Source of the DNA: Gemmatimonadaceae bacterium
Lineage (GTDB): Bacteria; Gemmatimonadota; Gemmatimonadetes; Gemmatimonadales; Gemmatimonadaceae
Length of the DNA stretch: 64,000 bases
Direction: 5' to 3'
NCBI GenBank assembly: GCA_019637355.1
Contig: JAHBVT010000001.1
Coordinates: forward strand, 868,001 to 932,000
In this document: positions 1 through 64,000 of the stretch, piece after piece
How positions within the stretch are numbered: the stretch's first letter is position 1
Layout: every line of letters starts with the position of its first letter
Program-made: the position numbers and the translations under genes
Notes under the pieces: model-generated
The model's database searches: none
What the model saw: the letters and a program-made list of their open reading frames with translations, nothing else
Told to the model about the DNA's origin: nothing

Positions 1-35
1 TTTCGGTAGATTCTTACTGGCCGTACAGTTATCAT

Positions 36-51
36 CTAAATGGCCATTTAG
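36..51. promoter_or_regulatory. 16-bp perfect palindrome, candidate TetR operator
   Basis: The sequence CTAAATGGCCATTTAG is identical to its reverse complement. It lies 33 bp upstream of the start of the TetR-family gene. TetR dimers typically bind palindromes of this size in their own promoter, so autoregulation is the natural inference. The region is AT-rich compared with its surroundings, which fits a promoter. A divergent target gene could lie left of the window edge. Confidence 0.55.
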
Positions 52-84
52 TTACTGTCAAGCACCCCCTCCCCCCCCCAGGCG

Positions 85-681
85 ATGAGCCCACGCCCGC
101 GAAAGATTTCCGACGACCAGGTCTTCGAGGCCCTGACCCGGGTGATGCAGCGCGTCCCCGCTGCGTCGCTGACGCTCGCCGAGGTCGGTGCGGAGGCGGG
201 CGTCACGGCGAGCGCGCTCTCCCAGCGGTTTGGTTCGAAGCAGGCGCTGTTGCGTGCGCTGAACGCCCGCTTCGCCGAGGGCACCCCGGAACTGCTGGAA
301 TCCATCCGCGAGCGGCACGCGTCGCCGGTCGCGGCCATCCGTGCGTGGGCCGAAGGATTTGCCTGGCTCATCGCCACGCCCTCCTCGCTGGCGCATCACC
401 TCGGATATCTCCAGATGGACCTGTCCGATGAGGTGATGTTCACGCACCTGCAGAAGGCCACCCGCGCGACGCGCCGTACGTTGGCGCAGTGGGTGGCGGA
501 GGCGGTGCAGGCCGGTGAGCTGCAGCCGGGCACGGACCCCGCAGCACTGGCGCGCCTGCTGCTGGCGACGGCGAACGGCTCGATGATGACGTACGCGCTT
601 CTACGCCAGGGCAAGCCGGTCGAGTGGATCCGGGCGGACGTCGAGCTCGCCCTCGGGCCGTTTCGGGTGCCCGCGCGCTAA
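85..681 (+). CDS. TetR/AcrR family transcriptional regulator
   Basis: The 198-residue protein has the size and layout of TetR repressors. An N-terminal helix-turn-helix spans about residues 8-55 (LTLAEVGAEAGVTASALSQRF, then a Lys/Arg-rich end), followed by an all-helical ligand-binding domain. The ATG at 85 follows a C-rich stretch with no convincing Shine-Dalgarno, but it places the recognition helix at the normal distance. A perfect 16-bp palindrome lies just upstream, suggesting autoregulation. The next gene, trmD, starts 9 bp downstream but is housekeeping, so the regulated target is more likely to the left. The ligand cannot be told from sequence. Confidence 0.88.
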   Translation: MSPRPRKISDDQVFEALTRVMQRVPAASLTLAEVGAEAGVTASALSQRFGSKQALLRALNARFAEGTPELLESIRERHASPVAAIRAWAEGFAWLIATPSSLAHHLGYLQMDLSDEVMFTHLQKATRATRRTLAQWVAEAVQAGELQPGTDPAALARLLLATANGSMMTYALLRQGKPVEWIRADVELALGPFRVPAR

Positions 682-690
682 GTTCTACCG

Positions 691-1347
691 GTGCTCTCCA
701 TCAACCTCATCTCGATCTTCCCGGACTTCTTTGCCGGTCCGCTGGGGCTCAGCATCCCCAAGCGCGCCGCCGAGGCGGGGCTGGTGCGCTACAACTGCGT
801 GGACCTGCGCGCCTTCGCCACCGACAAGCACAAGACCGTGGACGATGCGCCCTTTGGCGGCGGGCCGGGAATGGTGATGAAGCCGGCGCCCTTCTTCGAC
901 GCGGTCGAGAGCGTCGGCGCGACGAAGCCAATCGTGTTGCTGTCCCCGCGCGGCAAGGTGTTCAGCCACGCCGATGCCCTGCGCTTTGCCGAGGGCACGG
1001 AGCTCACGCTGCTCTGCGGCCACTACAAGGACGTCGACCAGCGCGTGGCGGACCACTTGGCGACCGAGGAGATCTCGCTGGGCGACTTCGTGCTCAGCGG
1101 GGGCGAGCCGGCGGCGCTGGCCGTGGTGGATGCCGTCGTCCGGCTGCTGCCCGGGGCGATGAGCGACATCGAATCCGCCCGGACGGACTCCTTCTACGAC
1201 CGGGGGCTCTCGGCCCCCTCCTACACCCGGCCAGCGGAGTATCGCGGGCATAAGGTGCCGGAGGTGCTCTTGAGCGGGAATCACGCCGAGATCGAGCGCT
1301 GGCGGCGGGAAGAAGGGGAGCGCCTGACCCGGGAGCGCCGGGGCTAG
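691..1347 (+). CDS. trmD: tRNA (guanine(37)-N1)-methyltransferase TrmD
   Basis: TrmD uses S-adenosylmethionine to methylate G37 next to the anticodon of tRNAs reading CNN codons, which prevents +1 frameshifting. The 218-residue protein starts at a GTG (the only start giving the family N-terminus ending in ISIFPDFF). It carries the SPOUT-fold knot motifs in order: GGGPGMVM near residue 55, CGHYKDVDQR near 110, GDFVLSGGE near 130 and the SYTRP segment near 175. The usual rpsP-rimM genes are not upstream; a TetR gene takes their place. rplS follows, as in most bacteria. It is shorter than the 240-255 residues of E. coli-type TrmD, mainly at the C-terminus. Confidence 0.95.
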   Translation: MLSINLISIFPDFFAGPLGLSIPKRAAEAGLVRYNCVDLRAFATDKHKTVDDAPFGGGPGMVMKPAPFFDAVESVGATKPIVLLSPRGKVFSHADALRFAEGTELTLLCGHYKDVDQRVADHLATEEISLGDFVLSGGEPAALAVVDAVVRLLPGAMSDIESARTDSFYDRGLSAPSYTRPAEYRGHKVPEVLLSGNHAEIERWRREEGERLTRERRG

Positions 1348-1434
1348 GCCCCGTTGCGCAAGCTCAAATCCGGCAGTAGCTTACAAGGCTCAACTCTGTC
1401 ACCTCAGCGGGCCGCAACGCGCCCGGAGTCACAT

Positions 1435-1815
1435 ATGCACGCTTTCACCGAAACTCAGAAGGAATACCTGAAGTCCGTGCCCGCTTTCCGCGCCGGCGAC
1501 ACGCTGCGCGTGAACGTGCGCGTGAAGGAAGGCGAGAAGGAGCGCCTTCAGGCGTTCGAGGGCGTGTGCATCGGCCGCAAGGGCGCCGGCGTCTCGGCGA
1601 CCTTCACGGTCCGCAAGATCTCCAACGGCGTGGGCGTGGAGCGCATCTTCCCGCTGCACTCGCCGATGCTGGCCGAGATCAAGGTCGTGCGCCGTGGCCG
1701 CGTGCGCCGCGCCAAGCTCTTCTATCTCCGCAACGTGACCGGCAAGGCCGCGCGTATCGCCGAGAAGAAGGTGCGCGTGCAGGTGCCGACCACGGGCGAG
1801 GCCGCGCAGGCCTGA
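1435..1815 (+). CDS. rplS: 50S ribosomal protein L19
   Basis: L19 sits at the 30S-50S interface of the ribosome. The ATG at 1435 gives 126 residues, close to the usual 115-125. The reading frame stays open upstream to 1354, but that would add an unrelated N-terminus. Family hallmarks are [19 protein letters not shown], the [10 protein letters not shown] turn, [20 protein letters not shown] and the basic [14 protein letters not shown] segment. It lies 87 bp after trmD and 10 bp before rnhB, an order conserved in many bacteria. Confidence 0.97.
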
Positions 1816-1825
1816 GCCGCGCCAC

Positions 1826-2449
1826 GTGGCTGGCGGCTGGAGCGCCCTCGAGCGTTCGCTGCGCGCCGCCGGTGCGCTGCACATCGCCGGAGTGGATGAA
1901 GTCGGACGGGGCCCCCTAGCGGGCCCCGTCGTCGTTTGTGCCGTCGTGATGCCCGCTGGCCGCCGCGCCATCGCTGGCGTCACGGACTCCAAGCAGCTCA
2001 AGGCCGCCGAGCGTGAGCGCTTGGCGCTGCGCATCCGGCAGGATGCCGTGGCGCTGCGCGTGGCCGCCGCCAGCGTGAACGAAATCGCCCGCTGGAACAT
2101 CTACCAGGCCACCGTGCGGGCGATGGCGCGCGCGCTGGCGCGCCTGCCCGTGCCGCCGGACGAGGTGCTGGTGGACGGCAAGCCGATAAAGACCCTCGGC
2201 GTGGCGCACCACGCCGTCGTCGGCGGGGATGCGCGCTGCTACTCGATCGCCTGCGCCAGCATCGTGGCCAAGGTCCTGCGTGACCGGTTGATGACACGGT
2301 TGGCCGCCCGCTATCGAGACTACGCCTGGGAGGCGAATGCGGGGTATGGGACTCCGGCGCATCTCGCGGCGCTGCGCGCGCACGGATTGACGCCGCATCA
2401 TCGTGTGGCCTTCTGCCGGACCGCCCTTGGCGGCCAACTGGAGCTCTGA
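1826..2449 (+). CDS. rnhB: Ribonuclease HII
   Basis: RNase HII cleaves RNA in RNA-DNA hybrids and nicks at single ribonucleotides misincorporated into DNA. The 207-residue protein shows the catalytic Asp-Glu pair in GVDEVGRGPLAGPVV near residue 23. Further along are the third acidic residue in VLVDGKPI and the ARCYSIACASIVAKVLRDR segment carrying the last acidic ligand. The start is a GTG 10 bp after rplS, suggesting co-transcription. The C-terminal GYGTPAHLAALRAHG and HHRVAFC segments are typical. Confidence 0.95.
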   Translation: MAGGWSALERSLRAAGALHIAGVDEVGRGPLAGPVVVCAVVMPAGRRAIAGVTDSKQLKAAERERLALRIRQDAVALRVAAASVNEIARWNIYQATVRAMARALARLPVPPDEVLVDGKPIKTLGVAHHAVVGGDARCYSIACASIVAKVLRDRLMTRLAARYRDYAWEANAGYGTPAHLAALRAHGLTPHHRVAFCRTALGGQLEL

Positions 2450-2499
2450 CCGGCCCGGCCGATGTGACGCGGGGGGCCGTCCCTGCAGTCAACGGGAGT

Positions 2500-3045
2500 A
2501 TGGACGACCTGACCGACGCGGAATTGGTGGCGGAAACCAGGCGGGGCAACCAGCGGGCGTTCGCGGCGCTGCTGCGCCGGTACCAGGACCGGCACGCGCG
2601 CTTCGCGGCGCGAATGCTGGGTGATGCCGACGATGCCGATGACGTGCTGCAGTCGGTGTTCGTGCGGGCCTTCCGCCACATCGGGGACTGCGAGGATCCG
2701 TCGCGGTTCGGGGCTTGGCTGCACCGGATCGTGGTGAATGAATGCCGTACCTTTGCGGCGCGACGGGGGCAGCGTGAGCTGCGGTTCGTACGCGAGCCGC
2801 TGACGCTTGATGGGCTCGAGGCGCCGGGGGCTGAGGGCGACCCAGCGTTGCGGGCGCGCATCGGGGCCGCGGTGGCGGAGTTGCCGGTGGAGATGCGCGA
2901 GGCGTTCCTGCTCAAGCACGTCGAGGAACTGGAGTATGAGGAGATGGCGGAGCTGACCGGGGCGGGAGTCTCCGCGCTGAAGATGCGAGTGAAGCGGGCA
3001 ATCGAACGGCTGCGCGAGCAGCTTGCGGAGGTGGCATATGTCTGA
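2500..3045 (+). CDS. ECF-type RNA polymerase sigma factor
   Basis: A sigma-70 family extracytoplasmic-function factor. Region 2 (LVAETRRGNQRAFAALLRRY, then DADDVLQSVFVRAFRHI) and region 4 (LPVEMREAFLLKHVEELEYEEMAELTG, then the recognition helix near the C-terminus) are clear. The ATG at 2500 gives the typical compact start (MDDLTDAELV, 181 residues). A GTG at 2464 in frame would add 12 atypical residues. The stop overlaps the anti-sigma gene by 8 bp, and a strong GGAGGTGG sits inside the sigma gene, implying translational coupling. The signal it responds to is probably the one sensed by that anti-sigma factor. Confidence 0.9.
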   Translation: MDDLTDAELVAETRRGNQRAFAALLRRYQDRHARFAARMLGDADDADDVLQSVFVRAFRHIGDCEDPSRFGAWLHRIVVNECRTFAARRGQRELRFVREPLTLDGLEAPGAEGDPALRARIGAAVAELPVEMREAFLLKHVEELEYEEMAELTGAGVSALKMRVKRAIERLREQLAEVAYV

Positions 3046-3595
3046 CGGAACGGAGCGGATGGACACGGAAGAGTTTGCGGCGCGCGTCGCGGCACCGCTG
3101 AAGGCGCCGGTGGCGCTGCGCGCGGACTTCGAGGCGCGGGTGATGGCCCAGGTGGCGGAGGCGGCGCGTCCCTGGTGGCGGCGTCGGCGGCAGATCGCGT
3201 TGTCGCCGCTGGGCGGCCTCGCGCTGGCGGCCGGCTTCGGCGCGCTGATGGTGCTCGGCGGCTACGGCCTTGGGGCGCGGCAGGCCGCGTCGGCACCAAG
3301 CGCGGCACCGGGCGTGCAGATCGTGCGCTTCGTCCTCGATGCGCCAGACGCGCAGTCGGTAATGCTCGCCGGCGACTTCAACGGATGGTCGCGCGTGGCG
3401 ACGCCGATGGAAGCCGTCGACGGCACGGGCCGCTGGGCGGTCACGCTGACGTTGCCGTTCGGGCGCCACGAGTACGCGTTCGTGGTCGACGGCGAGCGTT
3501 GGGTGGCTGATCCCTATGCGCAGACGGCGCGCGACGAGTTCGGGCAGGAGAGCTCGGTGATGCGGCTCGAAGCTGAACCGCGTCGCGGGGCTTAG
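3038..3595 (+). CDS. Membrane anti-sigma factor with periplasmic CBM48-like domain
   Basis: The 185-residue protein starts at the ATG at 3038, preceded by GGAGGTGG at 3027-3034 within the sigma gene. About 45 cytoplasmic residues are followed by one membrane helix (roughly 48-72, GGLALAAGFGALMVLGGYGLG). The rest is an external domain with the early-set/CBM48 signature: VMLAGDFNGW, then PFGRHEYAFVVDGERWVADP. That fold binds glucans in glycogen-branching enzymes and AMPK beta subunits. Position and topology make it the partner that holds the preceding ECF factor at the membrane. The inference that it senses a glycan or an envelope protein rests on the domain only. No zinc-binding ZAS motif is evident. 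Confidence 0.82.
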   Translation: MSDGTERMDTEEFAARVAAPLKAPVALRADFEARVMAQVAEAARPWWRRRRQIALSPLGGLALAAGFGALMVLGGYGLGARQAASAPSAAPGVQIVRFVLDAPDAQSVMLAGDFNGWSRVATPMEAVDGTGRWAVTLTLPFGRHEYAFVVDGERWVADPYAQTARDEFGQESSVMRLEAEPRRGA

Positions 3596-3614
3596 CCTGC
3601 CGCGAACTCCGGCG

Positions 3615-4754
3615 GTGGCGTTGGTGCTGGCGTGCGGCTTCGTGGCCGCACGCGGGGCGTTGCCTGCGCAGGAGCTGAACGCGTCGCTGGGCCTCGGTGC
3701 CTCGCGGGTGGAGTTCGCCGATGAGCCGGCGTTCGGCTCGACGACCATCAGCCCGACCATCACAATGTCCGGCGCGCGCGGCAGTCTCGGAGTGGGTGGG
3801 ACCTTTGCGCGGGTCGGGCTCGCGAGTTGGTCCCGCCAAGGCGTGCTGCAGGGTTCGCTGTTCTCGCCGGTGTCGTCTGGCGGGTGGATGTTTGAAGGCA
3901 GCGGCACCGCTGGCGGGGCGCGCTTTCCGAGCGGATTCGCCACGGGGCAGGGCCTCGGCGCGCTGCGTCTGCACCGCGTGGGTGCGAAAGGGTCTGGCTG
4001 GGCGGGCGGAGCCGGTGGTGCGATGTACGACGGCGCCGACTGGCGACACGTGCAGCAACTGGAACTCGGCGGGATGCTCAGCGGCGCGCGCGCGCGCCTC
4101 ACGGTGATGTTGACGCCCGCCGCCGTGGACGACACGCTGCGGTACGCTGACCTCTTGGGAATGTACGGCACGGCCGTCGGGCCGTTGGATGTGTCGCTGT
4201 CGCTGGGTGGCCGGGCGGGCGCGACCCTCCCGATCGTGGGTGGCGACGCCCGGGTGTGGGGTGGCGCGAACTTCAATTGGTGGGTGCAGCCGCGCATCGC
4301 GCTCACCACCGGCGTGGGCACCTACCCGGTGGATCTCGCGCAGGGGTTTCCGGCCGGACGGTATGTCAGCGTCGGTCTGCGCTTCGGCGCGCGGCGCAGC
4401 CTCACGGCGATTGCCCAAGCGTCGGCGCGGGCGACGGCCGCTGCGGCGCGGGATGCGGGCGTCGATGCGTTCAGCCTGCGTCCCGACGGTGAGGCGGGCG
4501 TCGCGATTCGTGTGCGGGCGGCCGGTGCAGCTCGCGTCGAGGTGGCGGGGGACCTGACTCGCTGGGCGCCGGTGCGCCTCGAGCCGGCCGGTGACGGGTG
4601 GTGGTGGGCGCGGCTGCCTGCGAGCGGCAGCGAGGTCATCGAGTTGGCCCTGCGCGTGGACGGCGGCCCCTGGCTCACGCCTCCGGGTGCGGATCCCGTA
4701 CGGGATGAGTTCGGCGGAATGAGCGGTCGTGTGACGCTGCGCGGTCGGTTGTGA
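3615..4754 (+). CDS. Exported envelope protein with C-terminal CBM48-like domain
   Basis: About 379 residues. After a signal peptide (LVLACGFVAARGALPAQ) come some 240 residues of Gly-rich alternating strands suggesting an outer-membrane or surface beta structure. The last 90 residues resemble the CBM48-like module of the upstream anti-sigma factor: VEVAGDLTRWAPVRL aligns with its GDFNGW strand, and DPVRDEFGG with its ARDEFGQ. The GTG at 3615 gives a signal peptide without a positive N-region. An in-frame CTG at 3573, inside the anti-sigma gene, would supply one, so the start is uncertain. It lies 19 bp after the anti-sigma gene and is likely in its operon. Function unknown; a surface partner for the sensor is plausible. 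Confidence 0.65.
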   Translation: MALVLACGFVAARGALPAQELNASLGLGASRVEFADEPAFGSTTISPTITMSGARGSLGVGGTFARVGLASWSRQGVLQGSLFSPVSSGGWMFEGSGTAGGARFPSGFATGQGLGALRLHRVGAKGSGWAGGAGGAMYDGADWRHVQQLELGGMLSGARARLTVMLTPAAVDDTLRYADLLGMYGTAVGPLDVSLSLGGRAGATLPIVGGDARVWGGANFNWWVQPRIALTTGVGTYPVDLAQGFPAGRYVSVGLRFGARRSLTAIAQASARATAAAARDAGVDAFSLRPDGEAGVAIRVRAAGAARVEVAGDLTRWAPVRLEPAGDGWWWARLPASGSEVIELALRVDGGPWLTPPGADPVRDEFGGMSGRVTLRGRL

Positions 4755-4809
4755 CGCGGCGCGAGGGACCTGCGGTCTCTGGAGCGAACCTCCAGCAGGA
4801 GCACGAACG

Positions 4810-5532
4810 ATGCAACGGACAATGGAGCGGACGATGAAGCGGTTCACGACGGTGTTGGCGGCGATGGTGGCGTTCTCGGCAGGCGCGGGTGCGCAGGTGC
4901 CGACGGATGTCGATGCGCGGCTGCGCGAAGTCTTGCCAGCGGACGTGGCGGACCGAGTGCTGGCGCGAATCGCCGAGGCGCGCAGCCGGCAGTTGCCGCC
5001 GCAGGCGGTGACGGCGCTGGAGAACCGGGCGCTGAAGTTTGCGTCCCGCGGCGTCGCGCCGGCCGAGGTGGAGCGTGCCGTGGGCGAGCACGCGCACCGG
5101 ATGCAGCAGGCGCGTACGGCGATCGAAGCGGGCCGTGGCCGCGCGGCGTTGGGCGACGAGATTGACGCCGGCGCCGAGGCGATGCGCCAGGGCGTGGATG
5201 GCTCGGCGGTGAGCGCGTTGGCGCAGTCCGCACCGTCGGGCCGCTCGCTGGCGGTGCCGCTGTACGTGATTGGGTCGCTGGTGGAACGCGGCTTGCCGTC
5301 GGATCAGGCGCTGCAGCGGGTGCAGGAGCGGCTGACCGCCCGTGCGAGCGACCGCGACCTGGAGCGGATGGCGCGCGAGCAGGCCCGTGGCCGTCCGGAA
5401 GGCGTGGGTCCCGGGATGCGCCCGACCGATCGCCCGGGCGCCACGGGGCGTCCGGAGAACCTGCCCGCGACGGGTGGCCGGCCGGCGACGACGCCGCGCC
5501 CGACGCCGCCGGCGGGTCCGGGCCGGCCGTAA
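4810..5532 (+). CDS. Secreted helical protein with Pro-rich tail, unknown function
   Basis: The 240-residue product begins with a Lys/Arg-containing signal peptide ending near AGAGAQ. A good AGGAG lies 8 bp before the ATG at 4810. A second ATG at 4834 (MKRFTT) would also give a signal peptide. The middle is Ala/Arg/Glu-rich and predicted helical. The last 45 residues are Pro/Gly/Arg-rich and probably disordered. It follows the CBM48-containing genes in the same direction with a 55-bp gap and precedes a terminator. I recognise no domain. Confidence 0.6.
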   Translation: MQRTMERTMKRFTTVLAAMVAFSAGAGAQVPTDVDARLREVLPADVADRVLARIAEARSRQLPPQAVTALENRALKFASRGVAPAEVERAVGEHAHRMQQARTAIEAGRGRAALGDEIDAGAEAMRQGVDGSAVSALAQSAPSGRSLAVPLYVIGSLVERGLPSDQALQRVQERLTARASDRDLERMAREQARGRPEGVGPGMRPTDRPGATGRPENLPATGGRPATTPRPTPPAGPGRP

Positions 5533-5553
5533 GCGAGCCGGAGCGGAGCGGGG

Positions 5554-5585
5554 ACGCGGCACGGAGCACTGGCTTCGTGCCGCGT
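5554..5585 (+). terminator. Rho-independent-type terminator
   Basis: A 10-bp perfect stem (ACGCGGCACG / CGTGCCGCGT) with a 12-nt loop ends in TTT about 20 bp after the preceding stop codon. It probably closes the sigma/anti-sigma operon before the next gene at 5714. Confidence 0.6.
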
Positions 5586-5713
5586 TTCGCGTTGCCGGAC
5601 GCTAGCGCCGGACCCATATTGGCTAGCGGCGGGTATGCTGGGGAACCCCCGTCTCGCCGAGGGCACGTCAGCCCTCCGCGCGCGCGGGAGAACCGTCAAG
5701 AGCGGAGGCACCA

Positions 5714-6721
5714 ATGGGTCGGCTCGGTTGGCTGGCTGCGGTAGTCGGGGTGCTGGCGCTGTCCGCGTCGGGCGGCGCCCAAGATTCTCCCCTGCGCGAC
5801 ATTGTGGGCCGCGTGGTCGGTCCGGACGGTGCGGGAATCCCGTCCGTGCTGGTCCGCGCGCAGCGCGGCGACGACGTGCGCGAGGCGCTCACCGACGAGT
5901 CGGGGAGCTACCGCATCGTGGGGGCGTGGGCCGGCACCTGGTCGGTGACGATGCGGCGCATCGGCTACGTCGCGGACTCGATGACCGTCGAGGTCACGGA
6001 TGTGGCGCGACTGGACCGCCAGCTGGCGCGCGCCGCGCTGCGTGTGGACGGCCGCGTGATCACGGCATCGTGGTCCGGCGTCCACGGCGTGGTGGGCGAT
6101 CGCGGGTACCAGCCACTGGCCGGTGCGACCGTCGAGGTCGTGGGGCGTGAGCTTTCGTCGGTCGTGACGCCCGAGGGGCAGTTCGCACTACCCGAACGCG
6201 TCGGCGCCCCGGTGCTGCTGCGCGTGCAGGCCCCCGGCTACGCGACGCGGCTCGTGTCGGCGCGCGTCCCGGAGGATGGCGCAATCGAGCTCTCCGTGCT
6301 GCTCGATCGCGCCGAGGGGCGCGGCATCAATTCCGTCATCGCGGACGAACTCGACCGACGGATGACGTGGTCGAGCCCCCTCGCCGCCCGCGTGACGCGC
6401 AGTGAGGTGCTGGCGACCGAGGCGCGCGACCTCAGGCTGGCGTTGGAACTGACTCCGTCGGTGAACGCGAAGGGGCTGCGCATCTCGCGCGCGGCCTGCG
6501 TCTTCGTGGATGGCGTGGCACGCCCGGGATTCCCGCTGGATGCCATCCGACCCGAGACCGTGGAGTTCATCGAGTTCTATGCGGGCGGTGCCGATCGCCA
6601 GGGCCTGTTGGCGCGTCGCTGGCCACCGCGGGGCGAGTGCGGCTTTGGCGGGCGCGGGCCGGTCGACGCACAGAACAGCGCCGGTGTGCAGTACGTCGTC
6701 GTGTGGACGCACAAGGCCTGA
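5714..6721 (+). CDS. Exported protein with carboxypeptidase-regulatory-like domain and plug-like tail
   Basis: 335 residues with signal peptide (MGRLGWLAAVVGVLALSASGGAQ). Residues about 28-105 form a carboxypeptidase-regulatory-like beta sandwich (IVGRVVGPDGAGIPSVLVRA, DESGSYRIVGAWAG). A second similar domain follows (LAGATVEVVGRELSSVVTPEGQF). The last 100 residues resemble the start of a TonB-receptor plug (ACVFVDGVARPGF, ETVEFIEFYAGG) but there is no barrel. Proteins of this form are common in Gemmatimonadota and Bacteroidota as orphan plug-like proteins. The role is unknown. A start-proximal GGAGG lies at 5703-5707. Confidence 0.65.
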   Translation: MGRLGWLAAVVGVLALSASGGAQDSPLRDIVGRVVGPDGAGIPSVLVRAQRGDDVREALTDESGSYRIVGAWAGTWSVTMRRIGYVADSMTVEVTDVARLDRQLARAALRVDGRVITASWSGVHGVVGDRGYQPLAGATVEVVGRELSSVVTPEGQFALPERVGAPVLLRVQAPGYATRLVSARVPEDGAIELSVLLDRAEGRGINSVIADELDRRMTWSSPLAARVTRSEVLATEARDLRLALELTPSVNAKGLRISRAACVFVDGVARPGFPLDAIRPETVEFIEFYAGGADRQGLLARRWPPRGECGFGGRGPVDAQNSAGVQYVVVWTHKA

Positions 6722-6741
6722 ATGGGCGACACGGGGTCGGG

Positions 6742-6766
6742 CTGCCGTTAGTTTTCCAGACGGCAG
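6742..6766 (+). terminator. Hairpin between the plug-like gene and tRNA-Lys
   Basis: CTGCCGT and ACGGCAG form a 7-bp stem around an 11-nt loop, 20 bp after the stop codon and only 3 nt before the tRNA 5' end. It may be a terminator, with TTTT in the loop rather than after the stem, or part of the tRNA leader. No downstream T-run. Confidence 0.35.
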
Positions 6767-6769
6767 TTC

Positions 6770-6842
6770 GACCCGGTAGCTCAGTCGGTAGAGCAACGGA
6801 CTTTTAATCCGCAGGTCGTGGGTTCGATCCCCACCCGGGTCA
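6770..6842 (+). tRNA. tRNA-Lys (anticodon UUU)
   Basis: A 73-nt cloverleaf: acceptor stem GACCCGG/CCGGGTC, D arm with TAGCTCAGTCGGTAGAGC, anticodon loop CTTTTAA, and T arm GTGGG-TTCGATC-CCCAC. The CCA end is not encoded. The outermost anticodon-stem pair is an A-C mismatch; the other stems are complete. Confidence 0.96.
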
Positions 6843-6886
6843 CTCGTCCTCCCAACGCAAGTCCACGTCCAGCGAGCTTCTCGTCG

Positions 6887-7309
6887 ATGGCCACCCACGT
6901 CCGCCGCTCCGCGACTCGCACGCTGCTCGCCCTCGTGGCGGCGGCGAGCGTGCTCGTGACGCCGCTGCGGCTCTGGGGGGAGTGTCCGATGATTGATGCG
7001 CAGGCCAGCGTGGCGGACTTAGCGGCCGGAGCGGCGGACGCGCACGATGCGCACAGCGGTCACGACGGACACAATGACCAGCACGTACACGGACCCGCTG
7101 CCGCTGCAACCGAGCAGCCCGAGGGTAGCCGCGCACCGTCGCACGAGGTGTGCCTGGACTTGACGCATTGCGCGGTCGCCGTGCCGGCGATTGAGGTCGT
7201 GCATCTGGTCGCTGCTGGACCGCCTGCGGGCGAAGACGGATCGACAGTCCCGCTGGCGTACAGCACCGCCGCGCGTACGCTCGAGCCTCCGCCGCCGAAG
7301 CAGCGCTGA
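6887..7309 (+). CDS. Exported His-rich protein, DUF2946-like
   Basis: 140 residues from the ATG at 6887; an earlier in-frame start would lie inside the tRNA. A signal-anchor segment (TRTLLALVAAASVLVTPLRL) is followed by a conspicuous His cluster (HDAHSGHDGHNDQHVHG). A Cys/His pair follows later (VCLDLTHCAVAV). The arrangement recalls small exported DUF2946-type proteins that accompany metal-related transporters, and it resembles the Cys/His protein at 39335. It is followed at 97 bp by a protein that itself ends in four His. Metal (Cu/Zn) binding in the periplasm is inferred. Confidence 0.55.
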   Translation: MATHVRRSATRTLLALVAAASVLVTPLRLWGECPMIDAQASVADLAAGAADAHDAHSGHDGHNDQHVHGPAAAATEQPEGSRAPSHEVCLDLTHCAVAVPAIEVVHLVAAGPPAGEDGSTVPLAYSTAARTLEPPPPKQR

Positions 7310-7405
7310 GCCCGCGCCCCGATCGGGCGCGATTGCGACCTCGATGGCCCGGCAGGCCCGCACCGACGCGGGCGGCGCGGGCGTCACACCCTTCGGCTCA
7401 ACACA

Positions 7406-9247
7406 ATGCGATACGCAACGATTGCGCTCGCCCTCGCGCTCATCAGCGGCGGGGCGGGTGCGCAGACCGACTTCTACAACACCGACCGTGGCCGCCCCCT
7501 GACCGTGGAGGACGCGATGGTCGTCGAACGACGCGCCATCGAACTCCAGCTGATTCCCTTGCGGGTCCAGCGCGTGGGGCCGGGAATGACCGCGTGGGGC
7601 ACGGCCCCGGAAGTCGCCTTCGGCATCCTGCCGCGGACGCAGCTCGAGTTCGCGGCGCCGATCCGCTTCGTGGATCCCGGAGCACTGGGGCGCCCGCTCA
7701 CCGGAGGCGCGGGCCTTGAGGTGGAAGTGCTGCACCAGCTGAATGCGGAGACGCAGCTCTGGCCCGCACTCGCGCTGGGCGCCGGCGTGCACGTGCCGGG
7801 CGGGGCGTTCGCGCCGGCACGCGCGCTGAGCACGGTGCGCGCGGCGGCGACCCGGACCCTGCCCTGGGGGCGTGTGCACCTGAACTACGCGTACACGCCC
7901 GGCGCCGCGCTCACGGCGAGCGACATCGGCGCGGACGAGCCGCGCTGGCTGGGCGGCATCGCCGTGGACCGCACCTTGCCGCTGCGCCAGCTGCTGTTCG
8001 GCTTCGACGTGACGGCGGAAGAGTCGCTCCTCGATGACGGCACCATCACCTGGCGTTCGGGGTTCGGGGTGCGGCGGCAGGTGGCCTCGCGGCTGGCGAT
8101 GGATGCCGGGGTGTTCCGCCGGCTCAGCGGCGGCGCGCCGGAGTGGGGCTTCACGCTCGGCGGTGCCCTGGCATTCGCGCGTCCGCTGCGGACGGTGCCG
8201 CGCCCACGCGGCGTGCCGGTGCGCCCCGCGGCCTCGCAGTGGAGCACCGTGTACGAGCAGTTCTTCCTGCAGGCGCCGCACAACTTCTACTTCCGCCGCA
8301 ACTATCCGGCAGCCGATCGGCTGTTCAACGCCTTCGACTACGGCCACGCAATCTTGTATGAGCTGCTCTGGACGCGGCCGGAGCAGGCGGTCGCGCTGCT
8401 CGAAGGACGAGAGTACGCGAAGCTCACGGGGCGCATCCTGAACCAGCCGCCGCGCCTGCCCGCCGTTGAGGACGCCATCGAGCCGATGTACACGCGCCTC
8501 GCGCCGGAGGCGAAGGCGATGTTCGAGTGGGCCCACCTCCTCCACCGCCAGGTGTACGACGTGTTGGCGGACGAGCGGCTGGACCAGGCGGCCAAGGACC
8601 GCGAGATGGCGCGGCTGGAGGCGTACTACTTCACGCGCCGCGACTTGGCCTTCAGCCGGCATCCTAAGTCGATGGCGCTGATGCAGGAGCAGCCGTACTC
8701 GCTCGCGTTCCGCGAAAACTTCCCGAAGTTCAACGGACTGATCTGGGCGTACCACTGGCTGCAGGTGGGCCTGTACGAGCCGCTGCTCGTGGGCGACGAC
8801 GTCGTCGAACGGCAGGCGGGCGTCGCCGCGACGATCGCGCGGTTCCGGCAGATGACGCTCGACGGGCCGAACAACTACCCCGTCGTGATGCCGATGACCG
8901 CAGCCATCGCGCCGGAGTTCGCGCGGCGGTACCCCACGCTCGCCATCGTCTTCGACAACCTGCATTCGCTGCACGACGTCATCTCCGACATCCTCGCGAA
9001 TCCGAATGTGGCGCGCGAGGCGAAGCGGGCCGAGATCATCAAGGCGGCCTCTGCCTATCGTGACGACACGACCGAGGTGATGACGGTGGAAGCCTGGCTC
9101 CGGATGACGGGGCATATGGGGGTGCAGAATCAAGGCGGCCCGGCCGTGGGATTCCTGCCCGCGCTTCCGACGCCGACGGTCCCCCGCGGCTTCGTGATGC
9201 GGCACGACAAGGACGGCAACCCGATCGGCGAGCATCATCATCACTAG
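7406..9247 (+). CDS. Two-part envelope protein: beta-barrel-like N-half, helical C-half, His-run end
   Basis: 613 residues with a clear signal peptide (MRYATIALALALISGGAGAQ). Residues about 25-265 are alternating amphipathic strands like outer-membrane transporter-type barrels (for example the MetA/phenol-degradation family). Residues about 275-580 are a long helical domain rich in Tyr, Phe and His (NFYFRRNYPAADRLFNAFDYGHA, HLLHRQVYD) with no family I recognise. The protein ends in GEHHHH. The His-rich exported protein just upstream suggests a joint role with metal ions. A strong bidirectional hairpin follows at once. Confidence 0.5.
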   Translation: MRYATIALALALISGGAGAQTDFYNTDRGRPLTVEDAMVVERRAIELQLIPLRVQRVGPGMTAWGTAPEVAFGILPRTQLEFAAPIRFVDPGALGRPLTGGAGLEVEVLHQLNAETQLWPALALGAGVHVPGGAFAPARALSTVRAAATRTLPWGRVHLNYAYTPGAALTASDIGADEPRWLGGIAVDRTLPLRQLLFGFDVTAEESLLDDGTITWRSGFGVRRQVASRLAMDAGVFRRLSGGAPEWGFTLGGALAFARPLRTVPRPRGVPVRPAASQWSTVYEQFFLQAPHNFYFRRNYPAADRLFNAFDYGHAILYELLWTRPEQAVALLEGREYAKLTGRILNQPPRLPAVEDAIEPMYTRLAPEAKAMFEWAHLLHRQVYDVLADERLDQAAKDREMARLEAYYFTRRDLAFSRHPKSMALMQEQPYSLAFRENFPKFNGLIWAYHWLQVGLYEPLLVGDDVVERQAGVAATIARFRQMTLDGPNNYPVVMPMTAAIAPEFARRYPTLAIVFDNLHSLHDVISDILANPNVAREAKRAEIIKAASAYRDDTTEVMTVEAWLRMTGHMGVQNQGGPAVGFLPALPTPTVPRGFVMRHDKDGNPIGEHHHH

Positions 9248-9252
9248 GACGG

Positions 9253-9289
9253 GACGCGGGGTGGCCATCGACGATGGCCACCCCGCGTC
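9253..9289. terminator. Strong bidirectional terminator hairpin
   Basis: A 16-bp perfect stem (from GACGCGGGGTGGCCAT, paired with ATGGCCACCCCGCGTC) with a 5-nt loop separates two convergent genes, ending 5 bp after one and 20 bp before the other. No T-tract on either side, as is common for GC-rich genomes. Confidence 0.65.
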
Positions 9290-9309
9290 GCATCGCCCCC
9301 TGCGCGGCC

Positions 9310-10437
9310 TCAGTACTCGCGGAACATCCGCTGAATCTCGACCGGGTCGCGGCTGCGGGTGAGCGCCAGCATCAACAGGATGCGCGCCTTCTGCGGCGTG
9401 AGGTGCTGCACGCTGATCATCGGCAGGGCAGCACGTTCGGCGACCATCGCGGAATCTTGAGCGGTCACTGGCGCGGCGGCGGAGTCGGGCCGTGCGGGCG
9501 GGGTGAAAAGCTGGGCGGCCGCCACGTTGTCACCCGACGGAAACGCGGCGACGACGAATACGCCGCGGCTGCGCAGGGCGCGGTAGGCCAGCGACTCGTC
9601 ACGCGTGAAGCCCGTCGTGGTGACGACGATGCCGGCCGGGAGCGAGTCGAACTGCGGCCCCGTGCCACCAGGGAACGACACCGTCATCTCAACCCGAGGC
9701 AATGCCTCGACCCCGACGAGGTCGAACTCGCTGCGTGGCCCTCGACGGCGCACCGGTGCAAAAAAGAACTCGGGGCCGCCGGTTCCGACGACGCCGAGCA
9801 TCCCCATCTCGCCGCCTTCGAACCCGCCGACGCGCTGATAGTGTTTGCGCACCTCGCGCGCCGAGATGATGCGGTCATCCATCACGACCAGCACGCCCTT
9901 GCCGGGTGCCTGCGGCGAGACCGCCGTGCGCACCGCCGCGAGCAGGTTCATCGGACCGTCGGGGCTGATGCCGGTGGCCGGGCGCTGTGCCCCGACCATC
10001 ACGACGGGCTTCTCTGACCGCACGGTGAGGTACAGGAAGAACGCCGTCTCCTCGAGCCGGTCGGTGCCGTGCGTGACCACCACACCGGCGAGGTCGTTGC
10101 GCGTGCGGAGCACCTCATTGATGCGCCGCGAGAGTGCCACCCATTGCACCGGCGTGATGGCGGTGCTCGCCACGTTCGAGAACTGCTCAGTCTCCACGCG
10201 TGCGTGGCGGGCGAGCTCGGGCACTGACGCGATGATCTGCTCGGCCGTGAGGGTCCCGGCGCGGTAGCCGCCGAGCGTCCCGGGCGCCTGCTGGACGCCG
10301 GCGATCGTCCCGCCGGTCGCGATGACCAGCACCTTGGGCAGGCTGGCCGTGTCGGCCCGCGCCTGCGCGTTGGCGGGCGCGACGGGGGCGACGAGCATCA
10401 GCACGAGCGTGGCAAGGCGCAGCGTCGGCATTGGCAT
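9310..10437 (-). CDS. Exported type II L-asparaginase
   Basis: Hydrolyses asparagine to aspartate and ammonia, here probably in the periplasm. Starting at the ATG at 10437 the 375-residue protein has a signal peptide (LVLMLVAPVAPANAQA). The frame stays open upstream but that part is not export-like. Both catalytic Thr motifs are intact: VIATGGTIAG near residue 40 and VVTHGTDRLEETAFFL near 115. The conserved GAQRP and SPDGPMNLL segments are present. It shares an upstream region of 124 bp with the divergent response regulator. Confidence 0.93.
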   Translation of the reverse strand: MPMPTLRLATLVLMLVAPVAPANAQARADTASLPKVLVIATGGTIAGVQQAPGTLGGYRAGTLTAEQIIASVPELARHARVETEQFSNVASTAITPVQWVALSRRINEVLRTRNDLAGVVVTHGTDRLEETAFFLYLTVRSEKPVVMVGAQRPATGISPDGPMNLLAAVRTAVSPQAPGKGVLVVMDDRIISAREVRKHYQRVGGFEGGEMGMLGVVGTGGPEFFFAPVRRRGPRSEFDLVGVEALPRVEMTVSFPGGTGPQFDSLPAGIVVTTTGFTRDESLAYRALRSRGVFVVAAFPSGDNVAAAQLFTPPARPDSAAAPVTAQDSAMVAERAALPMISVQHLTPQKARILLMLALTRSRDPVEIQRMFREY

Positions 10438-10489
10438 CAGGGCAAATGGGGGGACGGGGACGGCGGCTCGGGAGGACAATCTAGCGCGG

Positions 10490-10504
10490 TAGGGGATTCC
10501 CCTA
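10490..10504. promoter_or_regulatory. 15-bp inverted repeat, candidate operator
   Basis: TAGGGGA-T-TCCCCTA is a perfect 7-bp inverted repeat around one base. It lies between the divergent asparaginase and response-regulator genes, 57 bp before the regulator start. A LuxR/NarL-type dimer could bind such a site, so autoregulation is possible. Confidence 0.4.
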
Positions 10505-10561
10505 GTAAAAATCCGCCTAAGCTTTATGGTGGCCACCCCTCCTTCCGGTGAGCTTCACGCT

Positions 10562-11221
10562 ATGTCTGACGACCTGATTCGCGTAATCCTCGCCGACGAC
10601 CACAGCGTCGTCCGAGCTGGCCTCAAGGCCGTGCTCGGAGCCGCCAAGGATATGCACGTCGTCGGGGAAGCAGCCAGCGGCCCCGAGGCGGTCGCGATGG
10701 CTGAGCGCCTGAAGCCTCACGTGGTGGTGATGGACCTCTCGATCGGCGAAGTGGACGGTGGGCAGGCCACGAAGATGCTGATCGAAAAGGGCATCCCCTC
10801 CAAAGTGCTGATCCTGACGATGCACCCCGAGGAGGAGTACCTGGTGCCGATGCTGGAGGCCGGCGCGAGTGGCTTCCTGCCCAAGACCGCCCCGGACCGC
10901 GAGCTGCTCGACGCGGTGCGCACGGTGGCGCGCGGCGAGGTGTACGTCCGCGCCGAGGCCGCACGCATCTTGGCCAAGGGCTACCAGCGCAAGGATCCGA
11001 TGCACGAGGACCGCACGCGTTACGAGCGGCTGACGGAGCGCGAGCGCGACGTGCTGCGCCTGACGGCGCAGGGCTACAGCGCGCCGGAGATCGGCGAGCG
11101 GCTGTTCATCTCGCCCAAGACGGTGGACACGTACAAGCAGCGGATCCAGGACAAGCTCGGCCTCAGCCATCGGCACGAGTACGTGCAGTTCGCGCTGCGC
11201 CTCGGCCTGCTGCACGCCTAG
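10562..11221 (+). CDS. NarL/FixJ-type response regulator
   Basis: 219 residues. The receiver domain (about 6-122) has the acidic pair DDH at 12-14, phosphoacceptor Asp58 in VVVMDLS and the switch Lys in GFLPKTAP. The C-terminal LuxR-type HTH (about 155-205) reads LTERERDVLRLTAQGYSAPE, then the recognition helix SPKTVDTYKQRI. The ATG at 10562 is preferred over one at 10526 because it starts directly at the receiver. A histidine kinase follows after a perfect hairpin. Its H-box is of the classical HisKA class rather than the HisKA_3 class usual for NarL partners, so pairing is not certain. Confidence 0.92.
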   Translation: MSDDLIRVILADDHSVVRAGLKAVLGAAKDMHVVGEAASGPEAVAMAERLKPHVVVMDLSIGEVDGGQATKMLIEKGIPSKVLILTMHPEEEYLVPMLEAGASGFLPKTAPDRELLDAVRTVARGEVYVRAEAARILAKGYQRKDPMHEDRTRYERLTERERDVLRLTAQGYSAPEIGERLFISPKTVDTYKQRIQDKLGLSHRHEYVQFALRLGLLHA

Positions 11222-11242
11222 CAGCCGGACGGCACAGCACTC

Positions 11243-11280
11243 GACGGCGCGCGCCCCGATTCCCCGGGGCGCGCGCCGTC
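11243..11280. terminator. Perfect 16-bp hairpin between regulator and kinase genes
   Basis: GACGGCGCGCGCCCCG pairs perfectly with CGGGGCGCGCGCCGTC around the loop ATTCCC. It begins 21 bp after the regulator stop and ends 13 bp before the kinase start. No T-tract follows. It could terminate or attenuate, giving more regulator than kinase transcript. Confidence 0.5.
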
Positions 11281-11293
11281 GGCATATTCCGCG

Positions 11294-13141
11294 ATGATGG
11301 TCTCCACGCAATCCAAGCTCCGGTTCATCGTCGGCGCAGGCGTCCTCTCGCTGCTGCTCATCGGCAGCGTGACGCTCGAGGCCACGCGCCGCGCGATGCA
11401 CGGCGGGTCCGAGGATCCGGCGCTGCGCCTGGCGCAGGCGCTGGTGATCATCCTGATGATCCTCGCGGTGGTGCTGGCCTGGCTGGCTTACGCCAGCCTG
11501 CACGACGACCTCGTGAAGCGCGCCGAGGTGGAGTTGGCGTTGCGCGCGTCGGAGGCCAAGTTCTCGGGCATCCTCGAGATCGCCGCCGACGCCATCATCT
11601 CGGTGGACGACCGGCAGCGCATCATCCACTACAACTCGGGCGCCGAGCGCATCTTCGGGTGGACCTCGGCGGAGGCGTTGGGCCGCGAGCTGTCGTTCCT
11701 GCTGCCGCAGCGGCACCGCAGCACGCACGCGCAGCACGTGCAGGGCTTCGGCGGGTCGTCCGACCGGGCCCGCCAGATGGGCGAGCGCCGCGCCATCGCA
11801 GGCTTGCGGCGGGACGGCTCGGAGTTTCCGGCCGAGGCTTCCATCTCCAAACTCGTTCTCGCGAGCGGCGAGCGCATCTACACCGTGCTGCTGCGGGACG
11901 TTACCGACCGGCGGCAGAAGGAAGAGGCGCAGCGACAACTGACGCACGCGGTCTCCGTGCTGGGCGAAACGCTCGACGTGAGCGCGACCGAGCGCTCGAT
12001 TGTACAGTTGCCGTTGGGCTGGCTGGGTGATGGAGCGATGCTGGTGGTGTTCTCGGGCGGGCAGAAGATGCGTCGCGTGCCGGCGCGGCCGGAGGGGAAC
12101 CCCGCGTTGGAGGCGGCGCTGGCCCGCTTGGCGGAACGCGACATCGATATGGACTCGCCGTCGCGGGTGGTCGACGTGTTGCGCCGTGGCGAGGTAGAGG
12201 ACGTCCCCGAGGTCACCGAAGAATGGCTGGAGGCGCACAGCAGCGACCGCGACGAACTCGACCGGCAGCGCGCCGTGGGGATGCGCTCGTTGCTGCTGCT
12301 GCCGCTTGTGGCGCGCGAGCACGTGCTGGGCGTGCTCAAGATCTTCCGTGCAGAGGCGTCGCGTCCGTTCACGGAGGCGGAGAAGGAGATTGCGGCTGAG
12401 TTGGCGTTGCGTGCGGCGTTCGCGTTGGACAACGCCCGTCTCTACGAGACGGCGCAGCAGGCGACCATCGCGCGCGACCACGCCTTGGGCGTGGTGTCGC
12501 ACGACCTGCGCAATCCGATCTCCGCGATCGGGATGTGCGCGCGCGCCTTGCTGAGCGCGACGGCGGCGGACGATACCGAGCGCCGCGGGCTCGTCACGAC
12601 TATCGTGGATTCCACCGAGCTGACGCAGCGGATGATTCGGGACCTGCTCGACGTCGCGAGCATTGAGCTCGGCCGCCTGGCGGTGGAGCGGCGCTTCGTG
12701 GCCGTACCGGCCGCGCTGGAGCGGGCGCTGGAGCTGTTCCGCCGCGACGCCGCCGAGCGGGGCGTGGCACTGCTTCTCGAGCCGCTTCCCGACCTGCCCG
12801 GCGTGCTTGGCGACGAGGAGCGCATCGTCCAGGTGCTGGCGAACCTGCTCGGCAACGCCCTGCGCTTCACCGACCGCGGAGGCAGCGTACACGTCGGCGC
12901 ACGTCGGAGCAGGCACGCGGTCGAGATCTCCGTGCGCGACACCGGCGCGGGGATTCCGCCCGGCGAGTTGCCACGGATCTTCGAGCGCTACTGGACGGTG
13001 CGGCGCAACGCGCCCAAGGGCGGCACCGGACTTGGGCTGGCAATCGCGCGCGGCATCGTCGAGGCGCACGGCGGACGCCTCTGGGCGGAGAGCGTGGTGG
13101 GCAAGGGCAGCACGTTCCGCTTCACCGTGCCGGTCGGCTGA
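11294..13141 (+). CDS. Membrane sensor histidine kinase (PAS-GAF-HisKA-HATPase)
   Basis: 615 residues. Two membrane helices (about 10-28 and 48-68) enclose a very short periplasmic loop, so sensing is probably cytoplasmic or intramembrane. A PAS domain follows (about 85-205, ILEIAADAIISVDDRQRIIH). A GAF-like region spans about 220-385. HisKA carries the phosphorylated His403 in VVSHDLRNPIS. HATPase_c (about 500-613) shows NLLGNALRF, DTGAGIPPGELPRIFERYW and GGTGLGLAIARGIVEAHGG. The start is one of two adjacent ATGs. The 3' end overlaps the convergent glycosyltransferase by 20 bp. Confidence 0.93.
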   Translation: MMVSTQSKLRFIVGAGVLSLLLIGSVTLEATRRAMHGGSEDPALRLAQALVIILMILAVVLAWLAYASLHDDLVKRAEVELALRASEAKFSGILEIAADAIISVDDRQRIIHYNSGAERIFGWTSAEALGRELSFLLPQRHRSTHAQHVQGFGGSSDRARQMGERRAIAGLRRDGSEFPAEASISKLVLASGERIYTVLLRDVTDRRQKEEAQRQLTHAVSVLGETLDVSATERSIVQLPLGWLGDGAMLVVFSGGQKMRRVPARPEGNPALEAALARLAERDIDMDSPSRVVDVLRRGEVEDVPEVTEEWLEAHSSDRDELDRQRAVGMRSLLLLPLVAREHVLGVLKIFRAEASRPFTEAEKEIAAELALRAAFALDNARLYETAQQATIARDHALGVVSHDLRNPISAIGMCARALLSATAADDTERRGLVTTIVDSTELTQRMIRDLLDVASIELGRLAVERRFVAVPAALERALELFRRDAAERGVALLLEPLPDLPGVLGDEERIVQVLANLLGNALRFTDRGGSVHVGARRSRHAVEISVRDTGAGIPPGELPRIFERYWTVRRNAPKGGTGLGLAIARGIVEAHGGRLWAESVVGKGSTFRFTVPVG

Positions 13142-14279
13142 GCACCTCGCGGTACGACTGGTCGAGCCGGTCCATCTCGTGCTCCCAGGTGCGCTGCTCC
13201 GCGGTGGCGCGGGCGCCTTCACGCAATCGCAGCTGCAGGTCGCGGTCGGCGACGAGCCGGCGCATCGCGGCGACGCAGGCATCTACGTCCATCGCGGCGT
13301 AGGCGAGCCCGTTCCCCTCGTGCCGTAGGTGATCGGCCACCCCACCGGCGGGCGCCGCGATCACCGGCGTGCCTGCCGCCATCGCCTCGAGCACGACGAG
13401 GCCGAGCGTTTCGGTGGTGCTTGCGAAGAGGAAGGCGTCGGCACTGGCGTAGAGCGCCGGCAACTCGCGCTGACGGTCGAGGTTGCCGAGGAAGGTCACC
13501 GAACGCGGCGCGCGTGCCTTGAGTCGTTCGAGGCTCGGGCCTGCGCCGGCGACCACGAATCGGACGGCGGTCTCTCCAAGCTCCCGTTCGAGCTTGCCGA
13601 AGGCGTCGAGCAGGACCTCCACGCCCTTCTCCGGGGCGAGCCGTCCCACGTGCAGGAACGTGAAGGCATTGCCGAGGGAGAGACGCTGCCGCAACGTCAT
13701 CGATCGCTTGGCCGGGTGAAACAGGACGTCGTCCACGCCGCGCCCCCAGACCTCCACATCCGCAAGGCCGAGCGCGAGGAGATCCGCGCGCGACGGCGCT
13801 GAGGGCGTGAAGATGCGTGCGGCATTGGAGTGGAAGCGCCGGATCCAGCGCTGCACCGGCTTCTTGAGGAAAGGCACGCCGTACGAAGCCGTGTACTTCG
13901 CGAAGTCCGTGTGGTACGAGGTGGTGACGACGATGCCGCGGTCGAGCGCGGCGCGCTGGCCCATCCGCCCGATGACGAACTCCGTTGCGCTGTGGACGAC
14001 GTCGGGCCGGAAGCGGTGGACGACGTCGCGCACGGTGCGTCGTGCCGGCGCCGCGAGCCGGATGTCGCGGTACCCGGGGAGCGGAACCGACGGGATGGAC
14101 GTGACGTGCTCGGCCGCGAGTCCGGGCGCAAACACGGCAGGCTGGTCGTCGGGATAGCGCGGCGCGATGACCTCGACGTCCCAACCGCGGGCGCGCAGTC
14201 CTTGCACGGAAAGCGCGGTGACGACGCTGACGCCGTTGACCTGCGGGGGATAGGTGTCGGTGCAGAAGAGGATGCGCAT
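13122..14279 (-). CDS. GT4-family glycosyltransferase
   Basis: 385 residues from the ATG at 14279, where the Rossmann strand begins (MRILFCTDTYPPQVNGVS). The frame is open further upstream but without homology-like sequence. Retaining GT-B signatures: HVGRLAPEKGVEVLLDAF, then the SADAFLFASTTETLGLVVLEAMAAG motif with the EX7E pair. Closest in style to MgtA/SqdX/PimB-type enzymes that add a sugar to diacylglycerol or phosphatidylinositol. It diverges from a phosphodiesterase/PAP2/GT4 gene set whose last member is a paralogue, suggesting one glycolipid locus. Confidence 0.88.
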   Translation of the reverse strand: MRILFCTDTYPPQVNGVSVVTALSVQGLRARGWDVEVIAPRYPDDQPAVFAPGLAAEHVTSIPSVPLPGYRDIRLAAPARRTVRDVVHRFRPDVVHSATEFVIGRMGQRAALDRGIVVTTSYHTDFAKYTASYGVPFLKKPVQRWIRRFHSNAARIFTPSAPSRADLLALGLADVEVWGRGVDDVLFHPAKRSMTLRQRLSLGNAFTFLHVGRLAPEKGVEVLLDAFGKLERELGETAVRFVVAGAGPSLERLKARAPRSVTFLGNLDRQRELPALYASADAFLFASTTETLGLVVLEAMAAGTPVIAAPAGGVADHLRHEGNGLAYAAMDVDACVAAMRRLVADRDLQLRLREGARATAEQRTWEHEMDRLDQSYREVLSRPAR

Positions 14280-14302
14280 TGCGCTGGAGTCTCGCGGAAT
14301 CG

Positions 14303-14320
14303 CGTCACCGAAAGGTGACG
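14303..14320. promoter_or_regulatory. GAAA-tetraloop hairpin in divergent intergenic region
   Basis: CGTCACC-GAAA-GGTGACG is a perfect 7-bp stem with a GNRA tetraloop. An imperfect second copy of its centre (TGACCGAAAGGAGACC) occurs about 40 bp further. Both lie in the 169-bp region between the divergent glycosyltransferase and phosphodiesterase genes. Role unknown. Confidence 0.35.
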
Positions 14321-14448
14321 GCACGGTCACGGCTAGGCGAGCCCGTTTCGCGCGCGTGACCGAAAGGAGACCGCGCCGTCGGGTGGCTGTCGCCGAGCGC
14401 CTCGATCGTTGGGGTGTTCGCCGACCCTCCCACCCCGAGGTCTGCCGT

Positions 14449-15294
14449 ATGCGAGAGACTCCCGTTCGCCGTGTGGTGCTGGTCGTGCTCGATGGCTTGC
14501 GCCCCGATGCCATCCCGCGCTTTCGTCTGCCGCACCTCAGCGCGCTCGCGGCGCGCAGCGCGTTCACGATGCGGGCACGCACCGTGCTGCCCAGCGTGAC
14601 GGCCTGCGCTATGGCCTCGCTGCTCACCGGGGCGGCCCCGGAGCGCCACGGCCTGCAGAGCGATCGTTTCCACCTTCCGCGTCGCAGCGGCCCTCTGCAT
14701 CCGCTGCCGCAGCTACTCGCCGAGCACCAGATGCCGACCTCGGCGCACCTGGCGGCGATGCCCCTGCTGTTCAGCGGTATCGCACACCGCATCGCAGCGC
14801 GCCTGGGCATCGCGCACTCACGGTTCCGCGGACACGGCTGCACGGAGATCCACGCCGGCGCACGCAGCGCCCTCCGGGAGCAGCGTCGCGGGCTGATCTT
14901 CCAGCACTGGCCGGACGCCGACCGGGCTGGGCACGCGCACGGGTGGATGTCCGACGCCTACGCGCGCGCCGCCTGGGAGATGGACGCGACGCTCGGGACG
15001 CTCTTGGGCGATGTGGATCTCAACGATCCGGCCACGCTCCTCATCGCGCTGGCGGATCACGGCGGTGGTGGCGCCGTACCGGACCACCACGACAGCGTGC
15101 ACCCGCTGGATACCACCATCCCGCTGTTTCTTGCCGGCGGTGCCGTGCGCCGCGGCGAGCTGCCGGCGGGACGCTCCCTGCTGGACGTGCCGGCGACGGT
15201 ATGCTGGGCGCTGGGCATCCCGCAGCCAGAGAGCTTTGCCGGACAACCGCTGACGATGGCGTTCGAGACGGCCGCCCTCGTCGCCGCCGCGTAG
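14449..15294 (+). CDS. Alkaline phosphatase-superfamily phosphodiesterase
   Basis: 281 residues of the type I phosphodiesterase/nucleotide pyrophosphatase family. Metal ligands appear in order: Asp in VVLDGLRPDAI (residue about 14), the Thr nucleophile region in PSVTACAMASLLTGAAP, HWPDADRAGHAHGW (Asp and two His), LIALADHGGGG, and HHDSVHP near the C-terminus. No signal peptide from the ATG at 14449, so a cytoplasmic enzyme is likely. It precedes PAP2 by 70 bp. In this setting a role in releasing a phosphorylated headgroup or lipid precursor is inferred. Confidence 0.85.
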   Translation: MRETPVRRVVLVVLDGLRPDAIPRFRLPHLSALAARSAFTMRARTVLPSVTACAMASLLTGAAPERHGLQSDRFHLPRRSGPLHPLPQLLAEHQMPTSAHLAAMPLLFSGIAHRIAARLGIAHSRFRGHGCTEIHAGARSALREQRRGLIFQHWPDADRAGHAHGWMSDAYARAAWEMDATLGTLLGDVDLNDPATLLIALADHGGGGAVPDHHDSVHPLDTTIPLFLAGGAVRRGELPAGRSLLDVPATVCWALGIPQPESFAGQPLTMAFETAALVAAA

Positions 15295-15364
15295 CCCGGC
15301 CGTTACGAGTCCGTTTCCTCGCCGACAGTCCCCTGCGACACGCCTCCACGAGACTGGAGTCACG

Positions 15365-15895
15365 ATGATGCGAGCCCCTCTGATCACCCGCCTCGACGCC
15401 CGAGACCGCGCGCTGTTCCTGCGCTGGGTCATCGGCGACCACACGCCCCGTCGCGTGACGCGGGCGTGGACGCTGCTCACGCACGTGGGCGGTGCACGGG
15501 TGAGCATCTTGGCGGTGCTGCTCCCGATGCTCCTCGCGCCGGCGGCGTTCCAGATGGTCGCGATCAAGGCCGCGTGGGCGCTGACGCTGTCGCACCTCGT
15601 GGTACAGGTCATCAAGCGCGGCGTGCTGCGCGAGCGTCCTTCGGTGCGCGTGGTCGAGCAGACGCACGTGGCGGTGCCGGACAAGTTCTCGTTCCCGAGC
15701 GGGCACTCCTGCGCGGTGATGAGCGTGGCCTTCGTCTACGCGGCGGCCTACCCCGCCTTCGCCTGGCCGCTGCTGCTGCTCTCCGGGCTCGTCGGCTGGT
15801 CGCGGGTGCGGCTCGGCGTGCACTACCCCGGCGACGTGCTCGCCGGACAGGCGATCGCCATCGGCACGGGGCTCGCCGTCCTCGCGTTCTGGTGA
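15365..15895 (+). CDS. PAP2-family membrane phosphatase
   Basis: 176-residue membrane protein with the three PAP2 active-site motifs: KRGVLRERP (about 84-92), FPSGHS (about 112-117, His acid) and SRVRLGVHYPGD (about 145-156, nucleophile His). Four or five hydrophobic helices. Substrates of the family include phosphatidic acid, phosphatidylglycerol phosphate and undecaprenyl pyrophosphate. The stop overlaps the GTG of the next gene (GTGA), so the two are translationally coupled; this favours a lipid substrate shared with that glycosyltransferase. Confidence 0.93.
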   Translation: MMRAPLITRLDARDRALFLRWVIGDHTPRRVTRAWTLLTHVGGARVSILAVLLPMLLAPAAFQMVAIKAAWALTLSHLVVQVIKRGVLRERPSVRVVEQTHVAVPDKFSFPSGHSCAVMSVAFVYAAAYPAFAWPLLLLSGLVGWSRVRLGVHYPGDVLAGQAIAIGTGLAVLAFW

Positions 15896-17067
15896 GCGCA
15901 ACCGCTCACGCGAACGCGCGCGCAAGCAGCCTGCGGCTCGCCATCTTCACCGACACCTTTACGCCGCAGGTCAACGGCGTCGCCCGCACGCTCGCCCGGT
16001 TGGCGCAGGCGGTGGAGGCGCGTGGAGGCGCGGTGCGCGTCGAGACGGTCGCGGATCCCGCCGCCGAGCCGGATGCCCGCGTGCACGGATGGCCCAGCAC
16101 GCCGTTCTGGGCCTACCCGCAACTCCGGATGGCCGCGCCGCCCAAGGCCGAGGCTATTGCCCAGCTCCGGGCCTGGCGTCCGACTCTGGTGCACGCGGCG
16201 ACGCCTTTCGGTGTAGGTCTCGCGGGCCGTGCGGCAGCGCGCGCGCTCGGCGTGCCGCTCGTGACCTCGTACCACACGTCGTTCACGGAGTACCTGCGGC
16301 ACTACGGACTCAGCGCGCTCGACGCCGTCGCCTGGCCGTTCCTGCGCTGGTTCCACAACAGCGGACGCCGCACCTTCGCGCCCTCGCAGCTCGTGGCGCA
16401 GCAGCTGAGGCAGCAGGGATTCCGCGGCGTGCGCGTGTGGTCGCGCGGGGTGGATCCGCTGCGCTTCCATCCGCGCTTCCGTTCCACCGCGATGCGCGAG
16501 GCGATGGGCGCCGGTCCGGACGACCTCGTGGTGGCGTACGTCGGGCGCTTGGCGCCGGAGAAGGGGATCCACGTCGCGCTCGAGGGGATGCACCGCGTGG
16601 TCGCCGAGTCGGGCGGGCGCGTGCGCTTGGCGCTTGCCGGCGATGGCCCGGATGAGGCGCGTTGCCGCGCGATGGCGCCGCCGGGAACCTGGTTCGCCGG
16701 CTCGCTCTCAGGCGAGGCGCTCTCGGCCTTCTATGCCTCGGCGGACCTCTTCGTGTTTCCGTCCACGACGGAGACCTTTGGGAACGTCGTGCTGGAGGCG
16801 ATGGCCTCGGGGCTGCCGGTGGTCGCTCCAGATACAGGCGCGACGCTGGAACTCGCCAGCACGGCCACCGCGCAGCTCTTCGAGGCCGGGTCCGCGGCGT
16901 CCCTCGCCGCCACTGTGCTCGCGCTGCTCGCCGATGCCGACCGGCGTGCCGCACTGCAAACGGCCGGACTCGCCGTGGCCGCGGCGCGCACGTGGAACTC
17001 GGTCTGGGACGGATTGCTCGCGGAGTATGCCGTCGTCTCCGGAGCTCGGGCGACCCGCGCGGCCTAA
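15892..17067 (+). CDS. GT4-family glycosyltransferase (MgtA/SqdX-like)
   Basis: 391 residues from a GTG that overlaps the PAP2 stop by 4 nt. The GT-B fold is shown by LAIFTDTFTPQVNGVARTL at the start, SYHTSFTEYLRHYG in the acceptor domain and AYVGRLAPEKGIHVALEGM. The nucleotide-sugar site SADLFVFPSTTETFGNVVLEAMASGLPVVA carries the EX7E glutamates. It is a clear paralogue of the divergent enzyme at 13122. Enzymes of this subgroup glycosylate diacylglycerol or sulfoquinovosyl lipids. The coupled PAP2 phosphatase could supply diacylglycerol from phosphatidic acid. Confidence 0.88.
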   Translation: MSATAHANARASSLRLAIFTDTFTPQVNGVARTLARLAQAVEARGGAVRVETVADPAAEPDARVHGWPSTPFWAYPQLRMAAPPKAEAIAQLRAWRPTLVHAATPFGVGLAGRAAARALGVPLVTSYHTSFTEYLRHYGLSALDAVAWPFLRWFHNSGRRTFAPSQLVAQQLRQQGFRGVRVWSRGVDPLRFHPRFRSTAMREAMGAGPDDLVVAYVGRLAPEKGIHVALEGMHRVVAESGGRVRLALAGDGPDEARCRAMAPPGTWFAGSLSGEALSAFYASADLFVFPSTTETFGNVVLEAMASGLPVVAPDTGATLELASTATAQLFEAGSAASLAATVLALLADADRRAALQTAGLAVAAARTWNSVWDGLLAEYAVVSGARATRAA

Positions 17068-17213
17068 GCCACCCTCCGGTGACGGCTGTCACATCGTGCC
17101 GCCGGTGCCATCGAAATCGTCCATCGGGGTAGCACCCCGGGCCACCTCCCCAGATATTGCGTGGGTTCGGTCGGCCGGAAACCCATCGTGGCCCGAGGGG
17201 GTCCAATCACTCG

Positions 17214-18650
17214 ATGGAATCGCGAATGACGACACCACGACACGCCCTGCTGATGGGGCTGTTGCTGCTCGGGGCCTGCGGACGCGCGGGCCTGCTGCCG
17301 CGCACCGCGCCCACGCCGCTCGCTGAGTCCGAGGCGCCGGCGGCCGCCGCTGTGCCCGAAGCGGAGGCGTCAACGGGCCCGGCCATCGGGCCGACGATGA
17401 CGGAGGCCGACTCGGCGGAGCCGGAGAACGAGGTCGCCGCCGAGGCAGTACCGAACGATCCGCCGCCCGCCTGGGACATCGAGGTCGCGCCGTACGAGTC
17501 GCACCAGCGCGTGGAGCACTTCGTCCAGCGCTTCTCGGGTCCGCTGAAGGAGTCGTTCGAGATCGCGATGGAACGGCAGTCGCGCTACGCCCCGATGATC
17601 CGCGAGCGCCTGCGTGCCGGCGGCCTGCCCGAGGATATGATCTACCTCTCGCTGATCGAGAGCTGGTACGACCCGCACGCGTATTCGATCGCCGCCGCCG
17701 TGGGGATGTGGCAGTTTATGACGGCCACGGCCCGCGGTGTGGGGCTGCGGGTGGACTGGTGGGTGGACGAGCGCCGCGACCCGGTGCGCTCCACCGAAGC
17801 CGCCGTACGCTACCTCAACGAATTGCGCGAGACCTTCGGGTCGATCTACCTGGCATCCGCGGCGTACAACGGCGGGCCCGGGCGCATCTCGCGCGGCCTT
17901 GCGGCGCACGCCGACCAACTGAGCGGCGCGGCGGGTGATGACCTCTTCTTCGCCCTGTCGGATCAACCGCGCGCCCTGCACTCCGAGACGCGTGACTACG
18001 TGCCGAAGCTGATTGCGGCCGCGCTGGTGGGCAAGGATCCGGCGCGCTACGGCATCACGGTGCGCGCGGTGGAGCCCTGGAGCTTCGATTCCGTGCAGGT
18101 GGACGCGAATGTGCCCTTCGCCGCAGTGGCGAAGGCTGCTGGCGTGGATGTCAGCGAGATTCGCGAGTACAACTCGCAGTACCTGCGAGGAATGACGCCA
18201 CCGACTGGCCACGCCGTGTGGCTGCGCGTGCCGGTCGGACGCGCTGAGGGCTTTGCCGAAGCCTTCGGGGCGCTGCCGGAGGAGGAGCGTACCGCCACCA
18301 AGCGGCACGTGACGCGTGACGGCGACTTCATCACGCGGATCGCGCGGGCCAACGGGCTCACGGCGCAGCAACTGAACTGGTACAACCCCACGGCGACGCG
18401 ACTGGCCAACGGGAACCTGCATCCCGGCCAGCGCATCCTCGTGCCGCGACGCGATGTGGTCGCGGCCGCGCGCGACGTGCCGAACCCGAGCATCGAGCGC
18501 TACGGCGCCTCGTCCAACTATACGGTGCGCGCCGGCGATACGCTGGGTGCCATCGCGCGGCGCAACGGCACCACGGTGGCGCAGCTCAAGCGCTGGAATC
18601 GGCTGTCGAGCGACATCATCCGGCCGGGGCAGAGGCTGAGAGTCCGCTAG
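17214..18650 (+). CDS. MltD-like lytic transglycosylase lipoprotein with two LysM repeats
   Basis: 478 residues. A lipobox LLGAC puts the lipidated Cys at about residue 22; an ATG at 17226 is an equally possible start. After an acidic Ala-rich linker comes the SLT domain (about 130-290) with catalytic Glu in LSLIESWYDP and the conserved AVGMWQFMTATARGVGL and ASAAYNGGPGRISRGL blocks. Two C-terminal LysM peptidoglycan-binding modules follow, the last reading YTVRAGDTLGAIARRNGTTV. It cleaves murein glycan strands with 1,6-anhydro products, probably from the outer membrane. The 145 bp upstream contains a short CGGGGT-AGC-ACCCCG hairpin but no riboswitch I could identify. Confidence 0.92.
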   Translation: MESRMTTPRHALLMGLLLLGACGRAGLLPRTAPTPLAESEAPAAAAVPEAEASTGPAIGPTMTEADSAEPENEVAAEAVPNDPPPAWDIEVAPYESHQRVEHFVQRFSGPLKESFEIAMERQSRYAPMIRERLRAGGLPEDMIYLSLIESWYDPHAYSIAAAVGMWQFMTATARGVGLRVDWWVDERRDPVRSTEAAVRYLNELRETFGSIYLASAAYNGGPGRISRGLAAHADQLSGAAGDDLFFALSDQPRALHSETRDYVPKLIAAALVGKDPARYGITVRAVEPWSFDSVQVDANVPFAAVAKAAGVDVSEIREYNSQYLRGMTPPTGHAVWLRVPVGRAEGFAEAFGALPEEERTATKRHVTRDGDFITRIARANGLTAQQLNWYNPTATRLANGNLHPGQRILVPRRDVVAAARDVPNPSIERYGASSNYTVRAGDTLGAIARRNGTTVAQLKRWNRLSSDIIRPGQRLRVR

Positions 18651-18653
18651 CGG

Positions 18654-18675
18654 GACGGATGACGGAGGACGGATG
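18654..18675. repeat. Triple GACGGAN heptamer element
   Basis: Three contiguous heptamers GACGGAT, GACGGAG, GACGGAT. The same triple occurs at 35241 and 44041, and in inverted orientation at 35310 and 44113. Here it sits 3 bp after the transglycosylase stop, just before the terminator stem, with a partial inverted copy (TTCCGTC) after it. Confidence 0.7.
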
Positions 18676-18680
18676 AGAGG

Positions 18681-18712
18681 AGGGGGCGCACCGAGCTATC
18701 GGCGCGCCCCCT
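18681..18712. terminator. Bidirectional terminator between convergent genes
   Basis: AGGGGGCGC pairs with GCGCCCCCT (9 bp, 14-nt loop), followed by CTTCC/TCTT-type pyrimidines. It separates the convergent transglycosylase and moaC genes. Confidence 0.6.
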
Positions 18713-18719
18713 TCCGTCT

Positions 18720-19178
18720 TCACTCTTTCACCTTCTCTAACAGCCTGACCTCGCCGATCCGCATCGCGGAGTCCACCGCCTTGGCCATATCGTAGACGGT
18801 CAGCAGCGCGACGCTTACCGCGGTCAGCGCCTCCATCTCCACGCCCGTCGGGCCGACGGTGCGGACCTCGGCTTCGCAGCGGACGCCCGGCAGCGATTCG
18901 TCCAGCGTGAACTGCAGTTGCACGTCCGTCAGGGCCAGCGGGTGGCAGAGCGGAATGAGATCTGAGGTGCGCTTGGCGGCCATCACACCGGCGATGCGGG
19001 CGGTGCCGAGCACGTCGCCCTTGGGGAGCTGGGCGTCGCGGACTTTGGCGAAGGCCTCGGCGCTCATCGTGATCTGGCCCGCGGCGCGGGCGCGGCGGCG
19101 CAGGCTCGGCTTGGCGCTGACATCCACCATCGCGGCCTCGCCGGCGGCGTTCACGTGCGAGAGGGGTTTGCTGGCCAT
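18720..19178 (-). CDS. moaC: Cyclic pyranopterin monophosphate synthase MoaC
   Basis: Converts the cyclic 3',8-dihydro-GTP made by MoaA into cyclic pyranopterin monophosphate in molybdenum-cofactor synthesis. 152 residues with all family blocks: [31 protein letters not shown] and [20 protein letters not shown] (then YDMAKAVD). The ATG at 19178 shares bases with the holB stop (TGATG), so translation is coupled. No other moa gene is in the window. Confidence 0.96.
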
Positions 19179-20236
19179 CAACGGACTCCGGCGAGGGACT
19201 CGAGCAACTGTGCGGCGACGAGCTGCGGATTGGCGTTGCCTTCGGCTGAGCGCTTGGCGTCCTCGATGGCCGGCACCATCCGCACCGCCCGTTGTGCGGC
19301 GGCGTCATCGCCGCGGGCGGCGGCATCGCGGGCGCGCTCGTGCACCACGGCGGTGAGCGCGTCGAGTACGTCGGTGAATGCGCCGCGCGCCTTGGACGAG
19401 CCCGAGCCGAAGGCGGCACGGTAGCGCTGTTCGGGGCCCGCGTCGGCCGCGGCCAGCAGTTGGCGCGCCCGTGTGAGCGCGCCGTGCTGGTCGTCGCCAT
19501 CGAGCAGGCGTCCGGGTGCACCGGCCGCGAGGCGGAGCAGTTCGGCCGGTTGCAGGTTGGGCAGCTTCGCGGCGACTGCGGCATCGGCGAGAAACGCGCG
19601 TACGGCATCGGCGGGTAGCGGCGGGACGCGGTACTGCACCACGCGCGAGCGGATGGTCTGGAGCAGCGCGTGCGGTTCGCTCGACGTGAGGATGATCGTC
19701 GTGTCGGCCGGCGGTTCCTCGAGCAGCTTCAGGAACATATTCGCCGCCTCGGGATTGGCCTGCTGCGGCACCATCCGTTCGGCGTCGCCGATGATCAGCA
19801 CCTTGCGTGTCGCCAGCGCCGGTGAACGTGAGGCGACGAAGCGTAGGTACTTGGCGTCGCCCTTATAGATGCCGTAGGAGGCGTCGGGGCGCGCGTAGAG
19901 CCCCTGCGCCTCCGCGCGCTCGGCGATGCGTCCGTCCTGCAGCTCCTTGAGGTCGTCATACTCCCACTGCTCGGAGCCGGGGACCCGCTCGTGCGGGAAG
20001 ACCCAGTGTACATCAGGGTGCTGGAGGCCGAGCGTGTAGCGGCAGTGCTGGCATTCGCCGCAGGGCTTGGAATTGCCGGAGCAAATCAGGCGCTGCGCCA
20101 GCCAAAGTGCGAGGCGTTGCTTACCCACGCCCGCTGGACCGTGCAGCAACAGCGAAGCGGGCAGGGCGCCCCGCTCCGCCTGCGCGGAGAGGCGTTCACG
20201 AAGCAACTCGTGGCCGTAGAGCGGAATCAGGGGCAC
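19178..20236 (-). CDS. holB: DNA polymerase III delta' subunit (clamp loader)
   Basis: 352 residues from a GTG at 20236. The clamp-loader AAA+ core has [17 protein letters not shown] (Walker A), a four-Cys zinc module ([14 protein letters not shown]), a DEXX-like [10 protein letters not shown], and [18 protein letters not shown] followed by LLQTIRSR (SRC-like motif). It belongs to the delta' rather than the tau/gamma group by length and by the LLHGPAG start. The frame extends far upstream but only through the antisense of the divergent peptidase gene. The promoter appears to overlap the divergent one; see 20240. Confidence 0.9.
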
Positions 20237-20239
20237 ATC

Positions 20240-20248
20240 TATAAAATA
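20240..20248. promoter_or_regulatory. Overlapping bidirectional -10 elements, probably leaderless on both sides
   Basis: The only 18 bp between the divergent holB and peptidase genes include TATAAAATA. On the plus strand TAAAAT ends 8 nt before the ATG at 20255. On the minus strand TATTTT ends 7 nt before the GTG at 20236. Transcription starting at the usual distance would begin at or next to each start codon. No Shine-Dalgarno exists for either gene. Confidence 0.5.
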
Positions 20249-20254
20249 GTCCGT

Positions 20255-21427
20255 ATGACTGCCTCTCGCGCTCTGCCCGTCGCGCTGGCCATCGCCGGCA
20301 CGCTCTTCGTCCCGACACGACCGCTCGACGCGCAGGACGACGCGCAGGACGGCGCGCGGGTGCGCGCCCGCGACCTCGGCGTCGCACCGGGCGTGTTTAG
20401 CCCCGGCGCGCTCAATGCCATCACTGACGTCAGCGGCGTGCGCGTGGGGCAGGTGACGCTTATCGAAGGCGATGCCGTGCGCACCGGCGTGACGGCCATC
20501 CTGCCGCACGGCGGCAATCTCTACCGCGAACGCGTGCCCGCAGCGGTGCACGTGGGCAATGGCTACGGCAAGCTGCTGGGCGTGACGCAACTGCGCGAGC
20601 TGGGCGAGCTGGAGACGCCGATCTTGCTCACCTGCACGCTCTGTGTGTGGAAGGCCGCCGACGCGATGGTCGAGTGGCTGCTTGAGGCTCCCGATATGCA
20701 GCAGGTGCGATCGATCAACGCCGTGGTCGGCGAGACCAACGACGGCGGACTCAACGACATCCGCGCACGACCGGTGACGGCGCAGGCGGTGCGCAGGGCG
20801 CTCGAGGGCGCGAGCGGCGCGGCGGTGCAGGAGGGCAGCGTCGGGGCCGGCACCGGCACCGTCGCGTTCGGATGGAAGGGTGGCATCGGCAGCAGCTCGC
20901 GCGTGCTGCCGCAGCGTTTCGGGGGCTACACGGTGGGCGTGCTGGTCCAGAGCAATTTCGGCGGAGTGCTGCAGGTGCTCGGTGCGCCGGTAGGCCGTGA
21001 GCTGGGTCGCTATGCGTTCCAGCAGGCTGGCAGCGGCCAAGACGACGGCGACGGCTCGATTATGATCGTCGTCGCGACCGATGCACCGCTGAGCGATCGC
21101 AACCTCGAACGCCTCGCCTCGCGTGCGATGCTGGGACTCTCGCGCACGGGCAGCTCGGCGTCCAACGGAAGCGGCGACTACGTGCTCGCGTTCTCCACCG
21201 CTACCGAAGTGCGTCGCGCCTTCGACGCGCCAAGGCACAGCACGACGGAACTGGCCAACGAGGCGACGACGGCGTTGTTTCAGGCGGTAGTCGAGGCCAC
21301 CGAGGAGGCGATCCTCAACTCGCTGTTTATGGCCACCAGCGTCACTGGCAGCGGGCGTTCGGTCGAGGCGATCCCGCTGGACCGCGTGCGCGAGGTACTG
21401 CGGAAGTACGGCGTCGCTGGACGCTAG
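20255..21427 (+). CDS. P1-family aminopeptidase/esterase (DmpA-like)
   Basis: 390 residues with a signal peptide (RALPVALAIAGTLFVPTRPL). The P1 (DmpA/BapA) family is self-processing: the chain is cut before a nucleophile Ser, here in DGDGSIMIVVATDAP at about Ser268. The SINAVVGETNDGGLND block and the NSLFMATSVTG block near the C-terminus are conserved. Family members remove N-terminal D- or beta-amino acids or small L-residues. Export suggests a role in peptide turnover in the periplasm. The start appears leaderless. Confidence 0.9.
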   Translation: MTASRALPVALAIAGTLFVPTRPLDAQDDAQDGARVRARDLGVAPGVFSPGALNAITDVSGVRVGQVTLIEGDAVRTGVTAILPHGGNLYRERVPAAVHVGNGYGKLLGVTQLRELGELETPILLTCTLCVWKAADAMVEWLLEAPDMQQVRSINAVVGETNDGGLNDIRARPVTAQAVRRALEGASGAAVQEGSVGAGTGTVAFGWKGGIGSSSRVLPQRFGGYTVGVLVQSNFGGVLQVLGAPVGRELGRYAFQQAGSGQDDGDGSIMIVVATDAPLSDRNLERLASRAMLGLSRTGSSASNGSGDYVLAFSTATEVRRAFDAPRHSTTELANEATTALFQAVVEATEEAILNSLFMATSVTGSGRSVEAIPLDRVREVLRKYGVAGR

Positions 21428-21876
21428 CGCCCGGGTCTCGCGGAACGACCGCTGAGTTCGTCCACGTGGATGCGGAAGAGCAGTGCGCGCTCGGGCAGCG
21501 GGTCATCGGGCGTGAGCGCCTCGGGAATGATGCGTCGCACGATCTGCACGCCCTTCTCGTAGATGGCCTGCTCGTGCTCGCTGCCGTCCTTGCGCAGCAG
21601 GTAGAGGCCGCCCTTCACTACCACCGAGTCCCAGTCGAAGGTGTCGCGCACTTCGTCCACCTCGAAGGCCACCCAGCGATTGTGTGAGGCCATCTCGATC
21701 TTGGCGCCGGCGGCCGTGCGCCCGTACAGCCAGCCGTCCTCGTACACGTAGTGGATGGGCACGAGCTCGATGCGGTCGCGGTGCGCCACTGCCAGCCGAC
21801 CGACCACGTGCCGGCCGAGGAGGGCGGTGCACTCCTCGGGGGTGAGCTCCCGGAACTCTGGGCGTGGCGTGGGCAT
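21424..21876 (-). CDS. Pyridoxamine 5'-phosphate oxidase-like flavin-binding protein
   Basis: 150 residues with the split-barrel FMN-binding fold of the Pyridox_ox_2 group: LGRHVVGRLAVAHRDRIELVPIHYVYEDGWLYGRT, then KIEMASHNRWVAFEVDEV. True PdxH motifs are missing, so a flavin- or heme-binding oxidoreductase of unknown substrate is more likely. It overlaps the convergent peptidase gene by 4 bp. It lies 10 bp before purK in the reverse-strand order and could be the last gene of that operon. Confidence 0.8.
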   Translation of the reverse strand: MPTPRPEFRELTPEECTALLGRHVVGRLAVAHRDRIELVPIHYVYEDGWLYGRTAAGAKIEMASHNRWVAFEVDEVRDTFDWDSVVVKGGLYLLRKDGSEHEQAIYEKGVQIVRRIIPEALTPDDPLPERALLFRIHVDELSGRSARPGR

Positions 21877-21886
21877 CGACGGTCTC

Positions 21887-23032
21887 CTAGCGGCGCAAGG
21901 CGTCGTACGCGGCACAAACCCGTTGCAGCGCCTGCTCGGGCGTGTCGCCATCGGCAGAGAGGTGGCCCATCTTGCGACCTGGGCGCGCCTCCTTCTTCCC
22001 ATACAGATGCACCCGCACGCCGGGAATCGCCAGCGCCTTGGTGACATCCGGCGCGCCGCCGTCCCAGAGATCGCCGAGCAGGTTGTGGATCGCGGCGGGG
22101 CGCACGACCTCCGTGCTGCCGAGCGGCAGGTGGCAGATGGCCCGCACGAGCTGCTCAAACTGACTCGTCGGGTGCGCGCGCTCGGAGTGGTGGAAGGTGT
22201 TGTGCGGCCGCGGCGCGAGCTCGTTCACGAGGAGCTGCCCGTCGCCGAGGATGAACATCTCCACCGCCAAGAGGCCGACGATGCCCAACGCCTCGGCGAT
22301 GCGCAGCGCCAGCGATTCAGCGCGGTCCTGCATCTCGGCGTTCACGCCCGACGGCGTCACCGCCCAGGTGAGCACGCCGTCCGTGTGCAGGTTGCGCGAG
22401 GGTGGATACGCGACGCCAGTGCCATCGGCGCGGCGCGCGACCAAGACGGAGATCTCGGTGTGAATGTCGAGGAAAGCCTCGACGACGCAGACCGGCGCCT
22501 TGAGCTTCTCGAAAGCCGCCTTGCCCTCGGCGGCGGTCTTCACGCGCACCTGTCCGCGGCCGTCATAACCGCCCATCGCCGCCTTCACGATGCTCGGGCC
22601 CAGCGCGGCGACCGCCGCCTCGGCCTGCGCGGCATCGGTGACCACGCGGAATGCGCCGAGCGGAAAGTGATGGCGCTCCAGCCACTGCTTCTGCCGCGCG
22701 CGTTCCTGGATCGTGAACACCGGCTCGACGCCAGGGTGCAGGGGCGCCGTGCGGGCTACGGCTTCCAGCGAGGGGCGCGGGATCTGTTCGATTTCCAGCG
22801 TGACGGCGGCGCAGCCCTGCGCGAGCTCGGCCGCCGCGGCCGCATCGCTCCAGGCGGCGGTAATCGTGTGCGAGGAAACGCCCCGGGCAGGGCAGTCCTT
22901 CTCCGGATCCAGTACCCGCACGTCGTAGCCCAGCGTGCGGGCGGCCATCGCCGTCATCCGTCCGAGCTGGCCACCACCGAGGAAGCCGAGAGTCGCGCCG
23001 GCGGGGACGGCGTCGCGTGCCCCGCCGCTCAC
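21887..23032 (-). CDS. purK: 5-(carboxyamino)imidazole ribonucleotide synthase PurK
   Basis: ATP-grasp enzyme converting AIR, bicarbonate and ATP to N5-CAIR in purine synthesis. 381 residues from a GTG that overlaps the purE stop (GTGA). It shows the N-terminal [20 protein letters not shown], the ATP-grasp [16 protein letters not shown], and [16 protein letters not shown] near residue 270. With purE it forms the bacterial two-step carboxylation route. Confidence 0.96.
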
Positions 23033-23514
23033 GGCAGGGTCTGGGCGCGGACGTCGGCCGCGCGGCTCTCGCGCCACGCGCGGAGCTTGGCGCGGATCTC
23101 CGGGCGATGCGTGCCCACGATCTCTGCGGCAAGGATGGCCGCGTTGGTCGCGCCTGGCTTGCCAATGGCCAGCGTGCCCACCGGTACGCCGGCCGGCATC
23201 TGTACGATGCTGAGCAGGGCGTCGAGCCCGTTGAGCGTCGTGGCGTTCACCGGCACGCCGAGCACCGGCACCAGCGTCTTGGAGGCGACCATTCCCGGGA
23301 GGTGTGCCGCGCCACCAGCCGCCGCGATGATCACCATCAGCCCGCGCGACTCGGCGGACTCGGCGTACGCGAACATCTCGTTCGGCGTGCGATGGGCCGA
23401 GACGACCTTGGCCTCATAGGGGACGCCGAGGTGGGCCAGCAGTTCGCAGGCCGGGGCGAGGTGCTCGTAGTCGGACTTCGAGCCCATAATGACGCCGACA
23501 AGTGGTGCGGTCAT
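23029..23514 (-). CDS. purE: N5-CAIR mutase PurE
   Basis: Rearranges N5-CAIR to 4-carboxyaminoimidazole ribonucleotide. 161 residues with [46 protein letters not shown] and the [16 protein letters not shown] end: class I PurE. The Ile-Met in the first motif is written ATT ATG, an example of the CATG-avoiding codon choice. Coupled to purK by a 4-bp overlap. Confidence 0.97.
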
Positions 23515-23583
23515 AGGCGAAATATGCCCGCAGGGCGGGGGTCGGCGCCACGCGGAGTGAAGCGGCGCTGGGCTGCGCCCGCT

Positions 23584-24687
23584 TCAGCGCCCCCGGTCGA
23601 TCACGAACCGCCCCACCTGCGGGACGTCGTCCTCGCCGACGATGACGAGTAGCACCACGTCGCCGCGGACGACGAAGGGGGCCCAGGTCGAGGTGCGCAC
23701 GCCGTCGAGCGAGACCGTCGCCTCGTGCCGTCCGTCGGACGTGATGATATCGAAGAGGATGCCGCCCTCGGCCTTGTCGCGACGCACCCAGAGGCGGTTG
23801 CGGTCGTCCACGCTCAGCCGGAGGATGGCCGGCTTTGCTTTGGGGATGCGCGAGAAGTCGAGGCCCGTAGGCCCACGCGACTCGATCTCGCGGATGACCG
23901 AATCGCGTTCCGCGGCAGAGACCGGCAGCGGCGGCGCTTCGAGCGCAACGCGGACAGTGTCGCCGGCCGCGCCGAGGCGGAGTAACTCGTAGTTCGCCGT
24001 GCTGGGTGCGCACCAAGTCGCGCCGGTGCCGTCGATGGTGTGCGCCGGGCGCGGAGCCCACGGGATCTGGCGGTAGGAGATTGAGCGGTCGGTGCGCGTG
24101 ATCCACATCGCGGCTTCGCTCTGCTCGCGGGTCCCGCACTCGGCCCGCATCGCGAGGGAGTCCACGCCGCTGCGGTCCGCGCGGTAGCCCACGACGCGGT
24201 AGGCGCCGCCGACGCCGGGTTCGCAGTCGTAGTCCACGATCCGCTCTGGTGTAACGTGCGGTGCCCAGGTGCCCTGCGACCAGCAGTACTGCATCGCCCA
24301 CGAATCCTTGTAGTTGCCATCGGCGTCGAAGATCGTAAACCTCGAGTTCGCCGCGTCGCGTACCCAGAGCAGTCCGTCCGAGGAGAACACGATGCCCTCG
24401 GCGTTCTCCAGCTCGCCGGGGCCTCGGCCCTTGCGCCCGATGGTCTTGACGTGCGCGCCGCTGCGATCGAACACGCGGATGTCCTGCGTGCTGTGCTCGT
24501 AGATGTAGATGCGTCCGTCGGCGCCCTCTTCGATCCCCTTCACCCACGAGAAGGACGTCGGCCCCACGTCGCCTTCGCCGATGCGCAGGGTCTCACGAAG
24601 GGTCCAGGTCGGCGCATCGGTGCCGTCGCGATCCTTCGCGCAGGCGGTGAGGAGAAGGCAGGCAGTGACCAGCGTCAGTGTGCGCAC
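23584..24687 (-). CDS. 6-bladed beta-propeller lipoprotein
   Basis: 367 residues with lipobox LLTAC (Cys at about 16). NHL-like blades follow, for example GADGRIYIYEHSTQDIRVFD, KTIGRKGRGPGELENAEGIV and RDAANSRFTIFDADGNY. The GxGPGE loop is shared with the proteins at 55998 and 61929, so this is one of three paralogues here. Such lipoproteins are abundant in Gemmatimonadota and Bacteroidota; their ligands are unknown. It is transcribed with a 14-bp gap after the DUF1697 gene. Confidence 0.8.
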   Translation of the reverse strand: MRTLTLVTACLLLTACAKDRDGTDAPTWTLRETLRIGEGDVGPTSFSWVKGIEEGADGRIYIYEHSTQDIRVFDRSGAHVKTIGRKGRGPGELENAEGIVFSSDGLLWVRDAANSRFTIFDADGNYKDSWAMQYCWSQGTWAPHVTPERIVDYDCEPGVGGAYRVVGYRADRSGVDSLAMRAECGTREQSEAAMWITRTDRSISYRQIPWAPRPAHTIDGTGATWCAPSTANYELLRLGAAGDTVRVALEAPPLPVSAAERDSVIREIESRGPTGLDFSRIPKAKPAILRLSVDDRNRLWVRRDKAEGGILFDIITSDGRHEATVSLDGVRTSTWAPFVVRGDVVLLVIVGEDDVPQVGRFVIDRGR

Positions 24688-24701
24688 GGGGGCTCCAAGA
24701 G

Positions 24702-25211
24702 TCAGGTTCGGGCGAGGTCGAGCAGGGCGGTCACGGTGTTCAGGTTGCGTCCGGTGCCGACATCGGCGAACGGGATTCTGAGCTTGCTTGTACCCATCCC
24801 GTGGGGAAAATGGATGAAGATCTCGCGTCCGCGGGCGACGAGCCGTTCGCTGCCGGGCGGCTTGGTCGTGCGGACGGCGGCCTCATCGGCCTTCGTCGGC
24901 AGGAACAGCACGAGGAGTTGCCTGGGGTCGGCCTCGGGGAAGGGATTCTCGCGCAGAACGGCGGTGAGATCCGCCTCGCTGCGCATCAGCACGCCCACGG
25001 GCTTGCCAATCCGCGCCGCGAGGGCGTCGGCGAGGACACGCTGGGCTGCGGGGGCCGCCTTCCGAGAGTCGAAGACGACGTTCCCCGACTGGATGTACGT
25101 CCGGACGTTCTGGAACCCGAGGTCTTCGCAGAGGGCCCGCAGGTCGGCCATCGGGAGCTTGCCGGTGCCGCCCACATTAATGGCGCGCAGAAGGGCGATA
25201 TGGGTGGGCAT
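24702..25211 (-). CDS. DUF1697 family protein
   Basis: 169 residues with the family start HIALLRAINVGGTGKLPMAD and the block FQNVRTYIQSGNVVFDS. A conserved C-terminal end reads RIPFADVGTGRNLNTVTALL. The fold is known but no function is established. Cytoplasmic; no signal sequence. It follows the tRNA-Asn terminator. Confidence 0.9.
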   Translation of the reverse strand: MPTHIALLRAINVGGTGKLPMADLRALCEDLGFQNVRTYIQSGNVVFDSRKAAPAAQRVLADALAARIGKPVGVLMRSEADLTAVLRENPFPEADPRQLLVLFLPTKADEAAVRTTKPPGSERLVARGREIFIHFPHGMGTSKLRIPFADVGTGRNLNTVTALLDLART

Positions 25212-25225
25212 CTAGCCCAAAATGC

Positions 25226-25261
25226 GAGACGCCCCGACCTTTGGAAAGGTCGGGGCGTCTC
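25226..25261 (-). terminator. Terminator downstream of tRNA-Asn
   Basis: Near-perfect inverted repeat: GAGACGCCCCGACCTTT pairs with AAAGGTCGGGGCGTCTC over up to 17 bp with a minimal loop. Read on the minus strand it starts 3 bp after the tRNA end and is followed by GCATTTT, a short T-tract. Confidence 0.8.
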
Positions 25262-25264
25262 AAG

Positions 25265-25337
25265 CTCCGGCGACAGGACTCGAACCTGTGACCCGGTGAT
25301 TAACAGTCACCTGCTCTACCAACTGAGCTACGCCGGA
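25265..25337 (-). tRNA. tRNA-Asn (anticodon GUU)
   Basis: On the minus strand a 73-nt cloverleaf begins TCCGGCGTAGCTCAGTTGGT. The anticodon loop is CTGTTAA and the T arm is CACAGGTTCGAGTCCTGT. The acceptor end is CGCCGGA followed by discriminator G. CCA is not encoded. Confidence 0.97.
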
Positions 25338-25437
25338 ATAGACGCTAAAACTAATCCCCTGCGCCCCCCGCGTTCAAGGCGTCCCGCGCTCCAATCTGGC
25401 GCGGAACCCGTCCCCGAGAGGCCCCGTACGGCCCGCT

Positions 25438-26658
25438 ATGCTCAGCTCACTCTTCGTCGGCTTCGAGGCGCTCCGCGCCAATCCCCTGCGCTCCCTGCTC
25501 TCGACCCTCGGCGTCGTGATGGGCGTGGGCGCGATGGTCTCCGTGCTGTCGATGGGGGACGGCGTCGAGCGCTACGCGCGTGAGCAACTGGAGCGCACGA
25601 CCGACCTCCTCGAGGTGATGGTCTCGCCGCAGACTGGCGTGAGCGTGGATGGCCAGTCCCTGCGGCGCGACGACTTCACCCAGTTCGGCCCGAGCGACGT
25701 CGCGGCGATCCGCACGCGGATCCCGCAGGCCGCGCGGGTGTCACTGGCGGCGAGCTCTGGCGTGCTGGTCCGCCTGGGGGCCGACGCCGCACCTCGGGCC
25801 TTCGCGGTGCGAGGGGTGGAGGTCGCGGCCGCCGCGGCGACGCGGCCGGCGCCAGCCGCGGGTCAGTGGTTTGCCGACCGCGACACAGCGGTCGCGGTGG
25901 TGAACGATCGCGTGGCCGCCGTGCTCTCCGGAGACAGCAGCGAGGTCACCAAGGCGCTGGGACTCACGCTGGCGCTGCGCGGGGCGCCGCATCGCATCGT
26001 CGGCGTGATCGTGGAAGCCGACCGCGCACCAACGCTCGACGTGTGGGTGCCAATCGCCGACGCCGCGCGTGCGCTGCCACCCAACACACCTCATCGCATC
26101 GCCGTGACGGCCCGCCGCATCGAGGACGTCGAGGGCATCCTCGCCGCGCTCGAGGGCTGGGCTGGCGAGCGCTTCGGCGCGCGATGGAAGGACGAAGTCG
26201 TGATCGCGTCACGCCGCGCACGCGCCGAGCAGGCGGCGTCGGCAATGTTGGTCTTCAAGCTGTTGATGGGCGCCATCACCGGTGTGGCACTGCTGGTGGG
26301 CGGCGTCGGGATTATGAACGTGCTGCTCGCGACCGTGGCCGAGCGCACGCGGGAGATCGGCATCCGCAAGGCCGCTGGTGCGAAGCAGCGCGACATCCTG
26401 GTCCAGTTTCTCGCCGAGTCGGTAGCGATCGCCTCGACGGGCGCAGCGCTCGGCGTACTCTTGGGCATCAGTGTGGCCTACGGCGCCGCGTGGGTGATGC
26501 GCGCGCAGACTGACGCGCCGGTCTACGCTGCCGTGACCGTCGGCACGGTGGCGTTCGCGGTCGGCATCTCGGTCGCGATTGGGCTCGTGTTTGGCCTCTA
26601 CCCCGCGCGGCGCGCGGCGCGGCTCAGCCCGATCGAGGCGATCCGGCACGAGAGCTAG
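25438..26658 (+). CDS. MacB-type ABC transporter permease
   Basis: 406 residues: one N-terminal helix (LRSLLSTLGVVMGVGAMVSVLS), a large periplasmic MacB_PCD-type domain (about 40-275), then an FtsX-like core with three helices (GAITGVALLVGGVGIMNVLL, LGVLLGISVAYGAAW, VGISVAIGLVFGLYP). The conserved EIGIRKAAGAKQRDIL cytoplasmic loop and the PARRAARLSPIEAIRHE end fit the type VII mechanotransmission family. No ATPase gene is adjacent, so it must pair with one elsewhere. The role (export, lipoprotein or stress) cannot be decided. Confidence 0.9.
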   Translation: MLSSLFVGFEALRANPLRSLLSTLGVVMGVGAMVSVLSMGDGVERYAREQLERTTDLLEVMVSPQTGVSVDGQSLRRDDFTQFGPSDVAAIRTRIPQAARVSLAASSGVLVRLGADAAPRAFAVRGVEVAAAAATRPAPAAGQWFADRDTAVAVVNDRVAAVLSGDSSEVTKALGLTLALRGAPHRIVGVIVEADRAPTLDVWVPIADAARALPPNTPHRIAVTARRIEDVEGILAALEGWAGERFGARWKDEVVIASRRARAEQAASAMLVFKLLMGAITGVALLVGGVGIMNVLLATVAERTREIGIRKAAGAKQRDILVQFLAESVAIASTGAALGVLLGISVAYGAAWVMRAQTDAPVYAAVTVGTVAFAVGISVAIGLVFGLYPARRAARLSPIEAIRHES

Positions 26659-26665
26659 CCACCGG

Positions 26666-26890
26666 CTAGCGCTTGCGGCGTACCGCGACAGTCGCCGTGG
26701 CCGCGATGACGGCGGCGACCAGCGCCGCTGCCGCACGTTGCACGCGCTTGTCCTTCGCTGCCCTGGTGACGGCGGCCTTCGCACTCTTCAGCGCGCTCCG
26801 CGTCGTCTTCGCTGCCGACTTCTGGGTGGTCTTTGCGGTCTTCACCGCCGCCCGTACCTTCTTGCGCACCTGCCGCTTGGTGATCGCCAT
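26666..26890 (-). CDS. Small Lys/Ala-rich H1-like protein with C-terminal hydrophobic segment
   Basis: 74 residues preceded by a GGAGAG ribosome site. Residues 1-50 are Lys/Ala/Thr/Arg-rich with AAKTT/SAAK-type repeats like bacterial histone H1-like proteins. Residues about 53-70 are hydrophobic (AAAALVAAVIAATATVAV) and end in RRKR. The combination would place a DNA- or polyanion-binding basic domain on a membrane tail anchor. It is convergent to the permease gene with 7 bp between stops, and its start lies 31 bp from the end of uvrA. Function is not known. Confidence 0.65.
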   Translation of the reverse strand: MAITKRQVRKKVRAAVKTAKTTQKSAAKTTRSALKSAKAAVTRAAKDKRVQRAAAALVAAVIAATATVAVRRKR

Positions 26891-26920
26891 CGCGTCTCTC
26901 CGTGAGTGGGGATGCGAGGC

Positions 26921-29743
26921 TTATACCCCGAGGAAGGGCGCCAAGTGCCGCGCGGTGAGTGAATTCTTCGCTCGAGCCACCTGCTCGGGCGTGCCCATCG
27001 CCACCACACGCCCGCCGTCATCGCCGCCGTTGGGTCCGAGATCGATCACCCAGTCGGCGCGCTTCACGACGTCCATATCGTGCTCGATGACGATGACCGT
27101 GTGCCCGTTGTCGACGAGGCGGTCGAGCACGGCGCAGAGCACCTCGACGTCCCGCGGGTGCAGGCCGGTGGTCGGCTCATCCAGGATGTAGCACTTGCGA
27201 CCGCCCTTCTTGGCGGCGAAGGCGAGTTCGCGCGCCACCTTCAGCCGCTGCGACTCTCCGCCAGAGAGCGTCGTCGCGGGTTGTCCGAGCCGCAGGTATC
27301 CGAGGCCCACCTGCTGGATCTGCCAGAGCGCCTGCCCGAGCTTTTCTTCGCGCGGGAAGAACCGGATGGCTTGGTCCACGGTCATCTCGAGCACGTCGGT
27401 GATGCGCTTGCCGAAGTACGTGACGTCGAGGACCTCCGGCTTGTACCGCGTGCCGCCGCAGGTCTCGCAGGGCACGAACACATCCGCCATAAACACCATC
27501 TCGACCTCGAGCGCCCCGGCGCCCTCACAGGTCTCGCAGCGGCCGCCCGCCACGTTGAACGAGAAGGTCCCGGCCGTATAGCGCCGCTGCCGCGCCAGGG
27601 GCACCTCGGCGAAGATGCGTCGGATCTCGTCGAAGGCCTTCACATAGGTGACGGGATTCGACCGCGGCGACTTTCCGATGGGCTCTTGGTCCACGAGCAC
27701 CACGTCGTCGAGCGCCTGCCATCCCTCGAGCGATTCATAGGCGCCGACGCGTTCGCCGAGGTGCTGGCGCGCGCTGTGCTCGCCGGTCAGCAGGCGCTCG
27801 AGCGCGCGGAAGAGGACGTCGTGCACGAGCGTGCTCTTGCCGCTGCCGCTGACGCCGGTGACGCAGGTGAGCGCGCCGAGCGGGATCTTCACGCTCACGT
27901 TGCGCAGGTTGTGCTCGCGTGCGCCGTCGAGCGTGAGCCACTGCGGTCCGGCGCGGCGGCGCTTCGCGGGGACGGCGATGGTCCGTGCGCCGGTGAGGAA
28001 CTGGCCGGTGAGCGGGCTGCTCGCCGCGTCGACTGTCGGGCCGCTGAACACGACCTGGCCGCCTTGCTCGCCGCTGGCGGGGCCGAGTTCGAGCATCCAG
28101 TCGCTGAGGCGGATGGCATCGAGGTCGTGCTCCACCATCAAGACGGTATTGCCGGTGTCGCGCAGGCGCTTGAGCAAGTCGAGCAGGCGCCCGAGGTCGC
28201 TCGGGTGCAGTCCGATGCTGGGTTCGTCGAGCACGTAGAGCGTGTCGACGAGGCGCGCCCCGAGCGAGTTTGCGAGGCCGATGCGCTGGGCCTCGCCACC
28301 GGAGAGCGTCCGTGTGGCGCGGTCGAGTGAGAGGTAGGTCAGCCCGACGTCGCAGAGGAACGCGATGCGGTCGCGCGCCTCGCGGAGGATGTGTGCAGCG
28401 ATGGCCGATTCCTGCGCCGAGAGCTCGATCGTGTCGAGCCACGCACGCAGGAGCCCGACCGGCATCGCTTGGACTTCGGCGATACTCTTGCCGGCGATGC
28501 GCACCTGCAGGGCTTCCGCCCGCAGGCGCGCGCCGCCGCAGGCGGTACAGGTCTGCGCGGTCTGGTATTGCCGCAGGAATATGCGGATGTACTGCTTGTA
28601 TTTCTTGGGCTCGAGCGCGTCGAGGAAGGGGAACATCCCGACGTAACCCTTCGCCTTGCCGCGCAGGAGTTTCTCGCGTTGGCCGGCGGCAAGGTCGCGC
28701 CACGCGACATCCAATGGAATGCCGTTGGCTTTGGCGAACTCGGCGAGCGCGCGCCGCTTGTTCTCGTACCGAGGCTTGGTCCAGGGGTCGAGCGCACCCT
28801 GCGCGAGCGAGCGCTCGGGGTATGGCACGATCAGCGCTTCGTCGTACTCCAGCGTCGCCCCGAATCCGTTGCAGGTCTCACAGGCGCCGCGCGGATTATT
28901 GAACGAGAAGAGCTGCGGTGTGGGCTCGGGCGCGACGTGGCCGTCGTTTGGGCAACGGAAGCTGGTGGTGAAGCGCAGCGGCGCAACGGCGTTCCGCGGG
29001 CTGGACGCATCCGTCGGCTGGTCTACGGGCACCACCACGGCGTCGCCATCGCCTTCGCTGAACGCGGTCTCCAGCGCGTCGGCGAGTCGCGTGCGTGCCG
29101 CCGGCGACACCGCGAGGCGATCGGTGACGACGAGCAGCTCCGCGACCTTGGTCAGGTTCGGCTTGCTGCCCGTGAGTTCGTCGAGGTGCAAGACGGCGCC
29201 ATCGGCGATGACGCGCACGAAGCCCTTGGCGCGCAGATGCTCGAGGATGCGCGCGTGCGTGAGCTTGGACGAGCGCGCGAAGGGGAAGCTCACCAGCAGC
29301 CGCGTGCCCTCCGGCAGCGCGAGCGCGGCATCGCAAGCGGACTCGGCCGAATCCGGCTTGAGTACGCGGCCGCAGTGCGGGCAGATGGTGCGGCCGACGC
29401 GGGCCCAGAGCAGGCGCAGGTAGTCGGTGATCTCGGTGGCCGTGCCGACGGTGGAGCGCGAGGTGCGCGTGGGATTCTTCTGTTCGATCGCCACGGAGGG
29501 CGAGAGCCCGTCGATGGCGTCGACGTCGGGTTTGGGCATCCGCTCGAGGAACTGCCGCGCGTAGGCGGAGAGCGACTCGACGTAGCGGCGCTGGCCTTCG
29601 GCGTAGATGGTGTCGAAGGCGAGCGAGGACTTCCCCGAGCCCGAGGGCCCGGTGACGACGGTGATGGCGCGGCGGGGAAAGTCCACGGACACGTCGCGCA
29701 GGTTGTGCTGGCGCGCGCCGCGGACGACGATGCGGTCTTTCAT
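26921..29743 (-). CDS. uvrA: Excinuclease ABC subunit A
   Basis: DNA-damage recognition ATPase of nucleotide excision repair, partner of UvrB. 940 residues, normal length. Two ABC ATPase halves: Walker [20 protein letters not shown] near residue 32 and [15 protein letters not shown] near 640. Signatures are [12 protein letters not shown] and [12 protein letters not shown]. Zinc-finger cysteines occur in [25 protein letters not shown] and CETCGGTRY. It diverges from the next gene with a 29-bp gap, so the two promoters must overlap. No LexA-like box is evident there. Confidence 0.98.
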
Positions 29744-29772
29744 CGGATGCGAATACTAAACTAGCTTCCGGT

Positions 29773-31680
29773 GTGTCCGTTCCCGTCACGATCAGCCACG
29801 AGGAGGAGGCGCTGGGCAAGGGCCTCGACCTGCGCATCGCGGGGCGCCTGCTGTCCTACGTGCGGCCGTATCGCGGACGGGTGTTGGCCGCGCTGGCGCT
29901 GCTGCTCGGCTTGGGCGCGCTGCAGCTCGTGGGGCCGCTGATGACGCGGCGGGTGATCGACGTCGCCATCCCGGCGCGCGATGCGGCGCTCATCGTGCAG
30001 TCCACGCTCATCCTCCTGGCCGCGCTGCTGGCGCAGGCCGCGGGCTCCTACGCGGAGACCTTGATCACGGGTACGCTGGGCCAGCGCGCGATGCACGACC
30101 TGCGCCGCGAGCTGTTCGCCAAGCTGCAGCGGTTGCCGGTGACGTTCTTCGACCGCAATCCGGTCGGACGGCTCGTCACGCGCGTGACCAACGACGTGGA
30201 GTCGCTGAACGAGCTGTTCACGTCCGGCGTCGTGGCCGGGCTCGGCGACCTGTTCACGCTGGGCGCAATCACCGTGCTGATGGTCGTCGTGGATTGGCGT
30301 CTGGCGCTGGCGGCGTATCTCGTCGTGCCGTTCATCCTCTGGGTGTCGGCGGTGTTCCGCGCGCGGGTGCGCACGGAGTACCGGGAGATCCGGACGCGCT
30401 TGGCCCGCATCAACGCCTTCCTGCAGGAACGGATCGCGGGGATGCGGGTGGTGCAGCTCTTCGGGCGCGAGGCGGACGAGGCGGCACGCTTCAAGGCGAT
30501 CGACCGCGCGCACCTCGACGCCCACTTGCGCAGCGTCACGGTGTACGCGCTGTACTTCCCGGCGATCGAGATCCTGACGACGGTGGCGCTGGCGGCGCTG
30601 ATCGTGGCGGCGGCGCCGCGGGTGGAGGCCAACGGGCTGACGGTGGGGACGCTGGCGGCGTTCCTGCAATTGGCGCGGCGGTTCTATCAGCCGTTGCAGG
30701 ATCTGTCGGATAAGTACAACACGTTGCAGCAGGCGATGACGGCGGGGGAGCGGATGTTTGGGTTGTTGGATCAGGCTGTGGAGGTGGACGCGGGGTGGGA
30801 GATGGGAGACGGGGAGGTGGGTGACGGCGGGGAGAGGGGAGATGGGAGACGGATGGGAGAGGGGAGAGGGATGGGAGAGGGGAGAGGGATGGGGGAGGGG
30901 AGAGGGGTGACGGTTTCCTTTGAGGACGTTTGGTTTGCGTACGACCTCGCGCACCTTGCCTCCGGTGGTCAGGCTCCGGCTGAACCCGAGTGGGTGTTGC
31001 GTGGCGTCACCTTCACCGTGCGGCCGGGGGAGACGCTGGCGCTGGTGGGGCACACCGGGGCGGGGAAGACCACCATCATCAACCTCCTGCTCCGCTTCTA
31101 CGATCCGCAGCGGGGGCGGATCCTCGTCGATGGCGTGGATATCCGCACGATGCCGCGTGCGGAGCTGCGGCGGGCGGTGGGGTATGTCCAGCAGGACATC
31201 TTCCTCTTCGCCGACGACATCGCTACCAACATCCGACTCTCGGCGCCGCTCTCCGATGCCGAGGTCGAGGCGGCGGCGGCGCGGGTGGGGGCGGACCGCG
31301 TGGTCGCGCGGCTGCCGGAGGGGTACCGGCAACGGCTGGGCGAGCGCGGGAGCAGCCTCAGCGTGGGCGAGCGGCAACTGCTGAGCTTCGCCCGCGCCAT
31401 CGCGGCCGATCCGGCGTTGCTGCTGCTCGACGAAGCGACGAGCGCGGTCGACAGCGAAGTCGAGGCGACCATCCAGCGTGGTCTGGACGCGCTGATGCGC
31501 GGGCGGACGACGATCGCAGTGGCGCACCGACTCTCGACGATCACGCGGGCCACGGAGATCCTGGTGCTGCATCACGGAGAGGTCAGGGAACGCGGGACGC
31601 ACCGCAGCCTGTTGGGCCTCGACGGGCTGTATGCAAGACTGTACCGATTGCAAGTGGGAGAGCTCGCCACGGCGTCGTGA
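29773..31680 (+). CDS. ABC exporter, fused permease and ATPase (MsbA/MdlB-like)
   Basis: 635-residue half-transporter starting at GTG. Six-helix type IV exporter domain (about 25-330) with the conserved FFDRNPVGRLVTRVTNDVE and RMFGLLDQ ends. The ATPase (about 375-610) has Walker A GHTGAGKTTIINLLLRFYDP, Q-loop GYVQQDIFLF, signature LSVGERQLLSFARA, Walker B LLLLDEATSAVD and the switch His in AVAHRLSTI. Residues about 340-377 between the domains are an unusual Gly/Arg/Asp/Met-rich linker encoded by a purine-only tandem repeat. It probably acts as a homodimer; the substrate (lipid or drug) is unknown. Confidence 0.92.
   Translation: MSVPVTISHEEEALGKGLDLRIAGRLLSYVRPYRGRVLAALALLLGLGALQLVGPLMTRRVIDVAIPARDAALIVQSTLILLAALLAQAAGSYAETLITGTLGQRAMHDLRRELFAKLQRLPVTFFDRNPVGRLVTRVTNDVESLNELFTSGVVAGLGDLFTLGAITVLMVVVDWRLALAAYLVVPFILWVSAVFRARVRTEYREIRTRLARINAFLQERIAGMRVVQLFGREADEAARFKAIDRAHLDAHLRSVTVYALYFPAIEILTTVALAALIVAAAPRVEANGLTVGTLAAFLQLARRFYQPLQDLSDKYNTLQQAMTAGERMFGLLDQAVEVDAGWEMGDGEVGDGGERGDGRRMGEGRGMGEGRGMGEGRGVTVSFEDVWFAYDLAHLASGGQAPAEPEWVLRGVTFTVRPGETLALVGHTGAGKTTIINLLLRFYDPQRGRILVDGVDIRTMPRAELRRAVGYVQQDIFLFADDIATNIRLSAPLSDAEVEAAAARVGADRVVARLPEGYRQRLGERGSSLSVGERQLLSFARAIAADPALLLLDEATSAVDSEVEATIQRGLDALMRGRTTIAVAHRLSTITRATEILVLHHGEVRERGTHRSLLGLDGLYARLYRLQVGELATAS
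30853..30906 (+). repeat. Three 18-bp G-rich tandem repeats inside the ABC exporter gene
   Basis: Units 30853-30870 and 30871-30888 are identical (ATGGGAGAGGGGAGAGGG); 30889-30906 differs at one base. Degenerate copies extend back to about 30795. The whole stretch is almost purely purine with many GGG runs (G-quadruplex-capable). The unit is six codons, so copy changes keep the frame and lengthen the flexible linker. Confidence 0.9.
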
Positions 31681-31737
31681 CAAGGGCCGCCGTACGCTTG
31701 CCGAGCCTCCGGACAGGGCGGTAGTTTTCCTCCTCTA

Positions 31738-33090
31738 ATGCCCTACCTGCAGCTACAGGACCAGCAATTCCCGCTTCCGGCGGGTGACGCCACCGTCGGG
31801 GCCTTCGAAGGCGCCACGGTCCGGCTGCCAAGCGGCGACCCGGGCACACGCGCCGTGATCTCGGTGGGTCCCAAGGGCGTGGTAATCCGCCGCGGCGCTC
31901 CAGACGCGACCATCCTCGTGAACGGCGTCCAGCTTGGCCTGGAGCCAAGCCCGCTGCTGCACGGCGACCGCGTGGAGATCGCCGGTCACGAGCTTCGGCT
32001 GGGCGACGACAAGCAGGAAGGCAGCACGCAGTTCGTCAGCGCGGCCGACGTCGCGGCGATGGTGGCCGCCAAGTCGGGTGCCGCCCCCAAGAAGCCCACG
32101 ACCGCCACCGGCGGCCGGCTGGTCTCGCTGGTGGACGGCCGCGAATACGCCGTGCCCGACAGCGGCATCACGTTCGGTCGCGAGGTGGGCAATGACGTGG
32201 TGCTCGCCTCGAGCGAGGTCTCGCGCAGGCACGCGAGCATCGCGCCGGCTGCGAACGGCTACGTGCTCACCGACCATAGCACGAACGGTGTCTGGGTGAA
32301 CGGCACGCGCATCTCCGGAAGTCAGCTGCTTGGGCGTGGGGACGTCCTCAAGATGGGGACGGAGGAGTTCCGCTTTTACGCCGACGTCGCGAAGGCGGCA
32401 CCGGCACCGACGGCCGCTCCGACTCCAGCCGCCCCGACTCCAGCTGCGCCGACTCCAGCTGCTCCGGCGGCCGCGGCTCCGGTCGCCGCCGCTGCTGCCG
32501 CAACCGCCTCCGCTGCAGCCCCCGCGCCTGCCGCAGCTCCCGTCCGCTCCACCCGCGCCCCGCTGGCCACGCTCGAAATCAAGGCCGAGGGGCCGCTCAA
32601 GGGCACCAAGTTCGAGCTGCACGCTGCGCTCACGAACATCGGCCGCGGCGACCACAACGACATCGCGATCCGGGATGAATCCATCTCGGACTCGCACGCC
32701 AAGATCCAGAAGCGCGCGGACGGCTGGTGGGTCGTGGATCAGGGCTCGACCAACGGCACCTACGTGGGCGGCCGACGGGTGCAGGGCGAGCAGAAGCTCG
32801 AGGGCTCACCCGACCTGCGCTTCGGCGGGATCAAGATGACGTTCCGGGCGGCGGTGCAAGCGGAGGGCGCGGGCGGTTCGACGCGCGCGATCGCGGCGGT
32901 GGACGCCGAGGCGCTGCGCAAGAACGTGGCGGCCAAGCCCCCGGCCAAGACGCCGGCGATGGCGAAGCAACCCAAGGTGGCGGCACCCGAGCCCAAGAAG
33001 TCCGGCTGCGGGGCCGCCATCGCCCTCCTCGTCGCCCTCGCCGGCACCGGCGTCGGACTCGTCGCGTTTCTCCTCACGACGGTGCGCTGA
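31738..33090 (+). CDS. Multi-FHA-domain membrane protein
   Basis: 450 residues. FHA domains bind phosphothreonine. Two are complete: about 140-212 (FGREVGNDVVLASSEVSRRH, then STNGVWVNG) and about 292-375 (IGRGDHNDIAIRDESISDSH, then STNGTYVGG). A third, degenerate FHA-like fold lies at about 10-85. An Ala/Pro linker with TPAAP repeats joins them. A C-terminal helix (AAIALLVALAGTGVGLVAFLL) would anchor the protein with FHA domains in the cytoplasm. The PP2C phosphatase follows at 3 bp, so the pair belongs to a Ser/Thr phosphorylation system, although no Hanks kinase is in the window. Confidence 0.9.
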   Translation: MPYLQLQDQQFPLPAGDATVGAFEGATVRLPSGDPGTRAVISVGPKGVVIRRGAPDATILVNGVQLGLEPSPLLHGDRVEIAGHELRLGDDKQEGSTQFVSAADVAAMVAAKSGAAPKKPTTATGGRLVSLVDGREYAVPDSGITFGREVGNDVVLASSEVSRRHASIAPAANGYVLTDHSTNGVWVNGTRISGSQLLGRGDVLKMGTEEFRFYADVAKAAPAPTAAPTPAAPTPAAPTPAAPAAAAPVAAAAAATASAAAPAPAAAPVRSTRAPLATLEIKAEGPLKGTKFELHAALTNIGRGDHNDIAIRDESISDSHAKIQKRADGWWVVDQGSTNGTYVGGRRVQGEQKLEGSPDLRFGGIKMTFRAAVQAEGAGGSTRAIAAVDAEALRKNVAAKPPAKTPAMAKQPKVAAPEPKKSGCGAAIALLVALAGTGVGLVAFLLTTVR

Positions 33091-33093
33091 ATA

Positions 33094-33846
33094 ATGCAGA
33101 TCCACGTCGGCGCCGGGACCGATACCGGGCGCGTACGCCAAGGCAACGAAGACAACTTCTTCGCCGAGGCGGATGAGCAGCGTGGGGTCTTCGTCGTCGC
33201 GGACGGGATGGGCGGACACGCAGCCGGTGAAGTGGCCAGCGAGATGGCGGTGCAGATCGTCGCGCGGCACCTCTTGCCGCTGAAGTCGGTGCGAGATGAC
33301 GGGGCGGCGACGCTGGTCAACACGGCCCTGCAAGACGCCAACCGCGCGATCTTCGAGCGAATGCTCGCCGAGACGGACAAGCAGGGGATGGGCACGACCG
33401 CCTCGGTGATGGTGCTCTCGGACCACGGCTACTTGATCGGGCAGATCGGCGACTCGCGCGTGTACCTGTACCGCGACGGCACGCTGACGCAGATCACCAA
33501 GGACCACTCCTACGTGCAGGAGCAGGTGGACGCCGGCCTGCTCACGCCGGAGCAGGCCCGCTACCATCCCTACAGCAACGTCATCACGCGCTGCGTGGGT
33601 GCCAGCGATGAAGTCGAGTCGGACATCTACTCCGGCGAAGTGCGCGTCGGCGACGTGTTCCTGCTCTGCTCCGACGGCCTCACCGGAATGGTCGATGACC
33701 GCCGCCTGGCGCAGTTGCTGATGGCGCGTTCCGGTCCTGGCCGCGTCGTCGACAGCCTGATCGCCGAAGCCAACGGGCGCGGCGGCCTCGACAACATCAC
33801 CGCCATCGTGATCCAGGTGATGGGTCTCGAGACCAGCGGTGGCTGA
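33094..33846 (+). CDS. PP2C-type Ser/Thr protein phosphatase (PrpC/Stp-like)
   Basis: 250 residues; manganese-dependent phosphatase with the motifs GRVRQGNEDNFF, VFVVADGMGGHAAGEVAS, GMGTTASVMVL, IGQIGDSRVYLYR, CSDGLTGMV and the terminal GGLDNITAIVI. These include the acidic metal ligands at DGMGG, SDG and DN. It removes phosphate from proteins modified by Hanks-type kinases. The upstream gene encodes phosphothreonine-binding FHA domains. Its last 8 bp overlap the next small gene. Confidence 0.96.
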   Translation: MQIHVGAGTDTGRVRQGNEDNFFAEADEQRGVFVVADGMGGHAAGEVASEMAVQIVARHLLPLKSVRDDGAATLVNTALQDANRAIFERMLAETDKQGMGTTASVMVLSDHGYLIGQIGDSRVYLYRDGTLTQITKDHSYVQEQVDAGLLTPEQARYHPYSNVITRCVGASDEVESDIYSGEVRVGDVFLLCSDGLTGMVDDRRLAQLLMARSGPGRVVDSLIAEANGRGGLDNITAIVIQVMGLETSGG

Positions 33847-34045
33847 ACAGCCGCAGACCGTCGCAGGGCTCTCCGAGCTCTACCTCGGCAACATCCTCTA
33901 CGCGCTGGAGCGCTGCGCGCTCGCGATGGCGGAGGAGGGACGCTCGTCGGACGCGGCGTTCTATCGCGGCATCGGCAAGCTGCTCGCCGAAGCGCACGGG
34001 AAGGCCAAACAGGCCTCAGGCGAGGGCGGCGAGCACGGACGCTAG
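33839..34045 (+). CDS. Small cytoplasmic protein coupled to the phosphatase gene
   Basis: 68 residues from a GTG inside the end of the PP2C gene (8-bp overlap). Mostly helical, acidic/alanine-rich, no Cys, no membrane segment. I recognise no family. The overlap implies translational coupling and perhaps a regulatory role with the phosphatase. Its last 30 bp overlap the convergent HD-domain gene. Confidence 0.5.
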   Translation: MAEQPQTVAGLSELYLGNILYALERCALAMAEEGRSSDAAFYRGIGKLLAEAHGKAKQASGEGGEHGR

Positions 34046-35230
34046 CGGCACCGCGCGACGTTCCACCGTGAACACGCGCAGCCAGCGGGCCGACTGATAC
34101 AGCTGCTCGCCGAGGATCGGCAGGTTGAGCGTGCCCGCGATGCCCGCGTCGGTGAGCCGATGCACGCTGCCGTCCTTGGCGAGCAGCGGGAGGTCGAGGC
34201 CCAGCATCCGCTCCTTGCGCGGGAAGTCGAGCAGCAGCTCCCCGGGGCCGAGGCCGATGTGGGCGGCGAGCGCGTCCTCGGCGCGGCGGATGCGCTCGCG
34301 GTCGTCGGCGAGCCAGTCGAGGTCGTGCTCGGCCAGCGCGTAGGCCGGCACCTCGAGTGCGCGCTTATATAGCCGGCGCTCGCGGATGGCCGCGAGCAGC
34401 GGACGCGGCTGGCGGTCCAGCGCGTGCAGCAGGCCCTCATCCGAGTACGTCGGCAGCTGATTTACGTCGATGGCGCCGTCAGCGAGGGCATCCTCGACCA
34501 AGCGCTTGTACATCGCCGTCGCGCTGCGCACCGCGTGGTGCCAGTACACGTTGCGGTACATCTGGTACTTGGCGAAGAGCAGCGACTCCAACGCGCTGAG
34601 GCCGCGTTCTTTGAGTCCCACGGCGCGCCGCCCCGTGGCCGGGTCGGTAATCAGCGTGAGCGCGTGGCGCAGGCGGTCGACGTCCACCTCGCCATAGGAC
34701 ACGCCGCAGTTCATCGCGTCGCGCTTGAGGTAGTCGATCTTGTCGAGGTCGATGCTGCCGGAGATCAGGCCCTGCAGCGGCTCCTGGCTCTCGCCGCGCA
34801 CCAGCGCGAGAATGCGCTCCGGCGCGTCGGCGGAGAACTCGGCGCGCAGGATCTCTCCGACCGCGCCGTCGGCGATGAGTGGTCCCGCGACCGCCTCGTG
34901 GTGCGGGATGCCGAGCTCCTCGAGCGCGTGCGAGAAGGGGTAGTGGCCGATGTCGTGCAGCAGCGCGGCGGCGATGACGATTCGGCCATCGAGCTCGGGG
35001 ACGCCGGAGTCGCTCGCGGTCTCTCGGAGCAAGCGGACCGTTTCCTGCGCGAGATGATACGCGCCGAGCGCGTGCTCGAAGCGCGAGTGCGTGGCACCAG
35101 GGTAGACGAGGTGCGCGAGGCCCAGCTGGCGGACGTAGCGCAACCGCTGGAACGCGGGAGTATCCAGCAGCCGAAGGTAGGGGCCTTCGATGCGGATGTT
35201 GTTCCAGAGGGGGTCGCGGAGGGTGGGCAC
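34016..35230 (-). CDS. HD-superfamily phosphohydrolase (SAMHD1/YwfO-like)
   Basis: 404 residues from a GTG at 35230 giving the family start DPLWNNIRIEGPYLRLLDTP. The HD metal ligands appear as HSRFEHALGAYHLA, ALLHDIGHYPFSHALEE and the Asp in SGSIDLDKIDYLKRD. This is the dNTP triphosphohydrolase-like arrangement; relatives hydrolyse dNTPs or nucleotides. Expected to be cytoplasmic. The C-terminal half is less conserved. It is preceded by the inverted GACGGAN element that ends pckA transcription. Confidence 0.9.
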   Translation of the reverse strand: MPTLRDPLWNNIRIEGPYLRLLDTPAFQRLRYVRQLGLAHLVYPGATHSRFEHALGAYHLAQETVRLLRETASDSGVPELDGRIVIAAALLHDIGHYPFSHALEELGIPHHEAVAGPLIADGAVGEILRAEFSADAPERILALVRGESQEPLQGLISGSIDLDKIDYLKRDAMNCGVSYGEVDVDRLRHALTLITDPATGRRAVGLKERGLSALESLLFAKYQMYRNVYWHHAVRSATAMYKRLVEDALADGAIDVNQLPTYSDEGLLHALDRQPRPLLAAIRERRLYKRALEVPAYALAEHDLDWLADDRERIRRAEDALAAHIGLGPGELLLDFPRKERMLGLDLPLLAKDGSVHRLTDAGIAGTLNLPILGEQLYQSARWLRVFTVERRAVPLASVLAALA

Positions 35231-35240
35231 GCGTGAAGAC

Positions 35241-35330
35241 TGATGACGGAGGACGGATGACGGAAGGGGCGGGATCCGCGTTCCAGCGCAGAATCCCGCC
35301 CCGCTCAGCTTCCGTTCTCCGTCATCCGTC
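35241..35330. repeat. Inverted pair of GACGGAN triple-heptamer elements
   Basis: The left arm (35241-35265) contains GACGGAG GACGGAT GACGGAA. The right arm (35310-35330) is its near-exact inverted copy. They flank a 10-bp GC stem, making one long hairpin of about 30 bp with small bulges. Confidence 0.75.
35266..35302 (-). terminator. Terminator of pckA within the inverted element
   Basis: GGGGCGGGAT pairs with ATCCCGCCCC around a 17-nt loop, 35 bp after the pckA stop on the minus strand. It is extended by the flanking inverted heptamers. No T-tract. Confidence 0.55.
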
Positions 35331-35336
35331 GGATGT

Positions 35337-36947
<1,611 letters not shown>

Positions 36948-36952
36948 TGGAG

Positions 36953-39211
<2,259 letters not shown>

Positions 39212-39334
39212 CGGGAGGAATCTAGCGGGTCGGGGGGAAGGTCGGAGGCTCCGGGCCCTCTAACGTATTGAAGTGGAACCCGTTGGGCCCCTGCGGGGTT
39301 GTGAGCGGGGACCATCCCGACTACCCATTCAGCG

Positions 39335-39724
39335 ATGCCATTCTCCCGCTCCTCCAGCGTCCGCACCGTTGCCCCTCAGGGCAGGGGGATGCTGGCGCGC
39401 GCGGTGGCGGGCGTGTGGATGCTCTTGCACCTGCTGGTGGTGGCCGGGGTCCCGGTGGTCGATGGCCTGGCGGACCACGAGTCGCCCTCGGCCGCACACA
39501 TCGAGGACCTCGGCAACACCGAGTGCCCCACGCAGCACGCCGGGCACGGCGCCTGCGACCTGTGCCAGATCGTGAAGTCGGGCCGCGTCTCAGTGGCGGC
39601 CGTGACGGCGTTGCCGGTGCCGTCCCTCACGACGACCGCGACTCCCACGCGCGACCGGGCCAACGCCCCGGTCGCGCTCGTATTCCTCGACGGTCGGTCC
39701 TCCCGAGCCCCGCCGCTCGCGTGA
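39335..39724 (+). CDS. Small exported Cys/His protein, DUF2946-like
   Basis: 129 residues from the ATG at 39335. An internal ATG at 39389, preceded by a GGGGG run, gives a cleaner signal peptide (LARAVAGVWMLLHLLVVAG) and may be the true start. The exported part contains CPTQHAGHGACDLCQ, with three Cys and two His, as in DUF2946-type proteins found beside copper or zinc receptors. It resembles the His-rich protein at 6887. It is 140 bp upstream of a TonB-dependent receptor, so a role in metal acquisition or sensing is inferred. Confidence 0.6.
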   Translation: MPFSRSSSVRTVAPQGRGMLARAVAGVWMLLHLLVVAGVPVVDGLADHESPSAAHIEDLGNTECPTQHAGHGACDLCQIVKSGRVSVAAVTALPVPSLTTTATPTRDRANAPVALVFLDGRSSRAPPLA

Positions 39725-39731
39725 GTTGACC

Positions 39732-39773
39732 GGCGCGCTGCTCGTCCAGCGCGCCTGAGCCCGGTTCGGGCTC
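39732..39773 (+). promoter_or_regulatory. Two consecutive hairpins in the receptor leader
   Basis: GGCGCGCTG/CAGCGCGCC (9 bp, 6-nt loop) at 39732-39755 and GAGCCCG/CGGGCTC (7 bp, 3-nt loop) at 39757-39773 lie one after the other, 7 bp after the exported-protein stop and 91 bp before the receptor. Either stem could terminate or attenuate read-through. I found no known riboswitch core. Confidence 0.5.
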
Positions 39774-39864
39774 CCGACATTCGGCCGCCCCGCTCGTGTG
39801 CGGCCAGCGTGCAATGGTCCGTGGCCAGTTCGGTCGCGCGTCCTCTCCCTCTCCGTGAATCCCT

Positions 39865-42228
39865 GTGTCCCTTCGCTCCCGTTGCATCTCGTGTTCACTC
39901 GCCGTGGGCTTCGCCCTGGCGGCCTCGTGGCCGCTGGCGGCGCAGGACCATCGGCGTGACGCCGAGCGCCACCTGCACGCGGTGGTGGAGGACGCGGCCA
40001 CGGGACAGCCGCTAGGCGGGGTGGAGTTCTCCGTGGAATGGGTGGACGGCGTGTCGACGCTCAGGCGCACGGCGCGCAGCGACCGGCACGGGCACGTGGA
40101 CATCCGTGGGCTGCCGCCGCAGGTCGTGACGATGCGGGCCCGGCTGCTCGGCTACGCGGCCGTGGCGCGGCAGGTGGACCTCGGCGGCGACGACGTCGTG
40201 CTCAAGCTGCGGATGGAGCCGGCGGCCGTGCGGCTCTCCGAGGTGGCGGTGGTGGCCGATAGCCTGGCCGACCCACTGGCCTCGGTGGCTGCCGTCTCGA
40301 TGATGGACAAGGCGGACCTCGACGCCCACCGCGGCCAGACCCTGGGCGAGACCATCAAGCAGCTCCCCGGCGTGGCCGTGATCCAGCTGGGCCCGAGCAT
40401 CGCGAAGCCGGTGATCCGCGGCCTGAACTCGCAGCGGGTCGTGGTCCTGAACGGCGGGCTGCGTCAGGAGGACCAGCAGTGGGGCACGGAGCACGCGCCC
40501 AACGTGGACAGCTTCGATGCCGACGGCGTGACGGTCGTGCGCGGAGCGGGCACCGTGCTGTACGGCGCCGATGCCCTCGGCGGCGTGGTGCGCGTCGAGC
40601 GGGCGCCCGTCGCGGACACCGGTGCGCGCCGGATGGAGCTGAGCACCAACCTCTTCAGCAACAGCCGGCAGGGTGCGATGTCGATGGCGGTGCAGCAGGG
40701 CGGCCTGCGACTGCCGTTGGTGGGGCGCGCCGGCTACCGGGCCCGCCTCACGGGGCGTGTGGCGGGCAACGGCGCGGCGCCGGACTACTACTTGGCGAAC
40801 ACGGGCTTCCGCGAGCTCAACGGCAGCGTCAGCGTCGGCGTGCAGCGCCCCTGGGGTCGCAGCGAGGTGACCGTCAGCCACTTCGGGACGGAGCTGGGCG
40901 TGCTCAAGCAGGCGCACGCTGGCAACTTCGACGACCTCGAACGGGCGATGAACGAGGCCCCACGCGACAGCGGCTTCACCTACGGGATCGATCGTCCCAA
41001 CCAGCGCGTCTCGCACACGACGCTGCGCTGGCGCACGGTGCGCACCCGCGCCGACGCCGGCCAGGTGGAGCTCACCTACGGCCTGCAGTACAACAACCGT
41101 CGCGAGTACGACAACCACGGGCCCCTGCGCTTCCGCAACATCCCGGCCTTTCATCTGCGCCTGTTCACCAACTCGCTGGACCTGCGCTACAGCCACGCGC
41201 CCTGGCGCGGCTTGTCCGGAACAGTTGGCGTGACCGGCGTCGTGCAAGGCAACCAGACGCTGGGCAAGGGATTCCTGATCCCGGGCTACGACCTCTTCCA
41301 GGGCGCGGCCTACGCGCAGGAGGAGTACCACCTCGGGCGCGTGACGTTCTCGGCGGGTGCGCGGCTCGACGGCATCTCGCAGACCACTCTCGCCTACGGT
41401 GACGCGGGCATCAACAGCCCGGCGGGCACCCGTCGCTGGGCCGGCGTGGCGGGCTCGTTCGGCGCGGCCTATCACCTCACCGACGCGCTGGACCTCACGC
41501 TGCGCCTGGCGCGCGCTTGGCGGCCGCCGACGGTCAACGAACGCTACGCGCAAGGCGTGCACCACGGCTCGGCGCAGTACGAGTTGGGCGACGCGTCGCT
41601 GGACGCCGAGCGCTCGGTGGGCCTCGAAGGCGGCATTCGATACGGCGGGCGCCGCGTCACGCTCGACCTCGCGGCCTACGAGAACCGGATCGAGGACTTC
41701 ATCTTCCTCGAGCCGCGCGCGCCGATGGTCACCATCCGCGGCACCTTCCCGGCCTTCGGGTACGCGTCGACGCGTGCACGGATGCGCGGCCTGGAACTCG
41801 CGGGCAGCGTCGCGATGACGTCCTGGCTCTCGCTCGAGGGCACGGCCACGGCGGTGCGCGGTGACGACCTCCTCCGCGACCAGCCGCTCTACGATATGCC
41901 GGCCGACCGCGCCCTGCTCACGATGAAGGTGGAAGGCGCCGGCGCGCGACTCGGCCCCTGGGACGTCGGCGTCGGCACGCTGCTCGTGCGTCGCCAGGAC
42001 GGCGTGCCGGCCGGCACCATCTACACGCTGCCGACCGACGGCTACGCCCTCGTGCAAGCCAGTCTCGGTCTGCACGCACTCCGCGTGGCGGGCCGTCCGT
42101 TGGACCTCACGCTGAGCGTCTCCAACGCGCTCAACGCCCGCTACCGCGACTACCTCAGTCGCTACCGTCTGTTCGTTGACGATGCCGCACGCGATGTCGT
42201 GCTGCGCGTCCGGATGCCACTTACCTGA
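39865..42228 (+). CDS. TonB-dependent outer-membrane receptor, probably metal uptake
   Basis: 787 residues from a GTG; signal peptide ends near PLAAQ. Residues about 35-115 form a carboxypeptidase-regulatory-like domain (LHAVVEDAATGQPLGGVEFS). The plug (about 120-250) contains TLGETIKQLPGVAV, PVIRGLNSQRVVVLNGG and VVRGAGTVLYGADALGGVV. The 22-strand barrel follows and ends in an aromatic-poor LRVRMPLT. His occurs at several predicted loop sites (HHGSAQYELGD). The HEAHN-type architecture (plug with few Fe-S features) and the Cys/His and acidic-lipoprotein neighbours suggest zinc or copper rather than siderophore, but this is inference. Confidence 0.88.
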   Translation: MSLRSRCISCSLAVGFALAASWPLAAQDHRRDAERHLHAVVEDAATGQPLGGVEFSVEWVDGVSTLRRTARSDRHGHVDIRGLPPQVVTMRARLLGYAAVARQVDLGGDDVVLKLRMEPAAVRLSEVAVVADSLADPLASVAAVSMMDKADLDAHRGQTLGETIKQLPGVAVIQLGPSIAKPVIRGLNSQRVVVLNGGLRQEDQQWGTEHAPNVDSFDADGVTVVRGAGTVLYGADALGGVVRVERAPVADTGARRMELSTNLFSNSRQGAMSMAVQQGGLRLPLVGRAGYRARLTGRVAGNGAAPDYYLANTGFRELNGSVSVGVQRPWGRSEVTVSHFGTELGVLKQAHAGNFDDLERAMNEAPRDSGFTYGIDRPNQRVSHTTLRWRTVRTRADAGQVELTYGLQYNNRREYDNHGPLRFRNIPAFHLRLFTNSLDLRYSHAPWRGLSGTVGVTGVVQGNQTLGKGFLIPGYDLFQGAAYAQEEYHLGRVTFSAGARLDGISQTTLAYGDAGINSPAGTRRWAGVAGSFGAAYHLTDALDLTLRLARAWRPPTVNERYAQGVHHGSAQYELGDASLDAERSVGLEGGIRYGGRRVTLDLAAYENRIEDFIFLEPRAPMVTIRGTFPAFGYASTRARMRGLELAGSVAMTSWLSLEGTATAVRGDDLLRDQPLYDMPADRALLTMKVEGAGARLGPWDVGVGTLLVRRQDGVPAGTIYTLPTDGYALVQASLGLHALRVAGRPLDLTLSVSNALNARYRDYLSRYRLFVDDAARDVVLRVRMPLT

Positions 42229-42282
42229 GTCGGCGTCCGCTCACTTCACCCGTACCACCAACAACCTCCACAGGAGCTCACA

Positions 42283-42873
42283 ATGTTTCGTTCGACCCTG
42301 CGCGTTGTTCCGGTCCTCGGCCTGCTCGCCCTCGGCGTGTCGGCTTGCGGCGACTCCACCACCGGCCCCGGCGGAGAGCAGGAACTCATCACCCGTGTGA
42401 CCCTCACGCTGACGCCCACGGGCGGCGGCGCAGCGCTCACCGCCTACATCGACGACCCCGACGGTCTCGGGCCGATTCCGCCGTCGGCCCAAGTGGGCGA
42501 CCTGAACCTCGTCGCCAACGGGACGTACACCGGGACCATCCTCTTTGAGAACCGCCTCGTCGCGCCGCCGGAGAACATCACGGAGGAAGTCGAGGAAGAG
42601 GCGGAGGAGCACGGCATCATCTACACCGTCTCCGGTGCCACGGGCACGACGGTCGTGATCAACGACACGGACGCCGACGGCAAGTTCCTCGGCTTGCAGT
42701 ACACGGTGACGGCGGGTGCCACGCCGGGCCCTGGCACGCTGCGCGTGGTGCTCTGCCACTACGACGACGCGCCCAAGCCGATGACGGCGACGTCCTGCGC
42801 CGGCGACACGGACATCGACCTGACCTTCAACTTCACCGTGGTCGCCGCGACCTTGCAGGCGGCGCGCCAGTAA
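42283..42873 (+). CDS. Acidic lipoprotein of TonB-receptor loci
   Basis: 196 residues with lipobox GVSAC (Cys at about 22) and an AGGAG ribosome site. Beta-rich, with a central acidic run (ITEEVEEEAEEHGIIYTVSG) followed by NDTDADGKFLGLQYTV and GPGTLRVVLCHYDD. I recall this pattern from Bacteroidota proteins annotated as type 1 periplasmic-binding-fold superfamily, typically next to a TonB receptor. It lies 54 bp after the receptor and may bind the same ligand; the acid/His cluster would suit a divalent metal. Confidence 0.6.
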   Translation: MFRSTLRVVPVLGLLALGVSACGDSTTGPGGEQELITRVTLTLTPTGGGAALTAYIDDPDGLGPIPPSAQVGDLNLVANGTYTGTILFENRLVAPPENITEEVEEEAEEHGIIYTVSGATGTTVVINDTDADGKFLGLQYTVTAGATPGPGTLRVVLCHYDDAPKPMTATSCAGDTDIDLTFNFTVVAATLQAARQ

Positions 42874-42880
42874 GACGGCG

Positions 42881-44122
42881 TCAGCGCGGGCGGCGGAGCC
42901 AGTCCAGCGGATCCACCGCCCGCCCGCCGTTCGGGCGGATCTCGAAGTGCAGGCGTGGCGGCAGGTCGGGATCCGCCTGCCCGACGGTCCCGATGGTCTG
43001 GCCCTTGCGCACCTGCGTACCGCGGCGCGCGTGGATCTCCTGCAGCGAGGCGTACATCGAGTATGTGCCGCCGCCGTGCTGCACGATCATCGTCAGGCCG
43101 TAGGTGCCGGCCTGCTCCGCGAAGACCACCTCGCCGTCGGCGATGGCCTTCACCGGCGTGCCCGCGGGGGCGCCGATGCCCATCCCATTCCAAGTGATGG
43201 ACGTGTTGTTGGGACTCACCACGCGCCCATAGCGGTAGACGATGTTGCCGTCCACCGGCCAGTCGAGGCGGCCGAGGTCGGCCGTCGTGATCGAGCCCGC
43301 GACCGGTGCCGCACCGGTGCGCGCCGCCGCCGCTTCGGCGCGCCGCCGCGACTCCTCGATGGCCGCAATCACGTTCGTGAGCCGCTGCTCGTCGCGCGAA
43401 ATCTGCTGCAGTCGTTGCTGCGCCTGCCGCTGCTGGGCCTCGATCTGCGCCAGCGTACGCCCGCGCGCCAGCTCGAGGCGGCGGAGCCGCGCCTCTTCGT
43501 CGGCGCGCTCGCGGCGGTTGCTCTCGACGTCTCCCTGCAGGCGGACGAGCAAGAAGCGCTGCGCCGTGATCTGCGTGTTGAGTTGCTCGACGCGCTGCAG
43601 CAGCGCCCGGTCACGCTGCGCCACGAGATGCAGGTACTTGTAGCGCGCCACCAGTGCACCGAAGCTCTCGGCCGAGAGCAGGGCCTCGAGCGCGTGCAGC
43701 GGGCCGCGTTTGTAGATCTCCTGCACGCGGCGCGTCAGGATGGCGCGCTTGATGGCCAACTCGTCCTGCGTGCGCACCAGCGACGCGTTGACGTTCTCGA
43801 CTTCCGCGTAGAGCGATCCGAGCTGGTTGTCGAGGCTGCGCACGACGCGCGAGGTGGCCTGTGCTTGGCGGGCCAGGTTCTCCCGCTCGGTGGTGACGTT
43901 CTGGGCGCTGCGCTGGTACTCGCGCATCCGCTGCTCCAGCGTGCGCCGCTCCTCGCGCAGGCGCTCGAGCTCCAGCTGCTCCTGGCGCAGGCGCTCGGCG
44001 GATTGCTGGGCGGAGGGGGGGAGGGCCGGGCGTTGTTGGGGACGGATGACGGAGGACGGAAGCGACAGGGCCATAGCTACCGCGGCCAGCCGGAGGAGGC
44101 GCACGCGGCTGGCTTCCGTCAT
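42881..44122 (-). CDS. envC: EnvC-like murein-hydrolase activator (degenerate LytM domain)
   Basis: 413 residues. After a signal peptide come about 220 residues of coiled coil (ERLREERRTLEQRMREYQ and on), then a C-terminal M23/LytM fold. The first zinc-ligand motif of active LytM enzymes (HxxxD) is replaced by WNGMGIGAPAGTPVKAIADG, and only HFEIRPNGG remains of the second. The same loss occurs in E. coli EnvC, which activates amidases instead of cutting murein. Located 17 bp after ftsX, as expected for the FtsEX-EnvC system. The start codon and signal peptide lie within an inverted GACGGAN repeat pair. Confidence 0.88.
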   Translation of the reverse strand: MTEASRVRLLRLAAVAMALSLPSSVIRPQQRPALPPSAQQSAERLRQEQLELERLREERRTLEQRMREYQRSAQNVTTERENLARQAQATSRVVRSLDNQLGSLYAEVENVNASLVRTQDELAIKRAILTRRVQEIYKRGPLHALEALLSAESFGALVARYKYLHLVAQRDRALLQRVEQLNTQITAQRFLLVRLQGDVESNRRERADEEARLRRLELARGRTLAQIEAQQRQAQQRLQQISRDEQRLTNVIAAIEESRRRAEAAAARTGAAPVAGSITTADLGRLDWPVDGNIVYRYGRVVSPNNTSITWNGMGIGAPAGTPVKAIADGEVVFAEQAGTYGLTMIVQHGGGTYSMYASLQEIHARRGTQVRKGQTIGTVGQADPDLPPRLHFEIRPNGGRAVDPLDWLRRPR

Positions 44123-44135
44123 CCGTCTTCCGTCC
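44041..44135. repeat. Inverted GACGGAN triple-heptamer pair embedded in the envC 5' end
   Basis: 44041-44062 reads GACGGAT GACGGAG GACGGAAG; 44113-44135 is an inverted copy matching 20 of 22 positions. The right copy contains the envC start codon (GACGG-ATG-ACGG on the minus strand); the left copy encodes part of the signal-peptide cleavage region (SSVIR). Confidence 0.75.
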
Positions 44136-44139
44136 TGCC

Positions 44140-44984
44140 TCACACCTTCCTCAGGTGTCGCCCGACGGAGAGGGCGCTTCCCAGCAGCCCGATGCCCGCG
44201 CCCGCGACCACGCCGAAGACCGCCATCTGGGCGTCGAAGAACTGCACCTGGAACACCCAGCGCCCGGACACCTGTACGGCCGTCCACGTCAGGGCGAGGG
44301 CGAGCAGGCCGCCCAACGTGCCCTTGAGCGCGCCTTCGATCAGGAACGGGGCGCGGATGAAGCCGTCGGTGGCGCCCACCAGCCGCATAATCGCAATCTC
44401 GCGGCTGCGCGCGAGCACGGCCATCCGGATCGTGGACCCGATGATGATGATGGCGACGAGGGCGAAGGTCACGCCCAGTGCTATGCCGGCGCCGGTGGCG
44501 ATGTTCCGCAGCCGGTGCAGGTTCTCCACCCACTCCTCGCCGAAGCGCACATCGTCGATGAAGTCGTAGGTGTCGAGGCGCTTGGCCACGGCGCGCACGG
44601 TGGCGGGGTCGCGCATTCCCGGGCGTAGGCGCACCTCGATGCTGGCCGGCAGCAGGCCCGACTCGAACACGTCCTCGAACTCGCGGAGTTCGCGGCGGGC
44701 GCGCTCCAGCGCCTGCGTCTCGGTCACGAGCCGCACGCTCTGCACTTCGGGGAACAGCGCCACGTCATCGACGGCGGCGGCGGTGGCTTCCGGCGGCGTG
44801 CCGGCGGCGACGAAGCCGCGCACCTCCACCCGGTCCTCCACCTGCTGCAGCGCGGTGCGCAGGTTGAGCGCGACCAGCCCGAAGAGCCCGAAGGCGAAGA
44901 GCGAGAAGGCAATCGTCGTTACCGACAGCGCGCTCAGCATCGGCGCGCGGTCAAAGGCCCGGAAGGCTTCGCGGAAGGCGAGCT

Positions 44985-44988
<4 letters not shown>
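44140..44988 (-). CDS. ftsX: Cell-division ABC permease FtsX
   Basis: 282 residues: a first helix ([22 protein letters not shown]), a periplasmic domain (about 45-160, containing [15 protein letters not shown]) and three more helices. The conserved cytoplasmic segment [27 protein letters not shown] marks FtsX. With FtsE it forms the complex that relays ATP hydrolysis to EnvC in the periplasm to trigger septal amidases. 4-bp overlap with ftsE. Confidence 0.95.
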
Positions 44989-45671
<683 letters not shown>

Positions 45672-45674
45672 CGC

Positions 45675-46838
45675 CTACTTGAGGGCCTGCTCGAGGTCGG
45701 CGATCAGGTCGTTCGCCGACTCGAGTCCGATGCTGAGGCGCAGGAAGCCGTCGGGGATGCCGATGGCCGCCCGCTCGGCCGCGCTCATCTTGGCGTGCGA
45801 GGTGAAGCGCGGTTCGCTCACCAAGGTGTCCACGCCGCCCAGTGAGGGCGCGTGCGTCACCAGCTTCAGCCGCTTGAGGAAGCGGTCGGCGGCACGGCCG
45901 CCGCCCTTGAGCTCGATCGCCAACATCCCGCCGTAGCCGTCCAGCGTCTCGCGTGCGACCTCGTGGTCCGGGTGCGACTTGAGGCCAGGGTAGTGCACCT
46001 GCACGATCTCCTTGCGGCGCTCGGCCCACTCGGCGATTTCCATCGCCGACTCATTGGACCGCTTCACCCGCACGTCCAGCGTCTTCAGGCCGCGTTCGAG
46101 CAGCCAGCAGGCGAAGGGATCCGGCGTCTGCCCCCAGAGCATCTCCTTCTGCAGCACCTCGTCGATGTAGGGCTCGGATCCCAGCACCACGCCCATCAGC
46201 ACATCGTGGTGGCCGTTGAGGTACTTGGTGGCCGAGTGGATGACCACGTCGGCGCCGTACTCGAGCGGGCGGAAGTTGACGGGGCTGGCGAAGGTCGAGT
46301 CCACGACCAGCGCGATGCCCGAATTGCGCGTGAGGAAGGAGATCGGCCGCAGGTCGAGGACGCGGCAGGTCGGGTTGACCGGCGTCTCGAGGAAGATGGC
46401 GCGCGTCTCCTTGCGGATGTGGTTGCGCCACACACGCGGCTCCCACGGGTCGACGAGCTGCACCTTGATGCCCATCCGGACGAACTCTTCGAGCAGGAGC
46501 CGATGCGTCCCGCCGTAGATGTACTGCGACGCGAGCAGGTGATCGCCCGGGCGCAGCAAGGCGAGCAAGGCGCAGGCGGTGGCGGCCATCCCGCTGGAGA
46601 GCAGCAACGAAGCCTCGGCACCCTCGAGCATCGCCAGCCGCTTCTGCACGCGCGCGGCGTTGGGCGTGTTGCCGTAGCGCGTGTAGCGCAGGCCGTCGCC
46701 AGTGCCGATCTGCTGCAGGTGGTTGACGCTCTGGACCAGCGGCTCGACGACGGCCTCGCCGGGCGCGTGGGCTTCGCGGGCACCGTGGATGGCGAGCGTC
46801 GCGAGCGAGGGCGTCGTCGGCTTCTTCTTCGCGGGCAT
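45675..46838 (-). CDS. Cys/Met metabolism PLP-dependent trans-sulfuration enzyme
   Basis: 387 residues of the cystathionine gamma-synthase/beta-lyase/gamma-lyase family. The start at 46838 gives the family N-terminus ([14 protein letters not shown]). PLP features: [61 protein letters not shown] and the PLP lysine in [13 protein letters not shown]. Active-site SxGxxxTL variants read [12 protein letters not shown]. Synthase versus lyase cannot be decided from sequence alone. It lies 5 bp after the small gene and 3 bp before ftsE. Confidence 0.9.
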
Positions 46839-46843
46839 CGCGC

Positions 46844-47146
46844 TCAGGCGAGGGACTTGGTGAGGACGGGGCGGTGGTCCACGTCCATCTTGACCAGCTT
46901 CACGATCTCCGTGACCGCGAGGCCGGCGAGGTCGCGCACGACGACTCCGCCTTTCGGCAGCGACTCGTCGTACACCACAGGCGCCAATTCGTGGCGGCGC
47001 GGGCCGTACACCCACACCAGTTCGCCGTCCTCGATCAGGCGGATCTTGGCGTCCTTGGGCGTGATGCGCACCAGCGGACCGCGCTCGGCGTCGCCACGGC
47101 GCGTGGCGATGAAGCCCACCACCTGGAGCGGCTGGAAGTTGCGCAT
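46844..47146 (-). CDS. Conserved-looking 100-residue beta-rich protein, unknown
   Basis: Cytoplasmic 100-residue protein starting at an ATG that overlaps the stop of the STAS-like gene (TGATG). Predicted mostly beta: GPLVRITPKDAKIRLIEDGE, WVYGPRRHELAPVVYDESLP, KGGVVVRDLAGLAVTEIVKL. The pattern is faintly like the small barrel at the C-terminus of molybdopterin oxidoreductases, but no motif proves it. Tight coupling with two partner-switch-type genes suggests a shared role. Confidence 0.55.
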   Translation of the reverse strand: MRNFQPLQVVGFIATRRGDAERGPLVRITPKDAKIRLIEDGELVWVYGPRRHELAPVVYDESLPKGGVVVRDLAGLAVTEIVKLVKMDVDHRPVLTKSLA

Positions 47147-47697
47147 CAGGCCACCCGACCCAGCGGGAGGAAGCGGTCGGCGACGCGCCGCAGCAGGCGG
47201 CGGCGGGCCAGCGCCTCGAGCATCTCGCGGCAGGAGTCGCAGGGCAGGCCGGTGCCTTCGGCGACGGCATCGGCCAAGGCCTCACCGGCGCGCATCACGT
47301 GTTCCCAGCAGGCGCGCTCCTGCGCCGTGACGGCGCCGACCAGCCGCGCCTCGAGGTTGGGCAACTGCACCACCAAGGCCAGTTGATGCGTCTCGAGCAC
47401 CTGCTCGATGATCTCGAGGTGATCCTCCTGCAGGCCGTGCAGCACCACGTAGCCGCCGCGCGGCGGCACGTCGGCCGTCATCGGCAGCATCAGCTTGGAG
47501 ATGAACTCGTCGGCGCAGGAGCGGTCCAGCACGCCGATGTGCGTGAAGTCGAGAAAGGCGACCGAACCATCGGCCAGCCCCGCCAGGCGCTGTTCCACGA
47601 CGCTGCGCACCAGCATTCCGGTGCGGCGGGTCACGAGGTCCGAATAGTCCCCGGGGACGGAATCGCGCAGCGCAGAGCGCACGTCGATATGTGTCAC
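47146..47697 (-). CDS. STAS-like domain protein
   Basis: 183 residues. The segment SVAFLDFTHIGVLDRSCADE matches the STAS-like/DUF4325 pattern in which a beta strand precedes a Ser-containing helix, the phosphorylation or docking site in anti-anti-sigma-type proteins. The C-terminal part is helical with a Cys pair (LPCDSCREML). It is coupled by 4 bp to the preceding ATPase gene, the normal arrangement of a partner-switching module. Confidence 0.7.
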   Translation of the reverse strand: MTHIDVRSALRDSVPGDYSDLVTRRTGMLVRSVVEQRLAGLADGSVAFLDFTHIGVLDRSCADEFISKLMLPMTADVPPRGGYVVLHGLQEDHLEIIEQVLETHQLALVVQLPNLEARLVGAVTAQERACWEHVMRAGEALADAVAEGTGLPCDSCREMLEALARRRLLRRVADRFLPLGRVA

Positions 47698-48587
47698 GCG
47701 CCCTCCGCCCGTTCGGGGATGATGATCTGCAATTGGGCTCCGGCGAAGGCCGGCAGCCCTTCTTCGAGCGCGAGCGAGTCGTCCCAGGACGGCGGGAACA
47801 CCATTCGCGCCGTGCCGCTGCGGATGGAGAAGCGCCCGTCGTGGCGATGGGCATAGCCCTTGATGCCGCGCAGGCCCTGCCCGCGCCCGGGCTCGGAGTG
47901 CCGGCTGAAGCCCTGCGTGGCGGCGGCGTCCAGCGCGGCGGCGTCATTCCAGCGCTCGCCAGCCAGGCCGCGTACGCGCGTGCTTTCGAGCGAACGCCGG
48001 AAGCCCTGTCCGGCGTCAGCGACGGCGATCACCACCACCTGCCGTCCGACACGGCGCTTGGCCCAGTTGTAGACCTGGACGCCCACCCAGCCGCCGCGTC
48101 CCGCGTGCTCGACGATGTTCTGGCAGGCTTCCGAGAGCGACATCGCGAAGCCCATCGTCGCGCGGGCCTCGAGGTGCAGCCGGTTGGTCAGGATATGCGT
48201 GGCGCGGTCCTTCACGCGCTCGACCACCTCGTGCACGTCCTCGCTCTTGGCGATCGGCGTGACCTCGAGCAGCACGTCGGAATCCTGCTGCGCGCGCGGC
48301 CGCGGGACCGGCCCGCGCATCGTGTACAGCTCCTCGGCGTAGCGGAAGAACGCCGATCGCGCCCAATAGGACTTCACTTCGTCGTCGGCCGGCGGCGCGA
48401 AGTCGGCCTTCTCCGCCCGCGACTGCGCGAGGCAGAGCAGGCCGGTGAGGCCATAGGGGGTGGCGAAGCGCGTGTGCCGGGCATCCACCAGGACTTTCGC
48501 GTCGGGCGCGAGCGGCGCGAGTTGCTCGAGCACCTGCTCGAAGCTCTGCTCGTCGAGGTACGCGGGGACGGTGATGACGGCGGTCAC
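47694..48587 (-). CDS. STAS-plus-HATPase protein (anti-sigma kinase type)
   Basis: 297 residues. Residues about 1-95 have a STAS-like pattern (AKVLVDARHTRFATPYGLTGLLCLAQ). Residues about 125-275 are a GHKL ATPase: MSLSEACQNIVEHAGRGGWV (N box), AVADAGQGFR (G1) and GRGQGLRGIKGYAHRHDG (G2). This matches serine-kinase anti-sigma factors such as SpoIIAB/RsbW, here fused to its own STAS domain. With the following STAS-like gene it forms a likely partner switch; the output is not evident in the window. Confidence 0.78.
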   Translation of the reverse strand: MTAVITVPAYLDEQSFEQVLEQLAPLAPDAKVLVDARHTRFATPYGLTGLLCLAQSRAEKADFAPPADDEVKSYWARSAFFRYAEELYTMRGPVPRPRAQQDSDVLLEVTPIAKSEDVHEVVERVKDRATHILTNRLHLEARATMGFAMSLSEACQNIVEHAGRGGWVGVQVYNWAKRRVGRQVVVIAVADAGQGFRRSLESTRVRGLAGERWNDAAALDAAATQGFSRHSEPGRGQGLRGIKGYAHRHDGRFSIRSGTARMVFPPSWDDSLALEEGLPAFAGAQLQIIIPERAEGA

Positions 48588-49537
48588 AGCGGGTGCAGTT
48601 CTCCGCGGAGGTGGTGTGCGAGGCCGGTGGCCCCGCGATGTTCGACGTTCCGTGCGGCGGCGTCGCAGGCCCGCCGCATCGCCTCGGGTAAGCTATCACC
48701 TGCGACGGCGTGTGAGAAATAGGTTGCGCCCCACACGTCGCCGCAGCCGGTCGGATCGCCCGCGCCGTCCACCCGCGCCGCCGTGGCCGGCACCAAGGCC
48801 GTTCGCAGCGGCCGCCCCACGCCGGCATCCTCGAAATAGACGACCCCACGCTTGCCGAGGGTAACGAAGAGGCGCCGCACGCCCGCCGCCATCGCCGTCG
48901 CCGCGAGGGCCAGCGGGTCCGCCGCCAGCATCGCGACCTCGTCCTCGTTCACCTGGAGCTCGTCGAAGCAGGCGCACCAGGCCGCCACCTCGGGAATCTG
49001 CCGCCACGTGCGCAGCCCGTCGGGCTCGATGCCCATCGTCAGGGAGTGCAGGTCGCAGTAGATGGGGCCCTTGAAGTGCTGCCGCAACAACTGCGCCGTC
49101 TCGAGGTCGAGCTCGAAGCCGCTGATGAGATTGATGTACAGCGCGTCGAGGTCGCGCAGCAGCGGCTGGAGTCCTGCCCAGGTCCAGCCCGGCACGCCAC
49201 CGCTGAGCACCTCGCTGCGGCGTTCGTCGGTGTGGTAGCGCAGCTCCACCCGGTTGTTGCGGTACGGCACTTCGATCGGCTGGGCGTCGGCCGCCACGCG
49301 GCGCAGCGTGCGCAGGAACTCACGCGCCTGCGGGGCGAGGTCGCTGCCGACCTTCACCAGCGGCACCAGTTCCCAGTCGTCGGGCAGGGCGGCGTCGCAG
49401 GCCGAGAGCGCGTAGGTGATGCCGCCCCACTCCTCGACCGGGCCGCGGCGCGGGTCGCGGCCGTGGATCACGTCCCAGACGAAGCTGCCGATGACCCCGA
49501 GCCGTCGCCGACGCGGGGCGGACGCCCCGTCGGTCAC
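48584..49537 (-). CDS. PfkB-family carbohydrate kinase
   Basis: 317 residues with the ribokinase fold. N-terminal strand RLGVIGSFVWDVIHG, the C-terminal PfkB signature DPTGCGDVWGATYF with catalytic Asp, and VNEDEVAMLA before the ATP site. The substrate (sugar or nucleoside) is not clear; the N-terminal GGI motif differs from fructokinases. 4-bp overlaps on both sides put it between the glucokinase and the partner-switch genes. Confidence 0.88.
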   Translation of the reverse strand: MTDGASAPRRRRLGVIGSFVWDVIHGRDPRRGPVEEWGGITYALSACDAALPDDWELVPLVKVGSDLAPQAREFLRTLRRVAADAQPIEVPYRNNRVELRYHTDERRSEVLSGGVPGWTWAGLQPLLRDLDALYINLISGFELDLETAQLLRQHFKGPIYCDLHSLTMGIEPDGLRTWRQIPEVAAWCACFDELQVNEDEVAMLAADPLALAATAMAAGVRRLFVTLGKRGVVYFEDAGVGRPLRTALVPATAARVDGAGDPTGCGDVWGATYFSHAVAGDSLPEAMRRACDAAARNVEHRGATGLAHHLRGELHPL

Positions 49538-50538
49538 ATCAGCCCCGTCTGCTGGGCAAAGGTCGCCACTGCACCGACGACGCCGGCGTTGCCCTGCAAG
49601 GCACCCGGCACGATGCGGCAGGCCTCGACGGCCGGCTTGAACGCCCGTCGCCGCACCTCGGCGCGCATCGGCTCGAACAGCGCATCGCCGGCCTGGGTCA
49701 CGCCGCCCGCGAGCACGACGACGTCCGGGTTGAAGATGTTCAACAAGTTGGCCACCCCGGCTCCGAGTAGCCGCGCGGTCTCGCGCACGACTTCCAACGC
49801 GAGGCGGTCGCCCTGCTTGGCCGCATCGTACACCAGCGCGGCGGTCAGCCGACTGAGGTCGCCGCCCACCATCGCCGGCATCGTGCTGGGCTCGCCGCCG
49901 GCCAGCGCTTCACGCGCCCGCTCGGCGATGGCCGGGCCTGAGGCGTAGGCCTCGAGACAACCATAATTCCCGCAGCCGCAGCGTCGTCCGGTGGAGTCGA
50001 TGGTCGTATGGCCGACCTCACCGGCCACGTCGCTCACGCCGTGGTAGAGCCGGCCGTCGAGGATGAGTCCGCCGCCGATGCCCGTCCCGATCGTCAGGCC
50101 CACCACGTGCCGCGCGCCCTTGGCGGCGCCCAGCCACCACTCGCCGAGCGTCGCGCAGTTGGCGTCGTTGTCGAGCGTTGCCGGCAGGTGCACGGCGTCC
50201 ACGATGCGCTGGCGCAGCGGGAAGTCCCGCCAGCCGAGGTTGGGCGTGAAGATCACGACGCCACGCTCGCGGTCCAGCGGCCCCGGCGAGCCGATGCCCA
50301 CACCAAGGATGTGCTCGCGCGCCGCGCCCGTCGCCGCCATCGTCTCGGCGATGACGCGTTCGGTGAGCTCCGCGATGCGCTGCACGACGGCGTCCGCGCC
50401 GAGGTCGGCGCGGGTCGGGGTGGCGTTCATCGCGAACTGGCGGCCGCCGTCGGCGCTCAGCGCCCCGACGACGACGTTGGTGCCGCCGAGGTCGACGCCG
50501 ATGATGTAGCGGTCGGAGGGCAGGGGACCGAGTGTCAT
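49534..50538 (-). CDS. glk: ROK-family glucokinase
   Basis: 334 residues; ATP site GVDLGGTNVVVGAL, sugar-binding LDNDANCATLGEWWLGAA with the catalytic Asp, IGTGIGGGLILDGRLYHG, and the ROK zinc motif GHTTIDSTGRRCGCGNYGCLEAYASG with the His and three Cys. No DNA-binding domain, so a kinase rather than a repressor. First gene of the long minus-strand operon; its start is 57 bp from the divergent antiporter gene. Glucose is the most likely substrate. Confidence 0.92.
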   Translation of the reverse strand: MTLGPLPSDRYIIGVDLGGTNVVVGALSADGGRQFAMNATPTRADLGADAVVQRIAELTERVIAETMAATGAAREHILGVGIGSPGPLDRERGVVIFTPNLGWRDFPLRQRIVDAVHLPATLDNDANCATLGEWWLGAAKGARHVVGLTIGTGIGGGLILDGRLYHGVSDVAGEVGHTTIDSTGRRCGCGNYGCLEAYASGPAIAERAREALAGGEPSTMPAMVGGDLSRLTAALVYDAAKQGDRLALEVVRETARLLGAGVANLLNIFNPDVVVLAGGVTQAGDALFEPMRAEVRRRAFKPAVEACRIVPGALQGNAGVVGAVATFAQQTGLM

Positions 50539-50595
50539 TGTCGGAAATCTATGCCTTGCGGGGGTTGCCGCGTTGCCGCGAGCTTTCGCGGCCTG

Positions 50596-52077
50596 ATGAC
50601 CACTCCGACGCCGCGGGATCCGGGACTGGCGCAGTCACTGCTGCCGGTCGTCACGCTGATCGGGCTCCTCGCCCTTTCGGTCTTCTTCTACGGGGACGGC
50701 TCCTCCAGCGGAGCCAACCAGATTGCGTTGCTGCTGGCGGCGATGGTCGGCGCGGTGGTGGGCATCCGCAACGGACACGCCTGGGCCGACCTCCAGAAGG
50801 GCATCGTGCACGGCATCTCGTTGGCGATGGGTGCCATCTTGATCCTGCTGGTGGTCGGGTCGTTGATCGGGACCTGGATCCTCGCCGGTACCGTGCCGAC
50901 GATGATCCATATGGGCCTCTCGATCCTCAGCCCGAGCTGGTTCTACGCGGCCGCCTGCGTCATCTGCGCAATCGTCGCGCTGGCGACCGGGAGCTCCTGG
51001 ACGACGGCGGGGACGATCGGCGTGGCCCTGGTGGGCGTGGCGACGGTGCAGGGCCTGCCGCTGGGCCTCGCCGCCGGGGCGATCATCTCGGGCGCGTACT
51101 TCGGCGACAAGATGTCGCCGCTCTCGGACACGACCAACCTCGCGCCGGCGATGGCCGGTACCGACCTCTTCACGCATATCCGGCATATGGTCTACACGAC
51201 CGTGCCGAGCATCGTCATCGCCCTGATCATCTTCGCGGTGATCGGTTTCGTGAAGGGCGGCGCGGCGGACGCCCCGGAGATCGCGGTCATCCAGGCGCAG
51301 CTGGGGGAGCAGTTCCGGTTGGGTTGGGTGACCCTACTGCCCGCGGTGCTGGTGTTCGGGCTGGTGCTCAAGCGCGTGCCGGCATTTCCGGCGCTGATGA
51401 TCGGCGCGTTGGTTGGTTGCGTGTGGGCGCTGCTCTTCCAACAGGCCGCGGTGCTGCGCTTCGTCGGCGAGACGGATCTGCCGCGCGGCCTGGCCCTCGT
51501 CAAGGGCGCGTGGACGGCGATGTTCGACGGATTCGCGCTGGAGAGCGGCAACGCCGCGCTCGACGAGCTGCTCTCGCGTGGCGGGATGTCCAGTATGCTC
51601 AACACGGTGTGGCTGATCATCTCGGCGATGACCTTCGGTGCCGTGATGGAGACCACCGGGATGCTGCAGCGGATCGCGGCCGGGATCCTCGGGGCGGTGC
51701 GCGGCACCGGCACGCTGGTGGCGGCGACGCTGGGCACCAGCATCGGGATGAACGTCATCGCGTCGGACCAGTACATCGCCATCGTGCTGCCGGGGCGGAT
51801 GTTCCGCGCCGAGTATCGGCGGCGCGGTCTGCGTCCGGAGAATCTCTCGCGCTCGTTGGAGGATGCGGGGACGCTGACTTCGCCGCTGATCCCCTGGAAC
51901 ACCTGCGGCGCCTTTATGGCGACGACCCTCGGCGTGGCGACGGCGGCGTATGCGCCGTTCGCGTTCTTCAACCTGCTGAATCCGCTCATCGCCGCGGCGT
52001 ATGGCTTCGCCGGCGTGACGATCACGAAGCTCCGCCCCGAGGAGCTCGACGCGCCGGACGGCGCGGTGCAGCAGTAG
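50596..52077 (+). CDS. nhaC: NhaC-family Na+/H+ antiporter
   Basis: 493-residue inner-membrane protein with about 12 hydrophobic helices. NhaC-type signatures include ALATGSSWTTAGTIGVAL, SGAYFGDKMSPLSDTTNLAP and the C-terminal block LTSPLIPWNTCGAFMATTLG. It exchanges sodium (or another cation/organic acid in the wider IT superfamily) for protons. The ATG at 50596 is chosen because the frame upstream runs through the antisense of glk. Met after Phe or His is written TTT ATG and CAT ATG throughout. Confidence 0.92.
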   Translation: MTTPTPRDPGLAQSLLPVVTLIGLLALSVFFYGDGSSSGANQIALLLAAMVGAVVGIRNGHAWADLQKGIVHGISLAMGAILILLVVGSLIGTWILAGTVPTMIHMGLSILSPSWFYAAACVICAIVALATGSSWTTAGTIGVALVGVATVQGLPLGLAAGAIISGAYFGDKMSPLSDTTNLAPAMAGTDLFTHIRHMVYTTVPSIVIALIIFAVIGFVKGGAADAPEIAVIQAQLGEQFRLGWVTLLPAVLVFGLVLKRVPAFPALMIGALVGCVWALLFQQAAVLRFVGETDLPRGLALVKGAWTAMFDGFALESGNAALDELLSRGGMSSMLNTVWLIISAMTFGAVMETTGMLQRIAAGILGAVRGTGTLVAATLGTSIGMNVIASDQYIAIVLPGRMFRAEYRRRGLRPENLSRSLEDAGTLTSPLIPWNTCGAFMATTLGVATAAYAPFAFFNLLNPLIAAAYGFAGVTITKLRPEELDAPDGAVQQ

Positions 52078-52081
52078 CGCG

Positions 52082-52903
52082 ATGCGCATCTCGGTGATCT
52101 TCAGCACCTACGAACAGCCCAAGTGGCTGGAGAAGGTGCTGTGGGGATTCGAAGCGCAGACGTATCGCGACTTCGAGGTGCTCATCGCCGACGACGGGTC
52201 CTCGGCCCCGACGCAGGAGGTCATCGCGCGCGTCGGCGCGGCCGTGCGGTACCCGATCACGCACGTGTACCAGGAGCACGACGGCTTCGGGAAGTGCCGC
52301 ATCCTGAACAAGGCCATCGCCAGGGCCAGTGGCGAGTATTGCTTCTTCACCGATGGCGACTGCATTCCGCGGGCCGACCTGCTCGCGGTGCACGCGGCGA
52401 ATGCGCGGCGCGGGCACTTCATCTCCGGCGGCTACCTCAAGCTGCCGATGGCCACCAGCGAGGCCATCACCAAGGACGACATCCTGGCCGGGCGGGCGAC
52501 GGACTACGCGTGGCTGCGTGCCCACGGCACGCCGTGGAGCCGGCGCCTGGCGCGTCTCAAGTGGGGGCCGCGAGTGGCCGCCGCGCTCGACGCCATCACC
52601 CCCACCGGCGCGACCTTCAACGGCCACAATGCCTCGGTGTTCACCGACGACCTCGTCGCAGTCAACGGATTTGACGAGCGCTTGCAGTGGGGGGGGCTCG
52701 ACCGCGAGATTGGCGAGCGCTTGGAAAACCTCGGAGTGACCGGGCGGCAGTTCCGGCACCGGGCCTTGGTGGTGCACCTGGATCATCCGCGCGGCTACAA
52801 GAACGCGGCTGGGATCGCGGCCAACCGCGCCATCCGGGATGAAGTGGCAGCGCAGAAGCTCACGCGCGCGAGTCTGGGCTTGGACCAGTACCTCTCGCGC
52901 TAA
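52082..52903 (+). CDS. GT2-family glycosyltransferase
   Basis: 273 residues, soluble, GT-A fold: SVIFSTYEQPKWLEKVLWGF at the N-terminus, ADDGSSAPTQEVI with the nucleotide-binding Asp, and the DXD-type DGDCIPRADLL near residue 98. GFDERLQWGGLDREIGERLE is the acceptor-side ED-like motif. Like the chondroitin-polymerising and capsular glycosyltransferase groups (Glyco_transf_7C type). It starts 4 bp after nhaC, so the two are co-transcribed, but no polysaccharide genes are adjacent. Confidence 0.9.
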   Translation: MRISVIFSTYEQPKWLEKVLWGFEAQTYRDFEVLIADDGSSAPTQEVIARVGAAVRYPITHVYQEHDGFGKCRILNKAIARASGEYCFFTDGDCIPRADLLAVHAANARRGHFISGGYLKLPMATSEAITKDDILAGRATDYAWLRAHGTPWSRRLARLKWGPRVAAALDAITPTGATFNGHNASVFTDDLVAVNGFDERLQWGGLDREIGERLENLGVTGRQFRHRALVVHLDHPRGYKNAAGIAANRAIRDEVAAQKLTRASLGLDQYLSR

Positions 52904-52939
52904 CCGCCGACCGCACGGTTGGCTCATCACGGGGGTCGG

Positions 52940-54118
52940 ATGTCGCGTCTCAATGGCCGGTGGATGTTCGCAGCGGTTGTCGGTCTGACGTTCGCCGCCG
53001 TCCCGGCGCTGGCACAGCGGGGCCAGCCGGCGCGGCCGGCGACGCCGCAGGCATCGTCGCAGGCCACCGCGCGCCCGATCCGCTTCGGCGAGGCGGTCAA
53101 CGGCACCCTCGCGTCCAGCGATCCCAAGTTCGGGGGTCGCGGTGCGTTCCACACGTATCGCTTCGATGCCAAGGCCGACAAGCACTACATCATCACGCTC
53201 GATGCGCCGGACTTCGACGCCTGGCTCTGGGTGGCGCGTATCGTCGGCGGGCTGAGCGAGGAACTGGCGCAGGACGACGACGGCGGCGAGGGGACGAACT
53301 CGCGCCTGCGCTTCCGGCCGCCGGCCGCCGGCAGCTACATCATCGTGGCGCAGTCGCTGTCAGAAGAGGGGCTCGGGCCGTACACGGTCAGGGTGGAAGA
53401 GACGGATCCGCCGCCGCCGCCGACGGCAACGACCATCGAAATCGGCGCGACCGTCCGCGGTGAGCTGACGGACGCGAGCCCGATCCGCGAGGAGGACGGG
53501 GGCGCGCCCTACGACCTCTACAACGTGAGCGGGCGCGGCCAGCGTGTACGCATCCTGATGCGTTCCGAGAGCTTTGACGCGTACCTGCACGTGCTCAAGG
53601 TGATGGGGCCAAGCCAGGAGCAGGTGGCCACGGACGACGATAGCGGCGGTGGCACGGACTCGCGCATCACCCTCACGCTCGACGGCGACTACGTGATCAT
53701 CGCGCGCTCCCTCGGCGCCAGCGGCCGCGGGGAGTACTCGCTCTCGGTCACGGAGGCCGAAGAGGTGCGGGTGGTGCAGCGCCCGATCGCCGTGGGCCAG
53801 ACGATGAGCGGCGTGCTGTCCGAGGGCGACCCCGAGCTCGACGACGGCGGCTACTTCCACGAGTACGTCGTCGACGCCCGTGCCGGCGACCGCTTCCGCA
53901 TCACCCTGCGCTCCGGGGACTTCGATTCGTACCTGCGCTGGGGCACCAAGTCGGACGGCATCTTCACGGAGATCGCGACGGACGACGACAGCGGCGGCGA
54001 CCTCGACTCGCAGCTTGAGGTGCGCGTCGAGCGCGCCGGCACCTACGTGATCCGCGCCAGCGCGCTCGGCAGCGGCTCCACCGGCGCCTACGCCCTCACG
54101 CTGGAGCGCGCACCGTAG
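52940..54118 (+). CDS. Secreted protein with three PPC-like beta domains
   Basis: 392 residues, signal peptide FAAVVGLTFAAVPALAQ. Three tandem repeats of about 110 residues (about 45-165, 168-275, 280-390), each resembling the bacterial pre-peptidase C-terminal domain. Each has an acidic calcium-type loop: AQDDDGGEGTNSRL, ATDDDSGGGTDSRI and ATDDDSGGDLDSQL. There is no protease domain. Such repeats stabilise or target secreted enzymes; here they stand alone. It converges on lepA with 3 bp between stops. Confidence 0.82.
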   Translation: MSRLNGRWMFAAVVGLTFAAVPALAQRGQPARPATPQASSQATARPIRFGEAVNGTLASSDPKFGGRGAFHTYRFDAKADKHYIITLDAPDFDAWLWVARIVGGLSEELAQDDDGGEGTNSRLRFRPPAAGSYIIVAQSLSEEGLGPYTVRVEETDPPPPPTATTIEIGATVRGELTDASPIREEDGGAPYDLYNVSGRGQRVRILMRSESFDAYLHVLKVMGPSQEQVATDDDSGGGTDSRITLTLDGDYVIIARSLGASGRGEYSLSVTEAEEVRVVQRPIAVGQTMSGVLSEGDPELDDGGYFHEYVVDARAGDRFRITLRSGDFDSYLRWGTKSDGIFTEIATDDDSGGDLDSQLEVRVERAGTYVIRASALGSGSTGAYALTLERAP

Positions 54119-54121
54119 CGA

Positions 54122-55921
<1,800 letters not shown>

Positions 55922-55997
55922 GGGCGGCGGCGTTGTGGGGCGCAAAACGATGTAGCCCAGAAACTTAGTGGCCCCGCCGGGTAGTTCCAATGACCTG

Positions 55998-57203
55998 CTA
56001 GGGGCGTCGTCGAATGGCGAACACCCGGATCAGCGGCCGCCCATCCTCACTCTCGGCGGCAATCGCGACTTCGTTGGCCCCGAAGTCCGACGGCCCCCAC
56101 GGACTGTCGAGCCACTGGGACGCCGCAACGCTCACGGAGTCGAGCCATCGGCCGTCGCCATCGAAGACGTCGAAGCGCACCCTGCTCTTGTCCGGATCGC
56201 TAAGGCGCACTCAGCGACGTCCCGCTTCATCAGAGTGCAGGAATTCGTACGCGGGACGGGCACTCGGGATCGCCGCCTTGTCGAACGAGTTCCGTATCGT
56301 GGCCGCGTCCCATCGTTCTCCCGAGCTCGCGACCCGAGCGACGGCCTCCTCATACAGCCGGTCCCTCTCGGCGCTGGTGACGCTACCAGGCGTCCACTGA
56401 CGGCCATACACCGCCACCGTGTCTCGGCCGTTCCGCGACACGCGCAGCGAGTACTCGGCGCTCCAACCCGAGAGCACGTAGCCGCGAGGTTCGATGAGGT
56501 AGTGCGCCTGCGGGGAGAGCGGCACCGGCATCGACATCCGCGTCTGGTTTCCGACGCGCAGCACCCAGTAGTTCGCCTTCGGCAGGCCGGCGCGCTCATA
56601 CACGAACGCGGTGTCCGCGGCGCCGCCGCTCAGCGGCTGGCGGATGTAGCCTTGGCCGTAGGGTCGCGTGCTATCCGGTAGCGGTGCCATCATCCGCAGC
56701 CAGGCGCGACCGTCTTGGTCGGTACCCACTGCCGCCCAGTAGCAGCAGGTCGAGTGCTGCGTCGCGAGCGTGCTGCCCTTGCGCCAGTCGATGAGGGTGA
56801 GCCGAGCGTTGCTCGGGTCCTGCACGACCAGCGTGTCTCCGCGCACGGCGATGAACGCGGCCTGGAACTCACCGGGCCCCGCGCCTTCGCGGCCGATCGT
56901 GCGGACGAAGCTCCCATCGGGCGCGTAGAAGTTGATCTGCGATGGGCGCGACTCCGCGACGATCACTGAGCCATCGTCGGCGAGCGCGAGCGACTGCGGG
57001 CGCATCAGCTCGCCAGGTGCATCTGCGTCCGGCTGAATCTCACGCACGAGTTCGAGCGACCAGCGGCCGGGTTCGAGCGGCGCCGACGACATCGTGCGCG
57101 GGATGCCGCCCGGGAGTGTGTCGACGACGATGCTGCTTGTCGATGCGGTTTCGCCGCCGCAGGCGATGGACAGCAGCGGGAGGGCGAGCGCGAGTCGGTT
57201 CAT
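55998..57203 (-). pseudogene. 6-bladed beta-propeller lipoprotein with in-frame TGA
   Basis: From the ATG at 57203 the lipoprotein (lipobox LLSIAC) runs 330 codons to a TGA at 56211-56213. Beyond the stop the same frame continues 70 codons to a TAG at 55998. The intact paralogue at 61929 shows what is missing: it reads GRRWLLRSDADTSRTRF, while this gene reads GRR-stop-VRLSDPDKSRVRF. The TGA replaces a Trp TGG by one base. The downstream part remains well matched ([26 protein letters not shown]), so the event is recent, a sequencing error, or read-through. It lies 86 bp downstream of the PQQ dehydrogenase. Confidence 0.82.
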
Positions 57204-57289
57204 CAAAGTTTGGAGACTCCGATGAGGACGTCCTGCTTCAAGCACATCTTCGGGTTGGACAGCGGCGGCGCGATTCGGGTTGCGTCGCG

Positions 57290-59215
57290 CTAGCGCGGCA
57301 GCACGAACGCCATCACCGCATCGCCGCGCCCGAAACTCCCCCCATCTCCACCGGCGCTGATCAGCACGTACTGTCGCCCGTCCGCGCCGACGTACGTCAT
57401 TGGCGTGGCCTTGCCGCCCGCAGGCAGGTCTGCGCTCCACAGTTCGCGACCCGTGGCGACGTCGAAGGCGCGGAGCTTGCTGTCCAGCGTCGCAGCAATG
57501 AATGCCACGCCGCCGGCGGTGACGATCGCGCCGCCGAGGTTCGGTGACCCGAGTCCGTCCTTGAGGTCTGGGTTAAAGCCTGTGGCATCGCCGAGGGGCA
57601 CGCGCCACGCAATGCGTCGCGCGGCGATATCCACGGCAACCAGCTCGCCGAACGGCGGCGGCGAGCAGGGGACGCGATCACCGCCGAGCAGCAGTCCGCG
57701 AACCTGCAAGAACGGCGTTTCGCGAAGTCGGTTCACTTGTTCGCCGCGCGCGCTCGCGGCCCGACGAAGCGAGTCGAAGTCGGTACCGTCTGCTGGAATG
57801 AGTTGGATGAACGCCGCAATGGTGTTTACGGGCACGATCGCCCACCCGCGCGTGGCATCCCAGGCCACGCCGCCCCAGTGTGCGCCGCCGATGTTCGAGG
57901 GAAATGCGAGTGTCCCGCGCAGGCTTGGTGGCGTGAATATGCCCTCGTTCCGCAGCGCGGCGATGCGCTCCGCGCAGGCTCGGCGCGCGCTGTCATTCAG
58001 TCCGAACGCCATCGTCGCGTCGAGGCGATGCGGGCTCAGCGGCGGCAGCGTGCTGAACGGCTGCGTGGGCCAGGCCTCTTCGCCGGCGACGTCGCTCGCC
58101 GGCACCGGTCGCTCCTCGACGGGCACGAGCGGTTCACCCGTCTCGCGATGCAACACGAAGAGCATTCCGGTCTTCGTCGCCTGCAACACCGCAGGAACGC
58201 TGCGGCCCTCGATCGTGAGATCGACCAGCGCCGGCGGCGATGCGTTGTCGTAGTCCCAGAGGTCGTGGTGCACCGTCTGGAAGTGCCAAAGCACTTCGCC
58301 GGTGCTCGCGCGCAATGCGACCACCGAGTTGGCGTAATCGTTCCGGCCGAGGCGACGGCCGCCGAAGTAGTCTGGGCTGGGGGAGCTCGTCGGCACGACG
58401 ACCATATCGCGCGCCGGATCTGCCGCGATGACGCTCCACGCGTTGGCCGCGCCCGTGCGATGCGCCCGATCCCCTCGCCAACTGGCGTACGCGGGGTCGT
58501 TGCGATGCTGCGGCACCGGATCCCACGTCCACTTGAGCGCGCCAGTGCGGGCGTCGTAGCCACGCACCTCACCGCTCGCGGCTTCCACGCGATTGTTGTC
58601 CGCGATCGCGGAGCCCACGATGATCGTCCCGTTGACGATTGCCGGCGGCGAGGTGACTTCGTACTCGGCGACCTCGAACGGACGGTTCCGTAGGCCGGCG
58701 CGCAGCGACACCGTGCCGCTCCGTCCGAAACCCGTGCAGGGCCGTCCGGACGCGGCGTCCAGCGCGAGCAGTCTCGCGTCCACCGTGGCGACGATGATGC
58801 GACGGCGGCAGACGGTCCCCACGCTCGCGCTCGAGTCGAGCCAGGTCGAGACGCCGCGCGAGGTGAAGTCGCCGAACCCCGCGCGCGGCGACACCTTCGC
58901 TTCGAACCGCCAGCGCTCGCTGCCGGTCACAGGATCTAGCGCGAAGACTCGGCCGAGTGGCGTCACGAGGAACAACGTGCCGTCCACGAGAATGGGAGTC
59001 GCCTCGAAGGATCGACCCCCGGGCTCGAGTTCGCCGGTGTTGAACCGCCACGCCACGGTGAGACGCGAGACGTTCTCGGTGTTGATCTGCCGATGCGGCG
59101 CAAAGCGACTCCCGCCGGGGTCGCGACCGTATGTCGGCCATTCGTCGGTCTGGGCCCCGGCCGCGGCCGACGCTATGAGCCAGCAGGCTGCGAGGACGCG
59201 AAGAGAGGAGGACAT
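57290..59215 (-). CDS. PQQ-dependent dehydrogenase (quinoprotein)
   Basis: 641 residues, signal peptide VLAACWLIASAAAGAQ. The eight-bladed propeller shows repeated tryptophan-docking motifs: EWPTYGRDPGGSRFAPHRQI, GRVFALDPVTGSERWRFEAK, TGALKWTWDPVP, TGEVLWHFQTVHHDLWDYD and VATGRELWSADLPAGGKATP. No cytochrome c motif and no N-terminal membrane domain, so it resembles the soluble part of membrane glucose dehydrogenase-type quinoproteins. Substrate unknown. No pqq biosynthesis gene is in the window. Confidence 0.88.
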   Translation of the reverse strand: MSSSLRVLAACWLIASAAAGAQTDEWPTYGRDPGGSRFAPHRQINTENVSRLTVAWRFNTGELEPGGRSFEATPILVDGTLFLVTPLGRVFALDPVTGSERWRFEAKVSPRAGFGDFTSRGVSTWLDSSASVGTVCRRRIIVATVDARLLALDAASGRPCTGFGRSGTVSLRAGLRNRPFEVAEYEVTSPPAIVNGTIIVGSAIADNNRVEAASGEVRGYDARTGALKWTWDPVPQHRNDPAYASWRGDRAHRTGAANAWSVIAADPARDMVVVPTSSPSPDYFGGRRLGRNDYANSVVALRASTGEVLWHFQTVHHDLWDYDNASPPALVDLTIEGRSVPAVLQATKTGMLFVLHRETGEPLVPVEERPVPASDVAGEEAWPTQPFSTLPPLSPHRLDATMAFGLNDSARRACAERIAALRNEGIFTPPSLRGTLAFPSNIGGAHWGGVAWDATRGWAIVPVNTIAAFIQLIPADGTDFDSLRRAASARGEQVNRLRETPFLQVRGLLLGGDRVPCSPPPFGELVAVDIAARRIAWRVPLGDATGFNPDLKDGLGSPNLGGAIVTAGGVAFIAATLDSKLRAFDVATGRELWSADLPAGGKATPMTYVGADGRQYVLISAGGDGGSFGRGDAVMAFVLPR

Positions 59216-59268
59216 TGTGCGACGAAAGCTAGTCGTGTGAAGTCAACCGTGAAGTGCAACACTGAGGC

Positions 59269-59519
59269 TCAAGCAGCATAGACCTCCTCCGGGGTTTTGA
59301 AGCCGAGTCGCTTGCGCGGTCGGCGGTTGAGCTTGTCGGCGATGCGCTGGCAGTCGCGCTGGGTGAGGTGCTCCATCGACGTGCGTTTCGGCACGTATTG
59401 CCGGAACAGCCCGTTCACGTTCTCGTGCTCCCGCGCTCCCACGAGTGGTGCGGCGTCGCGAAGTAGCATTTCGTAGCGACGCGGGCCTCGAGCTTCCGGT
59501 AGGAGTGGAACTCGGTCCC
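59269..59519 (-). pseudogene. IS30 transposase, C-terminal fragment
   Basis: Contains the second half of the DDE domain: GTEFHSYRKLEARVATKC, ATPHHSWERGS, then after a one-base deletion near 59425 NVNGLFRQYVPKRTSMEHL (catalytic Glu region) and PRKRLGFKTPEEV. The reading frame is broken at SWERGS/NVNG. It continues the N-terminal fragment at 61116-61821. Confidence 0.88.
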
Positions 59520-59598
59520 GTAGTACATCTGGAAGGAGGATGGCCAGCCGATCAAAGCGGCGGCATCCTGGATGGTATCCCGACCACCAGGAGCACCG

Positions 59599-60891
59599 AT
59601 GACGACTGGCCATCCCTTCCCTGAAGATGTCGTTCCCGGCACGTGGGTTGCAATCGACGTAGCCAAGGACGCCCACGAGGTGCTGATCGCCCATGGCGCG
59701 CGACACGAGCGGTGCCGCGTGGAGAACTCGCTGGCGGCGGTGTCACGGCTCGTGGCGCACCTGCAGTCGTTGCCGCAGCCCGTGCGAGTGGGACTGGAGC
59801 CGACTGGCGTCTACCATCGGCCGCTGGCGTACCGACTGCTCCAGGCCGGCTTCGACGTGCGCTTCGTCGCGTCGCTCACCTGCGCTCGGTACCGAGAGGC
59901 GCGCTATTCCTCGTGGGACAAGAACGACGCGAAGGATGCACGCGTGATCCTGGAAGTGCTGCAGCAGGGGATGACGATGCGCTACATCGAGCCGCTCGTT
60001 GCCGGGTGGCACGACGCACAGGAAATCTCGAAGGCGTACTGGCAGGTGACCCTGGCGCGGACGCGCGTGCAGCATAGCCTGCTGACGCACTTCCTGCCGC
60101 TCTACTGGCCGGAGTTCGCACGCTATTGGCGCACCTCGCGCAGTGAGGCGTTTGTCAGCCTCCTGCTGGCCTTCCCGACGCCGCAGCACATCACGGCGCT
60201 CACCGAGAAGGCGTTCCTCGAGGCGGCGTGGAAACCCGCCGGTCGCAAGGTCGGGAAGGCGGCATGGCTGCGTGGCGTGTATGAGCTGGCGCAGCGCTCG
60301 CTGGCCCTGCCCGTGCCGCCGGACAGTCCCGCGGTGCAGGCTGCCCGCCTGCGTCTCCAAACCTTTCTCGACCTGTCGCGGCAGCGTGCGGCGCTCGAGG
60401 CGTGGGCGGACCACCTGCTCGGCGTCCACCCCGACTATCAGCTGTTGCAGACCATTCCAGGCATTGGACCTGTCTTCGCCCTCACCATTCTCGCCGAGGG
60501 GGGCGACCTCCGCCGCTTCGGCCACCACCGCCAGTTCCTGAAGTTCTGCGGCCTGGACCTGGCCAAGGCGCAGTCCGGCCAGTCGAAGGGGCAGGAGCAG
60601 CTGTCCAAGCGCGGCAACAGCCGCCTGCGCTGCGCCTTCTGGTTCGCCGGCCGCGTCGCCGTCCGCAGTCGCGAGGACTCCGTGCGCGACAAGTTCGAGC
60701 GCTACATGGCGACGGCGCCCAAGAGCGCCGATCGTCGGCGCAAGGCCTACACCGCCATCGCCGCGAAGATGGCACGGATCGCCTATGCCGTAGTCAAGAC
60801 CGGTCAGCCGTACCGCGCGTACTTCGAACACGACGTCCCCAGTGAATCGACTCCGATCAACCGTGCCGTCGAGGCGCTTGCGACCTCGTAG
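59599..60891 (+). CDS. IS110/IS1111-family transposase (recombinase)
   Basis: 430 residues from the ATG at 59599, 5 bp after AGGAG. The N-terminal RuvC-like DEDD domain shows VAIDVAKDAHEVLI (Asp20), GLEPTGVYHRPLAYRLLQAG and SSWDKNDAKDARVI. The C-terminal transposase_20 domain shows LLQTIPGIGPVFALTILAEG, QSGQSKGQEQLSKRGNSRLR with the family's conserved Ser, and AYAVVKTGQPY. The reading frame is complete, so the element may be active. Contains three CATG sites, unlike all host genes. Confidence 0.95.
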   Translation: MTTGHPFPEDVVPGTWVAIDVAKDAHEVLIAHGARHERCRVENSLAAVSRLVAHLQSLPQPVRVGLEPTGVYHRPLAYRLLQAGFDVRFVASLTCARYREARYSSWDKNDAKDARVILEVLQQGMTMRYIEPLVAGWHDAQEISKAYWQVTLARTRVQHSLLTHFLPLYWPEFARYWRTSRSEAFVSLLLAFPTPQHITALTEKAFLEAAWKPAGRKVGKAAWLRGVYELAQRSLALPVPPDSPAVQAARLRLQTFLDLSRQRAALEAWADHLLGVHPDYQLLQTIPGIGPVFALTILAEGGDLRRFGHHRQFLKFCGLDLAKAQSGQSKGQEQLSKRGNSRLRCAFWFAGRVAVRSREDSVRDKFERYMATAPKSADRRRKAYTAIAAKMARIAYAVVKTGQPYRAYFEHDVPSESTPINRAVEALATS

Positions 60892-61115
60892 ACAATGCTC
60901 GAGCCTTCCACTGGGCCCTCATGCTGTGTTGAGACTGCTGAGCGCGTCGCGTCGCTACGCGACGATGCTGCGTACCGCACTATGGTGAGCAGGGGACTCG
61001 TGTTCCGTGGAAGTCCACCGGGGGTCGTGTGCCCGTCGCGCTTCACCTCTCCTGGCGTCCTTCTGGGCGCCCAAGGCATCACTGTGCCTACGCAACTCTT
61101 GACAGCGGATGTAGA
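60892..61115 (+). ncRNA. Candidate bridge-RNA region of the IS110-family element
   Basis: Non-coding right end between the transposase stop and the element border. It contains a 7-bp hairpin CGTCGCG-TCGCTA-CGCGACG (60945-60964), a GTGGA-AG-TCCAC hairpin near 61010, and a long-range pairing CTTCCAC/GTGGAAG. IS110-family elements encode a structured RNA in a non-coding end that pairs with target and donor DNA. The placement fits the IS1111 group. The guide loops were not resolved here. Confidence 0.35.
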
Positions 61116-61821
61116 CCGTTGTCGAGCGTGAGCGTCCGCACGGGACGCGGCTGCGCCGCGATGAGCTGCTGCAGCCGGGCGTTGGTGTTCGCGGCGGTCC
61201 GCTGCGCGAGCAGGCCGATCGCCACGAAGCCGGACTTCCGCTCCACCATTGTGACCACGCAGGCACCGTGCTGCGTGTTGCCGAGGACCGTGTCGCCCTC
61301 CCAGTGCCCGAAGCGCGAGCGGTTCGTCGCACCCGCCGGTCGCGTGGAGATGTGCCGCTTGCCTGCGAGGCGGCCGCGACTGTCGTAGGTGCCATAGCGC
61401 TTCCGCAGGTTCTTCGTCACGATGCGCAGGTGCGTCCATAGCGTGCCCCCGGCCTTCTTGTCCTTCCAGATGTGGCGATAGATCGTCTGTGACTCGGGGT
61501 GTGGATCCCGAAGCGGGCGTGAAAGCCCACGATCTGCTCGGGGCTCCAGTCCTCCCGGAGCCAGTACTCGACGAAGGCCCATTCCGCATCGGAGAACTGC
61601 GTGCCCCGGCGTGACGCCCGGCGGCGCTCGTTCGTGTAGCTCTGCGCGACGAGCGGGTAGTAGCTCACCTGGTTCTGGCGCCAGACGTTGCGGCGGATCT
61701 CGCGCGAGATGGTGCTGCGGTGCCGCCCGAGACGCCGGGCGATGGCCGCCGGCGTCCAGCCCAGCTTGCGGAGCGCGTGAATGTCGTACCTTTCTTCAAG
61801 GGTGATCTGGGTGTAGGTCAT
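61116..61821 (-). pseudogene. IS30 transposase, N-terminal fragment
   Basis: Starts at the ATG at 61821 with the HTH LEERYDIHALRKLGWTPAAI and RLGRHRSTISREIRRN. It continues through DWSPEQIVGFHARFGIHTP, has a one-base deletion near 61500, then resumes with ESQTIYRHIWKDKKAGGTLW and the DDE start GHWEGDTVLGNTQHGACVVT. It ends at RTLTLDN where the IS110-family element begins. Two small deletions plus the insertion make it certainly inactive. Confidence 0.9.
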
Positions 61822-61928
61822 GGCGTCCTTTCTCTTGGAGGAGAACTGAAGCCTAGCCTGCCCCAGGTCACCTCACCCGCTTCCGGGGGTGGGGCGGTTG
61901 TTGCACTTAGTATGTGAATGCGCGGACC

Positions 61929-63146
61929 CTAACGCCTCCGGACGGTGAAGATGCGCACGATCGGGCGGCCGTCGTCTCCCTCCGCGCTCACCGCCACCTC
62001 CCGGCGCCCCCAAGCGATTCCGGTGTAGATGTTGCGCGTCCACAGTGCTGGGTCCACCTCGACGATGTCGAGCCAGCGACCCTCGGCATCAAACAGGTCG
62101 AAGCGCGTGCGCGACGTGTCGGCATCGCTGCGCAGCAGCCAGCGCCGCCCGGCATCGTCGACCTGCACGTGGTCGTAGGCGGGGCGCAGCGCGGGAATCA
62201 ACGCCGAGTCGAAGGCGCGCCGCAGCGCGGCCTCGTCGCCGCCGGCCGCCCCGCGGCTCACCCACCCACGAATGGCTTCGTCATAGATGCGCTGCCGCTC
62301 GCCTGCGGAGACGGGTTCCGCCTGCCAACGCCTCCCGAACAGCGCGACCGTGTCGCGCCCCGTGCGCGTCGTGCGGAGCTGGTACTCGCCGCTCCAGCCG
62401 GTCACCAGCACGCCCGCGGGATCGACCGCGAAATGGGCGCGCGGTTGGAACGGAATCACGGTCGACATCCGCACCACGCCACCCTCGCGCAGCTGCCAGT
62501 ACGGCGTCTCCGGGAGATCGCGCCGCTCGTACGCCCACAGCGTGTCCATCGGACCATCCAGCAGACCCACGCGGAGGTAGCCTTGCACGTACCGGTAGCC
62601 GGAATCCGGTGCCGAGAAGATGGTCCGCAGCCACGCCTGCCCGTGGACGTCGATGCCGATGGGCGCCCAGTGGCAGCAGGCCGAGCGCCGCGTCGTCACG
62701 AGCTCGCCGGTCCGCCAGTTCACCGTGCTCACCCGCGAGTTGCGCGGATCCTGCACCAGCATCGTGTCGCCGCGCAGCGCAATGAAGGCCGCACGGTACT
62801 CGCCGGGCCCCTCGCCGTTGCGTCCGATGGTGCGCAGGTGCTCGCCGGTCGGCGAGTACACCTTGACCTGCGCTGGATTCTGCTCCACCACGAGCAGGTG
62901 GCCGTCATCGGCGATGGCGAGCCCGGCCGGATTGAACAGTTCCCCCTCCGTTCCCTCGGGGGGCTGGATCTCGCGGCCCAGCACCAGCGACCAGCGGCCG
63001 GAGTCGATGGGCGCGGCGGACATCGTGCGCGGGATGCCGCCGGGCAGCGTGTCGACCGTCACGCCGCGGGCGAGGGCGTCGCCGCCGCCGCAGGCGGTCA
63101 CGAGTGCCAGCAGTGCAGGGAGGATGGTGCGGTGGAGGAGTCGCAT
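61929..63146 (-). CDS. 6-bladed beta-propeller lipoprotein
   Basis: 405 residues with lipobox ALVTAC (Cys at about 19). Six propeller blades: NPAGLAIADDGHLLVVEQNP, RTIGRNGEGPGEYRAAFIAL, QDPRNSRVSTVNWRTGEL and further, with a closing EVAVSAEGDDGRPIVRIFTV. It is the intact paralogue of the TGA-interrupted gene at 55998: both share DTLPGGIPRTMS, GRWSL and a conserved double-Cys plus W motif (ACCHWAPIG / TCCYWAAVG). The two copies flank the PQQ dehydrogenase and the insertion sequences, suggesting tandem duplication. Function unknown. Confidence 0.82.
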   Translation of the reverse strand: MRLLHRTILPALLALVTACGGGDALARGVTVDTLPGGIPRTMSAAPIDSGRWSLVLGREIQPPEGTEGELFNPAGLAIADDGHLLVVEQNPAQVKVYSPTGEHLRTIGRNGEGPGEYRAAFIALRGDTMLVQDPRNSRVSTVNWRTGELVTTRRSACCHWAPIGIDVHGQAWLRTIFSAPDSGYRYVQGYLRVGLLDGPMDTLWAYERRDLPETPYWQLREGGVVRMSTVIPFQPRAHFAVDPAGVLVTGWSGEYQLRTTRTGRDTVALFGRRWQAEPVSAGERQRIYDEAIRGWVSRGAAGGDEAALRRAFDSALIPALRPAYDHVQVDDAGRRWLLRSDADTSRTRFDLFDAEGRWLDIVEVDPALWTRNIYTGIAWGRREVAVSAEGDDGRPIVRIFTVRRR

Positions 63147-63309
63147 CGTCTCGGCGGTGTGGGGGCGAATCGTTTCCGTCCGGCGAATTGCGTGGCCGGG
63201 ACACAGATGTGAGACACCAGTGGGGGCCTCGCGGTTGCGCGTCGCGGAATTTCGTTGCTCAGCGCACGGCCGTTGACGACTCCCGCAACTCATTACCTTT
63301 CTGCGGCTG

Positions 63310-64000
63310 ATGACCCACGCTGCAACGGGCCCCCTCCGGCCCGACCTGATGGACCCACGGACCCTCGCGGCGCTCGGACGCCTCGAGGTCATCTCGCGTT
63401 GGCTCGTGGACGGCGTGATGACGGGCCTGCATCGCTCGCCCAAGAAGGGCTTCTCGGTGGAGTTCGCCGAGCATCGGCCCTATCAGCCCGGTGACGACCT
63501 CCGCTTTATGGACTGGAAGGTCGCCGCCCGCGCCGACAAGTGGCTCATCAAGCAATACGAGGAAGAGACGAACCTCCGTGCGACGCTCGTCCTCGACGTC
63601 TCCAAGTCGATGGACTGGGCCTCGGCCCCGACGCTGCTCACCAAACGTCGCTACGCCGAGCAGGTGGTGGCGGCCCTCGCCCTGCTGCTCCTGCGTCAGC
63701 GCGACGCCGTCGGCCTGATTCGCTTTGACGACGCGGTGCGAACCTCGATGCCGCCCGCGTCGCGACAGCTGCAGTTCACGCGCATTGTCGCGGCGCTGGG
63801 TGCGTCCGCGGCTGGCCCGGGGTCCGACGCCGGTGGCGCGCTGCGCCAGGCGGCGCAACTGGTGAAGCGCCGCGGGATGGTCGTGCTGGTCTCAGACCTG
63901 CTCGTGGAGCCGGACGAGGCAGAGGACGCCGTGCGCGTGCTCCGTGCCCAAGGCCACGACGTTGTCGTGCTGCACCTCCTCGATCCGGCCGAGCGGAGCT
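63310..64000 (+). CDS. DUF58 / vWA-like protein (partial at window end)
   Basis: 230 codons are visible before the window edge. The ATG at 63310 leads to LEVISRWLVDGVMTGLHRSP, the DUF58 signature EFAEHRPYQPGDDLRFMDWK, then a vWA-like core with TLVLDVSKSMDWASAPTLLT (MIDAS DxSxS-type) and VVLVSDLLVEP. Proteins of this family usually work with a MoxR AAA+ ATPase; any such gene would lie to the right. A TTGACG hexamer at 63273 may be a -35 box, although its spacing to TACCTT is short (15 bp). Confidence 0.9.
   Translation, partial: MTHAATGPLRPDLMDPRTLAALGRLEVISRWLVDGVMTGLHRSPKKGFSVEFAEHRPYQPGDDLRFMDWKVAARADKWLIKQYEEETNLRATLVLDVSKSMDWASAPTLLTKRRYAEQVVAALALLLLRQRDAVGLIRFDDAVRTSMPPASRQLQFTRIVAALGASAAGPGSDAGGALRQAAQLVKRRGMVVLVSDLLVEPDEAEDAVRVLRAQGHDVVVLHLLDPAERS

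Follow-up and report, generated by a model that had tools for sequence, protein, structure and literature searches.

An ECF sigma cassette of a Gemmatimonadaceae bacterium with CBM48 domains on both the anti-sigma factor and a probable outer-membrane barrel

In a 64,000-nucleotide stretch of a Gemmatimonadaceae genome (the window), we describe a set of four genes running in one direction (positions 2500-5532) that encode an ECF sigma factor, its anti-sigma factor, an exported β-rich partner and a small exported helical protein, termed g4. The anti-sigma factor and the partner each carry a CBM48 domain, and this pair of domains is old, as judged from a tree that spans two phyla. We propose, with a probability of about 0.5, that the cassette acts as a glycan-responsive, self-limiting envelope switch.

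Results

Layout of the cassette

The four genes lie on the forward strand downstream of housekeeping genes, with RNase HII at positions 1826-2449. The sigma operon has a putative ECF promoter, TGTGAC-N18-AGTC (2463-2491, forward strand), which carries a motif common to the cassettes of relatives and precedes the sigma gene (2500-3045; 181 aa, ATG start). The anti-sigma gene (3038-3595; 185 aa) begins before the sigma gene has ended, its start overlapping the sigma stop codon. It is followed by the partner gene (3615-4754), with an uncertain start codon and a signal-peptide-like start to its product, and by a second putative promoter of the same type, TGTGAC-N18-GGTC (4750-4778, forward strand), which precedes g4 (4810-5532). 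This fourth, conserved member of the cassette fell within the range covered by the initial annotation but was not discussed in that finding. The same genome holds a second full cassette on the minus strand (locus L015, 5640-8806). A carbohydrate enzyme or transporter was not found in the cassette, which counts against a glycan-responsive reading.

The sigma factor and its membrane-anchored anti-sigma factor

The sigma factor matched Sigma70_r2 (E 4e-15) and Sigma70_r4_2 (E 1e-11), both above the Pfam cut-off, and the NCBIfam sigma70-ECF model with 81.7 bits against a cut-off of 42.9; a short protein with sigma2 and sigma4 domains is what defines the ECF class (group IV). Hydropathy analysis of the anti-sigma factor revealed a single hydrophobic stretch (aa 55-73) preceded by an RRRR run, which separates a short N-domain, predicted to be cytoplasmic, from a CBM48 (aa 92-178; 3311-3571, forward strand); the positive-inside rule would place the CBM48 in the periplasm. 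The sigma gene adjoins the anti-sigma gene in nearly all loci, as is typical of a cotranscribed anti-sigma factor with one transmembrane helix. Pfam domains above cut-off, overlapping genes and the lone membrane helix thus confirm, at the level of sequence, the ECF pair named in the initial annotation. The CBM48 with its GDFNGW motif, also noted there, was recovered by AMPK1_CBM (E 7e-12; 45.8 bits, cut-off 26.8) and by CBM_48 (E 1e-10, above cut-off), and all 55 anti-sigma relatives matched both families.

The N-domain of the window's anti-sigma factor had no Pfam match; among relatives, RseA_N (E 0.008, one relative) and zf-HC2 (E 0.018) both stayed below cut-off. Covariation was computed on 117 full cassettes, which amount to about 82 effective sequences and make for a weak test. 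Under one clustering, the anti-sigma N-domain and the sigma factor covaried with z 6.3, the other pairs ranging from -0.1 to 3.3, which favours the N-domain as the candidate sigma-binding part; under stricter clustering, no pair stood out.

A divergent CBM48 at the C-terminus of the partner

The C-terminal domain of the partner (aa 285-379; 4467-4751, forward strand) carries the motif GDLTRW and, when the window copy was searched alone, matched CBM_48 with an E of 0.13 only, below the Pfam cut-off. At the family level, 35 of 43 partner relatives matched AMPK1_CBM at E <= 0.01, and profile-profile alignment (hhalign) joined the partner to the anti-sigma profile with 99.1% probability (E 1e-18, 84 columns). 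AlphaFold modeled the domain mostly at pLDDT >= 90, and structural alignment of the model with the CBM of AMPK β1 gave a Z of 11.3 and 2.1 Å over 83 residues; further matches, in a comparison that also included a Foldseek run, were to the CBM48s of branching enzymes and feruloyl esterases. Because the family matches, the profile-profile alignment, and the predicted structure and its alignment agree, the GDLTRW domain is a true divergent copy with the AMPK-β/CBM48 fold. The initial annotation had made this very proposal, naming structure prediction as the check and an unrelated domain as the outcome that would speak against it; the predicted fold is that of a CBM48, and we reject a chance resemblance on the strength of the profile match, the family Pfam matches and the structural alignment.

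Another part of that proposal, namely that CBM48s elsewhere lie in the cytoplasm and go with glycogen enzymes, does not hold. Solved CBM48s occur on feruloyl esterases, one of them in complex with xylobiose, and other phyla (loci L011 and L013) encode exported proteins that have four such repeats.

The body of the partner (aa 22-262) is probably an outer-membrane barrel with roughly 12 strands, a prediction drawn from its family alignment. Amphipathic-strand periodicity reached z 4.0 against column shuffles, with 13 strand-like segments compared with 5.6±1.7 in the shuffles and helical periodicity below chance. Porin_4 was matched by 2 of the 43 partner relatives, and AlphaFold pLDDT fell below 50 over the barrel region. 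The chain of an outer-membrane barrel normally terminates on the periplasmic side, so the CBM48 at the C-terminus should, as in the OmpA-type topology, protrude into the periplasm.

The cassette recurs within the phylum and in a second one

Relatives of the anti-sigma factor were present in 52 of 61 related genomes, often at two places about 2 kb apart. We read 142 loci of the window's phylum in full, each picked by a match to the anti-sigma factor or g4, so that this one gene is present by construction and the others are not; all four genes were found in 117 loci and the partner in 121. The usual order is sigma, anti-sigma, g4 and barrel, from which the window differs in having the barrel before g4. 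Among the 21 partner-less loci, five stop at a contig edge and about 16 have room downstream; most of the latter belong to few lineages and have other neighbours, e.g., an M14 carboxypeptidase in locus L068. These 16 or so loci also count against the glycan-responsive reading.

The cassette also occurs in a second phylum, that of the "Bacteroidetes bacterium" record (L011, G406), where the g4 profile matched 4 of 247 genomes and a refined g4 profile 21 of 394. Four wide loci show the order sigma, anti-sigma-CBM48, barrel-CBM48 and g4, with a DUF4382 lipoprotein gene next in three of them. A CBM48 protein adjoins g4 in all 20 g4 loci fetched from this phylum (a set that includes the four wide ones), and DUF4382 comes next in 15. 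In the window's phylum, DUF4382 is found near 24 of the 142 loci, nearly always divergently oriented. The conserved set of sigma, anti-sigma and CBM48 genes that the initial annotation proposed to look for is borne out in both phyla by these counts, and we rejected the notion of a gene set local to the window's genome. A scan of genome contigs with a single anti-sigma protein found CBM48s in other contexts only—a ParA fusion, an amylase, a protease and the exported four-repeat proteins—and no cassette, while a search for named relatives in a plasmid collection returned no match.

In a tree of 80 CBM48 domains, the anti-sigma copies of both phyla formed one clade (98/93) and the partner copies of both phyla another (98/95); with 88 columns only, its finer forks are unsure. 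These separate cross-phylum clades mean that the pairing arose before the cassette spread between these phyla or within them, and in this sense the anti-sigma/partner CBM48 pair is old.

Sugar-contact residues

AMPK β holds β-cyclodextrin via W100, W133, K126 and N150 (PMC9788615). Among anti-sigma factors of the window's phylum, the equivalents of W100 and W133 are kept at frequencies of 1.00 and 0.73, the K126 position is mostly A (0.75) and N, S or G stands at N150. Partners of the same phylum keep both tryptophans (0.99 and 0.97), with the K126 and N150 equivalents replaced. Both window copies retain only the two tryptophan positions, which counts against the glycan-responsive reading. In the second phylum, all 19 partners have W100, K/R126, W133 and N150, and the anti-sigma factors have both tryptophans and the asparagine throughout, with mostly M at K126. 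Judged by the contact residues retained in each, the second-phylum module is likely to bind a saccharide, and that of the window may do so, perhaps with a different specificity. The glucan sensing suggested in the initial annotation thus gains from the contacts kept in the second phylum and loses from the window copies, which keep half.

Putative promoters and predicted output

Promoters are treated here as sequence motifs; mapped start sites are another matter. A bipartite motif precedes the sigma genes: the window's group has TGTGAC-N18-RGTC[AT], another group TGTGAC-N16-GGGTA. Of 135 cassettes, 70 have one of the two types ahead of sigma, with 0 for the reversed patterns. Across the loci, the N18 motif had 30 matches against 1 for its reversed pattern. 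Throughout the 3.15 Mb genome, TGTGAC-N18-RGTCW matched three times (reversed control, 1), two of these matches lying in this cassette. The TGTGAC-N16-GGGTA type had 18 matches in the same genome against 10 for its control, and a regulon listing from it was dropped as too unspecific. A promoter motif also stands before DUF4382 genes in 13 of the 24 loci of the window's phylum (control, 0), and in three second-phylum loci (L243-L245) sigma and DUF4382 have GTAAC-N14-[GA]TCGTC in common.

The promoter motif whose mapping was proposed in the initial annotation is thus visible as TGTGAC-N18-RGTC before both sigma and g4. With this common ECF promoter, the main output of the switch would be the cassette itself, and the sigma operon is predicted to be autoregulated. 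The motif counts strongly imply that the switch would turn on little beyond the cassette, plus the DUF4382 lipoprotein in many relatives.

The helical protein g4

The window copy of g4 matched no Pfam family at E 0.1 or better. AlphaFold predicted eight helices over aa 26-183 with a pLDDT of 90.5, even from the single sequence, and a Foldseek search of the PDB with this model returned nothing at E <= 1e-3. The best VIA matches were designed helical repeats at Z 9.6, a value within the range that is uninformative for helical models. The gene adjoins that of the anti-sigma factor in nearly all loci. In the window's phylum its profile matched 258 of 395 genomes (97 of 138 genera), single genomes having as many as five copies; in the phylum to which the Zixibacteria locus belongs, it matched 0 of 132 genomes.

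Discussion

We give even odds to a glycan-responsive, self-limiting envelope switch that would work as follows. The anti-sigma factor would cross the inner membrane once, exposing its CBM48 in the periplasm, and would keep the sigma factor bound until this domain detects that a saccharide of the periplasm or envelope has changed. The freed sigma factor would raise the levels of the barrel, g4 and its own regulators, and the CBM48 of the barrel, by using the same ligand pool or by moving the ligand, would close a negative feedback loop.

Another reading, which we regard as unlikely, is that the anti-sigma factor senses defects in outer-membrane assembly, by analogy with RseA. Its CBM48 would then serve only as a stably folded periplasmic part that controls the access of a protease, and the barrel and g4 would be the output. 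An output made of envelope proteins and limiting itself fits such a stress response, as does the below-cut-off RseA_N match of one relative. However, this reading leaves unexplained why homologous CBM48s sit on both proteins and why the second-phylum partners have complete sugar contacts, and neither a chaperone nor a protease was seen in the cassette.

We see a slightly smaller chance for a reading already named in the initial annotation, that the CBM48 of the barrel binds that of the anti-sigma factor directly, or that one saccharide is held between both, in which case the anti-sigma factor would read the presence or state of an outer-membrane protein, much as FecA signals to FecR. Each cassette does encode two homologous, probably periplasmic domains, kept in two phyla as old separate clades. 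Coevolution, however, does not support such pairing: the two CBM48s covaried with z 2.6, which is not above control pairs (anti-sigma CBM48 with g4, z 2.9; about 82 effective sequences). Moreover, some cassettes have no adjacent partner. The broader idea that the twin CBM48s link the inner-membrane anti-sigma factor and the outer-membrane barrel across the periplasm, directly or via one saccharide, is one that we put forward as unlikely. Finally, a polysaccharide-utilisation system, whose anti-sigma factor would detect an external glucan and whose regulon would import and degrade it, is very improbable: the sensor does bear a CBM48 and the second phylum retains sugar contacts, but glycoside hydrolase, SusC/D pair and transporter are all absent from the cassette, and the promoter pattern matches little else in the genome.

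Several known systems resemble the switch proposed here in part. In FecI/FecR/FecA, one gene set encodes an ECF sigma factor, a one-pass anti-sigma factor and an outer-membrane protein, the latter two having periplasmic parts. The cassette likewise joins an ECF sigma factor, a one-pass anti-sigma factor and an outer-membrane-type protein, the last two with predicted periplasmic parts; unlike Fec, it has a smaller barrel, an extra domain at the C-terminus of this barrel, a CBM48 on both partners and a helical protein. No FecR, TonB-receptor or STN domain was matched in Pfam by the anti-sigma (n=55) or partner (n=43) families, and the cassette is therefore not a member of the Fec kind. The clostridial SigI/RsgI biomass sensors also have an anti-sigma factor with an extracytoplasmic carbohydrate-binding module. 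They differ in sigma family and anti-sigma fold, in being Gram-positive, in a regulon of cellulosome genes and in lacking an outer-membrane partner, and the RsgI N-terminal anti-sigma domain had no Pfam match in the 55 anti-sigma factors.

In Pseudomonas aeruginosa, a coupling between the ECF sigma factor SigX and an outer-membrane porin has been proposed for the SigX/CfrX/OprF system (PMC8999054); CfrX, however, is a small soluble anti-sigma factor, and neither CBM48 nor g4 is reported there. The likeness to AMPK β covers the fold and both stacking tryptophans and, for the second phylum, the full contact set, whereas the cassette CBM48s are exported rather than cytosolic, sit on an anti-sigma factor or barrel rather than on a kinase or amylase and, in the window, are without K126 and N150. 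SCO4117 is a known ECF sigma factor fused to a carbohydrate-binding domain, and a 2020 survey linked about 79% of Gemmatimonadetes ECFs to class I anti-sigma domains (PMC7406223). A description of the cassette was not found in the open literature searched, and the main ECF reclassification could list such a group.

ECF systems are a main bacterial readout of the envelope, and the input of most is obscure. The cassette, which about two thirds of the genomes sampled from the window's phylum carry and which also occurs in part of a second phylum, offers a concrete ligand class for testing and a promoter motif ready for reporters. It also provides a first hint at a role for DUF4382 lipoproteins and, in g4, a new family of exported helical proteins. 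If the link between the twin CBM48s were true, the cell would gauge its own outer-membrane protein or an envelope glycan by matched domains—a signalling mode distinct from both STN/FecR and RseA/DegS.

Genomic context of the cassette

The promoter motif of the cassette, a bipartite ECF-type sequence preceding its sigma gene, is also borne by neighbouring genes for DUF4382 lipoproteins. These lipoproteins repeatedly adjoin the cassette in both phyla, i.e., that of the window (taken as Gemmatimonadota) and that of a 'Bacteroidetes' record, as at L162 (1973-3145), L174 (142-1626) and, in the latter phylum, L243 (9270-10094; coordinates count within each locus). Among the open literature searched, DUF4382 is named by one paper. 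A different exported protein, divergent from sigma and behind a divergent promoter motif, was observed in L188 (1-1473, minus strand; no Pfam match) and L057.

In the window, the cassette is immediately followed 3' by a gene for an exported protein with two CarboxypepD_reg-type domains (5714-6721). Cassettes without an adjoining barrel gene often have a long exported protein on their 3' side (L068, 1101-2951; also L073, L085, L157, L163, L168, L176 and L199); that of L068, the single one scanned, is an M14 zinc carboxypeptidase. Two copies of g4, encoding a small exported helical protein, occur per cassette in L052, L062, L155, L205 and L211. An 81-aa ORF lies 5' of sigma in L047 (672-917), and looks like an anti-sigma N-domain plus TM helix without CBM48.

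Outside the cassette, an AMPK-beta-type CBM was found at the C-terminus of ParA-like ATPases (L007, L008, L010 and L012), whose source genomes are Zixibacteria and Phycisphaerales.

Follow-up and report, generated by a model that had tools for sequence, protein, structure and literature searches.

Facing heptamer repeats at gene edges in a Gemmatimonadaceae genome, with a copy at the ftsX-envC junction, and change of the heptamer at kept hairpin positions in a related genus

The ftsX-envC junction and its two arms

The window (the whole 64,000-nucleotide stretch of DNA that was analysed, from the genome called G000 here) carries the genes ftsE, ftsX and envC, and an inverted heptamer repeat lies where ftsX gives way to envC (table 1). 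Read on the envC strand, the ftsX stop is followed by 4 nt, a purine arm, 48 nt of codons, a pyrimidine arm and the codons for QQ, and it is after this QQ that EnvC can be aligned with its relatives. The arms, 24 nt each with 48 nt between them, are complementary at 22 of 24 positions (92%). A first-pass annotation of this DNA had described an inverted GACGGAN pair at the start of envC and an mRNA hairpin that it could form, and both descriptions held: the two arms lie in the open envC frame, and they are paired in the predicted fold of the envC-strand RNA at the junction (-82.1 kcal/mol, z -4.54, with 0 of 200 shuffles as good). A search against Rfam 15 gave nothing above the gathering score and only eight sub-threshold matches to microRNA models, by which a known RNA family of that collection was ruled out.

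Table 1. Features of the ftsX-envC region and two further copies of the repeat family in the window
Feature	Position	Strand	Remarks
Upstream (purine) arm	44112..44135	-	GGACGGAAGACGGATGACGGAAGC on the envC strand; includes the ATG at 44122-44120
Loop, 48 nt	44064..44111	-	Native envC codons, RVRLLRLAAVAMAL; the GTG at 44104-44102 inside it aligns with the starts of relatives L002-L004
Downstream (pyrimidine) arm	44040..44063	-	GCTTCCGTCCTCCGTCATCCGTCC; codes LPSSVIRP, the end of the signal peptide, directly ahead of QQ
ftsX stop, TGA	44140..44142	-	Shares bases with the in-frame GTG at 44143-44141 (GTGA), a candidate envC start
envC-like gene	42881..44122	-	M23 peptidase with coiled coil; extent taken from the ATG in the arm
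ftsX	44140..44988	-	
ftsE	44985..45671	-	ABC transporter ATPase in the place of FtsE
Copy of the same family, convergent spacer	18654..18717		Arms enclose a GC-rich terminator-like hairpin
Copy of the same family, tandem spacer	35238..35330		Repeat occupies the whole spacer, up to the gene on either side; a GC-rich hairpin lies between the arms

The further claim that the repeat supplies the start codon of envC was not borne out. The ATG in the purine arm is one of three in-frame candidates, the other two being the GTG codons listed in table 1, and the alternative of an NTGA start, at the ftsX stop and in the envC frame, is present at 45 of 89 junctions compared. With three competing starts, how far the hairpin covers the actual start is uncertain. 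It is plausible from the predicted fold that a hairpin over the translation start of envC would lower the synthesis of EnvC relative to FtsX.

Both arms are absent from the junctions of G011 and G002 (EnvC 83% identical), G007 (79%) and G015 (71%), where a start in the envC frame coincides with the ftsX stop or lies no more than about 10 nt from it, and different residues close the signal peptide. Because these close relatives are without the hairpin at envC, it is best read as a gain of the G000 lineage.

Heptamer modules across the genome

Within the window, the 13-mer GACGGANGACGGA (at most 1 mismatch) had 12 matches compared with 0.90 expected, a number reached by 0 of 100 dinucleotide shuffles, and 11 of the 12 fell within three elements, at 18654, 35238 and 44041. 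This grouping into three arrays ruled out a code of lone words of the uptake-sequence type, and a short-palindrome pattern stayed at chance level (6 matches compared with 6.45 expected). In the 3.15-Mb genome, the 20-mer GACGGANGACGGANGACGGA (at most 1 mismatch) had 304 matches, overlapping registers included, and the reversed control pattern had 0. The family takes the form of facing heptamer arrays, [GACGGAN]n ... [NTCCGTC]n, in many gene spacers of G000; these are dispersed intergenic heptameric repeats with period 7 in tandem arrays, and exact variants such as GACGGAAGACTGAAGACGGA recur at many genome positions. An unselected sample, consisting of 13 stretches of 20 kb chosen without regard to the repeat together with the window (324 kb, 271 junctions), contained seven non-coding hairpins with 7-nt periodic arms and one that is mostly coding. 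By lag, the non-coding hairpins of this sample numbered seven at lag 7, none at lags 4-6 and 8-11, and one at lag 12.

Sixty stretches around pattern matches, together with the window, yielded 86 clusters, one of them (L054 125) being a similar-looking but different sequence. On the plus strand, two-armed clusters carry GACGGA on the left and TCCGTC on the right; single-armed copies are common; and the loops, from a few to more than 100 nt long and mutually unrelated by eye, contain a GC-rich terminator-like hairpin in several cases. By setting, 46 of the 86 clusters were tandem, 14 convergent and 2 divergent, with 23 overlapping a predicted coding sequence and 1 at an edge, as judged with a home-made gene finder whose starts are rough; 7 of the 54 junctions in the window are divergent. 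A distance of at most 12 nt to the gene at both edges was found for 18 of the 62 tandem, convergent or divergent clusters, the 23 coding overlaps being left out of this count. Facing pairs have the purine strand pointing into the spacer, and few of them lie between divergent genes. Two elements lie between tRNA genes (L062 1825-1884, between tRNA-Trp and tRNA-Glu; L062 2262-2313, between tRNA-Asp and tRNA-Leu), which indicates that codons alone do not account for the edge rule. In the same tRNA gene cluster or beside it, four heptamer clusters were counted (L062 1541-2313), two of them with tRNA ends 6-13 nt off on both sides.

In the 48 two-armed copies with at least two units per arm, the left arm is made of exactly three units 29 times and the right arm 34 times. 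At the free seventh base, an arm and its own partner were equal in 43 of 90 cases compared with 45% for shuffled partners (550 of 2000 shuffles were as high), on which grounds the copying of an arm from its own partner was rejected, and variant units were common to the two arms of one copy in 1 of 34 cases. The arms thus appear to have been copied from a common genome-wide pool and not from each other. As there is no excess of own-partner matching, the hairpin was not moved as a unit; this is plain at envC, because the loop there is native coding sequence that aligns with the relatives. The earlier description of a mobile or spreading repeat is supported as to the spreading, but not as to a single mobile unit.

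That a spreading repeat had been taken into the coding sequence of envC was supported for the downstream arm, which provides the codons at the end of the signal peptide. The annotation had named the same residues in repeat-free relatives as grounds for rejecting this capture, and it was not refuted by that comparison, because the near repeat-free relatives L002-L004 carry other residues at these codons. EnvC and four other predicted secreted proteins of G000 (L031, L034, L051 and L052) have a hydrophobic, signal-peptide-like N terminus whose last codons come from the pyrimidine arm; 43 combinations were examined for such capture, of which 20 were open, most of them without a signal-peptide-like stretch. 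Arithmetic alone dictates that a perfect heptamer array gives an identical seven-residue peptide in all three frames, and the pyrimidine strand of this array is open and gives a SVIRHPS-like peptide in each of them. The downstream module lies in the signal-peptide codons because the ftsX-envC spacer has only a few bases, and the signal peptide, presumably the part of EnvC with the freest sequence, would be where this module came to sit. The envC case shows how repeat DNA can turn into a signal peptide, here that of a protein of cell division. At the ftsX-envC junction of L025, direct TTGGCTG heptamers code CWLLAVGCWL in the EnvC signal peptide, an unpaired array that has been captured.

Elsewhere in the relatives, pattern matches numbered 161 in G007 and one in G011. 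At several orthologous spacers, G011 has other periodic inverted repeats (AGATGTR, AGTTGGG) where G000 has GACGGAN, and a pooled de novo hairpin scan of G011 revealed no clear excess at lag 7, with several unit types and many attC-like repeats. Six hairpins at lag 8 in 400 kb of G011 (L093 6886, L102 19577, L104 7479, L106 1552, L106 2544 and L107 4784) have inverted repeats whose unit is eight bases long (CACGAAGG/CACGAAGA), so that a period of 8 occurs in addition to that of 7. The same genome carries about 27 inverted repeats of the forms GCGGTTGTGGGGC..GCCCCACAACCGC and GGGTTTGGCGGGG.. over 65 kb (L107 14904 to L110 19862); these resemble the attC sites of a large chromosomal integron.

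Recurrence at ftsX-envC and change of the heptamer in genus g13

The ftsX-envC junction was compared at 92 distinct loci (30 from whole genomes and 80 named records, duplicates removed), the genomes being mostly metagenome assemblies; ftsX is present at 90 of them (not at L183 and L196), and the junction of L194 was unusable. Hairpins with period 7 and arms of at least 18 nt were observed at 11 of 90 ftsX-envC junctions compared with 2 among 268 neighbouring junctions in these loci, a contrast weakened by the inclusion of some comparison junctions without any spacer. A tree of 90 EnvC proteins needs 4 changes to account for the hairpin label, compared with 10.5 for shuffled labels, so that the hairpins of G000, G032 and genus g13 look separate. 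Long stems without a clear period 7 were not counted as heptamer hairpins; among these are the very long stems at the junctions of L145 (44 nt, with ACTGCGA units) and L176 (56 nt, with no clear period).

In g13, another genus of the same family, the hairpin was present at ftsX-envC in all 11 species examined, including L135, which is outside the automatic tree label. It begins 3-17 nt past the ftsX stop (36 nt in L135), and its right arm lies within the signal-peptide codons, mostly just before or near AQQ or GQQ and further upstream in L135. The main heptamer is GATGGTA in G028 and G104, GATGGCN in G099, G105, G106 and G055, GACGGGA in G102 and G107, GACGGTG in G101 and G103, and GATGGGA/GAGGGGA in G100. 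The cosine similarity was 0.909 for the two arms of one hairpin but 0.442 between species, a difference reached by 0 of 5000 permutations.

Two control loci, picked since a hairpin was present there in G028 or G055, were compared in ten species, the eleventh having no close match at either. Upstream of the acyl-CoA dehydrogenase gene, a heptamer hairpin begins at the stop codon and almost reaches the start codon in 9 of 10 species, and the tenth, G104, has an 8-nt spacer; in the convergent spacer downstream of NamZ, a heptamer hairpin was found in 5 of 10. Over the three loci, heptamer agreement was 0.754 within a genome (20 pairs) and 0.398 between genomes (199 pairs; 2 of 5000 permutations), as calculated from the 26 of 31 locus profiles with enough units; G055 and G105 are partly discordant, with heptamer types mixed between loci. 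At NamZ, an inherited loop hairpin, AGAGCCCG..CGGGCTCT, is present in 4 of 5 species, and the arms differ between most of them. The loops of the other two loci are less alike, with similarity above z 3 in 3 of 36 pairs at acyl-CoA dehydrogenase and 6 of 55 at ftsX-envC, compared with 4 of 199 between loci. These results showed that in g13 the position of the hairpin is kept while the heptamer changes, in both arms together. Downstream of NamZ in L267, an array of the eight-base unit GAGCGCAC was observed where other g13 species have heptamers.

Genus g13 offers a natural experiment, in which hairpins stay and the word changes jointly in both arms and across loci, as if each genome rewrote its hairpins in a dialect of its own. 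Here spread, overwriting and selection for pairing can be told apart, and a search for a cognate factor becomes possible.

Proposed explanation, alternatives and known repeat systems

We consider it likely that envC carries a single member of a repeat family specific to this genome, made of facing heptamer arrays whose modules are placed at gene edges. On this reading, an arm is one module of about three heptamers at a gene edge, with its purine strand (GACGGAN) pointing from the gene towards the spacer, and two facing modules form a hairpin around whatever sits between them. Copying between dispersed copies is the most likely means by which modules spread and old words are overwritten by the current one, and this copying would need no transposase or reverse transcriptase of the RAYT or RVT_1 kinds; neither the Y1 transposase (RAYT, PF01797) nor the reverse transcriptase (RVT_1, PF00078) was found in the G000 genome, which is 96% complete. 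Selection may keep the arms paired. Selection on pairing is favoured by the joint change of the arms and disfavoured by the many single arms, and because single-armed copies are common, pairing cannot be required everywhere. A bolder proposal, which we regard as rather unlikely, is that paired gene-edge heptamer modules form a genome-wide code of the Gemmatimonadaceae read by a putative trans-acting factor (a nucleic-acid-binding protein or a nuclease); a change in its specificity would then cause hairpins to be rewritten with their positions kept, and some modules would have been exapted as signal peptides, as in EnvC.

Several alternatives concern what the arms do where they lie. A hairpin kept between ftsX and envC by selection on EnvC dosage, acting as a translational brake, is possible but doubtful: it would fit the enrichment over neighbouring junctions, the presence in every g13 species, the apparent separateness of G000, G032 and g13 on the EnvC tree and the stable predicted fold, but other hairpin loci of g13 persist as well, including the convergent spacer after NamZ, copies in G000 lie between tRNA genes with no start codon there to cover, and most genomes are without a hairpin at ftsX-envC. 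Intrinsic terminators, of which the arms might be parts, were suggested by the GC-rich hairpin in several loops and by the purine 5' and pyrimidine 3' sides; we find this improbable, since at NamZ the arms change around a terminator-like hairpin that has been inherited, envC would be cut off by a terminator placed between it and ftsX, and there is no T run 3' of the envC arm. Although the arms are in the envC frame, it is almost certainly wrong to see them as ordinary EnvC codons under protein constraint, a reading refuted by the unrelated residues that relatives have there and by the same DNA word in non-coding spacers genome-wide.

Other alternatives concern how the arms arose. Slippage could build one array and fold-back template switching could write the inverted copy opposite, which would explain the complementarity without selection, and heptamer slippage was proposed by Mrazek 2007 (as cited in the consulted parts of PMC4679880 and PMC4692102); this has little to recommend it here, as own arms in G000 share neither the free base nor variant units beyond chance and the use of one heptamer across loci is left unexplained. 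It is very unlikely that envC captured a REP-like palindrome which a RAYT (Y1) transposase had moved as one unit. The G000 repeats are palindromic, intergenic, near gene ends and rare between divergent genes, as REPs are in the account drawn on (PMC3733652), but PF01797 is also absent from G002, G007 and G015 (18 of 61 genomes searched have one), the loops look unrelated by eye, the arms are independent and the envC loop is native, and the repeats are without the stem of 8-9 bp, the loop of 4-5 nt and the tag. It is scarcely credible that a reverse transcriptase, guided by an RNA template, added the heptamers in the manner of telomerase: a single template would yield one heptamer per genome, differing between genomes, but there is no PF00078 match in G007, G002, G015 or G011 either, the recurrent exact variants look copied rather than templated anew, and the native envC loop again argues against it. 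The preferred reading remains that of gene-edge modules copied between dispersed positions.

Heptamer repeats are widespread in bacteria, without an established mechanism or function in the published accounts cited here. DNA uptake sequences, a different kind of genome-wide word, are single words, many of them inside genes, that are read by ComP; in contrast, lone words are rare in the G000 window. Their dialects in the Neisseriaceae (Frye et al. 2013, PMC3630211) resemble the Gemmatimonadaceae heptamers in that a genome-wide word differs between related species. The REP elements treated by Di Nocera et al. 2013 (PMC3733652) comprise GTAG and CGTC families, the GTAG type being held to be moved by RAYT. 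As far as described in the consulted part of that paper, they are palindromic, intergenic, near 3' ends and sometimes coding at N termini, as in G000, but have short stems, small loops and tags and no heptamer periodicity. The direct TAACTGA repeats of Beggiatoaceae (MacGregor 2015, PMC4679880) are likewise genome-wide heptamer arrays at gene edges with occasional capture in protein ends; unlike the G000 family, they are, in the sections consulted, direct and nearly never inverted, lie upstream of starts and use one heptamer across phyla. Holder et al. 2015 (PMC4666352), consulted in part, is also among the literature cited. Beyond the Frye, Di Nocera, MacGregor and Rehm papers, we found in the open-access literature no description of heptamer switching at fixed positions or of such repeats in Gemmatimonadota.

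The closest counterpart is given by the GGGAATC and GGGGA(C/T)T heptameric repeats of Xanthomonas and Nostoc, whose function is unknown (Rehm et al. 2015, PMC4692102). According to the part of that report drawn on here, GGGAATC repeats occur as facing inverted pairs, 70 in one Xanthomonas genome and 75 in another, carry their purine-rich side on the coding strand where they follow a stop and on the non-coding strand where they precede a start, and lie rarely between divergent genes and mostly between the same genes in two species. They share with the G000 family the dispersed intergenic heptamers, the facing pairs and the edge rule; however, the G000 heptamer is a different one, the arrays have three units here and four there, and GACGGAN contains no G run of three or more, which the quadruplex described in that report needs. 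As GACGGAN has GG only, the G000 family is of a related kind but does not itself belong to the GGGAATC repeats. Facing heptamer repeats are thus of a known kind. What distinguishes the Gemmatimonadaceae from the GGGAATC repeats, as reported in the consulted part of that paper, is that species have different heptamers at fixed positions and that the arms enter signal-peptide codons; the switch of heptamer from species to species at fixed, paired positions is the new part.
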